Of a stretch of 35,456 nucleotides of DNA, positions 1 to 35,456 are shown piece by piece; within the stretch, counting starts at the first letter, position 1; every line of letters starts with the position of its first letter. Source of the stretch: a virus. The notes under the pieces were generated by a model. It was not told the origin of the DNA and made no database searches. It saw only the letters and a program-made list of their open reading frames with translations. The position numbers and the translations under genes are program-made. The stretch covers positions 1 through 35,456 of the IMG/VR virus record IMGVR_UViG_3300020205_001947; one strand, 5' to 3'.

Positions 1-10
1 ATAAAATAAT

Positions 11-937
11 ATGACACAAGAATTAAATCAAGCAGAAGTTGTAAAGATTGCAGGAAAGCATCTAGGACAAGTAGGTGGAGCAGGTTATAGCGATACTTAT
101 GATCCAAGCCTATTGGTAGAAATTCCACGTTACTTGAATAGAGAAGCGTATGGAATTGACGATAATAATCTTCCATTCGTTGGAGGAGATGTTTGGAATG
201 CATACGAAGTATCTGCAATTACTACAAAAGGATTACCAGTCGTTGGAATGTTAAAGATTTGGTATCCAGCCGATTCAAAACTTCACGTAGAGTCTAAATC
301 AATCAAATTGTATTTGAATTCATTTAACATGACTCAACTAGGGGATACAGATCGAGAATGTATTAAGTTGCTGGAAAAGAGAGTAGCAAAAGATTTATCA
401 GATTTACTACAGACAAAAGTGAAAGTAGAGATGTTTACCTCAGACCATACTCCAACATATTCTTTCAAAGGTTATGCAAACCTAGGAGGGTTAGTAAACT
501 TAAACAAAATTGAATTTACCTCTTATCATTCAGATGCATCACAACTATCATCAGATGAAGTAGATGAGGATTTTGAAATGGGAGAGATAAAAGTACAGTC
601 AGATCTTTTAAGATCAAATTGTAGAGTAACAAATCAACCAGACTGGGGTGATGTATTTATTCACCTTAAGCCTAGAAAAGGAAGTGCTCCTAATTTAGAG
701 TCATTAGCAAAATATATTGTAAGTCATAGACAAGTAAGTCACTTCCATGAAGAGATTTGTGAGATGGTTTATATGCACTTAAAAGAAGCTTACAATCCAG
801 AAGAAATAATGGTAGCCTGTCTTTACACTCGTAGAGGAGGATTAGATATTAATCCAATCAGAGCTTCACATAAGAGATTAATACCAGGATTCTTTTCAGA
901 TATTAAATGTAGAATGTCTAAAACATTACGTCAATAA
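11..937 (+). CDS. queF: NADPH-dependent 7-cyano-7-deazaguanine reductase, QueF-like
   Basis: QueF reduces preQ0 to preQ1 in the queuosine/7-deazaguanine pathway. The 308-residue protein matches the long, two-domain (tunnelling-fold) form typified by the E. coli enzyme. The central ESKSIKLYLNSFN stretch is the family substrate and NADPH signature. SNCRVTNQPDWGD holds the catalytic Cys (C204), which forms the thioimide with preQ0, and the acid D211, seven residues apart as in E. coli (C190/D197). SHRQVSHFHEE and YTRRGGLDINP are also conserved. It is slightly longer than the usual 280 or so residues. Its stop overlaps the next ATG. The rest of the pathway is not in the window and may lie upstream. 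In a phage it may serve DNA or tRNA modification; the role is inferred. Confidence 0.93.
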   Translation: MTQELNQAEVVKIAGKHLGQVGGAGYSDTYDPSLLVEIPRYLNREAYGIDDNNLPFVGGDVWNAYEVSAITTKGLPVVGMLKIWYPADSKLHVESKSIKLYLNSFNMTQLGDTDRECIKLLEKRVAKDLSDLLQTKVKVEMFTSDHTPTYSFKGYANLGGLVNLNKIEFTSYHSDASQLSSDEVDEDFEMGEIKVQSDLLRSNCRVTNQPDWGDVFIHLKPRKGSAPNLESLAKYIVSHRQVSHFHEEICEMVYMHLKEAYNPEEIMVACLYTRRGGLDINPIRASHKRLIPGFFSDIKCRMSKTLRQ

Positions 938-1206
938 TGGAAGCTAATTCAAGACAGGAAGAAGTATTAGAGCTTATTGCTCAAAGATTCCCGCCAGGAG
1001 ATAGGTGGGTAGGAAAGTGGAAAGGATTTCCTGCTGGAGCAATTGAAGGACTAGTACCAACTCTATCGGCTTATATGAGAGCAACAGAGTTTAAAGGAGC
1101 TTATAGATTAGAACCCTTAAAAGGAGAGCTCTACGCTATAAAGACTCAGACAGTTACCTGTACACCACCAGAGCCAGAAAAGTTTGATCTTTACGGGGAA
1201 TTTTAA
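937..1206 (+). CDS. hypothetical protein downstream of QueF
   Basis: Encodes 89 residues. The ATG shares its A with the QueF stop (TAATG), so the two are probably translationally coupled. The protein is soluble, with an amphipathic N-terminus (about residues 1-20) and a Trp/Gly/Pro-rich middle (GDRWVGKWKGFPAGAIEG). I do not recognise a family. It is the last gene before a strong hairpin terminator, so it closes the queF transcription unit. Confidence 0.7.
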   Translation: MEANSRQEEVLELIAQRFPPGDRWVGKWKGFPAGAIEGLVPTLSAYMRATEFKGAYRLEPLKGELYAIKTQTVTCTPPEPEKFDLYGEF

Positions 1207-1209
1207 TAC

Positions 1210-1240
1210 AAAAGAGTTGTTTAATCGCAACTCTTTTCTT
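1210..1240 (+). terminator. rho-independent terminator after the queF unit
   Basis: A perfect 10-bp stem (AAAAGAGTTG at 1210-1219 with CAACTCTTTT at 1228-1237) has an 8-nt loop and ends in a T-rich stretch. It sits 4 nt after the stop of the 89-residue gene. The stem also contains the -33 TTG of the next promoter. Confidence 0.75.
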
Positions 1241-1247
1241 ATCTTTA
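1217..1247 (+). promoter_or_regulatory. Bacteroidota-type promoter for the DNA polymerase gene
   Basis: TTG at 1217-1219 and TATCTTTA at 1240-1247 are separated by exactly 20 nt, matching the Bacteroidota -33/-7 pattern (TTG, TAnnTTTG). The polymerase ATG lies 18 nt downstream. The TTG is inside the left arm of the terminator hairpin. Confidence 0.65.
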
Positions 1248-1265
1248 TAGTATATAAAATCAGTT

Positions 1266-3599
1266 ATGCAAATAGAAAAAAAGTACTACCACGTTGACAG
1301 TATCGAGACTGTTAATCTTCTTATCGAACATATTAATCAGTCAGAGGTTATTGCCTATGATACTGAGACAGATGGATTAAATGTTAGAAAAGGAACCATC
1401 GTAGGATGGTCTGTATCAGGAGAAGAAGGAGTAGGATTCTACCTTCCAACTCAGAAATGGAATACAGAAACAAATCAATTAGAAGAATGTACTATCGGTG
1501 GAAAAGGAGCACATGGTCTTACTAAGAAGTTACTCCCGATGCTTAAGGGTAAGAAACTAGTAATGCACAATGCTTCTTTTGACTGCCGTTTCACAAAGAA
1601 CTATTACGGAGTATCTTTATTAGAAGATCTTTGGGTAGATACAGCTCTACTTGTTCATACAGTACAGGAAGAAGGAGCCGGTATGGGAGTATTTGGACTA
1701 AAGGCATTAGCAATCTCTATTCAGAAAGAGATTGGATTGAATGTAGAAGAAGCAGCCAACAAGGAACAAGTAGAGTTAAAAGAATCTATTAAAGCAAACG
1801 GAGGATCAACCACAAAAGACCTCTATGAAATTTTCAAAGCAGATATGGCAATTCTGTCAAAGTATGCTGCAGCCGATACAGATTTAACCCTCAGGGTTTG
1901 TAATCACTTCCTAAAAGTGTTAAAGGCAGAAGGATTAGAGAAATTCTTCTTTGAAGAAGAAGTAATGCCTCTTTATAAAGAAGTAACTGTTCCAATGGAA
2001 GAGTTAGGAGTAGCATTGAATCTTCCATTACTGGAAAAGACTAAAGAGGATATTACAAATGATTTACAGTCAAATAAAAAGATTGTAATCGATAGCATTT
2101 TAAGCATTCCAGAGGCCAAGGAATGGGTAGTCGATACAGCACTATCAACCTATCCACCTTCACATAAAGGTAACTGGGCACAGAATTTAATTATGCTTCA
2201 TTCTCTTCCACTAGAAAGAAGCGAGAAGACTAGAAAGTATTCTTTAACTAAAAAAGCTATTGACGAATTAGATGAGAGTAACATAAAACAATTTCTACTA
2301 ACAGGAGATTTATCTCTACTAGACGAAATGGAAGTTGTTAGAATCTCTATGTCAATGTGGAAGGAAGACAATGAAGGAGACTATTTGAATATTCAATCAA
2401 AGAAACACTTAGGTGAGATTGCTTTCAAGTACATGGGAATTAAACCACTTACTCAGACTAAAAAAGGTCAAGATCAATTCGATATGGATATGTTAGAAGA
2501 GTTGTCTAAGACATACGAATGGGCAAATAATCTTAGAACATATAATAAGTTACTAAAGATTAAATCAACCTACATCGATAGATTCCTAGACGGTCAAGAG
2601 GATGGAAGGTATTATTTCTATTACAAGCAGCATGGTACAGTATCAGGAAGATATGGTTCAGATGCTCAGCAATTACCTAAGCCTAAAGAAGAAGGAGAAG
2701 ATACACCTTTACTTGTAAAGTATACAAATGTAGTAAGAGAGTTCTTAATTGCAGGAGAAGGAAGAAAGTTAATCGATAATGATTATACTTCTCTAGAACC
2801 TCACTGCTTTGCTTCTGTAGCAGGTGATATTAATCTTCAAGAGATCTTTAACAATGGATGGGATTTTTATTCTACAGTTGCTATTAGAACTGAGAAACTG
2901 GATCAACAAACAGCCAAGTATCCAAATGGTGTATCACCAGATACTAAAGCTCCTAACTTCCTTAAGAAGATCGATCCAGTAAAAAGAAATCAAGCCAAAG
3001 CTTATTCACTAGGAATTGCATACGGAATGGAAGCATATGCATTGGCTAAAACTCTAGATATATCCCAGAAAGAAGCAGACATACTTGTAGCAGGTTACCT
3101 AGATGGTTTTCCTCAATTAAAAGAGTGGAGAGTTAATTCTAGAGAGCAAGTAAAACAGCATGGGTATATCCAAAATAAAGTAGGACGAATCAGACACTTA
3201 CCAAAAGTAAAACTTATCTTTGAGAAATTTGGAGATCAAGTATTGGATTGGAGATTTAGAAAGAGTCTAGAGAATCAATACGGAAAAGAGCCTGTAATGC
3301 AGATGTATAGAGATTATCGAAATGGATTAAACAACTGCTTGAATTATCAGCTACAGTCACTAGCAGCGGCGGTTGTAAATAGAGCAGCAGTACAAATCAA
3401 TAGAAAAGCAAAAGAGTTAGGAATAGATGCTAGAGTACAGGCACAGATTCACGATCAACTTATTATAAACATCAGAGAAGATCAAGCAGAAATGTTTATG
3501 CCTTACGTTCAAGAGTTAATGGAATTAACAACACAACTTCCAGGAGTAACTCTAAAGGCACCACCACAAATAGCAAATAATTTCGCTGAAGGCCATTGA
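1266..3599 (+). CDS. polA: family A DNA polymerase (exonuclease plus polymerase domains)
   Basis: Phage replicative polymerase of the Pol I type, 777 residues, with no 5'-3' exonuclease domain. The 3'-5' proofreading domain has the DEDDy set: D32/E34 in YDTETDG, D106 in HNASFD, and Y200/D204 in YAAADTD. The polymerase domain has motif A DYTSLE (D506, E511), motif B RNQAKAYSLGIAYG (R574, K578, Y586) and motif C IHDQ (H729, D730). Two residues are odd. The E. coli Phe762 equivalent is Leu582, a variant known from many marine viral polymerases. The acidic residue after the motif C Asp (Glu883 in E. coli) is Gln731. The C-terminus looks complete. An HNH gene follows directly. Confidence 0.96.
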   Translation: MQIEKKYYHVDSIETVNLLIEHINQSEVIAYDTETDGLNVRKGTIVGWSVSGEEGVGFYLPTQKWNTETNQLEECTIGGKGAHGLTKKLLPMLKGKKLVMHNASFDCRFTKNYYGVSLLEDLWVDTALLVHTVQEEGAGMGVFGLKALAISIQKEIGLNVEEAANKEQVELKESIKANGGSTTKDLYEIFKADMAILSKYAAADTDLTLRVCNHFLKVLKAEGLEKFFFEEEVMPLYKEVTVPMEELGVALNLPLLEKTKEDITNDLQSNKKIVIDSILSIPEAKEWVVDTALSTYPPSHKGNWAQNLIMLHSLPLERSEKTRKYSLTKKAIDELDESNIKQFLLTGDLSLLDEMEVVRISMSMWKEDNEGDYLNIQSKKHLGEIAFKYMGIKPLTQTKKGQDQFDMDMLEELSKTYEWANNLRTYNKLLKIKSTYIDRFLDGQEDGRYYFYYKQHGTVSGRYGSDAQQLPKPKEEGEDTPLLVKYTNVVREFLIAGEGRKLIDNDYTSLEPHCFASVAGDINLQEIFNNGWDFYSTVAIRTEKLDQQTAKYPNGVSPDTKAPNFLKKIDPVKRNQAKAYSLGIAYGMEAYALAKTLDISQKEADILVAGYLDGFPQLKEWRVNSREQVKQHGYIQNKVGRIRHLPKVKLIFEKFGDQVLDWRFRKSLENQYGKEPVMQMYRDYRNGLNNCLNYQLQSLAAAVVNRAAVQINRKAKELGIDARVQAQIHDQLIINIREDQAEMFMPYVQELMELTTQLPGVTLKAPPQIANNFAEGH

Positions 3600-3650
3600 T
3601 CATCTACGACTGGTTTGGTAGAAGGTCGCTATTTATTAGAAAGAGTTAAC

Positions 3651-4331
3651 ATGAACTATAGAAGACATTATGAGCTACTAATAAAAAAGGCACAGAAGAG
3701 AGGAATAGATAGAAATATTTACACAGAAAATCATCATATTCTTCCAAAGAGCGAAGGTGGAGCAGACGAGAAAAGTAATCTGGTGAGGTTGTATCCAAGA
3801 GAGCATTTCATAGCACATTGGCTTCTTTATAGAGAAAATCCTACAGTAGCAAGAGCATATGCTTTTAACATGATGAGTTGTGATAGAAATAACACATACA
3901 GAGCATCTTCAAGAGCATATGCGGAAGGAGTTGAAGCAGCAGCAATTGCTTGTTCTGAAAATCAGAAAGGAAGAATAGGAATAAATAGGGATGGAAGAGT
4001 TAAATATGTATACTCCTATGAGCTTGATATCTTTTTTGAAAGAGGCTGGAGTAGAGGAGGCCTGCAGTCAGAAAAGACTAAAGGACGGTTTTGGTCCAAT
4101 AACGGAGAGGAGCAAGTACTGTCGACTACCTTAAAGGAGGGGTGGAAAAAAGGTAGAATAAAGGAAGGAGCTACTACAGGAAGAAAGGCTATTTCTAAAG
4201 AAGGAGTAGTAAAATTTGTAAATAATCCAGAAGAATGGATTATAAAAGGATGGAGCTTAGGAAATGAAAAATACTATCCAGGATATTTACACCTTGAGAG
4301 AAATAAGAAAAATAGGCCAAAAGACTGGTAG
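3651..4331 (+). CDS. HNH homing-type endonuclease with GW-repeat tail
   Basis: Free-standing HNH nuclease of 226 residues. The N-terminal domain (about residues 1-65) carries ENHHILPKSEGGADEKSNLV and a downstream H in PREHFIAHWLLYR, the phage HNH metal and catalytic motif. The C-terminal half has three spaced repeats built around FERGWSRG, LKEGWKKGR and IIKGWSLG, typical of the small DNA-contact modules of homing nucleases. I chose the ATG at 3651. An upstream in-frame TTG at 3615 would add 12 residues but lacks support. It lies directly after the polymerase gene, a common target of such mobile genes, though that gene is not visibly interrupted. Confidence 0.85.
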   Translation: MNYRRHYELLIKKAQKRGIDRNIYTENHHILPKSEGGADEKSNLVRLYPREHFIAHWLLYRENPTVARAYAFNMMSCDRNNTYRASSRAYAEGVEAAAIACSENQKGRIGINRDGRVKYVYSYELDIFFERGWSRGGLQSEKTKGRFWSNNGEEQVLSTTLKEGWKKGRIKEGATTGRKAISKEGVVKFVNNPEEWIIKGWSLGNEKYYPGYLHLERNKKNRPKDW

Positions 4332-4334
4332 AAG

Positions 4335-4365
4335 TTGTTTCTTTGTATATTTATTCATATATTAA
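4335..4365 (+). promoter_or_regulatory. promoter for groES-groEL
   Basis: TTG at 4335-4337, 20 nt, then TATATTAA at 4358-4365; groES starts 31 nt further on. The -7 box departs from TAnnTTTG at its 3' end. A second TTG-TATATTTA (4343-4353) is directly adjacent but lacks the spacer. Confidence 0.5.
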
Positions 4366-4395
4366 TAAAATAAGTTTTTAAATTAAAATCAGTTT

Positions 4396-4701
4396 ATGTC
4401 AAAAGAGTTATCAGCAAACAGCGACAGAGTTATTGTCAAGCCTGTTGAATCAGGAGAAGAAAGGTTCGGAAGTATTATCATTCCGGATATGGGAAAAGAA
4501 AAACCTGAGATGGGTGAAGTAGTTTCCACAGGTCCAGGACGCCAGTCCGAATTTGGACAATTTATCAGAGTAGAAGCTAAAGTAGGAGACATTGTTTTGA
4601 TTCCTAAAATTGGAACCATTCGAATTGACTTCGACGGACAAGAGTACTTTATACTTCCAGATAGAGAAATTTTAGCAACAATCAAAAAAGCACAAGAGTA
4701 G
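4396..4701 (+). CDS. groES: GroES-like co-chaperonin
   Basis: A 101-residue protein with the GroES fold pattern. An N-terminal strand (LSANSDRVIVKPVE) is followed by the mobile loop with its hydrophobic clamp (GSIIIPD, about residues 26-32) that docks on GroEL. EKPEMGEVVSTGPG and the C-terminal strand YFILPDREILATI complete it. The length is close to the usual 95-100 residues. It is two bases from groEL, giving the classical groES-groEL order. In phages such chaperonins can fold capsid or other virion proteins; that use is inferred. Confidence 0.93.
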   Translation: MSKELSANSDRVIVKPVESGEERFGSIIIPDMGKEKPEMGEVVSTGPGRQSEFGQFIRVEAKVGDIVLIPKIGTIRIDFDGQEYFILPDREILATIKKAQE

Positions 4702-4703
4702 TT

Positions 4704-6347
4704 ATGAGCAAACAAATTAGTTTTGGATCAGAGGCAAGAGAAAAATTAGCTTCAGGAGTAAATCAATTAGCAGATGCAGTCGTATGTACATTAGGACCAT
4801 CAGGTAGAAATGTTTTCATTCAACACCAACAAGGTAACCCAACTTCAACTAAAGATGGAGTTACAGTAGCACAGGAAATCTTCTTAGAAGATCCTATTGA
4901 AGATATTGGAGCACAAGCTGTAAAGCAAGTTTCAATTAAAACAGGAAAGCTAGCTGGAGATGGAACAACTACTGCAACACTACTTGCAAGAGAAATATAC
5001 ATTCAAGGATTAAGTGAACTAGAAAATTCAAATGCAGTAGAAATCAAAAGAGGAATTGATATTGCAACTAGAGAAGTTGTCAAGTATCTTCAAAAACAGT
5101 ATTCAAAAGAAATTACTGATGAAGAGCAAATCAAACAAGTAGCAACAATCTCAGGTAACAATGATCCAGAGGTAGGAAATCTCATTGCAACAGCAATGGA
5201 CAAAGTTGGTAGAGATGGATTAGTGACCATTGAAGAATCTAAAACAGGAGAGACTTATCTTGAAACTGTAGAGGGTATGCAATTCAATAGAGGGTACAAA
5301 TCTCCATACTTTGTTACGGACAACAGTACTATGACTTCAGTATTGAATAATCCTTTGATCCTTATCACAGATAAAAGATTGATGAATATCAAAGAGATGC
5401 TTCCACTATTGGAATCAGTATCACAACAAAATAAGGACTTACTTATCATTGCAGATGATATCGACGGAGAGGCTTTATCAACACTTGTTGTAAATAAGAT
5501 GAGAGGAATTCTTAGAGTAGTAGCAGTTAAAGCTCCTGAATTTGGAGACAAGAAGAAAGCTATGCTTGAAGACATTGCAGCTCTTACTGGAGGTACAGTT
5601 GTATCTGAGGAGAAAGGAATGAAGCTAGACAAATTTGATTTACAATGGTTTGGTAATTCAAGAAAAGTAACAGTAGGAAAAGATGATACTACCATTGTAG
5701 ATGGTAAAGGAACTGAAGAAGCTATTACAAAAAGAATCGAAGAGCTAAAGGAACAAATCGAGAATACAGTTTCACCTTATGAGATTGAAATCCTACAAGA
5801 CAGACTAGCAAAACTTATCGGAGGAGTAGCTATGATCCATGTTGGAGGTCATACCGAAGTTGAAATGAAAGAGAAAAAAGATAGAGTTGACGATGCTCTT
5901 CATGCTACAAAGGCAGCTCTTGAAGAAGGAATACTTCCAGGTGGAGGAATCGCTTTACTGAATGCAGCAGCATACTTAGCAGGAATCTTAGAAGGAGAGG
6001 TAACAAATCATCCAGATCAAGAAAAAGGTATCAATATTGTAATGAGAGCAATCACTAAACCATTCGAACAGATCCTTTTAAATGCAGGAGAAACATTAGA
6101 AACTATTGAAGCAAGAAGAGTTGTATTATCTTTAGAGGATAGTAACTGGCAAGGCTTTAATCCTAGAACAGGACAGTACGTAGATATGCTTGCAGAAGGA
6201 ATTATCGATCCAACTAAAGTAACAAGACTAGCATTAGAGAATGCAGCATCAGTTGCAGGAACAATGTTAATCACAGAATGTGTTATTTCAAACATAAAAG
6301 AAAAAGATGAACAAGGAGCAGGAATAGATCCTTCTCAATTCATGTAA
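4704..6347 (+). CDS. groEL: GroEL-like chaperonin
   Basis: A 547-residue group I chaperonin, of normal length. The ATP site is intact: TKDGVTVA (Asp52 equivalent), GDGTTTATLLARE, and EMKEKKDRVDDALHATKAA (Asp398 equivalent), followed by EEGILPGGG. The apical domain EGMQFNRGYKSPYF and the hinge glycines are recognisable. The C-terminus ends GAGIDPSQFM, without the long GGM tail of many bacterial GroELs. The start is GTTATGAG, a context shared with several other genes here. It is co-transcribed with groES and followed by an Hc1-like gene. A complete phage-borne chaperonin pair is uncommon. Confidence 0.96.
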   Translation: MSKQISFGSEAREKLASGVNQLADAVVCTLGPSGRNVFIQHQQGNPTSTKDGVTVAQEIFLEDPIEDIGAQAVKQVSIKTGKLAGDGTTTATLLAREIYIQGLSELENSNAVEIKRGIDIATREVVKYLQKQYSKEITDEEQIKQVATISGNNDPEVGNLIATAMDKVGRDGLVTIEESKTGETYLETVEGMQFNRGYKSPYFVTDNSTMTSVLNNPLILITDKRLMNIKEMLPLLESVSQQNKDLLIIADDIDGEALSTLVVNKMRGILRVVAVKAPEFGDKKKAMLEDIAALTGGTVVSEEKGMKLDKFDLQWFGNSRKVTVGKDDTTIVDGKGTEEAITKRIEELKEQIENTVSPYEIEILQDRLAKLIGGVAMIHVGGHTEVEMKEKKDRVDDALHATKAALEEGILPGGGIALLNAAAYLAGILEGEVTNHPDQEKGINIVMRAITKPFEQILLNAGETLETIEARRVVLSLEDSNWQGFNPRTGQYVDMLAEGIIDPTKVTRLALENAASVAGTMLITECVISNIKEKDEQGAGIDPSQFM

Positions 6348-6365
6348 TATTAAAAACAAAAACAA

Positions 6366-6533
6366 ATGAACAAGCAAGAATTATTCGAACAAATCGATGA
6401 GCTGTATCAAAGTTTCGTAAAAGAACACAACGGTACAACTAAGAAATCTCAAGCACAAGCTAGAAAGCAAATTGGAGAGGTTAAGAAATTAATCACGGAC
6501 TACAGAAAAGCATCAACAGCAGAGAGCAAATAG
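6366..6533 (+). CDS. small basic protein resembling Bacteroidota histone H1-like Hc1
   Basis: A 55-residue Lys/Gln-rich helical protein: NKQELFEQIDELYQSFVKE, then TKKSQAQARKQIGEVKKL and a short basic tail. The pattern of an N-terminal helix, a short linker, and a second helix with A.ARK.I.E.KKL resembles the Hc1 nucleoid proteins of Bacteroidota, which may bind and compact DNA. The match is by eye only and the acidic N-terminus is atypical. It starts 18 nt after the groEL stop, probably in the same transcript. Confidence 0.6.
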   Translation: MNKQELFEQIDELYQSFVKEHNGTTKKSQAQARKQIGEVKKLITDYRKASTAESK

Positions 6534-6592
6534 GCAGGGGACCGAGAGGTGAGGTGGCGCAAGTCCCCTCACCGAAGGTGTCACGCGGATTT
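6534..6592 (+). other. GC-rich structured island, possible RNA element or 3' end
   Basis: About 59 bases are strikingly GC-rich against an AT-rich background. Alternative stems are visible: GGTGAGG (6548-6554) with CCTCACC (6567-6573), GGGGAC (6537-6542) with GTCCCC (6563-6568), and CACC-GAA-GGTG (6570-6580). The first two compete for the same bases, so it could switch or form a pseudoknot. A short T run follows. It may end the groESL transcript or be a small structured RNA. No tRNA cloverleaf fits. Confidence 0.4.
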
Positions 6593-6615
6593 TTAACAAA
6601 TAAAAACAATAAACC

Positions 6616-6888
6616 ATGACAATTTTTGAATCAATCAGTTTAGTATTAGCCATCCTAGTAATAGGGACAGCAATTGCCTATTACCTACAAAAAGACCAAC
6701 CGCCAATGAAGGACTTCATAGCTCTTAATGAAGAGGTAGAGGCCACCGTAGAAAAAACACAACAGGTTACTAAGGAAGCACAAACACAGGTAGAGGCTAT
6801 CCAAGAGGTAGAAAACCCTGTAAAAGCAACACCTACAACTAAGAAGAAAAGAAAGTACTACGCAAAGAAGCCTAAAACACAGATCTAA
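6616..6888 (+). CDS. single-pass membrane protein with basic tail
   Basis: A 90-residue protein. Residues 5-23 form one hydrophobic helix (SISLVLAILVIGTAIAYYL). An acidic/Gln-rich, probably coiled, section follows (about 38-68), then a strongly basic C-terminus (KKKRKYYAKKPK). The layout suggests membrane anchoring with the tail contacting nucleic acid or another acidic surface. No family is recognised. It opens the group of small genes before the lysis module. Confidence 0.7.
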   Translation: MTIFESISLVLAILVIGTAIAYYLQKDQPPMKDFIALNEEVEATVEKTQQVTKEAQTQVEAIQEVENPVKATPTTKKKRKYYAKKPKTQI

Positions 6889-6889
6889 G

Positions 6890-7132
6890 ATGTCAGATTC
6901 TAGAGCCAAATACGAGGAGCTAAAAGAACAAGAGGGTTTCTTAGACCTAAATACTACTCAAAGGACTGTACATATAATTATTGAACTATTTGCAGCAGCA
7001 GTTAAAGCAGGTACAGTAGAAACCTTTCTTAGCAAGGCACAGCAGATATCCAATAATGCACCGAAACTATCACCTTTGGTTATCTTTCAATTGGCTGCCG
7101 AAGAAGCAAGAGTAGACGAACTTTGTAATTAA
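6890..7132 (+). CDS. hypothetical helical protein
   Basis: An 80-residue, mostly helical soluble protein (RTVHIIIELFAAAVKAGTVETFLSKAQQIS) without signal peptide or membrane segment. It starts 1 nt after the upstream stop, so it is part of the same small-gene operon. No family is recognised. Confidence 0.7.
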   Translation: MSDSRAKYEELKEQEGFLDLNTTQRTVHIIIELFAAAVKAGTVETFLSKAQQISNNAPKLSPLVIFQLAAEEARVDELCN

Positions 7133-7140
7133 ATAAAAAA

Positions 7141-7374
7141 ATGGAACAACCAAGAATGAACCTATCGATTGATCAAACTCTTCCGGTAGAGTGTGAGAAA
7201 TGTGGACATACCTTCTTTCAAGAAGCACTACACATCAGAAAAGCCAGCGGCATCCTTACAGGAACAGGACAGACAACCTACATGCCCATACCAGTATTCG
7301 CGTGCAAGGCCTGCGGCCATGTCAACACAGAATTTCTTCCAAAGGAATTAAAAGGGTTGAATTCTGAGGAATAA
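7141..7374 (+). CDS. zinc-ribbon protein
   Basis: A 77-residue protein with two CxxC knuckles, CEKCGH (about residues 18-23) and CKACGH (about 55-60), forming a four-Cys zinc ribbon around a Gly/Thr-rich linker (SGILTGTGQTTYMPIPVF). Such short zinc ribbons are common in phages, usually with unknown partners. It is the last gene before a terminator. Confidence 0.75.
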   Translation: MEQPRMNLSIDQTLPVECEKCGHTFFQEALHIRKASGILTGTGQTTYMPIPVFACKACGHVNTEFLPKELKGLNSEE

Positions 7375-7395
7375 ACCAGACTTTACTTAAACATC

Positions 7396-7421
7396 AAAGA
7401 GGCCTCGTGCCTCTTTTTTTT
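7396..7421 (+). terminator. rho-independent terminator before the lysis genes
   Basis: Stem AAAGAGGC (7396-7403) pairs with GCCTCTTT (7409-7416) around a 5-nt loop, followed by a run of T to 7421. It separates the zinc-ribbon operon from the holin/endolysin operon. Confidence 0.85.
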
Positions 7422-7503
7422 GTGCTATTTATATCAAAGAGTTACTATGAAAATTTTGTTACTACCAATTAGTTATATTTTAACTAACTTAAAAAAATAT
7501 TTT

Positions 7504-7755
7504 ATGGGATTTTTCAGTATCTTTAAAAAATCAAATGATTACAATGAAAAGGTTGTAATTGGATTCATGTCATTCATGGTAATGGTAATTGCTATTGGTG
7601 TAGACCTTGTTACAGGTTACATGGGTAAAGCTTTAGAATTAAACGAGTACATCTTTGATGCATTCATGTACATCACACTAGGTTCATTCCTTCCAGATGT
7701 ATTAGAGAAATTTGCAGCAATGAAAAACGGAGGTAAATCAAACAACGAAGAATAA
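7504..7755 (+). CDS. small membrane protein, holin candidate
   Basis: From the ATG at 7504 it encodes 83 residues. Two hydrophobic helices (about 18-38, VVIGFMSFMVMVIAIGVDLV, and about 48-65) are followed by a charged C-terminus. Upstream in-frame ATGs at 7420 and 7447 would add a weak hydrophobic leader; I prefer 7504 because GFFSIFKK looks like a normal cytoplasmic N-terminus. It ends 10 nt before the endolysin ATG, so a role in lysis (holin or antiholin) is likely but unproven. Confidence 0.65.
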   Translation: MGFFSIFKKSNDYNEKVVIGFMSFMVMVIAIGVDLVTGYMGKALELNEYIFDAFMYITLGSFLPDVLEKFAAMKNGGKSNNEE

Positions 7756-7765
7756 AAATTAGATT

Positions 7766-8377
7766 ATGAGCTTAAAAAGTTTACAAGAAAAAGTAGGAGT
7801 AACAGCCGATGGTGCTTTTGGTCCAGGAACAATGAAAAAAGCAATGGAGTTTTATAAATTGACTCCAGTAAGAGCAGCACATTTCTTTGCACAAACAGCA
7901 CACGAAACAGGAGGGTTTAAAGCATTTGCAGAAAATCTAAACTACTCAGGAGATGGATTAAAAGGTATCTTTGGAAAATACTTCCCAGGTAACTTAAATG
8001 AACTATATGCTCGTAATCCAGAGAAGATTGCCAATAGAGTATATGGATCAAGAATGGGTAATGGAGCAGAAGCTTCAGGAGATGGGTACAAATTCAGAGG
8101 AAGAGGAGCTCTTCAATTGACAGGAAAAGATAATTATAAAGCATTTTCAGATTATTTGAAAAAGCCAGAGATTATGACAAATCCAGATCTAGTAGCAACT
8201 ACTTACTCTTTTGAATCAGCAATGTTCTTTTTTGATAAAAATAAATTATGGTCAATATGTGACCAAGGAGTGAACGATGCTTCAATCCTAGCTCTTACAA
8301 AAAGAATTAACGGCGGTACTCATGGATTAGCAGATCGTTCAGAGAAAACTAAAAAATATTACGAATACGTTAAATAG
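7766..8377 (+). CDS. endolysin, glycoside hydrolase family 19 (chitinase/lysozyme-like)
   Basis: A 203-residue muralytic enzyme that would cut the glycan of host peptidoglycan. Residues 5-30 (LQEKVGVTADGAFGPGTMKK) look like half of a peptidoglycan-binding repeat. The GH19 core follows: AHFFAQTAHETGGF with the probable catalytic Glu47, AENLNYSG with the second Glu57, and the hallmark FRGRGALQLTGKDNY. There is no signal peptide, so release would depend on a holin; candidates lie on both sides. It is shorter than plant GH19 chitinases but normal for phage endolysins. Confidence 0.93.
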   Translation: MSLKSLQEKVGVTADGAFGPGTMKKAMEFYKLTPVRAAHFFAQTAHETGGFKAFAENLNYSGDGLKGIFGKYFPGNLNELYARNPEKIANRVYGSRMGNGAEASGDGYKFRGRGALQLTGKDNYKAFSDYLKKPEIMTNPDLVATTYSFESAMFFFDKNKLWSICDQGVNDASILALTKRINGGTHGLADRSEKTKKYYEYVK

Positions 8378-8388
8378 GTAAGTATAAG

Positions 8389-8814
8389 ATGAAAACATCA
8401 CTATTAATCACATTATCATTGACTACAGCATTAGCATTTATTGGTACATATTTTATGCACCTAACAGCAGATAACATCGAACAATACCTTTCAGTAGGAT
8501 TGGTTGTCTTTGCTGATGGCTTCTTTGGTATATGGGCAGGAGTTAAGAGAGAAGGTTTTCAGACTTTTAAAGCATTAAGCGTATTAAAAACATTTGGCTT
8601 TTGGGTAGTAATGTTATCAGCCATCTTATCAATAGAAAAAGGATTTACTGGAACATCTTGGTTAAGTGAGACTATCATGGCTCCCTTCTTAGTATTCCAA
8701 TTAGTTTCTATATTGAAGAATGCCTCAATGGTAGGTATAGTTAAAAATGAACTAGCAGTTCAGATATTGGACAGACTAGACAAACACAAAGGAGAAAGAG
8801 ATGTTACAGAATAA
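8389..8814 (+). CDS. multi-pass membrane protein, probable holin
   Basis: A 141-residue protein with about four hydrophobic helices (residues 4-22, 34-50, 66-82, 92-110) and a charged C-terminus. The central GLVVFADGFFGIWAGVKREG followed by a Lys-Thr helix resembles the Asp-x3-Gly-x3-Ala pattern of the toxin-secretion/phage-lysis holin family. It starts 11 nt after the endolysin and its 3' end overlaps the spanin-like gene by 14 nt, which supports a lysis role. Confidence 0.7.
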   Translation: MKTSLLITLSLTTALAFIGTYFMHLTADNIEQYLSVGLVVFADGFFGIWAGVKREGFQTFKALSVLKTFGFWVVMLSAILSIEKGFTGTSWLSETIMAPFLVFQLVSILKNASMVGIVKNELAVQILDRLDKHKGERDVTE

Positions 8815-9148
8815 ACAAAACATATTACTATTGATAGCAATACTACTGGCCGGTTACAATATTTTTACTACAAATAGTATTAAAACAGATGTGCAAGGTT
8901 ACAAGAGTAAAATAGAAGCTTTGCAAGTTAAAGTTGATTCAACACAAGCTGTTAACAAAGTGATTGATATTAAAATTGATTCAGTAAAAGGAAAGGTAAC
9001 TACCATTACTCAGCAAATCAATCATATAGATAATAATATTACAGTAATTAAAAAACAGACAGATGAAAAAGTTAATAGTGTTGATCACTTTACTGCTAAC
9101 GAGCTTGAGCAGTTTTTCGCAAATAGATACAACAAGAGTAGTAATTAA
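8801..9148 (+). CDS. inner-membrane spanin-like protein (Rz-like)
   Basis: A 115-residue protein. It has an N-terminal membrane anchor (residues 8-24, ILLLIAILLAGYNIFTT) followed by a long heptad-like, Ile/Val/Gln-rich periplasmic coiled coil (about 30-100). This is the usual build of i-spanins, which help disrupt the outer membrane at the end of lysis. Its 3' end overlaps the next gene by 86 nt in another frame, as in Rz/Rz1 pairs. The call rests on architecture and position, not sequence identity. Confidence 0.7.
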   Translation: MLQNKQNILLLIAILLAGYNIFTTNSIKTDVQGYKSKIEALQVKVDSTQAVNKVIDIKIDSVKGKVTTITQQINHIDNNITVIKKQTDEKVNSVDHFTANELEQFFANRYNKSSN

Positions 9149-9464
9149 GAGTCCAATTGCTAAATTAGTAATTAAGGATTTAATTAAGTATGATGGATGT
9201 GTTCTTGAACTTACAGCTACACAAGATAAGGTATCTAAGTTAGAAGATAGAGAAAAACAAAAGGATGCAATCATATCTCTTCAAGCAGATAAAGATAAGA
9301 ACAACCAGTTTATTATAGGTACTCAGAAGAAACAATTAGATCTTTCAAGTGAGCTATCAGAAAAATTAAACAAAGAATTAAAAGGTCAGAGAACTAAAAC
9401 TTTTCTATATAAGGCCGGGACAGTAATAGGAATAGTCACAACATCTTATTTACTTATAAAATAA
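9063..9464 (+). CDS. exported coiled-coil protein, possible outer spanin partner
   Basis: A 133-residue protein. An N-terminal signal peptide (residues 1-20, ending SLSSFSQ, a Flavobacteria-like cleavage site) is followed by a long Lys/Glu/Gln coiled coil (about 50-110) and a C-terminal hydrophobic helix (about 113-132). The start lies inside the Rz-like gene. An outer spanin would normally have a lipobox Cys; none is present. The combination of cleaved signal and C-terminal anchor is closer to a single-protein spanin layout. The spanin role is inferred from the overlap and the lysis context. Confidence 0.65.
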   Translation: MKKLIVLITLLLTSLSSFSQIDTTRVVIKSPIAKLVIKDLIKYDGCVLELTATQDKVSKLEDREKQKDAIISLQADKDKNNQFIIGTQKKQLDLSSELSEKLNKELKGQRTKTFLYKAGTVIGIVTTSYLLIK

Positions 9465-9483
9465 AAACAATAAAAAGATAATC

Positions 9484-9511
9484 AAGGCTTGCTTTCGCAG
9501 GCCTTTTTTAT
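9484..9511 (+). terminator. rho-independent terminator after the lysis operon
   Basis: AAGGCTTGC (9484-9492) pairs with GCAGGCCTT (9497-9505, one G-T pair) around a TTTC loop, followed by six T. A near-copy is found at 31919. The stem carries the TTG of the next promoter. Confidence 0.85.
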
Positions 9512-9519
9512 TATATTAT
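9489..9519 (+). promoter_or_regulatory. promoter for DUF3310-nuclease genes
   Basis: TTG at 9489-9491 (inside the terminator stem), 20 nt, then TATATTAT at 9512-9519. The next ATG is 24 nt downstream. The -7 box is a partial match, but the spacing equals that of the strong promoters in the window. Confidence 0.5.
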
Positions 9520-9542
9520 AGTTATATAAAAATGTAAAAGTT

Positions 9543-9833
9543 ATGAATCAAAGAGAAGTTACTGTGACTATCGACGAGGATAGTCCTAAGAAAGAATTAG
9601 TCAACCATCCTCAACACTACGGGGGTAAGGGAAACAAATACGAAGCCATAAAAGTAATTGAAGCATGGGACTTAGGTTTCTGTCTAGGAAATACTGTAAA
9701 GTATATCTCTAGAGCAGGAAAGAAAGATAACATAGTTCAAGAATTAGAAAAAGCTCTTTGGTATTTAAAAAGAGAAATTAAAACACTAAAGAAAGATGGC
9801 CAAGAAAGTACTCAAGCAGGTAACTCTAATTAG
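9543..9833 (+). CDS. DUF3310 protein
   Basis: A 96-residue protein with the DUF3310 signature: NHPQHYGGKGNKYEAIKVIE (about 22-41), then GNTVKYISRAGKKD and ELEKALWYLKREI. The family is frequent in phages and sometimes labelled nucleotide-kinase-like, though its biochemical role is not settled. The C-terminus overlaps the nuclease gene by 38 nt. Proximity to a PD-(D/E)XK nuclease suggests DNA metabolism. Confidence 0.9.
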   Translation: MNQREVTVTIDEDSPKKELVNHPQHYGGKGNKYEAIKVIEAWDLGFCLGNTVKYISRAGKKDNIVQELEKALWYLKREIKTLKKDGQESTQAGNSN

Positions 9834-10737
9834 AGATTTCTGCAATCCAGTTATAGATTATAACACTAGTAAATCAATTTCCTATAGTCAAACTCTATCC
9901 TACAATACTTGTCCGCACCAATGGGCATTGAAATATGTTAAAGGACTGCAGGAATATAAGCCTTCCATTCATACAGTCTTTGGAACAGCCTTACATGAAG
10001 TTGTACAGGAATGGTTAACAGAACTCTACGAAGGAACTGTAAAGAAGTCCAGTGAAATGGATCTTGGAGCACTTCTACATGAAAAACTCTTCAGTATTTA
10101 TGCTCAAGAAAAAGAGAAGTACGGGAAGCATTTCTCTACCTCTGAGCAGTTATCTGAGTTTCATAATGATGGAGTTGAAATATTGAATTACGTACGTAAG
10201 AAACGCTCTAGCTACTTCGGTACCAAGTACTACAAGCTGGTAGGGGTAGAAATTCCACTAATACATCAAATAGCAGAGAATATTTTCTTCAAAGGATTTA
10301 TTGATATTGTACTCTATGATGAACAGGATGACAGATATATCATATTAGATATCAAAACATCAACCTCAGGATGGAATGATTATGCAAAGAAGGATGATAA
10401 AAAGCTAGCACAATTACTTCTTTATAAAGAATTCTTAGCAAGACAATTTAATATAGATGTTGATAAGGTAGATGTAAAGTACTTCATCGTAAAGAGAAAA
10501 GTACCTGCTGATCCAGAATATCCAGCCATGGGTAGAAGAGTTCAAGAGTTTGTACCACCTTCAGGAAAAATTAAAAGAGGGCAAGCAACTACAGCTCTTA
10601 CAAAATTTATTGACGATGCTTTCGATTCACATGGAAAGTATATAGATAAGGAGTACGACAAGAAGCCATCTAAGTCCAATTGTATGTTTTGTGATTTTAA
10701 AGGTACAGAGCATTGCCATGCAGGTGTTTTGATATAA
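9796..10737 (+). CDS. PD-(D/E)XK nuclease, RecB/Cas4-like with Fe-S cysteines
   Basis: A 313-residue nuclease of the Cas4/AddB-type RecB clan. Visible motifs are GTALHE (His67), the FID Asp170, the LDIKTS metal motif (Asp185, Lys187) and QLLLYKE (Gln206, Tyr210). One Cys near the N-terminus (NTCPHQW, Cys39) plus three near the C-terminus (CMFCDFKGTEHC) fit a four-Cys iron-sulphur cluster. Such enzymes resect or process DNA ends in phage recombination and replication. There are no cas genes or CRISPR repeats nearby, so an adaptation role is not suggested. Confidence 0.88.
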   Translation: MAKKVLKQVTLIRDFCNPVIDYNTSKSISYSQTLSYNTCPHQWALKYVKGLQEYKPSIHTVFGTALHEVVQEWLTELYEGTVKKSSEMDLGALLHEKLFSIYAQEKEKYGKHFSTSEQLSEFHNDGVEILNYVRKKRSSYFGTKYYKLVGVEIPLIHQIAENIFFKGFIDIVLYDEQDDRYIILDIKTSTSGWNDYAKKDDKKLAQLLLYKEFLARQFNIDVDKVDVKYFIVKRKVPADPEYPAMGRRVQEFVPPSGKIKRGQATTALTKFIDDAFDSHGKYIDKEYDKKPSKSNCMFCDFKGTEHCHAGVLI

Positions 10738-10772
10738 GGGTATATTTATATATACATATAATTATATAAACA

Positions 10773-10955
10773 ATGAACACAAAAAAATTAACATCGGTTA
10801 AGGTAGAGGAGGATCTTCTACAAGAATTTAAAGAGCAATGCGTAAGGGATAAGTTTTCTTTACAGAAGCTTGTAGACAGAGCAATTTTTCTCTATATTAC
10901 AGAAGATACTTTTAAGCAAAAATTACGTACACAAACAGATATTAAATTAAAATAG
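10773..10955 (+). CDS. ribbon-helix-helix protein, putative transcription regulator
   Basis: A 60-residue protein. A short N-terminal strand (LTSVKVEEDL) and two helices (LQEFKEQCVRDK, SLQKLVDRAIFLYI) match the ribbon-helix-helix fold of CopG/Arc-like dimeric repressors, where the strand inserts in the major groove. An AT-rich leader with TATATTTA (10741-10748) precedes it. It sits directly ahead of the sugar island and could regulate it; no operator is visible. Confidence 0.72.
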   Translation: MNTKKLTSVKVEEDLLQEFKEQCVRDKFSLQKLVDRAIFLYITEDTFKQKLRTQTDIKLK

Positions 10956-10959
10956 TTAC

Positions 10960-12402
10960 ATGAAAGAAAAATTTCGTTATGTTAAGAAAGAAGATCGTAA
11001 AAAGATACTTCTGTTATGCGATGATATTAGGATGCATTCCGGTATCGCAACTATGGCCAGAGAGATTGTTGTAGGAACAGCTCACCACTTCAATTGGGTA
11101 AATCTAGCAGCAGCAATTAATCACCCTGAAGCAGGTAAAGGATTTGATATCTCAGGAGAGGTTAATAGGATAACAGGGTTAGTAGATTCAGATGTTAAAG
11201 TACTCCCTAACAATGGATACGGAGATGCTATGCAAATTAGAGCCCTAATTGCACAAGAAAAACCAGATGCTATTTTCATCTTTACAGATCCAAGGTACTG
11301 GGTATGGTTATTTGAAATAGAAAGAGAGATTAGAAATGAAATTCCTTTGATGTACTTAAACATTTGGGATGATTATCCAGCTCCTCTTTACAACAAACCT
11401 TATTACGAGTCATGTGATTTGTTAATGGCAATCTCAAAACAAACTAAAAATATTAATGAAATAGTTTTAGGAGAGGCTGTTAAGGATAAGGTATTGAAAT
11501 ATGTTCCTCATGGAATAAACGAAGATCACTTCTTTCCCATGACTTCAGTAGAAGATCTTAAACACTTAGATGAGTTTAAAAAGAATTTATTTCAAGGAAA
11601 GGATATCGAATTCGTAGCATTCTTTAATTCAAGAAACATCAGAAGAAAATCTCCAGGAGATGTAATTCTATCCTATAGAATGTTCTGTGATTTAATCGGA
11701 GAAGAGAAGGCTAAGAAATGTGCTCTAGTAATGCATACTCAAGCTGTAGATGAAAATGGTACAGACCTTTATGCAGTAAGAGAAGCAATTTGTGATGACA
11801 GTTATGTGAATGTATTCTTCTCACAAGAGAGATTAGATACTCCTCAAATGAATTTACTCTATAACATAGCAGATGTAGGAATGCTTATCACTTCAAATGA
11901 AGGATGGGGATTATCTCTAACTGAAACTATGATGGCAGGTAAAATGATCATAGCAAATACAACTGGAGGTATGCAGGATCAGATGAGATTTACAGATGAG
12001 AACGGCGATTGGATCGACTTCAGTTCAGACTTTCCTTCCAATCATAGAGGAACTTATAAGGATCATGGACTATGGGCAGTGCCTGTATATCCTTCAAACA
12101 TCTCAATGGTAGGATCAGTTCCAACTCCTTACATCTTTGATGATAGATGTGCACCAGAAGATGTAGCAAAAGCTATCGTAGAGGTATATGAGATGGGTAA
12201 AGAAGAGAGAGATAGAAGAGGATTAGCAGCTAGAGAGTGGGTAACTTCAGATGAATCAGGAATGTCAGCACGTCAAATGTGTGAGAATGTTATTGATGCA
12301 ATGAATGAAACATTCGAAAAGTTTACTCCAAGATCTAGATTTGATCTTCACAAAGTAACTGAGAGACCAAAAAGATACATCACACATAAATTAATATACT
12401 AA
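10960..12402 (+). CDS. GT-B glycosyltransferase (GT4-like)
   Basis: A 480-residue protein. The N-terminal Rossmann half begins KILLLCDDIRMHSGIATMAR, with a Gly-containing acceptor loop. The C-terminal half has the GT4-type EX7E nucleotide-sugar signature in NEGWGLSLTETMMAGKMIIA and a GG loop. The C-terminus (about 445-480) is basic. It is probably a retaining cytoplasmic enzyme; donor and acceptor cannot be read from sequence. It opens the sugar island, 4 nt after the RHH gene, and overlaps the next gene by 1 nt. Confidence 0.87.
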   Translation: MKEKFRYVKKEDRKKILLLCDDIRMHSGIATMAREIVVGTAHHFNWVNLAAAINHPEAGKGFDISGEVNRITGLVDSDVKVLPNNGYGDAMQIRALIAQEKPDAIFIFTDPRYWVWLFEIEREIRNEIPLMYLNIWDDYPAPLYNKPYYESCDLLMAISKQTKNINEIVLGEAVKDKVLKYVPHGINEDHFFPMTSVEDLKHLDEFKKNLFQGKDIEFVAFFNSRNIRRKSPGDVILSYRMFCDLIGEEKAKKCALVMHTQAVDENGTDLYAVREAICDDSYVNVFFSQERLDTPQMNLLYNIADVGMLITSNEGWGLSLTETMMAGKMIIANTTGGMQDQMRFTDENGDWIDFSSDFPSNHRGTYKDHGLWAVPVYPSNISMVGSVPTPYIFDDRCAPEDVAKAIVEVYEMGKEERDRRGLAAREWVTSDESGMSARQMCENVIDAMNETFEKFTPRSRFDLHKVTERPKRYITHKLIY

Positions 12403-12899
12403 TGGGACAGAGTTTTAAAAGCTATAAAGATAGAATAACATTATCTGAGATTATAGGTGAATTATTTGATAGTAAGCCTTTTACGAGTACCTTCAATTTC
12501 AGTTTAAATAACTACAAGGATATCGTTGTAACTCCATTTCAAGATCCTCAAGATAATGAAATTAAAATTATTTACTACAACGAAGGTAATGGTTTATATG
12601 AAATAGATTTTATGGTTAATAATACTAGTTTTAAAGATTTAGATGTTAACTATACCTTAAAAGATTATACCAAATTACTATCTACAGTGGCTAATGCAAC
12701 TTCTCAATTTTTAGATAAGTATGAACCTACAGGGTTAAAAATAAAAGGAGTTGATGATTATAGAAAAATTCAAGATAAGGAGAAAGCTCAAGGACAGAAA
12801 ACTAGAATCTATGATTATCTTATTTCACAGATAGAGGATAAAGGAAATTATATGGTAGATAAGTCTGTCAAAGATGGTATTGCATTAATGAGAAAATAA
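12402..12899 (+). CDS. hypothetical phage protein
   Basis: A 165-residue soluble alpha/beta protein with no signal or membrane segment. The first half looks beta-rich (FNFSLNNYKDIVVTPFQDPQ; EIKIIYYNEGNGLYEIDFMV) and the second helical. It is wedged between two glycosyltransferases with a 1-nt overlap upstream. Its composition resembles the 118-residue protein at 23865, on the other side of the island. No family is recognised. Confidence 0.72.
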   Translation: MGQSFKSYKDRITLSEIIGELFDSKPFTSTFNFSLNNYKDIVVTPFQDPQDNEIKIIYYNEGNGLYEIDFMVNNTSFKDLDVNYTLKDYTKLLSTVANATSQFLDKYEPTGLKIKGVDDYRKIQDKEKAQGQKTRIYDYLISQIEDKGNYMVDKSVKDGIALMRK

Positions 12900-12911
12900 A
12901 AATAGAGTTAT

Positions 12912-14201
12912 ATGAATAATAAACCAACATTAGTAGTAAGCTGTCCTGTAGATACTTACTCAGGATACGGAGCAAGATCAAGAGACTTTGTACAATCAAT
13001 TATCGATTTAGATAAGTATGATGTAAAAATATTATCACAAAGATGGGGAGGAACTAGATTTGGATACCTAAAGGATCATAAGAATGAATCCTTAGCTTCT
13101 AGAATTGTTCCTCAACTAACACAACAGCCAGACGTTTGGATTCAAATTACAGTACCAAATGAATTCCAAAAGGTTGGTAAATACAATATTGGAGTAACAG
13201 CAGGAATTGAAACTACACTTTGTGATCCTTCTTGGATTGAAGGATGTAACAGAATGGACCTAGTACTAGTATCAGCACAACATGCTAAGAAAGTATTTGA
13301 AGAAAGTAAATTCAATATGCAAGATTCAAATACAGGACAGGTAACAGGTACAGTTGAGCTTCAAACAAAAGTAGAGGTTGTATTTGAAGGAGCTGATATA
13401 GAGAAGTATGCACCATTAGCATGGCCAGTTACATTAGATCTTTCAGACATACCAGAAATGTTCTGCTTCCTAACAGTAGGGCACTGGCTTCAAGGAGCAA
13501 TCGGAGAGGACAGAAAAAATATTGGATACACTATTAAAGCATTCTTAGAAACATTTAAGAATAAAAAAGATCAACCAGCACTTATTTTAAAAGTACAAGC
13601 AGGAGCAGGAACCTCTATCATGGATAGGGAAGCAGTATTAGATAAAATTGATGCAATTAGAAAAACAGTAAAAGGTAAATTACCGAACATCTACCTCTTA
13701 CATGGAGAAATGTCTGATGCTGAAGTAAATGAATTATACAATCACGGTAAGGTAAAAGCAATGATCTCTTTAACAAAAGGAGAAGGATTTGGGAGACCTC
13801 TACTAGAGTTCAGCTTAATCAATAAGCCAATTATAGCTTCAGGATGGTCAGGACATATTGATTTCCTAGACAATCAATTTACAAAACAAATCGGAGGAAC
13901 TTTACATAACGTACATCCATCAGCCGTAGTAGATAAGATGATACTAGCAGAGAGTTCTTGGTTTAAACCAGACGATTCTCTTGTAGGAAAAGCTTTAAAA
14001 GATGTATTTGAAGACTATAAAGTATATAAGGAATTAGCCAAAAGACAGGGGTATAGGAGTAGAACTGAGTTCTCGTATGATAAGATGAGAGAGACGCTAG
14101 ATACTCTTCTAACACAGTACATTCCTGAATTCCCTAAGCAAGTACAGTTAAAGTTGCCTCAACTTAAGAAAATAGAACTACCAAAATTAAAAAAGATATA
14201 A
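12912..14201 (+). CDS. GT-B glycosyltransferase (GT4-like)
   Basis: A 429-residue protein with an N-terminal half VSCPVDTYSGYGARSRDFVQ (Gly-rich acceptor loop). The C-terminal donor domain contains LTKGEGFGRPLLEFSLINKP, the EX7E-like motif, followed by ASGWSGHIDFL. The C-terminal tail is Lys/Leu/Pro-rich and slightly repetitive (PQLKKIELPKLKKI), perhaps a membrane-association segment. It shares a similar layout with the 480-residue enzyme upstream. Specificity is unknown. Confidence 0.87.
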   Translation: MNNKPTLVVSCPVDTYSGYGARSRDFVQSIIDLDKYDVKILSQRWGGTRFGYLKDHKNESLASRIVPQLTQQPDVWIQITVPNEFQKVGKYNIGVTAGIETTLCDPSWIEGCNRMDLVLVSAQHAKKVFEESKFNMQDSNTGQVTGTVELQTKVEVVFEGADIEKYAPLAWPVTLDLSDIPEMFCFLTVGHWLQGAIGEDRKNIGYTIKAFLETFKNKKDQPALILKVQAGAGTSIMDREAVLDKIDAIRKTVKGKLPNIYLLHGEMSDAEVNELYNHGKVKAMISLTKGEGFGRPLLEFSLINKPIIASGWSGHIDFLDNQFTKQIGGTLHNVHPSAVVDKMILAESSWFKPDDSLVGKALKDVFEDYKVYKELAKRQGYRSRTEFSYDKMRETLDTLLTQYIPEFPKQVQLKLPQLKKIELPKLKKI

Positions 14202-14659
14202 TGGAAGAAAAAATGTCAATCTGTCCACATTGTGGAGGAAATGCTTGCTATGAACAAGCAGTAACAGAAGAAGTCACAACGAGCTTTTGCTTTGGATGCG
14301 GGTATTCAACTTCAACTCTAATGGTTCAAGGAGGAGATCTAGTAAACAAAACACTAGAAGCATCACCAGAACTTTACAAAGACCTTATGTTTGTAAGTGA
14401 AGATAAAAAAGTTTGGTTCCCTTCCACAGTTACTCTTCCAAATAAAGGAATGGTATTCTTAGACGGAACAGCAAAGGAGAATTGGAGATGGGCAGCAGTA
14501 ACTTCAGTAGAGATCCTAGAAGAAGAGAAAGCTAAATTTCCGAAAGGTCAAACAACTAAAATGGATATGAAAAATATCAAACATTTTGAGAAAGAAGACT
14601 TTATGGAAGCATTAGATGCTATCAAATTCTTTGATGTAGAAGTTGCAGAATCGGAATAA
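14201..14659 (+). CDS. zinc-ribbon phage protein
   Basis: A 152-residue protein. The N-terminal zinc ribbon is CPHCGG (about 8-13) with CFGCGY (about 30-35). A mixed domain with a Trp-rich segment (KENWRWAAVTSVEI) and an acidic helical C-terminus follow. It overlaps the upstream gene by 1 nt. No sugar-related motif is seen, so it may be an older phage gene among the glycosyltransferases. Confidence 0.72.
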   Translation: MEEKMSICPHCGGNACYEQAVTEEVTTSFCFGCGYSTSTLMVQGGDLVNKTLEASPELYKDLMFVSEDKKVWFPSTVTLPNKGMVFLDGTAKENWRWAAVTSVEILEEEKAKFPKGQTTKMDMKNIKHFEKEDFMEALDAIKFFDVEVAESE

Positions 14660-14673
14660 ATTTCTTATATTAA
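14643..14673 (+). promoter_or_regulatory. possible internal promoter of the sugar island
   Basis: TTG at 14643-14645, 20 nt, TATATTAA at 14666-14673, with the flanking AGTTGC seen at the stronger promoters. The next ATG is only 4 nt beyond the -7 box, so a transcript would be nearly or wholly leaderless. It lies inside the zinc-ribbon gene end and could be a chance match. Confidence 0.35.
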
Positions 14674-14677
14674 TAAG

Positions 14678-15295
14678 ATGAAAATAAGTTATGCAATAAC
14701 AGTTTGTAATGAATTAGAGGAAGTTAGAAGACTAGTCGACTTCCTCATTCTTATTAAACGAAGAGAAGACGAGATAGTAATCTTGTTTGATGAGAAAAAC
14801 GGAACAGATGAGGTATTCAACTATATAGAATCTCAGGTTGGAGAGTGTGAAGTCTTCTGTGAAAAGTTTGAAGGACACTTCGCTGATTGGAAAAATGAAC
14901 TTACATCACACTGTACAGGAAAGTACATCTTTCAGATAGATGCAGACGAACTTCCAACTGAGGACCTTATTGTAAACCTTCCATACATTTTAGAAGTTAA
15001 CCAAGATGTAGATGTATTCCTTGTACCAAGAATCAATACAGTAGAAGGACTCACTCATGATCACATACGTCAATGGAGATGGAATGTGAATGACAAAGGC
15101 TGGGTAAACTTCCCAGACTACCAATGGAGAATTTATAGAAATGATCCTAGCATAAAGTGGAAGAACAGAGTACATGAGGTACTAGAAGGATTTAAAACAT
15201 CTACATTACTTCCAGCAGAAGAACTATACTGCTTATACCATCCAAAAACAATCGACAGACAAGAGAAACAGAACAATTACTACGATACTCTATGA
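14678..15295 (+). CDS. GT-A glycosyltransferase (GT2-like)
   Basis: A 205-residue protein. It opens with the GT2 strand ISYAITVCNELEEVRRLVDFL and has the metal-binding DxD region in FQIDADELPTE (about 86-96), then WRIYRNDPSIKWKNRVHEVL, a motif common in glycan-forming GT2 proteins. It is short for a GT2 and seems a minimal catalytic domain. It overlaps the next gene by 4 nt. Confidence 0.85.
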   Translation: MKISYAITVCNELEEVRRLVDFLILIKRREDEIVILFDEKNGTDEVFNYIESQVGECEVFCEKFEGHFADWKNELTSHCTGKYIFQIDADELPTEDLIVNLPYILEVNQDVDVFLVPRINTVEGLTHDHIRQWRWNVNDKGWVNFPDYQWRIYRNDPSIKWKNRVHEVLEGFKTSTLLPAEELYCLYHPKTIDRQEKQNNYYDTL

Positions 15296-16272
15296 AAATA
15301 GCATTTTTAACAGAAATGGGATTCGAAGGAAAGATCTTAGCTGATCATCCAAATATGCGAACAGAGTTTGCTTGGATGCATACACTAAATGCCGATCACT
15401 TCTGTATATATGACTTTAGTAAAGTTAAAGACTATGACTATATCTTTATTATCTTTCCAAAAGGGAGAGTATTTCTAAGTGCAGAAGGCTCTCAAATACT
15501 AGACGGAATAAATCCAGTAACTGATCTTCTTATAAAAGAGCCAGTAGAGAGATTAAAACTATCAAATAAAAAAGTCTATATAATTCAAGAAGGACCGCAC
15601 TGGTGGTGGAATGATTACGATATGTACGATCAGGTTAGGTTTTTTAATATGATGGTATCTTGTGATGGAATCTTTGCACACAACGAACATGATACAAAGT
15701 ACTATAGAGGAGTGTTTCCTAGCGTTACTGTACATGTTATACCTACTCTCCTAATTGACTCTATAGTAGAAGATATTAAACCTATTAGAGAAGAGAAAGT
15801 TATTATAGGAGGAAACTTCGCTAGATGGTATGGCGGTATGGAAAGCTTTACAGTAGCACAGAGATTTCAAGTTCCAATATGGGGACAGACTTCTCATGCA
15901 ATGAGAGAGGGAGAAGATCAATTAATAAATCACTTACCAAGAGTATTCTGGACAGATTGGATGAAACAATTAAGCTCATTCAAATATGCTGTCCATCTTA
16001 TGCCAACCATAGCAGCTGGGACTTTTAGTTTGAATTGTGCCTATTTTGGAATTCCCTGTATAGGAAATGAAAAAGTAGATACACAAAGACTCTGCCATCC
16101 AGACCTAGCAGTTGATGTAGAAGATGTAGAGAAGGCAGCAATGCTGGCTGAAAGACTGAGAGATGATAGAGATTTTTACGAAGAATGTAGCAAGACAGCT
16201 AAGGAGAATTATAAAAAATACTACAACGAAAAGTTGTTTAAAGAAAAATTTAATACCATCTTAAGTATATGA
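15292..16272 (+). CDS. GT-B-like glycosyltransferase
   Basis: A 326-residue protein. The N-terminal Rossmann-like half ends YIIQEGPHWWWNDYD. The C-terminal half has IGGNFARWYGG, then a donor-site-like stretch AVHLMPTIAAGTFSLNCAYFGIPCIG and a trailing helix AMLAERLRDDRDFYEECS, the usual end of GT-B enzymes. A clear EX7E motif is lacking, so the family is uncertain. It is packed between two GT2 genes with 4-nt overlaps on both sides. Confidence 0.72.
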   Translation: MKIAFLTEMGFEGKILADHPNMRTEFAWMHTLNADHFCIYDFSKVKDYDYIFIIFPKGRVFLSAEGSQILDGINPVTDLLIKEPVERLKLSNKKVYIIQEGPHWWWNDYDMYDQVRFFNMMVSCDGIFAHNEHDTKYYRGVFPSVTVHVIPTLLIDSIVEDIKPIREEKVIIGGNFARWYGGMESFTVAQRFQVPIWGQTSHAMREGEDQLINHLPRVFWTDWMKQLSSFKYAVHLMPTIAAGTFSLNCAYFGIPCIGNEKVDTQRLCHPDLAVDVEDVEKAAMLAERLRDDRDFYEECSKTAKENYKKYYNEKLFKEKFNTILSI

Positions 16273-17036
16273 GCATAACAGTTATATTAAATGGATACAA
16301 GAGAGGAGATAACCTCGATGAGCAATACGAAGCTTTACAAAAACAAACAGTTAAGCCTGATGAGATATTACTCTGGTATAATAACCCAGGAGATTCAGAT
16401 CCGAATTATGAAATAGGAACAAAAATACCTACTGCATATTGTACAGATAATTTCGGAGTATGGGCTAGGTTTGCCTTTGCATTAAATGCTAAATCAGACC
16501 ATATTTGTATCTTTGATGATGATACCATTCCAGGAAGTAAGTGGTTAGAGAATTGTCTAACAACAATGAAATCTAACGAAGGACTTTTAGGAACAATAGG
16601 ACTTTACTACCCACAGCCAGTACCTGCATCAGATCCAAGATGCTCTTACTATGAGTACTATGAAAGATATGGCTGGGCTAATCCTAATGAAGAACTTAAG
16701 CAGGTGGACTTAGTTGGACATTCTTGGTTCTTCAAAAAAGAATGGCTTTCAGACTACTGGAGAGAGCTTCCAGATCCAAAATACAATCTTTGCGGAGAAG
16801 ATATGCACTTCAGTTACATGTTACAGAAATATAGAAACCTTCCTACATTTGTACCACCGCACCCTAAGGATGATATAGAGATGTGGGGGAGTATTAAGGG
16901 ACAGTATGGAGCTGATGAAAACAGTTTATGGGAATCAAACAAGCAAACAAATACAGGAGTTCCTTTCAAACAAGCAATGCATGACTACTTTGTAGAGCAA
17001 AGAAGTAAAGGTTGGAAACTAATAGAAGAAAGGTAG
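16269..17036 (+). CDS. GT-A glycosyltransferase (GT2-like)
   Basis: A 255-residue protein. The first strand (ITVILNGYKRGDNLDEQYEA) and ALQKQTVKPDEILLW are typical of GT2. The metal site is HICIFDDDTIPG (about 77-88), and the later NLCGEDMHFSYMLQK has the conserved ED pair that places the catalytic base. It is probably inverting; donor and acceptor are unknown. It sits one base before the epimerase gene. Confidence 0.88.
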   Translation: MSITVILNGYKRGDNLDEQYEALQKQTVKPDEILLWYNNPGDSDPNYEIGTKIPTAYCTDNFGVWARFAFALNAKSDHICIFDDDTIPGSKWLENCLTTMKSNEGLLGTIGLYYPQPVPASDPRCSYYEYYERYGWANPNEELKQVDLVGHSWFFKKEWLSDYWRELPDPKYNLCGEDMHFSYMLQKYRNLPTFVPPHPKDDIEMWGSIKGQYGADENSLWESNKQTNTGVPFKQAMHDYFVEQRSKGWKLIEER

Positions 17037-17037
17037 A

Positions 17038-18030
17038 ATGGTATTATTATGTTTTGGAACAAGACCTGAATGGTTAAAGATAAAGCCTATAGTAGGGTTG
17101 ATGAATAAGGATGAATATAAACTTCTCTTCACAGGTCAGCACCCAGACTTATTAAAAGATGTAGAGGTTGATTATAGTATAGAGATAGGTGAGTCAGAGA
17201 ATAGATTAGATCAACTTATATCAGATTGTATGCTTCAATTTCCTAAAGGAGACTTTACCTCGGTACTAGTACAAGGAGATACTGCATCAGCATTTGCTTG
17301 TGCACTAGCAGCTTTCAATAGACAATTAAAGATATACTATCTTGAAGCAGGATTAAGGAGCTATAATATGCAACATCCATATCCAGAAGAAGCCTATAGA
17401 CAAATGATTGCAAGAATAGCAGATGTAAATCTTACACCTACAGAGTTATCTAAAAGTAATCTAGAGAATGAAAAAGTATCAGGAAAGAAAGTTGTAGTCG
17501 GCAATACTGTTTTAGATAACTTAGTAGAGTTTAAAAATCAGTGTGAGTATCAGAATAAAGTATTAGTAACTCTACACAGAAGAGAGAATCACTACTGGAT
17601 GGATAGATGGTTTATAGAGTTAGAGAAGCTAGCAAATGAAAATCCAGAACTAGAATTTACACTACCTATACATCCTAATCCAAATGTACAGAAGCATAAA
17701 CATTTACTCTCAAAAGTAAAAGTAGTAGATCCTCTTTCACATAAAGAGTTGCTTGAAATACTAGTTAAATGTAAACTTGTAATATCAGACTCAGGAGGAT
17801 TACAGGAAGAAGGATCTTTTTTTAATAAGAAAGTTATTGTGTGTAGAACTACTACAGAACGACCTGAAGCAATAGAGACAGGTCACTTATACCTATGCCC
17901 AGATCCAAAAACATTACCAGAAATATTTGGATCTTTAAAAGAAAATTACTATATTAATAGTATATGTCCTTACGGAGATGGACACTCCTCTATAAAAGTA
18001 GTACAAATAATACAAGATGAAAGATTTTAA
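17038..18030 (+). CDS. wecB: UDP-N-acetylglucosamine 2-epimerase (WecB-like, non-hydrolysing)
   Basis: A 330-residue enzyme interconverting UDP-GlcNAc and UDP-ManNAc. Family landmarks are present in order: CFGTRPEWLKIKP at the N-terminus, VQGDTASAFACALAAF, YYLEAGLRS, PYPEEAYRQM, VTLHRRENH, and SDSGGLQEEGSFFNKKVIV with TTERPEA and the final YGDGHSS. It is a little shorter than the usual 360-380 residues but keeps the main motifs. It would supply ManNAc-type sugars for the island. The 3' end overlaps the next gene by 14 nt. Confidence 0.92.
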   Translation: MVLLCFGTRPEWLKIKPIVGLMNKDEYKLLFTGQHPDLLKDVEVDYSIEIGESENRLDQLISDCMLQFPKGDFTSVLVQGDTASAFACALAAFNRQLKIYYLEAGLRSYNMQHPYPEEAYRQMIARIADVNLTPTELSKSNLENEKVSGKKVVVGNTVLDNLVEFKNQCEYQNKVLVTLHRRENHYWMDRWFIELEKLANENPELEFTLPIHPNPNVQKHKHLLSKVKVVDPLSHKELLEILVKCKLVISDSGGLQEEGSFFNKKVIVCRTTTERPEAIETGHLYLCPDPKTLPEIFGSLKENYYINSICPYGDGHSSIKVVQIIQDERF

Positions 18031-19477
18031 TCAAGATTTTAAGTTCTTTACTGATTTGATAAACTCAGATAAGAATTTTGCTTATGCAAGATATGCAGAT
18101 GGAGAGGTAGGTTTAATGAAAGGAAATTCAATAAAAGAAGGAAGCCAGGCCTTCCATGTAGATAAATGGGAATCTCCTCAAGGATTAACAAAGGTAGGAA
18201 AAGAGTTATTAGAGACATTAGAGCACACAGAGGATAATTACTACTACGCAATATCTTCTCATACAGATTGGGCAGATGATCATCAGTTTTTAGTGAATAG
18301 AATTAAAGTTCCTTCTAATATTACTTTTGCTAATCTATGGATAAATGCTAATTATGAAAAGATGAAAGCATTCTACTCTAGCTTTAAAAAAGAATCCTAC
18401 GTAATATGTAATCAAAAAGCGAAGAAAGAATCTTTTCCTTTCCAGGTATTAGAAATCTTTCCATTTCCAGATAATTGTATACACTACTGGGAGGAGTACG
18501 GAGAAGATTACATAACTCAACTCTCAGAATATGTAAAAGAAGTTCAGAATAAAACTTTCTTTATATCATGTGGACCAGTCTCTGAGATAATTATTCATAA
18601 TCTTTATTTAGTAAATCCTAATAATCAATATATTGATGTAGGGTCCTCTATAGATGAGTTTGTACATGGACAAAAGACAAGGCCATATATGGATACAAGT
18701 ACAAAGTATTCAAAAGAAATCTCAGAATTTAATAAAACATTACAACCGAGCCTATTAACCCTTTCAGTTATTATTCCAACTTGTGATAAGTACATCCACT
18801 TAGTAGAAGGTCTAATGTACACTGTCAATAAGTTCTGGTCAGCAAAATGTAACTTCATAGTATTAGGATATACTCCACCGCAGTATGATTTACTTCCTAA
18901 TTGGAAATTTGTAAGCTTAGGAGAAGATACAGGTCCACAGAACTGGTCAAATGACTTGTTAAAATTCTTTGATACCTTTGAAGGAGAGTATTTTATTAAT
19001 ATGATTGACGATACATTAATGACCAGGTCAGCAGACATATCTAAAATCGAATCTGCGTATGCATATATGTTATCACATAAAGAAGTTAAGAAGTGCTTCC
19101 TACATGGATCACTGAGTAGCGGGGATACTTCCTTATTAGGAGATATTAAATTAACTCCTACTGAAGATCTGGAAGGGTTTTGGGATATAAATCAGACAGC
19201 AGACTATAGGACAAGTATTCAGTCTGCAATATGGAATAAGAAGTACTTCTTACAACTACTTAAGCCGGGAATGAATCCTTGGGAGTTTGAAACACAGCAT
19301 ACAAAAAACGATAATGCTAGAATACTAACAACTAGAGGTAATCATCCAACAATGTATTCACATTTATATAGAATAGGCAATCAGCTAATTCCAAACTGGT
19401 ACGAATCAGTATTCGAAAATACAAGACTATCTGACCAGGATATCAAATACCTATCTAACTTATTAAATTTAAAATAA
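18017..19477 (+). CDS. two-domain glycosyltransferase: GT-D-like plus GT-A-like
   Basis: A 486-residue protein. The N-terminal domain (about 1-235) opens with NFAYARYADGEVGLMKG, matching the R(Y/F)GDGE motif of GT-D (formerly DUF1792) glycosyltransferases. The C-terminal domain (about 250-486) starts as a GT2 with LSVIIPTCDKYIHLVEGLMY and has a metal-site-like NMIDDTLM (about 332-339). This would be a fusion of two transferases able to add successive sugars. The two halves are in one uninterrupted frame. Specificities are unknown. Confidence 0.78.
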   Translation: MKDFNQDFKFFTDLINSDKNFAYARYADGEVGLMKGNSIKEGSQAFHVDKWESPQGLTKVGKELLETLEHTEDNYYYAISSHTDWADDHQFLVNRIKVPSNITFANLWINANYEKMKAFYSSFKKESYVICNQKAKKESFPFQVLEIFPFPDNCIHYWEEYGEDYITQLSEYVKEVQNKTFFISCGPVSEIIIHNLYLVNPNNQYIDVGSSIDEFVHGQKTRPYMDTSTKYSKEISEFNKTLQPSLLTLSVIIPTCDKYIHLVEGLMYTVNKFWSAKCNFIVLGYTPPQYDLLPNWKFVSLGEDTGPQNWSNDLLKFFDTFEGEYFINMIDDTLMTRSADISKIESAYAYMLSHKEVKKCFLHGSLSSGDTSLLGDIKLTPTEDLEGFWDINQTADYRTSIQSAIWNKKYFLQLLKPGMNPWEFETQHTKNDNARILTTRGNHPTMYSHLYRIGNQLIPNWYESVFENTRLSDQDIKYLSNLLNLK

Positions 19478-19893
19478 TGGAACACATATATTCAAAAGTA
19501 GAACCAGAAAAGATACTACATACAATTGTACGTAAGGAAGATCTAACACCTGGAAGGAAGGAAGTAGTAACAGAGGAGCATTTTATACAATGTGCTATTC
19601 TAAATATGGAAGAAGGTAAAACATTTAAACCTCATAGGCATATCTGGAAAGATAGAGCTAGGAGCGTTATTGCACAAGAGTCTTGGATAGTAATTCAAGG
19701 AAGTGTTAAATGTATCTTCTATGATTTAGATGATAGTATTATTGCAACTCCAATACTGTACCCTGGTGACGCTTCTTTTACATTAGAAGGAGGACATACA
19801 TATCAAATATTGGAGGATAACACGTTAGTGTATGAATACAAAACAGGTCCCTACGAAGGTCAATCCTTAGATAAAACATTTATAGGTGAGTAA
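19477..19893 (+). CDS. cupin-fold protein of glycan clusters
   Basis: A 138-residue single cupin. FKPHRHIW gives the metal-binding histidines, ESWIVIQGSVKCIFYDLDD the first cupin motif, LYPGDASFTLEGGHTYQIL the second with a further His, and YEYKTGPYEG the end. Cupins of this type are common beside glycosyltransferases; some related ones isomerise nucleotide sugars, but this one lacks an obvious FdtA signature. It overlaps both neighbours by a few bases. Confidence 0.82.
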   Translation: MEHIYSKVEPEKILHTIVRKEDLTPGRKEVVTEEHFIQCAILNMEEGKTFKPHRHIWKDRARSVIAQESWIVIQGSVKCIFYDLDDSIIATPILYPGDASFTLEGGHTYQILEDNTLVYEYKTGPYEGQSLDKTFIGE

Positions 19894-20398
19894 AGATCTT
19901 TTCATTCATAGAGACGTTGAATTTAAAGTAGAACCTACCTTAGGAGATCATATTGCAATTGATAAGGGAGTCTACTGTACGGTAAATGCTTCAATAGGAG
20001 ACTACATTCATATAGGCCCATACGTTACAATCATAGGAGGAAAGAAGAGTTCTTTCACAGCCAAAGGATTCAATAACATAATGGCAGGAGCTAGAATCAT
20101 TTGTGGATCAGATCGATTTGATGGAAGCGGACTATTTGGAGCAATGATACCGGAAGAACTAAAAGGGACTCAGATTATTGAGCCAGTTATTATGGAGGAG
20201 TTCTCTAACATAGGAACAAATGCAATTGTACTTCCTGGATCAATTTTAAGAAAAGGAGTATTACTATCAGCAGGAAGTCTTTTAAAAGGAGATACAGAAG
20301 AGTGGGGAGTGTATAAAGGTAATCCAGCAGTCCTAGTAAGGAAGGTAGATCCAACTAAGATAGTAATTAATGCAAAAAAGCTAGGTTATGAATTTTAA
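19886..20398 (+). CDS. left-handed beta-helix acyltransferase (hexapeptide repeats)
   Basis: A 170-residue protein with imperfect hexapeptide repeats throughout: IAIDKGVYCTVNASIGDYIHI, VTIIGGKK, then EFSNIGTNAIVLPGSILRKG and LLSAGSLLKGD, ending YKGNPAVLVRKV, the common tail of sugar O/N-acetyltransferases. The start is GTG at 19886 and overlaps the cupin by 8 nt. Its position next to an aminotransferase and Gmd suggests N-acetylation of an amino sugar such as perosamine (inference). Confidence 0.87.
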   Translation: MSKDLFIHRDVEFKVEPTLGDHIAIDKGVYCTVNASIGDYIHIGPYVTIIGGKKSSFTAKGFNNIMAGARIICGSDRFDGSGLFGAMIPEELKGTQIIEPVIMEEFSNIGTNAIVLPGSILRKGVLLSAGSLLKGDTEEWGVYKGNPAVLVRKVDPTKIVINAKKLGYEF

Positions 20399-20981
20399 TA
20401 CAGTAACAGAATTTGAATATCAAGTAGCAGAGTTCTTTGGAGCACCTTATGCCATAGCAGTTGATGCTTGTACTCATGGAGTTGAATTATGTCTAAGGTA
20501 TACTAATGCAGAAAAGATAAGTGTACCGAAAAATACTTATTTGTCTATTCCATTTTTATTTCATAAATTAAACATATGGCTAGAGTGGAGAGATGAAGAT
20601 TGGAAAGATTACTACTACGTAACAGATAGAGTAATTGATGCAGCAGTACTTTGGAAAAGAGACAGCTACATACCAGGAACCTTTATGAGCTTATCTTTTC
20701 AGTTTCAGAAACATTTAAGCCTAGGAAGAGGAGGAATGATTTTAACAGATAATAAAGAAGCAGCCATAAGATTAAAGAAGATGACATATGATGGTAGGCT
20801 TCCAAATATTCCTTGGAGAGATCAAGATATAGATACAATAGGGTACCATTACTATATGACACCTGAAACAGCTCAATTAGGGTTAGATAAACTCCCAGCA
20901 GCAATAGAAGCTACACCAAGACAGTGGACAGTAAATGACTGGCCAGATTTAACACAGATGACAATATTTAAACAAAAATAG
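20388..20981 (+). CDS. compact DegT/DnrJ/EryC1-type sugar aminotransferase
   Basis: A 197-residue protein, about half the usual 370-400. Family features are kept: FEYQVAEFFGAPYAIAVDACTHGVELCLRY (PLP phosphate loop), VIDAAVLWK (Asp for the PLP ring nitrogen), SLSFQFQKHLSLGRGGMILTD with the Schiff-base Lys equivalent, and GYHYYMTPETAQLGLDKL. Much of the middle and the whole C-terminal small domain are absent. It has no frameshift and overlaps its neighbour, so it may be a working minimal form or a degraded one. With Gmd product as substrate it would act like a perosamine synthase. Confidence 0.8.
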   Translation: MNFNTVTEFEYQVAEFFGAPYAIAVDACTHGVELCLRYTNAEKISVPKNTYLSIPFLFHKLNIWLEWRDEDWKDYYYVTDRVIDAAVLWKRDSYIPGTFMSLSFQFQKHLSLGRGGMILTDNKEAAIRLKKMTYDGRLPNIPWRDQDIDTIGYHYYMTPETAQLGLDKLPAAIEATPRQWTVNDWPDLTQMTIFKQK

Positions 20982-20985
20982 TTTT

Positions 20986-21957
20986 ATGACAAAGAAAGCC
21001 TTTATAACAGGGATTGGTGGACAGGATGGAAGTTATCTTGCAGAGTACCTCCTAGACTTAGGATACGAAGTACATGGTATCATTAGAAGAAACTCTACAC
21101 CAGAACATCAACAGAGTAGGATAGAATCGGTAAGAGGAAACATTCACGTATACTATGGAGATTTGTTAGACCAAGGAAGTGTAGAACATTTACTAGATAA
21201 AGTACAACCAGATGAAATCTATAACTTAGCAGCACAGTCTCATGTTAGAATTAGTTACGACATTCCACAATTCACAGCACAGACAAATGCAGTAGGAGTA
21301 TTGAATGTACTGGAAGCTTTTAGAAGATCATGCCCAAATGCAAAGTTTTATCAAGCATCCTCATCAGAGATGTTTGGTTCAGCTGTTGATGCGGATGGTT
21401 ATCAAAGAGAAACTACTCCAATGAACCCTGTATCACCTTATGGATGTACAAAAGTATTTGGATATAACATTGTAAGAAATTATAGAAATGCATATAAGGT
21501 ACATGCTTCAAATGGAATCTTATTCAATCACGAATCACCTCGTAGAGGGTCTAACTTTGTAACTAACAAAGTAGTTAAGGCAGCAGTCTCAATCAAGTTA
21601 GGATTAGAAGACAAGTTAGAGCTAGGTAACATGGATGCTTATAGAGACTGGGGACATTCTAAAGACTATATCAAAGCAATGCACTTAATTCTTCAGCAAG
21701 ACAAGCCAGGTGACTGGGTAGTTGCTACAGGAGAGACTAGGTCGGTAAGAGATATGTGTGAGTATGTATTTAGTAAATTAGAATTAGATTACAAACAGTA
21801 CGTAACACAAAACAGTAAGTTCCTACGTCCAGAAGAACTTCCTTACTTAAAAGGAGATTCAACTAAAATGAGAGAGTTAGGATGGAAGCCAGAGTATACT
21901 TTTGAAAGTATGATGGATGAAATGATTGAACATTGGACAAATATATTATCAAAATAA
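20986..21957 (+). CDS. gmd: GDP-mannose 4,6-dehydratase
   Basis: A 323-residue short-chain dehydratase making GDP-4-keto-6-deoxy-mannose. The NADP site is ITGIGGQDGSYLAEYL (the family's TGxxGxDGSYL) followed by IIRRNST. Catalytic elements are SSSEMFG and SPYGCTKVFGYN (Tyr-x3-Lys). LFNHESPRRGSNFVTNKV and RDWGHSKDYIKAMHLILQ are near-perfect Gmd signatures. Product could go to GDP-perosamine (with the DegT protein), GDP-rhamnose or GDP-fucose; no fucose synthase is seen here. Confidence 0.96.
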   Translation: MTKKAFITGIGGQDGSYLAEYLLDLGYEVHGIIRRNSTPEHQQSRIESVRGNIHVYYGDLLDQGSVEHLLDKVQPDEIYNLAAQSHVRISYDIPQFTAQTNAVGVLNVLEAFRRSCPNAKFYQASSSEMFGSAVDADGYQRETTPMNPVSPYGCTKVFGYNIVRNYRNAYKVHASNGILFNHESPRRGSNFVTNKVVKAAVSIKLGLEDKLELGNMDAYRDWGHSKDYIKAMHLILQQDKPGDWVVATGETRSVRDMCEYVFSKLELDYKQYVTQNSKFLRPEELPYLKGDSTKMRELGWKPEYTFESMMDEMIEHWTNILSK

Positions 21958-21963
21958 AATACT

Positions 21964-22668
21964 ATGGCAGTTTATAGAACACAGGGAGATGTTAATTTTA
22001 AAAATTACGGAGGAAGTGCAATCGAGGAAGTCTCTCCACTAGAATGGGCAGATGAATTAGAAACTTCACGAATAGACGAAGAGTCCTGGATTGAGAGGTA
22101 CAAATATGAAGCAGCCGCAATTCTAGAAGTTATTAGAGAGAATAAATACACAAAGATACTTGAACTAGGGTCAGGGCCGGGTATGTTAAGTCAGTATATA
22201 TTAGCAGAAGAGCCAGAATTAAAGTATTCATTCATTGATAAGGCTACTTCAAAAGTTATCTTTGAAAAAAGAAAATTTAAAGGTAATAAATTCTTTGTAA
22301 AAGATCTTATGCATTCGTTTGATATTTCTGAATTAGATACAGACTATGATTTAATTATTGCAAATGACTTTTTAGAGCACATTGCAAATCCTAGCCATGT
22401 AATGTATCAAGCTAGAGAAATCACCAAGGATAATGCAAGCTTCTACATCTCAGTACCTAATTGGAGAATGAACCATGAATTTATTTATAGAGGATTATTT
22501 GATTATGATAACTTTATATACTTCTGTAAAATACATGGATGGGAACCAGAATCAGTATCAGGCTCTCCACTGCAGTGTGAATATAAATCAAAAGAAAGCT
22601 CAGAGCAAGAACTACCAGACAGTTTAATCACTTCGTGGAACTGGTATTTCCATACTAAGAAATTATAA
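21964..22668 (+). CDS. class I SAM-dependent methyltransferase
   Basis: A 234-residue protein. The SAM-binding motif I is ILELGSGPGMLSQYIL (about residues 60-75), followed by an acidic SFIDKAT, motif IV YDLIIANDFLEHIANP (the usual NDxLEHI) and SFYISVPNW. It would methylate a small molecule, probably a sugar or glycan given the neighbours. The N-terminal 55 residues are a separate segment. It starts 6 nt after gmd. Confidence 0.88.
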   Translation: MAVYRTQGDVNFKNYGGSAIEEVSPLEWADELETSRIDEESWIERYKYEAAAILEVIRENKYTKILELGSGPGMLSQYILAEEPELKYSFIDKATSKVIFEKRKFKGNKFFVKDLMHSFDISELDTDYDLIIANDFLEHIANPSHVMYQAREITKDNASFYISVPNWRMNHEFIYRGLFDYDNFIYFCKIHGWEPESVSGSPLQCEYKSKESSEQELPDSLITSWNWYFHTKKL

Positions 22669-22671
22669 TTT

Positions 22672-23844
22672 ATGAAAATAACATTTTGTATACCTAGTAA
22701 GGATAACTTACGATACTTAAAGAATAGTATTGCTTCTATAAAGAAGAATAGCGGACAGGAGAATGATATAATTGTTTATGTTGATGCAAGTAATGATGGA
22801 ACTCTTGAATGGTTAGAGACAAATAAAATTAAGTATCTTTTAAACGAAACAGCTACACCTAAGGGAATAGCTTATGCTTACAATAGGTGTATTGAAGCTG
22901 CTGAAACAGATGTAGTGTGCATGTTCCATGCTGATATGTTTATGGGTAAAGACTTTGATATAAATTTACTAAAACATTTACAACCTAAGACAGTTATAGC
23001 AGGTACTAGAATCGAACCACCATTACATCCGGAAGGTAAAGAAAAAATTGTAAAAGACTTCGGAATGTATCCAGAGGACTTTGCAGAAGAGGCTTTTAAT
23101 ATATTTGTAAAACAGGAACAGGAAGATTCTAAAGATCAAGTAACATATGGTATATTTGCTCCATGGGCTTGTTATAAGTCAGAGTTACTAGAGATAGGTC
23201 TTCATGATGAGTCTTTTCATTCATACCAAGAGGATTCAGACATATTTAATAGAATGATACTCAGCGGCATGAAGTGTATTCAAAGTAGAGACGCTTTAAT
23301 ATACCACTTGACTTGTAGAGGAGGACAGTTTCAAGATGGAGTAGAACAAGTAACTGTAAATGCAGCTTTTCACATAATGAAAGAAAATGCTGCTAGAAAC
23401 TATCTACGTAAATGGGGCAATTGGGTTAAGAATGATGAATACCAGCATCCAATTATACATCCTAAGTATAATGTAGCATTTGTAATTAGGAACTGTAACT
23501 TTGAGATGTTAAAAGCGTTCGAACCTTGGTGCGGTAGGATCTACATTGATGATGAAATGCAAGTACTAACAACACATTACCTAGATGAGGAGCAGTCAAA
23601 TACTAAGTTTGACTTGTCAAAAAGAGTTTATACAGTACAGTATAACGATCCTAAATTGGAAAATGATATTGTATTAGAGTTTGATATGAAACAGTTCACA
23701 CATGACTCCTTTAACCTTATCCAACAACTACCAGAGATATTAAAAGAGAACGGAGAGGTGGGAGAGTTTGAACTAGACATCTTTCGGGTAACAATTATAG
23801 CCCTTACAGAATATCAGAATGATCTGATAGTATGTAAAAACTAA
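22672..23844 (+). CDS. GT2-like glycosyltransferase with extra C-terminal domain
   Basis: A 390-residue protein. Residues 1-215 are a GT-A domain: ITFCIPSKDNLRYLKNSIAS, the GIAYAYNRCIEAAETDVVC loop and CMFHADMFMGKDFD, where the usual DxD is HAD. The later FHSYQEDSDIFNRMILSG provides the ED pair. The C-terminal 140 residues (from about 250) form an extra domain not recognised. It is the last clear sugar gene of the island. Confidence 0.85.
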   Translation: MKITFCIPSKDNLRYLKNSIASIKKNSGQENDIIVYVDASNDGTLEWLETNKIKYLLNETATPKGIAYAYNRCIEAAETDVVCMFHADMFMGKDFDINLLKHLQPKTVIAGTRIEPPLHPEGKEKIVKDFGMYPEDFAEEAFNIFVKQEQEDSKDQVTYGIFAPWACYKSELLEIGLHDESFHSYQEDSDIFNRMILSGMKCIQSRDALIYHLTCRGGQFQDGVEQVTVNAAFHIMKENAARNYLRKWGNWVKNDEYQHPIIHPKYNVAFVIRNCNFEMLKAFEPWCGRIYIDDEMQVLTTHYLDEEQSNTKFDLSKRVYTVQYNDPKLENDIVLEFDMKQFTHDSFNLIQQLPEILKENGEVGEFELDIFRVTIIALTEYQNDLIVCKN

Positions 23845-23864
23845 ACTATTTATAACAAAAACAT

Positions 23865-24221
23865 ATGAGCTTAATAAACGAAATAAAAGAAATGTTATCT
23901 GAAGTTACAAAGGTAAACTTCAAAGGAAATAAATTTGTCCTTAAGATAGATGTCAATGAAGATCCAAACAAGAAAGGAATCAAAGTACAATTCCTTCCAA
24001 CAACATTCTCAGGTATGTCTAAGCAACAACAGGACGATATCGCTATGGACTTAGGAGCTAAATTGAATCAAGGATTATCAACACTAGGGTTAACAGTAGA
24101 GAGAGATAGAGAGTTAAAGGATAAGACTATTGTAGGCTTCTTTATCTATATCGAATATCTAGATAAAATTATAATTAATGCTTTAAATCAAGCAGCACAA
24201 GAACCAAGTAACACTAAATAA
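23865..24221 (+). CDS. hypothetical phage protein
   Basis: A 118-residue protein: basic/hydrophobic strands (NFKGNKFVLKIDVNEDP), a helix-rich middle (SKQQQDDIAMDLGAKLNQGL) and a final strand-helix (IVGFFIYIEYLDKIIINAL). No signal or membrane segment. The fold cannot be named. It follows the sugar island and begins a run of small phage genes. Confidence 0.75.
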   Translation: MSLINEIKEMLSEVTKVNFKGNKFVLKIDVNEDPNKKGIKVQFLPTTFSGMSKQQQDDIAMDLGAKLNQGLSTLGLTVERDRELKDKTIVGFFIYIEYLDKIIINALNQAAQEPSNTK

Positions 24222-24228
24222 AAAAGAT

Positions 24229-24441
24229 ATGCCACAGTTTTGTTTTTATTCAAAAGGGAATCCTACACAAGAGCCAGTAGGAGTCCTACACGCAGCAAGT
24301 AGAGAAGAAGCAATAAAGTTCTTCTCATTATCAAAACAATTATCAATAAACGATTTTCTAACAATTTTTGAAGTAAAGAACTATAACTATGGTGCACAAG
24401 AAGGAATTGCGGAAAGTACTAAACAACTCCTTAAAGGGTAG
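24229..24441 (+). CDS. hypothetical small protein
   Basis: A 70-residue protein. CFYSKGNPTQEPVGVLHAASREEAIKFF resembles the short N-terminal strand-turn-helix seen in phage accessory proteins that react to amino-acid content by position only. It starts 7 nt after the previous stop. Function unknown. Confidence 0.65.
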   Translation: MPQFCFYSKGNPTQEPVGVLHAASREEAIKFFSLSKQLSINDFLTIFEVKNYNYGAQEGIAESTKQLLKG

Positions 24442-24463
24442 TGTAGTAATAAGAGAGAAGGAT

Positions 24464-24790
24464 ATGGCTAGAGATGTAATAGAAAAGAAACTATTTATTG
24501 AAAGCATAATTCTTTTAAGAGAGATAGAAGATAGGAGAGACTTCATGGAAGAAGAGATCGGAATGGATATGTCTATCTATGAAGAAAAGTTCTTACAAAT
24601 TATAGAAAACTTATTTAAAGTCCATTTCTCTAAAGAGCAATTTGCTTTGATTCAATACTACCTCTACAAAGTTCCTACAATAGATGATTGGGACGGTATG
24701 ATTGATATTACAGATGGAAAGGAAATGATTACAGTAAAGTTTGAAACACCAGAAGAGGTCTGGACTGTAATTAATAGTCTAAATAAATAA
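24464..24790 (+). CDS. hypothetical acidic protein
   Basis: From the ATG at 24464 it encodes 108 residues. An in-frame ATG at 24389 would add 25 residues but overlap the previous gene by 53 nt, so I prefer 24464. The protein is helical and acidic (LLREIEDRRDFMEEEIGMDM) with a C-terminal Trp/Asp-rich strand region. It is followed by a strong promoter, so it ends this operon. Confidence 0.65.
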   Translation: MARDVIEKKLFIESIILLREIEDRRDFMEEEIGMDMSIYEEKFLQIIENLFKVHFSKEQFALIQYYLYKVPTIDDWDGMIDITDGKEMITVKFETPEEVWTVINSLNK

Positions 24791-24798
24791 GAAAGTAG

Positions 24799-24829
24799 TT
24801 GCTAGATAACACTATTGTTCGTATATTTA
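24799..24829 (+). promoter_or_regulatory. strong phage promoter (TTG-N20-TATATTTA)
   Basis: TTG 24799-24801, 20 nt, TATATTTA 24822-24829, with flanking AGTTGCTAGA upstream and GGTATAAATA downstream. It is one of five near-identical sites. The leader to the 24856 ATG is about 20-25 nt and A-rich. Confidence 0.82.
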
Positions 24830-24855
24830 GGTATAAATAATAAATAAAAACGGTT

Positions 24856-25260
24856 ATGAGCTTAGAACAAATTAAATGTACAAGGTGTAAGAATGATATG
24901 CCTAAATTACGATTGGATAATTACGGATATGATTTCTGTGTTGAATGTTCAGATGTAAAGCCTAAGGTAGGGCGTATTAGAGTAGTAGGAGAAGGAGACT
25001 ATACAGTCACTGAACTCGATATCTTAGACCAAGATACAGCTAGAAGACTTCAGGAGTTGGAAAATACTTCTAGAGGAGTTAGAAATATTCCATTAGAGAT
25101 CTTAAACTTTGATGAGGATGAAATGTCTGATGACAGTAGAGCAATCTCAGAGGCTACTGATAAGGCATTAGAAGGAGAACTAGAAGTCTTAGAAGAAGAC
25201 GAGATAGAAGACCTAGAAGATGTTGAAGATGTAGAGCTTGAAGACGAAGACGACGAATAG
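24856..25260 (+). CDS. zinc-finger protein with acidic C-terminus
   Basis: A 134-residue protein. An N-terminal four-Cys zinc site CTRCKNDMPKL...CVEC (about 6-32) is followed by a strand-rich segment, then an extremely acidic tail (about 105-134, mainly Glu/Asp). Acidic tails of this kind can mimic DNA or contact basic proteins. It starts with TTATGAG and abuts the HNH gene with no gap. Confidence 0.75.
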   Translation: MSLEQIKCTRCKNDMPKLRLDNYGYDFCVECSDVKPKVGRIRVVGEGDYTVTELDILDQDTARRLQELENTSRGVRNIPLEILNFDEDEMSDDSRAISEATDKALEGELEVLEEDEIEDLEDVEDVELEDEDDE

Positions 25261-25914
25261 ATGCCACCAAGTAAATTCATATCGAAAGATGATTGCTTAA
25301 GAGCAATGCAAAATACTAGAAGTAACCGAGGAGCAGCTCGGTTTCTTCGATGTAGCTTTGTACACTATAAGAAGTATGCTAGGACTTATGTGAATGATCA
25401 AGGAGTAACTCTATGGGAGGCTCATAAGAATCAATCAGGGGTAGGTATTCCTAAATACCTTCCTAACAAAGGCAAGCAAGCACCTCTTAAAGAATTGATT
25501 GAAGGAAAGATATCAGTAACTTCTTTTGAGCCAGCCAAAATCAAACAGAGATTAGTATTTGAAGGGTATTTAAAGGAAGAATGTAGCCGATGTGGCTTTC
25601 ATGAAGAGAGAGTAACAGATCATAAAATACCTTTGATACTTCAATTCAGAGATAAGAACAAAGTCAACTACGAGCTTTCTAATATAGAGCTTATGTGTTA
25701 CAATTGTTCTTTCCTATATTCAGTATCACCTATTACCGACAAGCAAGTAGCAGCAGCAGAAGACTCTGTAGACAGACAAGTAAGAGATTTTGATTGGGAG
25801 GTAGATGATGCAATGAAAGAGCATTTAGAATCATTAGGACTTTGGAATGAAACACCAACAGACGGCTCACAATACATCTCAGAAAACTATAGAAGAAATG
25901 AAAAAGAAGACTAA
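25261..25914 (+). CDS. HNH-type endonuclease
   Basis: A 217-residue protein. The N-terminal half has a helix-turn-helix-like segment (SKDDCLRAMQNTRSNRGAARF). The C-terminal HNH domain has CSRCGFHEERVTDHKIPLIL, a downstream DKNKVNYELSNIELMCYNC and thus two CxxC knuckles around the DHKIP active-site motif. It could be a homing nuclease or a packaging or restriction-like nuclease. Its start directly follows the previous stop. Confidence 0.82.
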   Translation: MPPSKFISKDDCLRAMQNTRSNRGAARFLRCSFVHYKKYARTYVNDQGVTLWEAHKNQSGVGIPKYLPNKGKQAPLKELIEGKISVTSFEPAKIKQRLVFEGYLKEECSRCGFHEERVTDHKIPLILQFRDKNKVNYELSNIELMCYNCSFLYSVSPITDKQVAAAEDSVDRQVRDFDWEVDDAMKEHLESLGLWNETPTDGSQYISENYRRNEKED

Positions 25915-26026
25915 ACCTTCCAGAGAAAGAATTGTAGCCAACAAGCTTGTAAAGCAATCTGAACAGAATGAAAAGCTGAGAGAGAAGACAATTAGTAATT
26001 CTTTTTGGAAATTGTTTAGAAAATAG
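25898..26026 (+). CDS. small basic protein (42 residues)
   Basis: A 42-residue Lys/Arg-rich helix (KKKTKPSRERIVANKLVKQS) with a Trp/Phe-rich end (SFWKLFRK). It overlaps the HNH gene end by 17 nt in another frame, and its stop precedes the next promoter by one base. Real status is likely from packing, but it is short. Confidence 0.5.
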   Translation: MKKKTKPSRERIVANKLVKQSEQNEKLREKTISNSFWKLFRK

Positions 26027-26057
26027 TTGCTAGAACGAATCTTTATTCTTATATTTA
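26027..26057 (+). promoter_or_regulatory. strong phage promoter (TTG-N20-TATATTTA)
   Basis: TTG 26027-26029, 20 nt, TATATTTA 26050-26057, again with GTTGCTAGAACGAATCTTT before and GGTATAAATA after. The next ATG is 18 nt downstream. Confidence 0.82.
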
Positions 26058-26074
26058 GGTATAAATAAAAAGAT

Positions 26075-26404
26075 ATGGCAGAAAAGACAGGCGCAACGGT
26101 AAAGAAGCTTCATGATTTTAATACCTCAGGAGTATTGGAAGTATGTATTAAAGGTAATTGGTATAGGACTACTTGTAATGATTTCAGATCATTCGATGGT
26201 CAGAGAAGAATAACTGAGCCTATCAAGCAGCCAGGTATAGGAGAGAGCTTTAATGATATAGAATTTAAGACCTATGACTATAATGGTCCGGTCTATATCC
26301 TTCAGACAAATCTAGAAGTAATCAGAATGGATACAGAAACAATTGTAACTAATCCACTAATGCCAGTAGAACAGAAATCATTAATCAATAGCAATCGAAT
26401 ATGA
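26075..26404 (+). CDS. hypothetical protein
   Basis: A 109-residue beta-rich protein (EVCIKGNWYRTTCNDFRSF; GPVYILQTNLEVIRMD). No signal, membrane segment or known motif. First of three genes overlapping by 4 nt (26404/26401, 26694/26691) under the promoter at 26027. Confidence 0.72.
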   Translation: MAEKTGATVKKLHDFNTSGVLEVCIKGNWYRTTCNDFRSFDGQRRITEPIKQPGIGESFNDIEFKTYDYNGPVYILQTNLEVIRMDTETIVTNPLMPVEQKSLINSNRI

Positions 26405-26694
26405 AAAAACTGCAAATAGAATCTATGCAAGACCTAGAGACTATCTTCAAAGAAAGATCAGTTGAGATGATAACTAACATTAGAGAGAGTATTCAAGAAG
26501 CTTTAAAGAAAAAAAAGAAGTCAGCTCTAATATTTGAGATAGAGGTAGAAGGGTTGGAGAGTTCATTCGAAGTATCTCTAACACATAAAGAATGGACCTC
26601 AGCTCTAGAGAATTGCTTGAAGCATTATGAAGAGTGGGAGATGGGAGATGATGCAATTGATACTTATTTATTACTTAAAGAACTAAAAGCATGA
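26401..26694 (+). CDS. hypothetical helical protein
   Basis: A 97-residue charged helical protein (FKERSVEMITNIRESIQEAL, then a four-Lys run) with a strand pair (ALIFEIEVEGLESSFEVSL). It overlaps both neighbours by 4 nt, giving coupled translation. Function unknown. Confidence 0.72.
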   Translation: MKKLQIESMQDLETIFKERSVEMITNIRESIQEALKKKKKSALIFEIEVEGLESSFEVSLTHKEWTSALENCLKHYEEWEMGDDAIDTYLLLKELKA

Positions 26695-26945
26695 TAAAGC
26701 CTTATACTAAGACATTTGTATGTGAATTGACTGGAATCAAGACAACTTATACGTACAACGGTGCCAGTATCGTTACTGGTATGATAAAAGCGGAGTTCGA
26801 ATATCCTAAAGAATACTTAGATGAATTCAATAAAAAGGAAAAAAGACAGAGTAATCTTCCGAAAACAAAACAAATGTTCTTAAATCCTGCAACAGGAAAA
26901 GAAGTTGGATATTACAGAGCTAAGAATTTAGGCCTTGTAAAATAA
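26691..26945 (+). CDS. hypothetical small protein with LGLxK end
   Basis: An 84-residue protein, basic in its second half, ending YRAKNLGLVK. Two other small genes (30700 and 30994 ends) also end in (K/N)LGLxK just before a promoter. Function unknown. Confidence 0.7.
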   Translation: MIKPYTKTFVCELTGIKTTYTYNGASIVTGMIKAEFEYPKEYLDEFNKKEKRQSNLPKTKQMFLNPATGKEVGYYRAKNLGLVK

Positions 26946-26968
26946 ATTAAAAAAAGTTTGTATATTAG

Positions 26969-26999
26969 TTGCTAGAACGAATCTTTGTTCGTATATTTA
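26969..26999 (+). promoter_or_regulatory. strong phage promoter (TTG-N20-TATATTTA)
   Basis: TTG 26969-26971, 20 nt, TATATTTA 26992-26999, nearly identical to the site at 26027 (GTTGCTAGAACGAATCTTT shared). It drives the DUF932 gene, with a leader of about 25 nt. Confidence 0.82.
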
Positions 27000-27029
27000 A
27001 GTATAGAAATCAATTAAAAACAATAAGGT

Positions 27030-27854
27030 ATGTTAGCAAAATTCAACACAGGTTTAGATTCTTACCTTTCAAAAGATCAAGTAAAAGCTTTAGCACCAGT
27101 AGCATTCGCTACAGCACCAACAAGTGATAAAGTTAGTAAGGACTACTTACTAGTAAATACTGAGACTATCATCGATGACTTAGCAAAGCTAGGATGGCTT
27201 CCAGTTACAGCCTCTCAAAGAAAGGCTAGAAACTCTGAAAAGGCTACAATCTTCTCCAAGCACATGGTATCATTTCAGAATCCAGATCTTATGATCAAAG
27301 GTAAGAATGGTGATGATGCTTTTCCAAGAATCATTTTAACGAACTCTCATGATGGATTTAATTCTTTTCAGTTTAGAATTGGAATCTACAGATTAGTATG
27401 TTCAAATGGATTGGTAGTAGCTGACGAGGAATTCTCAGCATTCAGAATACGTCACACAGGATATACCTTCGAAGAATTAAGAGGAGTAGTAGCACAAGCA
27501 GTAGCTGATCTTCCTAATAAGGTAATGATTTTAAATCAAATGCAGTTAAGAGAGTTGAGTTCTGAAGAGCAAAGACAATTGGCTATCGATGCAATGCAAT
27601 TGAGAACAAATAGAATCGATGCTGTATGGGATGAGGAAACAATCCAAGATGTTTTGACTCCTAAAAGAGATGCCGATAAAGGAAATGATCTTTGGACAGT
27701 CTTTAATGTAATCCAAGAGAAGATTACTCAAGGAGGATATTCAGCAGCATTGAATGGTGCTAAGGTTAGAAAGGTTAGAAAGATTAAATCATTCGAGAAA
27801 GATCTTAAAGTGAATCAAGATCTATTCAAACTAGCAGTAGCATTAGTAAACTAA
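27030..27854 (+). CDS. DUF932 phage/plasmid-like protein
   Basis: A 274-residue protein with the DUF932 core: ILTNSHDGFNSFQFRIGIYR, LVCSNGLVVAD and FRIRHTGYTFEELR. DUF932 proteins are frequent on phages and plasmids and are of unknown function. The N-terminal 90 residues include LGWLPVTASQRKARN, typical of the family. It has its own strong promoter, so is probably highly expressed early. Its stop overlaps the next ATG. Confidence 0.9.
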   Translation: MLAKFNTGLDSYLSKDQVKALAPVAFATAPTSDKVSKDYLLVNTETIIDDLAKLGWLPVTASQRKARNSEKATIFSKHMVSFQNPDLMIKGKNGDDAFPRIILTNSHDGFNSFQFRIGIYRLVCSNGLVVADEEFSAFRIRHTGYTFEELRGVVAQAVADLPNKVMILNQMQLRELSSEEQRQLAIDAMQLRTNRIDAVWDEETIQDVLTPKRDADKGNDLWTVFNVIQEKITQGGYSAALNGAKVRKVRKIKSFEKDLKVNQDLFKLAVALVN

Positions 27855-28093
27855 TGAATAGAGATCAATACATACAGATGAGAAGAACTGGCCAATACGA
27901 CCTTGGCTGGTTCTATCAATACTTCCTAGAGAATAAGGATAAGAATAGAGTAACACCTTCCTTCGAAGTATTTCAACAAGCATTTAATATGTACTTCCAA
28001 ATGAATGGAGCAATAGTGATAGAGAATATGGATAAGAAAATGGGAGTAACCAAGATAGAGAACGAACAGGGGCAGATACTATACATAAATTAA
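27854..28093 (+). CDS. hypothetical small protein
   Basis: A 79-residue protein rich in Tyr/Phe/Gln, with the helix pair DLGWFYQYFLENKDK and FEVFQQAFNMYFQ and a C-terminal beta hairpin. It overlaps DUF932 by 1 nt and is presumably co-expressed. No family recognised. Confidence 0.72.
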   Translation: MNRDQYIQMRRTGQYDLGWFYQYFLENKDKNRVTPSFEVFQQAFNMYFQMNGAIVIENMDKKMGVTKIENEQGQILYIN

Positions 28094-28099
28094 ACAAAT

Positions 28100-28297
28100 A
28101 TGAAGACAGGAAATTACTTTCAAGTGATATTAAAAAGTGGAAAGACCTACCCAAAGCTATACAGAGATCCTGCTAGAGCTATGAAAGAAGTAGGCTCAGG
28201 GAATATTAAAATGCTTAGAGAGGTATTAGCATCTCAGGTCAATGCAAAGTACACAGAGATAGACTCTATTACAGGAACAAAAGAAAATGAATTATAG
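28100..28297 (+). CDS. hypothetical small basic protein
   Basis: A 65-residue protein: a strand pair (YFQVILKSGKTYPKLYRDPA) then a helix (NIKMLREVLASQV). It belongs to the DUF932 operon. Function unknown. Confidence 0.7.
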   Translation: MKTGNYFQVILKSGKTYPKLYRDPARAMKEVGSGNIKMLREVLASQVNAKYTEIDSITGTKENEL

Positions 28298-28299
28298 TT

Positions 28300-28500
28300 A
28301 TGGAAAAATTACTAGTAGTATTAGGAGCGTTGGGAACATTGTTAATAATAACAGTTGTAACAGCTTGGCCAAATATGTGGCTTTGGAACAACGCTCTAGT
28401 AGGAGCAGTAGATGGAATTCATCCAATAGGATTTTGGCAATCATTAGGAATTACCTTCCTTTGCAGTTCTTTAATCGAATCAAATACAAATAGTAAGTAG
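28300..28500 (+). CDS. small membrane protein
   Basis: A 66-residue protein with a long hydrophobic N-terminal helix (residues 3-24, KLLVVLGALGTLLIITVVTAWP) and a second weaker one (about 44-58). It starts GTTATG two bases after the previous stop. Another ORF on the same strand over these bases (28287-28493) is a frame shadow. Confidence 0.65.
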   Translation: MEKLLVVLGALGTLLIITVVTAWPNMWLWNNALVGAVDGIHPIGFWQSLGITFLCSSLIESNTNSK

Positions 28501-28501
28501 T

Positions 28502-28768
28502 ATGAGAAAGTTAACAATTTTAAAGACGGTTGCATTTTTTATTGGATGGTTATTGTCAATCTTATACATACCAACAGGACTTCACTTAATGAGCAGTCCA
28601 AGTAATGTTAAACTTATCTTAGGTATCTTATTTGCAATAGGAACAATAGGTGGTGCATTTCATTTTGCTTTTAAGTTTAGAGAGAGTGCAGCTAAGTTAG
28701 TTAGTGAAAGTAGAGAGAGAAGGTTAGAAAAAATTAGAGAACAATTTAAAAAAGATAACGAGATATGA
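28502..28768 (+). CDS. small two-helix membrane protein
   Basis: An 88-residue protein. Two transmembrane helices (about 6-27 and 36-56) are followed by a highly charged C-terminal helix (ESRERRLEKIREQFKK). Overlaps the next gene by 4 nt. Function unknown. Confidence 0.7.
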   Translation: MRKLTILKTVAFFIGWLLSILYIPTGLHLMSSPSNVKLILGILFAIGTIGGAFHFAFKFRESAAKLVSESRERRLEKIREQFKKDNEI

Positions 28769-28947
28769 TATTTTTAACTATATTATTATTTATTGCTATC
28801 TTTCTAGCAATAGTTCATGAAATTATATTTGTATGGGAATATGGTACGCCTCCAAAAGATAAGGATGTGCTTGAGATGTGGGAAAAGTGTAAGGATAGTT
28901 ACAATGAATTAGATCGGTTTGCTTGTATGGTTAGTGCGGAAAAATAA
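28765..28947 (+). pseudogene. 5' part of a phage membrane-protein gene split by the cassette array
   Basis: As read, 60 residues: a transmembrane helix (about 2-22, FLTILLFIAIFLAIVHEIIF), then a charged helix. Only the first 50 codons (28765-28914) are ancestral; the last nine residues (from RFACM) are encoded by the inserted palindrome. Joining 28914 to 30476 gives one open frame (ELD to QTYND), a 124-residue protein. The truncated form might still be made as a short membrane protein. Confidence 0.7.
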
Positions 28948-29041
28948 GCCGAATCACTCCATACAAGACTAAGCAATCCAAGTACAAAATCAACATTAAA
29001 TTAAACCAAATACCGCATTAATTATACAAGCTGTTAGTAGC
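28915..29041 (-). repeat. attC-like palindrome A
   Basis: Arms GCTTGTATGGTTAGTGCGG (28921-28939) and CCGCATTAATTATACAAGC (29013-29031) pair with two G-T-type differences, around a loop of about 70 nt; GTTAGTAGC follows. It is about 80-85% alike to palindrome C by eye. It lacks a tag on its outer side because that side abuts phage DNA, which is what the end of an inserted array should look like. Confidence 0.68.
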
Positions 29042-29085
29042 TGGACGGATTATTAAAACGAAAATTAACTTATAAAAATAAAATT

Positions 29086-29370
29086 ATGTCAATCAAAAAA
29101 TTAAAATACGGAAATGTTGAAGATGTTACCGTTGTAGAGTTTGGAAAAGGAACAGTTTCTTTAGTTAATACTCAAAATGAGAATTACAAATTATTGTTGA
29201 TTAAAGAAAAGGAGTTTTCCCCAATTGGAGAAATTGGAGAATTTAAAAGTACCACAGATGAATTTGAACCGCAAATTGTACTTGCTTTTAAAAATAGAGA
29301 ATCATTTGATGTTTTCAAAGAATTTATAAACAACATCGAAACTGATTTCGATTATGAAAACGAGTTGTAG
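29086..29370 (+). CDS. cassette 1 protein, unknown function
   Basis: A 94-residue, beta-rich acidic protein (VEDVTVVEFGKGTVSLVNTQ; PQIVLAFKNRESFDVFKEF; ending DFDYENEL). No known motif. It lies wholly between the matching cassette tags, and an A/T-rich leader of about 40 nt precedes it. Its base use (more GAT/GAA/TTT and fewer AGA/GGA codons) differs from the neighbouring phage genes, as expected for a host-derived cassette. The gene is antiparallel to the recombination orientation inferred for the array. Confidence 0.7.
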   Translation: MSIKKLKYGNVEDVTVVEFGKGTVSLVNTQNENYKLLLIKEKEFSPIGEIGEFKSTTDEFEPQIVLAFKNRESFDVFKEFINNIETDFDYENEL

Positions 29371-29374
29371 TCTT

Positions 29375-29468
29375 GCTACTAACGGTTGCGCTTGGTGCAG
29401 GTTGCTAAGCAAATCGTGAATAGAAAGAAAATGTTTCTGCAACTTGCTCCAAACGCTTGTTATCACTC
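29375..29468 (-). repeat. attC-like palindrome B
   Basis: GCTACTAAC (end of cassette 1) is followed by an imperfect palindrome: left GCGCTTGGTGCAGGTTGC (29388-29405), right GCAACTTGCTCCAAACGC (29439-29456), then GTTATCACTC (start of cassette 2). It is shorter (about 75 nt) and unlike A and C except for the ends AACGGTT and GCTTGTTA. This variation between sites within one array is typical of attC families. Confidence 0.68.
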
Positions 29469-29540
29469 GTTTTTTTATTTATTTACAATTTTTATAAATA
29501 ATATTTGTAAATTAATTAGGTTTATACAAATATTAATAAC

Positions 29541-29548
29541 TATATTTG
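29541..29548 (+). promoter_or_regulatory. -7 box of a Bacteroidota promoter in cassette 2
   Basis: TATATTTG matches TAnnTTTG exactly, 26 nt before the 29575 ATG; a consensus -33 TTG is not found at the right distance. The 100-nt AT-rich leader of this cassette suggests that it carries its own promoter. Confidence 0.4.
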
Positions 29549-29574
29549 TAAAAGAAATTTAAACTTATAACAAA

Positions 29575-29826
29575 ATGGAAAATTTAAAAGAATTATTGAA
29601 AAGCGGTAAAGAAGTTGTTTTTAATAACGAAAGAACTTTTAACACCGATGAAGGTTTTAGAGTTGCCTTATGTAGTTTTAGAGATGAAGCTCGTAATAGT
29701 TTGGCAAATGGATTTAAAATTGAATTCAACGGAGCAATAGTTGTTTCATCAACTCGATTTGATGTTTTTGAAAGAAAACTAGAACAACTAAAAAAAGATT
29801 GGAATTTAGAATTAAAATCTTGGTAA
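29575..29826 (+). CDS. cassette 2 protein a, unknown function
   Basis: An 83-residue alpha/beta protein (NLKELLKSGKEVVFNNERTF, then EGFRVALCSFRDEARNSLAN, IEFNGAIVVSSTRFDVFERK). It resembles small host cassette proteins only in size and composition. The stop overlaps the next ATG (TAATG), so the two form a coupled pair; a two-gene cassette could be a toxin-antitoxin or partner pair, but no known motif supports this. Confidence 0.7.
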   Translation: MENLKELLKSGKEVVFNNERTFNTDEGFRVALCSFRDEARNSLANGFKIEFNGAIVVSSTRFDVFERKLEQLKKDWNLELKSW

Positions 29827-30038
29827 TGAACAAAAAACTATATCACATAGAATTTAAAAGTGCTTCCGATAATGAGAAGCACTTTTACTACGGAGATTTA
29901 ACAATCTTATGCAATACTCACGAAATTGGAATATCAAAATTCACTCTTGACAGATGGAATTTTGAAACGCCTTTCGAGAATGAAATTTGCATTATTCGGA
30001 AAAACGAACTCGTTACCAGTAAACGTTCTGTAAAATGA
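29826..30038 (+). CDS. cassette 2 protein b, unknown function
   Basis: A 70-residue protein starting at the ATG at 29826, beta-rich with several aromatic residues (LYHIEFKSASDNEKHFYYGD; KFTLDRWNFETPF). Its stop codon overlaps the right cassette tag GAGTGATAAC by two bases, so the reading frame ends exactly at the cassette boundary. Function unknown. Confidence 0.68.
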   Translation: MNKKLYHIEFKSASDNEKHFYYGDLTILCNTHEIGISKFTLDRWNFETPFENEICIIRKNELVTSKRSVK

Positions 30039-30178
30039 GTGATAACGGTTCGCTTGTATGGTTAGTGCGGAAAAGTAAACCGAAACACTCCGTTAAAGAC
30101 CAAATAATTCAAGTACAAAATCAACTAATAAATTAAACCAAATACCGCATTAACTATACAAGCTGTTAGCGGATGTGG
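30037..30178 (-). repeat. attC-like palindrome C
   Basis: Tag GAGTGATAAC, then arms GCTTGTATGGTTAGTGCGG (30052-30070) and CCGCATTAACTATACAAGC (30145-30163), then GTTAGCGGATGTGG. The left arm is identical to that of palindrome A over 19 nt and the inner 70 nt are close. Repetition of one palindrome at two cassette joints argues for a specific recombination site. Confidence 0.7.
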
Positions 30179-30229
30179 CTTTTAACGATAAACTTCTGGG
30201 CGGAGTGATAAATCCCAAACCAATATACT

Positions 30230-30424
30230 ATGAGTGCAAGAAACAAATGCGGTTATTTTAGAATAGCCCACGAGCCAACAAAATACGATACTTACTTTGT
30301 GAAAACAAAATGTGGAACTTATGAGTTTGCTCATTTTAATCAGGATGGATGGACTATTTTAGGGGATAATAAAGGAGCTACTCCGATAGCGTGGACTGAA
30401 ATACCTGTAACTGATTTAACTTAA
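30230..30424 (+). CDS. cassette 3 protein, unknown function
   Basis: A 64-residue protein, aromatic and Thr/Lys-rich: YFRIAHEPTKYDTYFVKTKC, then GTYEFAHFNQDGWTILGDN and a WTEIPVTDLT end. Likely a small beta-sheet. It lies between GTTAGCGGATGTGG and its complement. Short for confidence, but its frame and start are clean. Confidence 0.65.
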   Translation: MSARNKCGYFRIAHEPTKYDTYFVKTKCGTYEFAHFNQDGWTILGDNKGATPIAWTEIPVTDLT

Positions 30425-30438
30425 TTTTAGTTGGCTTT

Positions 30439-30464
30439 GGCGGTAGTTCTGCGGTTCTACTGCC
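30439..30464 (+). repeat. hairpin at the end of cassette 3
   Basis: GGCGGTAG (30439-30446) can pair with CTACTGCC (30457-30464, one G-T pair) with an inner loop of about 10 nt. It lies between the cassette 3 stop and the right tag. It lacks a T run, so is more likely a transcript-end or recombination structure than a normal terminator. Confidence 0.4.
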
Positions 30465-30475
30465 ATATCCGCTAA

Positions 30476-30700
30476 CAAACATATAATGATCAATTTAGAT
30501 TGTACAAAGGTAAGGGATACTACGATCCTACAATTATTAAGTTTAACTACAGTCTGCTATGGTTTGGTCACATTAAAGAGGTAGGAGTGCTTCCAAGATG
30601 GTATAAATCTTCAAAGATAATCAAACAGAGATTCAATGAGGAAATAAAAAATTCAAAGTATACTGTAACAAAGAGAGACAAATTAGGATTAGATAAATAA
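30476..30700 (+). pseudogene. 3' part of the phage gene split by the cassette array
   Basis: An open frame of 74 codons beginning QTYNDQFRLYKGKGYYDP, basic with a Trp-rich middle (YSLLWFGHIKEVGVLPRWYK), ending RDKLGLDK. It has no ATG near its start; a TTG at 30500 is the only alternative. Joined to 28914 it continues the reading frame of the 50-codon 5' part without a gap. It is probably untranslated now unless it is read from the TTG. Confidence 0.68.
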
Positions 30701-30706
30701 AGTTCG

Positions 30707-30714
30707 TATATTTA
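30707..30714 (+). promoter_or_regulatory. -7 box with weak -33 (phage promoter variant)
   Basis: TATATTTA 30707-30714 with the usual AAGTATT downstream. Twenty nt upstream stands TAG instead of TTG. The block from 30680 to 30720 is repeated at 30974-31014. Confidence 0.5.
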
Positions 30715-30742
30715 AGTATTAGAAACAAATAAAACAAAGGTT

Positions 30743-30994
30743 ATGGAAAGTCTTACGCTTGAAGATAAGGTACGAAAAATAGATCAACTGTATAGGGAAG
30801 TCGCTATAGAAGTTGGAGAGTTATTAAGCAATCCCAATGTAGAAGCTAATAGAGAGGTAAGTAGGGTATTGACTAGCTACAAGAATGACTTTGAAGCTAA
30901 AAGTAGAAACTATAACTCAAAAGCATACGGTAGCTCAATGGAAAGCATAATTATTTATATTAAATTTGCTAAAAAATTAGGATTACACAAATAA
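30743..30994 (+). CDS. hypothetical helical protein
   Basis: An 83-residue protein, almost all charged helix (LEDKVRKIDQLYREVAIEVG), ending FAKKLGLHK. It starts with GGTTATGG 28 nt after the promoter-like box. No family recognised. Confidence 0.7.
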   Translation: MESLTLEDKVRKIDQLYREVAIEVGELLSNPNVEANREVSRVLTSYKNDFEAKSRNYNSKAYGSSMESIIIYIKFAKKLGLHK

Positions 30995-31000
30995 AGTTCG

Positions 31001-31008
31001 TATATTTA
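31001..31008 (+). promoter_or_regulatory. -7 box with weak -33, upstream of the SPFH gene
   Basis: TATATTTA 31001-31008, preceded by the same AAATAAAGTTCG as the 30707 site; the -33 position again reads TAG. The SPFH ATG is 37 nt downstream after an A-rich leader. Confidence 0.5.
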
Positions 31009-31045
31009 AGTATTATTAAAAACAAAAACAATTAAAAACAAAGTT

Positions 31046-31897
31046 ATGAAAAAAGTTTTATTAGGGTTAGGATTATTATTAGCGATGTCTATCACATCAT
31101 GTACAACAGCAGATTCAGCCGAAGTGGCATTGGTAGTAGATCAAATTGGGAATGACAAAGGTATTCCAAACATTGAAGTAGCATCAGGATTTATTTTCTA
31201 CTTCCCTCCAACACAGGATGTATTTATGTATCCAACATCAGTTCAACATAAGGTGTGGTCAGCAGATGTAAATGAAGATTCTCAGACAGATGAACATATT
31301 GATGTTACATCAGCAGATGGAGCAACATTTGGATTAGATGTTTCTTTAAACTTACAACTACAAAGAGCAAGAGCATCTGAGTTGTTTATTAAGTATAGAG
31401 TAGGAATGAGAGAGTTGATTGAAACGAGAGTGAGAACAATTGTTAGAAAAGAATTATTAGATAATGCTGTAGGATTTGCTTCTGATAGTTTATTGCAACA
31501 TAGAAATATTTACGAAGCTGGTGTTACTAAAACATTAGCAGTTGCATTAGAGAAAGAAGGATTCACATTGAACAACGTTGCAATTCTTAAAATGGCTTTA
31601 CCAGCATCGTATAAGAAAGCTATTGAAAGAAAGATAGCAGTATTACAAGAGACAGCTACAATTAAATCACAAACTGTACAAGCCGAGCAAACAGCATTGA
31701 AGAAAGTAGCATTAGCCAAAGGTAACTATGAAGCAGCTATCTACGACGCTAAGACAAAAGAGATACTATCTCAGCCTAAATTGTTAGAATTGTATAGAGC
31801 AGAGACTGATAGAGTATGGGCAAATAAAGGTAGATCACCTTATGGATCTAATAACGTATTTGGTTCAGCATCAGGAATACTTCTAAATAGAAACTAA
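31046..31897 (+). CDS. SPFH/prohibitin-like lipoprotein
   Basis: A 283-residue protein. A type II signal ends in the lipobox SITSC (lipidated Cys19). The SPFH (band 7) domain covers about 25-190: GFIFYFPPTQDVFMYPTSVQ, DGATFGLDVSLNLQLQ and RVGMRELIETRVRTIVRKEL. A long helical coiled coil (about 190-250) has Ala/Lys/Glu repeats. Such proteins form membrane rings. Here it is anchored by lipid rather than by a transmembrane helix, on the periplasmic face or at the outer membrane. In phages it may protect the infected cell or alter the envelope; this is inferred. Confidence 0.88.
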   Translation: MKKVLLGLGLLLAMSITSCTTADSAEVALVVDQIGNDKGIPNIEVASGFIFYFPPTQDVFMYPTSVQHKVWSADVNEDSQTDEHIDVTSADGATFGLDVSLNLQLQRARASELFIKYRVGMRELIETRVRTIVRKELLDNAVGFASDSLLQHRNIYEAGVTKTLAVALEKEGFTLNNVAILKMALPASYKKAIERKIAVLQETATIKSQTVQAEQTALKKVALAKGNYEAAIYDAKTKEILSQPKLLELYRAETDRVWANKGRSPYGSNNVFGSASGILLNRN

Positions 31898-31918
31898 AAT
31901 AATTGAAAAATAAATGAC

Positions 31919-31946
31919 AAAAGGCTTGCTTCGGTAGGCCTTTTTT
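31919..31946 (+). terminator. rho-independent terminator after the SPFH gene
   Basis: AAAAGGCTTGC (from 31919) pairs with GTAGGCCTT (31934-31942) around a TTCG tetraloop, followed by T6. Nearly the same as the terminator at 9484. The stem holds the TTG of the next promoter. Confidence 0.87.
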
Positions 31947-31956
31947 CGTATCTTTA
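31926..31956 (+). promoter_or_regulatory. promoter for the small-gene belt, fused to a terminator
   Basis: TTG 31926-31928 (in the terminator stem), 20 nt, TATCTTTA 31949-31956, followed by AGTATTAG. It drives the run of tiny genes from 31988. Confidence 0.68.
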
Positions 31957-31987
31957 AGTATTAGAAACAAGTAAACAAATAAAGGTT

Positions 31988-32077
31988 ATGTCAAAAGAAA
32001 GATTAAATGAGTTGTACGATATGTATGCAGGAGGAGTTCTATCACCGGAGTTAATTGAATACTTAAATAATAACTAA
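31988..32077 (+). CDS. micro-protein (29 residues)
   Basis: A 29-residue peptide (MSKERLNELYDMYAGGVLSP, then ELIEYLNNN), one amphipathic helix with a Gly-Gly break. It has a GGTTATG start and sits 32 nt after a good promoter, which supports expression. Confidence 0.5.
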   Translation: MSKERLNELYDMYAGGVLSPELIEYLNNN

Positions 32078-32082
32078 GAGAT

Positions 32083-32250
32083 ATGAAAATAATATACACA
32101 GAGGAAGTTCTAAACAGAATGGCTGAAAGAGATGGAGTAGAGGCAATTAATGAACTAGTAGCCTTAGGAGAAACAAAAGTAACAGAGGATAAAGTTCCTT
32201 ATGTAGTAATAACAATACCAGACGAAGCAAATGGCACAAGTACCACGTAA
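32083..32250 (+). CDS. small protein (55 residues)
   Basis: A 55-residue protein: a helix (EEVLNRMAERDGVEAINELV) then a strand pair (KVTEDKVPYVVITIPDE). It starts 5 nt after the previous stop and overlaps the next gene by 20 nt. Function unknown. Confidence 0.55.
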   Translation: MKIIYTEEVLNRMAERDGVEAINELVALGETKVTEDKVPYVVITIPDEANGTSTT

Positions 32251-32356
32251 GGATCTAATAGCCCACATACAGAGGCTACAGGAGGAAGTACAGCAGCTAA
32301 GAGAAGAGCTAGCATACGAAAAGAGAAGTAAAGCAACACAGGAGCGCAAGTCGTGA
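32231..32356 (+). CDS. small coiled-coil protein (41 residues)
   Basis: A 41-residue protein with a leucine-zipper-like helix (LIAHIQRLQEEVQQLREELA) and basic ends. It overlaps the previous gene by 20 nt. It may dimerise or modulate a partner; no DNA-binding part is apparent. Confidence 0.55.
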   Translation: MAQVPRKDLIAHIQRLQEEVQQLREELAYEKRSKATQERKS

Positions 32357-32376
32357 CGCGCAAAAAAAACGAAGTT

Positions 32377-32526
32377 ATGGTACACACAATCGTAGTAGGA
32401 AATGAATGTTATGTTTATATGAATGGTAAACTTCTACATAAGAAGTACATAGATCATTCTCAGTCGGGAGTAACATTCGACATAAGAGCATACAGAAAAG
32501 GAGATAGCTTAAAGTCAATCAGATAG
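32377..32526 (+). CDS. small beta-rich protein (49 residues)
   Basis: A 49-residue protein (HTIVVGNECYVYMNGKLLHK; GVTFDIRAYRKGDSLKSIR) that looks like a small beta-sheet. GTTATG start; the stop is followed two bases later by the next ATG. Function unknown. Confidence 0.55.
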   Translation: MVHTIVVGNECYVYMNGKLLHKKYIDHSQSGVTFDIRAYRKGDSLKSIR

Positions 32527-32528
32527 GT

Positions 32529-32702
32529 ATGGAGATAGGTACACAAGTGAAGGTAAAGCAAGATTGTTCATACTGTTTTCTAAATGAATATAACCTAGTA
32601 GTATGTGGTCACGATTCATCTTTAGACTACCCTATCACAGTAAGGATAGGAGACACAGATAGCTTCCAATGGTTTACAGAAGATGAACTACAAATATTAT
32701 AA
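32529..32702 (+). CDS. small protein (57 residues)
   Basis: A 57-residue protein, acidic with a small-barrel pattern (IGTQVKVKQDCSYCFLNEYN, then YPITVRIGDTDSFQWFTEDE). A CxxC lies at residues 13-16. It resembles SH3-like small barrels by pattern only. Confidence 0.55.
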   Translation: MEIGTQVKVKQDCSYCFLNEYNLVVCGHDSSLDYPITVRIGDTDSFQWFTEDELQIL

Positions 32703-32705
32703 GAT

Positions 32706-32852
32706 ATGAGAGATTATATAAGCAAATGGTGGAATAGAAAATGGAGCAATTGGGAGTACTATAGTAAGAGTGAGTGGAACTTTTGTATCATTCTCAAAAG
32801 AACTTCTAATGATGGTTTAATTCAATTTAAAAGAATAAGTACAGGAGTATGA
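32706..32852 (+). CDS. small Trp-rich protein (48 residues)
   Basis: A 48-residue basic protein with an unusual Trp density (SKWWNRKWSNWEYYSKSEWN). It overlaps the next gene by 4 nt. Function unknown; Trp-rich surfaces often bind membranes or proteins. Confidence 0.52.
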   Translation: MRDYISKWWNRKWSNWEYYSKSEWNFCIILKRTSNDGLIQFKRISTGV

Positions 32853-33037
32853 AAAAGTTTATAACAATTTACTTAGGGTTCTTTATAGCTCTACCATTAG
32901 CATTTTGTATAATGATATATCTACTAGGATGCTTTGTATCATGGAGCATTCTTGAAGTAAACATTGAATGGGCAGTTGTTAGAGTCTATATGCTATTTTC
33001 TACTGTCTTTGCATTCTTTCTATCAATTGATAAATAA
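32849..33037 (+). CDS. small membrane protein
   Basis: A 62-residue protein with two hydrophobic helices (about 4-26 and 38-58). ATG overlaps the preceding TGA. Function unknown. Confidence 0.62.
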   Translation: MKKFITIYLGFFIALPLAFCIMIYLLGCFVSWSILEVNIEWAVVRVYMLFSTVFAFFLSIDK

Positions 33038-33045
33038 AAAGCTAA

Positions 33046-33273
33046 ATGAGTGAACAAGCAACATTACACAAAGCATCATTTGAATTCTACCAAGAAGGTA
33101 ATTCAGATGGTACAACAGACGAGACAGAGGAGTTAAGAGTTGAGTGTGCAGGTATAGGAGATCTACAAGAAGGATGTTACTATGTTCTAAGAACACAAAC
33201 AGGATGGTCTATTAATGATCCAGAAGAATTAAATCAACTACTTAAGAGAGTAGATAATATGATCAAGCCATGA
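33046..33273 (+). CDS. hypothetical acidic protein
   Basis: A 75-residue acidic protein (EGNSDGTTDETEELRVECAG) with a C-terminal helix. It overlaps the next gene by 4 nt, forming a set of coupled genes. Function unknown. Confidence 0.65.
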   Translation: MSEQATLHKASFEFYQEGNSDGTTDETEELRVECAGIGDLQEGCYYVLRTQTGWSINDPEELNQLLKRVDNMIKP

Positions 33274-33497
33274 CACATAAAGAAAAAGCAAAAGACTTAG
33301 TCAATACATTCTACTACTCCCTACCTAACAATGGAAGTAGAGAAGGAATCAATAGTACTACAAGAAGGTATATGGAAGCAATCAAATGTGCTTTGATAAC
33401 AGTAGATCAAATGGTAAAGTTCTTATCATTGAATGACTCAACAATAGGTCTTGTACAATATTGGAACAAAGTTAAACAAGAAATAAAAAAGATATGA
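33270..33497 (+). CDS. hypothetical helical protein
   Basis: A 75-residue protein, with MTHKEKAKDLVNTFYYSLPN followed by a long helix (YMEAIKCALITVDQMVKFLS). This AKDLV...A...C/A pattern is common in phage proteins of unknown function. 4-nt overlaps on both sides. Confidence 0.65.
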   Translation: MTHKEKAKDLVNTFYYSLPNNGSREGINSTTRRYMEAIKCALITVDQMVKFLSLNDSTIGLVQYWNKVKQEIKKI

Positions 33498-33745
33498 CAG
33501 TTAGAGAACTAATCAAAGTATTGACAGAGATAGAAGACCAAGAGGTAAGGGTAATGGTAAGTGGATATGAAGGAGGATATAATGACATAGTAATAGGGAA
33601 TGGTATAGATAATAATATTCCAGCAATTGTAAATGTAGCCTTAGATGTAAATGAAGAATGGTATTATGGAGCACATGAAAGAGTAGGTGATATGTACGAT
33701 GCTGCTAATATTGAATACCAAATAGTAAAGGCAATTATTATATAA
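33494..33745 (+). CDS. hypothetical protein
   Basis: An 83-residue protein: an N-terminal helix (TVRELIKVLTEIEDQEVRVM) then a beta-rich section (GYEGGYNDIVIGNGIDNNIP). The opening resembles a family of short phage proteins with VxxLIxxLxxIxDxDxxV; function not known. Confidence 0.66.
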   Translation: MTVRELIKVLTEIEDQEVRVMVSGYEGGYNDIVIGNGIDNNIPAIVNVALDVNEEWYYGAHERVGDMYDAANIEYQIVKAIII

Positions 33746-33746
33746 G

Positions 33747-33938
33747 ATGGAAGTATGGGGAATAAATAAGCTAAAGGATCCTAATTCAAATCATATAATA
33801 AGAAAGGTACTAAAGAGAAGGAGACAGTTAATGGAAAGACAACAAACACCTAGAGTAGCAAAGGAGTTAAAGTATCTAGAACAGAGAATGGATATAGGAA
33901 TAATGCTATTGGAAAGATGGCGAGAGACCCATTCATAG
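33747..33938 (+). CDS. hypothetical basic protein
   Basis: A 63-residue Arg/Lys-rich helical protein (IIRKVLKRRRQLMERQQTPR). Its end overlaps the first ACCC repeat of cluster 1 (33927-33930). It could bind nucleic acid; position beside the possible origin is suggestive only. Confidence 0.6.
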   Translation: MEVWGINKLKDPNSNHIIRKVLKRRRQLMERQQTPRVAKELKYLEQRMDIGIMLLERWRETHS

Positions 33939-33976
33939 ACCCAATTCGTTACCCATTTGAGACCCGTTTCATACCC
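33927..33976 (+). repeat. phased ACCC repeats, cluster 1 (iteron-like)
   Basis: Five (G/T)ACCC(A/G) units start at 33927, 33939, 33951, 33962 and 33973: spacing 12, 12, 11, 11, about one helical turn. Several continue as ACCCGTTT or ACCCATTT. The same unit recurs at 34325-34439. Confidence 0.68.
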
Positions 33977-33993
33977 GTATCGTAGATCGAGAA

Positions 33994-34016
33994 ACAGAGT
34001 ATCTCTCCTACTCTGT
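33994..34016. repeat. perfect hairpin between repeat clusters
   Basis: ACAGAGTA (33994-34001) pairs with TACTCTGT (34009-34016) around TCTCTCC. No long T run follows, so it is more likely a structural element than a terminator. Confidence 0.55.
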
Positions 34017-34242
34017 CTTCGACTTATACGTACATGTCACGTACGGAAGATACCTGGAGAGACATAGAGAGAACTACTGAGATACAATAAGAAAAGGTAA
34101 GACTTTGATTAAACATAAAGAGTAGTAAAACCCTTTGAAGAGTATAAAGACATATAGTACTAGGTATGAAAAGGTACTGTAAGGTATATACGATGTGTAA
34201 AAAGATAGGAAAGGCTAGGTAGAATAAAGTAAGGAAAAATGT

Positions 34243-34272
34243 GGGGACTGTGTCTCCCTATTACTTTTTTTT
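34243..34272 (+). terminator. likely terminator of the small-gene belt
   Basis: GGGGACTGTGTCTCCC forms a hairpin (GGG/CCC and GAC/GTC with one bulge) followed by TATTAC and eight T. It would end the transcript from the 31926 promoter. Confidence 0.55.
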
Positions 34273-34324
34273 CTATATAGAGATAATCTATGGCGTATAG
34301 TGTAAGGAGATACTCGATTTCGAT

Positions 34325-34439
34325 ACCCATTTGGTACCCGTTCCTATAGGCGACAGGGAGAGAGTGTAAGGAAAAACCCGTTCTAGCTACCCGTTTGTAA
34401 CCCGTCTTGTTACCCGACCTAGTGACCCGGTTGAGACCC
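34325..34439 (+). repeat. phased ACCC repeats, cluster 2 (iteron-like)
   Basis: Eight ACCC units start at 34325, 34336, 34376, 34389, 34400, 34412, 34425 and 34436: mostly 11-13 nt apart, with one 40-nt gap. Most read as TACCCGTT or AACCCGTT. All on one strand, same unit as cluster 1. Confidence 0.7.
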
Positions 34440-34469
34440 GTTTTTTTATGAAAATAAACCGAAAAAGAG

Positions 34470-34500
34470 TTGCCTCCTACGGTATTTATTCTTATATTTA
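34470..34500 (+). promoter_or_regulatory. strong phage promoter (TTG-N20-TATATTTA)
   Basis: TTG 34470-34472, 20 nt, TATATTTA 34493-34500, followed by GGTATAATTA. TTGCCTCCTA is shared with the site at 35168. ATG 25 nt downstream. Confidence 0.82.
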
Positions 34501-34524
34501 GGTATAATTATAAACAAAGAGGCT

Positions 34525-34722
34525 ATGAAAGAATTAGAAAGAGACTTAGGAGGGGCTTACAACCTATTAAAACTGTTAATGTTATTGCTTATATTTCCTA
34601 TGGTGCTTTATTTTATATACGAATGGATATTCAAATATAACATTTGGCAAAAGGTATTCTCAGGAATCTGGATAGCTGTTGTTTTTTATTACTTCGATCT
34701 TATACCTGGAATTCATCCTTAA
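34525..34722 (+). CDS. small membrane protein
   Basis: A 65-residue protein with two hydrophobic helices (about 13-32, LLKLLMLLLIFPMVLYFIYE, and about 43-58). A strong promoter directly upstream suggests high expression. Function unknown. Confidence 0.68.
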   Translation: MKELERDLGGAYNLLKLLMLLLIFPMVLYFIYEWIFKYNIWQKVFSGIWIAVVFYYFDLIPGIHP

Positions 34723-34729
34723 TATACCT

Positions 34730-34873
34730 ATGAAACAGATTCAATTTACAATGCAGGAGAGATGGGCAGCCTCACGGCATACCGTTCAGAAGTCTAAGAA
34801 GACCTACACTAGGAAGGAGAAGCACTCCTCAAAGAAACAGGGGCCTCAAAAGGGTCCCTTTTATTATACCTAA
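34730..34873 (+). CDS. small basic protein (47 residues)
   Basis: From the ATG at 34730 it gives 47 residues, Lys/Arg/Gln-rich (ASRHTVQKSKKTYTRKEKHS). Upstream in-frame starts at 34679 would overlap the previous gene and are less likely. The last codons are part of the terminator stem. It could be nucleic-acid binding; weak evidence. Confidence 0.5.
   Translation: MKQIQFTMQERWAASRHTVQKSKKTYTRKEKHSSKKQGPQKGPFYYT
34839..34866 (+). terminator. rho-independent terminator
   Basis: AGGGGCCT (34839-34846) pairs with GGGTCCCT (34852-34859, two G-T pairs) around CAAAA, then TTTTATTAT. It overlaps the end of the 47-residue gene. Read on the minus strand it may also end the leftward transcript. Confidence 0.65.
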
Positions 34874-35020
34874 AGCTTTGCTTTAAGTGCCTGGACCTGG
34901 TAAAGCATCACTTTAAGTGGGTATAAAACAGTAGTATGTATTACATAGTACAGAACATAAGGTACAGGCCCGTCTACTCTTCCGACTCTCTTTCAAGATC
35001 AGGCCCCTTATTCCCTTCCT
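34839..35020 (-). ncRNA. possible small RNA from a leftward promoter
   Basis: A good promoter at 35026-35056 points left into about 180 nt with no ORF beyond 12 codons. The region has a hairpin TAAAGC-AAA-GCTTTA (34870-34884), direct repeats CTTTAAGTG at 34881 and 34911 and paired AGGCCC motifs at about 34966 and 35001. A terminator-like stem lies at 34839-34859. It would be the only leftward transcript in the window. Confidence 0.42.
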
Positions 35021-35025
35021 ACACC

Positions 35026-35056
35026 TAAAGATACGAACACAACTCCCTTCTAGCAA
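35026..35056 (-). promoter_or_regulatory. leftward phage promoter
   Basis: On the minus strand TTG (35056-35054), 20 nt, TATCTTTA (35033-35026), with AGTTGCTAGAAG upstream and GGTGTA downstream. It matches the rightward family in all parts. Confidence 0.78.
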
Positions 35057-35167
35057 CTATTTTTACGTTTATTTTGCTACTATAGATAAAATCTATACAT
35101 GGTATAAAGGGTAGTGCTATTAAAAGGTGACATGGTAAAGTTTTTCCATAGTTATTTCCTATAGTAG

Positions 35168-35198
35168 TTGCCTCCTATGTATAAAGTTCATATATTTA
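35168..35198 (+). promoter_or_regulatory. strong phage promoter (TTG-N20-TATATTTA)
   Basis: TTG 35168-35170, 20 nt, TATATTTA 35191-35198, then GGTATCAATA. ATG of the next gene 29 nt downstream after an A-rich leader. Confidence 0.8.
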
Positions 35199-35226
35199 GG
35201 TATCAATAATTTAAAACACAAACAAT

Positions 35227-35451
35227 ATGGAAAAGTTTATTACAGCAACAATTAAATCAACATCGGAACATTGGTTAGGAAAAAGGATAGGGGTTAGTAT
35301 GCGAATTGACGAGGAATGGACACCTGAGGGTTACTTTTTGTCAAACGGATTAAACGAACAGGATATCCAGGCATTACATAAAGCAATAATAAGCAGTAAA
35401 AAAAGGCATTATAATAAAATGGCTAAATTAAATAAAAATAAAGTTGCTTAA
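35227..35451 (+). CDS. hypothetical protein
   Basis: A 74-residue protein, with a beta-like start (FITATIKSTSEHWLGKRIGV), an acidic middle and a basic C-terminal helix (KKRHYNKMAKLNKNK). Complete within the window, with its own strong promoter. No family recognised. Confidence 0.7.
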   Translation: MEKFITATIKSTSEHWLGKRIGVSMRIDEEWTPEGYFLSNGLNEQDIQALHKAIISSKKRHYNKMAKLNKNKVA

Positions 35452-35456
35452 TTAAA

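Follow-up and report, generated by a model that had tools for sequence, protein, structure and literature searches.

Anatomy of the cassette array

The window (i.e. the whole stretch of 35,456 nt that was analyzed) is a fragment of an Immutovirus-like Flavobacterium phage. Inside one of its genes lies an array of three cassettes, which spans positions 28916-30476 with a one-base ambiguity (C; 28915-30475). At its start, each cassette bears a tag (GTT plus 6-7 bases), whose exact reverse complement forms its end; hairpin-forming linkers sit ahead of the genes. All features of the array are given for the + strand. Unit 1 starts with the attC-like linker 1 (28916-29032; 117 nt; fold z −3.1 on the + strand), close copies of which are present in other phage contigs. 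The body of cassette 1 follows (29033-29383; tag GTTAGTAGC at 29033 and GCTACTAAC ending at 29383), with an ORF of 94 aa (29086-29370) that had no family match. The attC-like linker 2 (29384-29458; 75 nt; z −2.8 on the + and −3.3 on the − strand) leads to the body of cassette 2 (29459-30046; tag GTTATCACTC at 29459 and GAGTGATAAC ending at 30046). This cassette contains two ORFs, the first (29575-29826; 83 aa) with weak matches only, and the second (29826-30038; 70 aa) matching phrog_10608, of unknown function (E = 1.5e-8). Linker 3 (30047-30164; 118 nt; z −3.3 on the + and −1.5 on the − strand) is likewise attC-like, has one 19-bp outer stem, and precedes the body of cassette 3 (30165-30476), whose tag reads GTTAGCGGAT(GTGG) at 30165 and (CCAT)ATCCGCTAAC ending at 30476. 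Over its 14 nt, this tag shows a single mismatch, at position 11. The ORF of cassette 3 (30230-30424; 64 aa) gave only weak, sub-threshold matches. Overall, the ORFs of the three cassettes gave almost no matches in family searches.

Linkers 1 and 3 resemble each other (83-98%); the hairpin of linker 2 is a different one, with little strand bias in folding. For all three, the + strand folds better than its shuffled versions. In 60 first-order shuffles of the window, tag pairs at linker spacing formed chains of at most 2, never of three. A search of Rfam over the array region yielded no match. An earlier note, made from the sequence alone, had described three units bounded by a cassette-specific tag and its own reverse complement and joined by palindromic linkers. 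Both claims held, with all three tag pairs present, as did its remark that the tags depart from strict GTTRRRY: positions 5-7 of the cassette set do not follow the consensus. Its extent for the array, 28915-30475, was shifted by the one ambiguous base, and the first linker was found to have no upstream tag, because it abuts phage DNA.

The tag, leader, and trailer of cassette 1 recur around other genes at two further loci (L005 and L089), and the leader of cassette 3 recurs around another gene in L103 and L121. We also noted that a common tag often goes together with a common leader (~40 nt) and trailer (~20 nt) around genes for unrelated proteins (L005, L089, L103, L121, L128, L130, L132, and the window), a pattern of standard ends that looks as if ORFs were swapped between a common leader and trailer. 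Conversely, a gene shared by L103:753-1159 and L121:9539-9949 (proteins 93% identical) has a common tag in both, and the attC-like linkers ahead of it are quite different.

The array interrupts a phage gene

The array is flanked by the 5′ half (28765-28915, + strand; codons 1-50 of 124) and the 3′ half (30477-30700, + strand; codons 51-124 and stop) of a single phage gene. The ORF at 28765 reads into linker 1 and is cut short there. When 28765-28915 is joined to 30477-30700, one open frame of 124 codons results, and intact homologues of this joined gene were found in ~25 related phage contigs without an array, full-length and collinear across the junction. The closest homologues (L009 and L015) are ungapped at this point. 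No target duplication or deletion was seen beyond the one-base ambiguity. The insertion is thus exact, since the joined flanks restore a frame with intact, array-free homologues. Arrays were absent from all 80 related Immutovirus-like loci examined, and the insertion is known from one contig only. An assembly join is therefore not formally excluded; the exact restoration of the frame argues against it.

On the strand complementary to the expected folding strand, the target reads G^AT. The idea that this target is attI-like was dropped: scored with a matrix derived from 26 sites, it came only within the top 29% of C-anchored sites. Because it does not score like attI sites, the insertion point is best seen as a secondary target. 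Relatives of the window's phage reach ~160 kb; since the window is only a 35-kb fragment, a recombinase gene elsewhere in this phage cannot be excluded, and the large relatives lack one. By reading, GroES- and GroEL-like proteins are encoded at 4396-6347 of the window, with a run of glycosyltransferase-like genes further on.

Phage arrays beside a recombinase gene

A search with the linker arm retrieved 24 viral contigs, at least seven of which are true arrays. One of them (L089) has 18 cassettes with all genes on one strand, and 52 nt past its last tag lies a gene for a 267-aa tyrosine recombinase that reads away from the array. The search for a nearby tyrosine recombinase suggested in the earlier note thus succeeded in relatives. 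Relatives of the phage recombinase are encoded at 33 viral loci. A tag pair was detected just upstream of the recombinase start in 22 of the 23 phage-type loci with enough upstream DNA, mostly at 51-52 nt, compared with 3.4% of random positions. In two of the 22, L116 and L131, the automatic search picked a tag pair other than that of the real last cassette, which lies at 53 and 56 nt, respectively. At the junction of array and recombinase side, AAC is directly followed by TACTATATGT, a conserved attI-like sequence that adjoins the last tag. In the related loci, this attI-like site lies ~52 nt before the recombinase gene and meets the end of the last cassette at an AAC junction like that of attC; it is absent as such from the window. 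Among the contigs with the system, those sampled have genes for terminase, portal, and virion proteins. A recombinase plus array also occurs in two 362-kb contigs of jumbo-phage size (L133 and L142), although the recombinase frame of L142 is short (116 aa).

The phage recombinase fails the IntI profile TIGR02249 (145.5 bits; cut-off 265); its best profile match is XerA, likewise under the XerA cut-off. In 149 genomes of one Bacteroidota family, no IntI scored over the cut-off, and the IntI profile hits split at profile positions ~180-238. Similarly, the alignment to IntI4 breaks, leaving IntI4 residues 180-258 unmatched. We infer that the IntI-specific domain is absent, because both gaps fit such an absence. 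The catalytic residues R133, K158, H217, R220, H243, and Y252 are invariant in 16 sequences, and PF00589 matched at 2.5e-35. By its catalytic residues and catalytic fold, the enzyme belongs to the tyrosine recombinase superfamily. Its predicted model (mean pLDDT 87.9, pTM 0.67) aligned best to XerA (Z 22.1), followed by XerH and IntI4 (Z 18.2), among others, with high rmsd in these comparisons arising from domain placement. The likely recombinase of the system is not an IntI; its catalytic role is inferred.

Gain and loss of cassettes in cultivated phages

Cultivated Baltic Flavobacterium phages differ in what lies between two shared cassettes: a single unit of 728 bp, a single unit of 469 bp, or none. 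Gain and loss of cassettes here involve exact single units between matching flanks, and the linker remains with the gene downstream of it. The alternative that the linkers are merely dispersed repeats, raised in the earlier note, was not borne out given this exact gain and loss. The arrays of mumin, snusmum, and hattifnatt have a common end at one attI-like site, TACAATATTACATG, and differ in their last cassettes. Mention of integrons or cassettes was not found in PMC7077304 (Nilsson 2020), which deals with the Baltic phages. The recombinase gene is missing from the mumin, hattifnatt, and hemulen phages, from phage 11b, and from the Immutovirus relative. As several array-bearing phages lack the gene, supply of the recombinase in trans is inferred.

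A chromosomal version in Bacteroidota

The exact linker arm was not found in the bacterial genome-contig collection, and the bacterial side was therefore reached through the recombinase profile. This revealed over 500 relatives in bacterial genomes, mostly of Bacteroidota. Chromosomal arrays lie downstream of the recombinase, which is read towards them: a tag pair was present within ~150 nt of the stop codon in 43 of 61 loci (random positions, 7.8%), and none was found upstream of the gene in 75 loci. Of the 149 genomes of one family, 94 have a recombinase relative at E ≤ 1e-60. Among the 23 best loci from these genomes that leave room for an array, 17 have one. Chromosomal recombinases are mostly ~375 aa long, with an N-terminal extension of about 100 residues. 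Tree building placed the phage enzymes in a supported group together with two bacterial contigs, and two distant viral rows outside it.

The two bacterial contigs within the phage group (L143 and L144) might be prophages. Upstream of the first chromosomal tag, the attI region (L155-L186) shows an imperfect palindrome of ~26 bp, reminiscent of Xer core sites. Contigs assigned to Nitrospirae, Candidatus Sabulitectum, and Micrarchaeota (L187, L198, and L210) also encode relatives with a tag pair close by; wide transfer or binning errors are conceivable here.

Site architecture and gene orientation

Tags were accepted only if they had GTT followed by A or G and matched exactly over nine bases. Because this filter imposed the earlier bases, only features past position 9 are independent. 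Across 136 phage and 76 chromosomal cassettes, the ends were complementary over 9-10 bp, broke at position 11, and paired again for 3-4 bp more: position 11 matched in 3% and positions 12-14 in 76-93% of the cassettes. The mismatch in the third tag of the window is thus systematic, being seen across phage and chromosomal cassettes. This end-tag rule is common to both versions; the break at position 11 is G/A in phages and A/G in chromosomes, i.e. a mirror image. With GTT and position 4 imposed by the filter, the GTTRRRY core consensus was not met, since position 5 is mostly T or G and positions 6-7 are free.

As plain DNA alignment of the linkers was too poor for consensus folding, pairing between arms of the same site was compared with pairing to arms of other sites. 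Own arms paired far better (33 vs 18 in phages). The predicted recombining strand folded better in both sets (p about 1e-10 in each), namely the + strand for 66 of 82 phage sites and the − strand for 56 of 57 chromosomal ones. Phage linkers resemble the reverse complement of chromosomal linkers, and genes are on the + strand in 132/136 phage and 67/76 chromosomal cassettes. Taken together, the mirrored break, the folding bias, the likeness of the linkers to reverse complements, and the gene strand show that the gene of phage cassettes is inverted relative to its attC-like site, unlike in the chromosomal version and the classical layout, and that the site lies upstream of the gene.

Relation to known systems

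The system shares with IntI integrons (i) tandem cassettes of about one gene each with a hairpin attC of similar length; (ii) complementary cassette ends that stem from one site, a G^TT junction, and a bias towards folding of one strand; and, at the related loci, (iii) an attI beside the gene for a recombinase of the Xer/IntI branch. It differs in that the recombinase lacks the IntI-specific domain and remains under the IntI cut-off, in that the cassette ends comprise 9-10 bp, a fixed mismatch, and 3-4 bp instead of the 7-bp GTTRRRY, and in the inverted gene of the phage cassettes. The earlier note had read the array as integron-like, lacking an integrase, and perhaps of a Bacteroidota class of cassettes carried by a phage. 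The comparative evidence supports this reading of an array with no recombinase beside it and refines it in two respects: in phages the attC-like site is inverted, and the recombinase of the system is not of the IntI type.

Qi et al. 2023 (PMC9892861) described arrays of attC sites without integrase (CALINs) in phages, among them Polaribacter phage P12002L; of two attC sites of P12002L that were tested there, class 1 IntI recombined one. The cassettes of P12002L look like the same class as those of the window, a comparison made by eye only; our automatic chain search missed this phage, whose spacing and tags differ. As in those CALINs, the phage array has no integrase, and the cargo of phage cassettes of this system includes DNA methyltransferases. 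The relevant sections of that paper hold no cognate recombinase of this type, reversed-cassette rule, empty site, or strain-level turnover. Reverse integrons, with intI in reverse orientation as in Spirochaetota (PMC9668308), resemble the chromosomal version in that its recombinase is read towards the array and its genes have the classical direction relative to attC. Unlike in reverse integrons, the recombinase is not an IntI, and in phages it is read away from the array and the genes are inverted. XerA, XerC, XerD, and XerH are the best structural and sequence matches, and the phage form is about their size; in contrast to these, the enzymes described here are linked to cassette arrays, and the chromosomal forms have ~100 extra N-terminal residues. 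In the open-access literature searched (preprints and subscription journals were not covered), no account of this system was found. Integrase-less phage arrays are thus already known, but the non-IntI platform and the reversed cassettes appear undescribed in that literature.

Proposed mechanism and alternatives

Most probably, the window holds three mobile cassettes of an integron-like system of Bacteroidota chromosomes and Flavobacterium phages, with the full mechanism as follows. Each cassette would comprise an attC-like site, which folds as a single-strand hairpin, and a small gene that in phages comes after the site. Insertion would be the work of a XerA-like tyrosine recombinase that lacks the IntI-specific domain and, in the window's phage, is supplied in trans; it would cut the folded strand at AA^C (G^TT on the complementary strand). 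Since both ends of a cassette derive from a single site of the circular form, the end tags would be reverse complements. In the phage gene, a non-attI target (G^AT, complementary strand) may have received the array or its first cassette. The likely benefit would be rapid exchange of small accessory genes, including those for DNA modification and counter-defence. The anatomy, the empty site, the gain and loss of units, the linkage to the recombinase, and the strand asymmetry are shown. Catalysis by the XerA-like enzyme, circular intermediates, supply in trans, and the benefit are inferred, and no recombination was observed.

Three alternatives were considered. The array could be an ordinary CALIN, i.e. 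host-derived cassettes of a classical integron moved by IntI. The integrase-less phage arrays of Qi et al. and the recombination of a P12002L site by class 1 IntI speak for this reading. It is nevertheless highly improbable, as the 149 family genomes lack a gene over the IntI cut-off, dedicated non-IntI recombinases lie at a fixed distance from such arrays, the tags deviate from GTTRRRY, and the cassette genes are inverted relative to the site. The linkers might instead be dispersed palindromic repeats (REP or MITE-like) located between small genes by chance or homing, without any exchange. They do form hairpins and recur in many contigs, but exact cassette-specific inverted end tags and an exact empty site are at odds with this view, single-unit gain and loss in cultivated phages contradicts it, and the recombinase gene at a fixed distance also speaks against it; it is virtually ruled out.

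According to the remaining alternative, a different enzyme moves the arrays, and the recombinase merely lies next to them as a conserved gene, with the attI-like site serving it for some other purpose (such as dimer resolution). The resemblance of the enzyme to XerA and XerH, a chromosomal attI that is palindromic like Xer core sites, and the several array-bearing phages without a recombinase gene would fit. We regard this as hardly credible, however, given that the array is tightly linked to the recombinase in two opposite layouts and that the attI-like site abuts the last cassette with the AAC junction of attC.

With the integron-like reading preferred, a bolder version also seems probable, though less firmly so: a second kind of integron would exist in Bacteroidota and their phages, with a recombinase that uses single-strand hairpins without an IntI-specific domain, a relative in ~60% of the sampled genomes of one family, and a phage version that trades counter-defence genes in inverted cassettes. 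The IntI-specific domain is held to be necessary for integron recombination (described as essential in PMC9668308, citing Messier and Roy 2001), and software uses it to recognize integrons; complete integrons in Bacteroidetes were reported to be very rare (PMC9024848). If the bolder reading is true, a common system without the domain would explain the apparent integron poverty of Bacteroidota, a large pool of mobile cassettes would be opened to study, and the origin of the IntI domain would become testable. It would also be a concrete means by which phages could quickly exchange small genes for counter-defence; cultivated phages and hosts are available.

Cargo of the phage cassettes

A counter-defence role of the cargo is plausible; the role itself is inferred and should be taken as a possibility only. 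Such cargo is suggested by the matches to Acb2/Tad1 and Mom: among 93 phage cassette proteins searched against Pfam, two matched the Acb2/Tad1 hairpin domain and one Mom, in addition to nine that matched DNA methyltransferase families.
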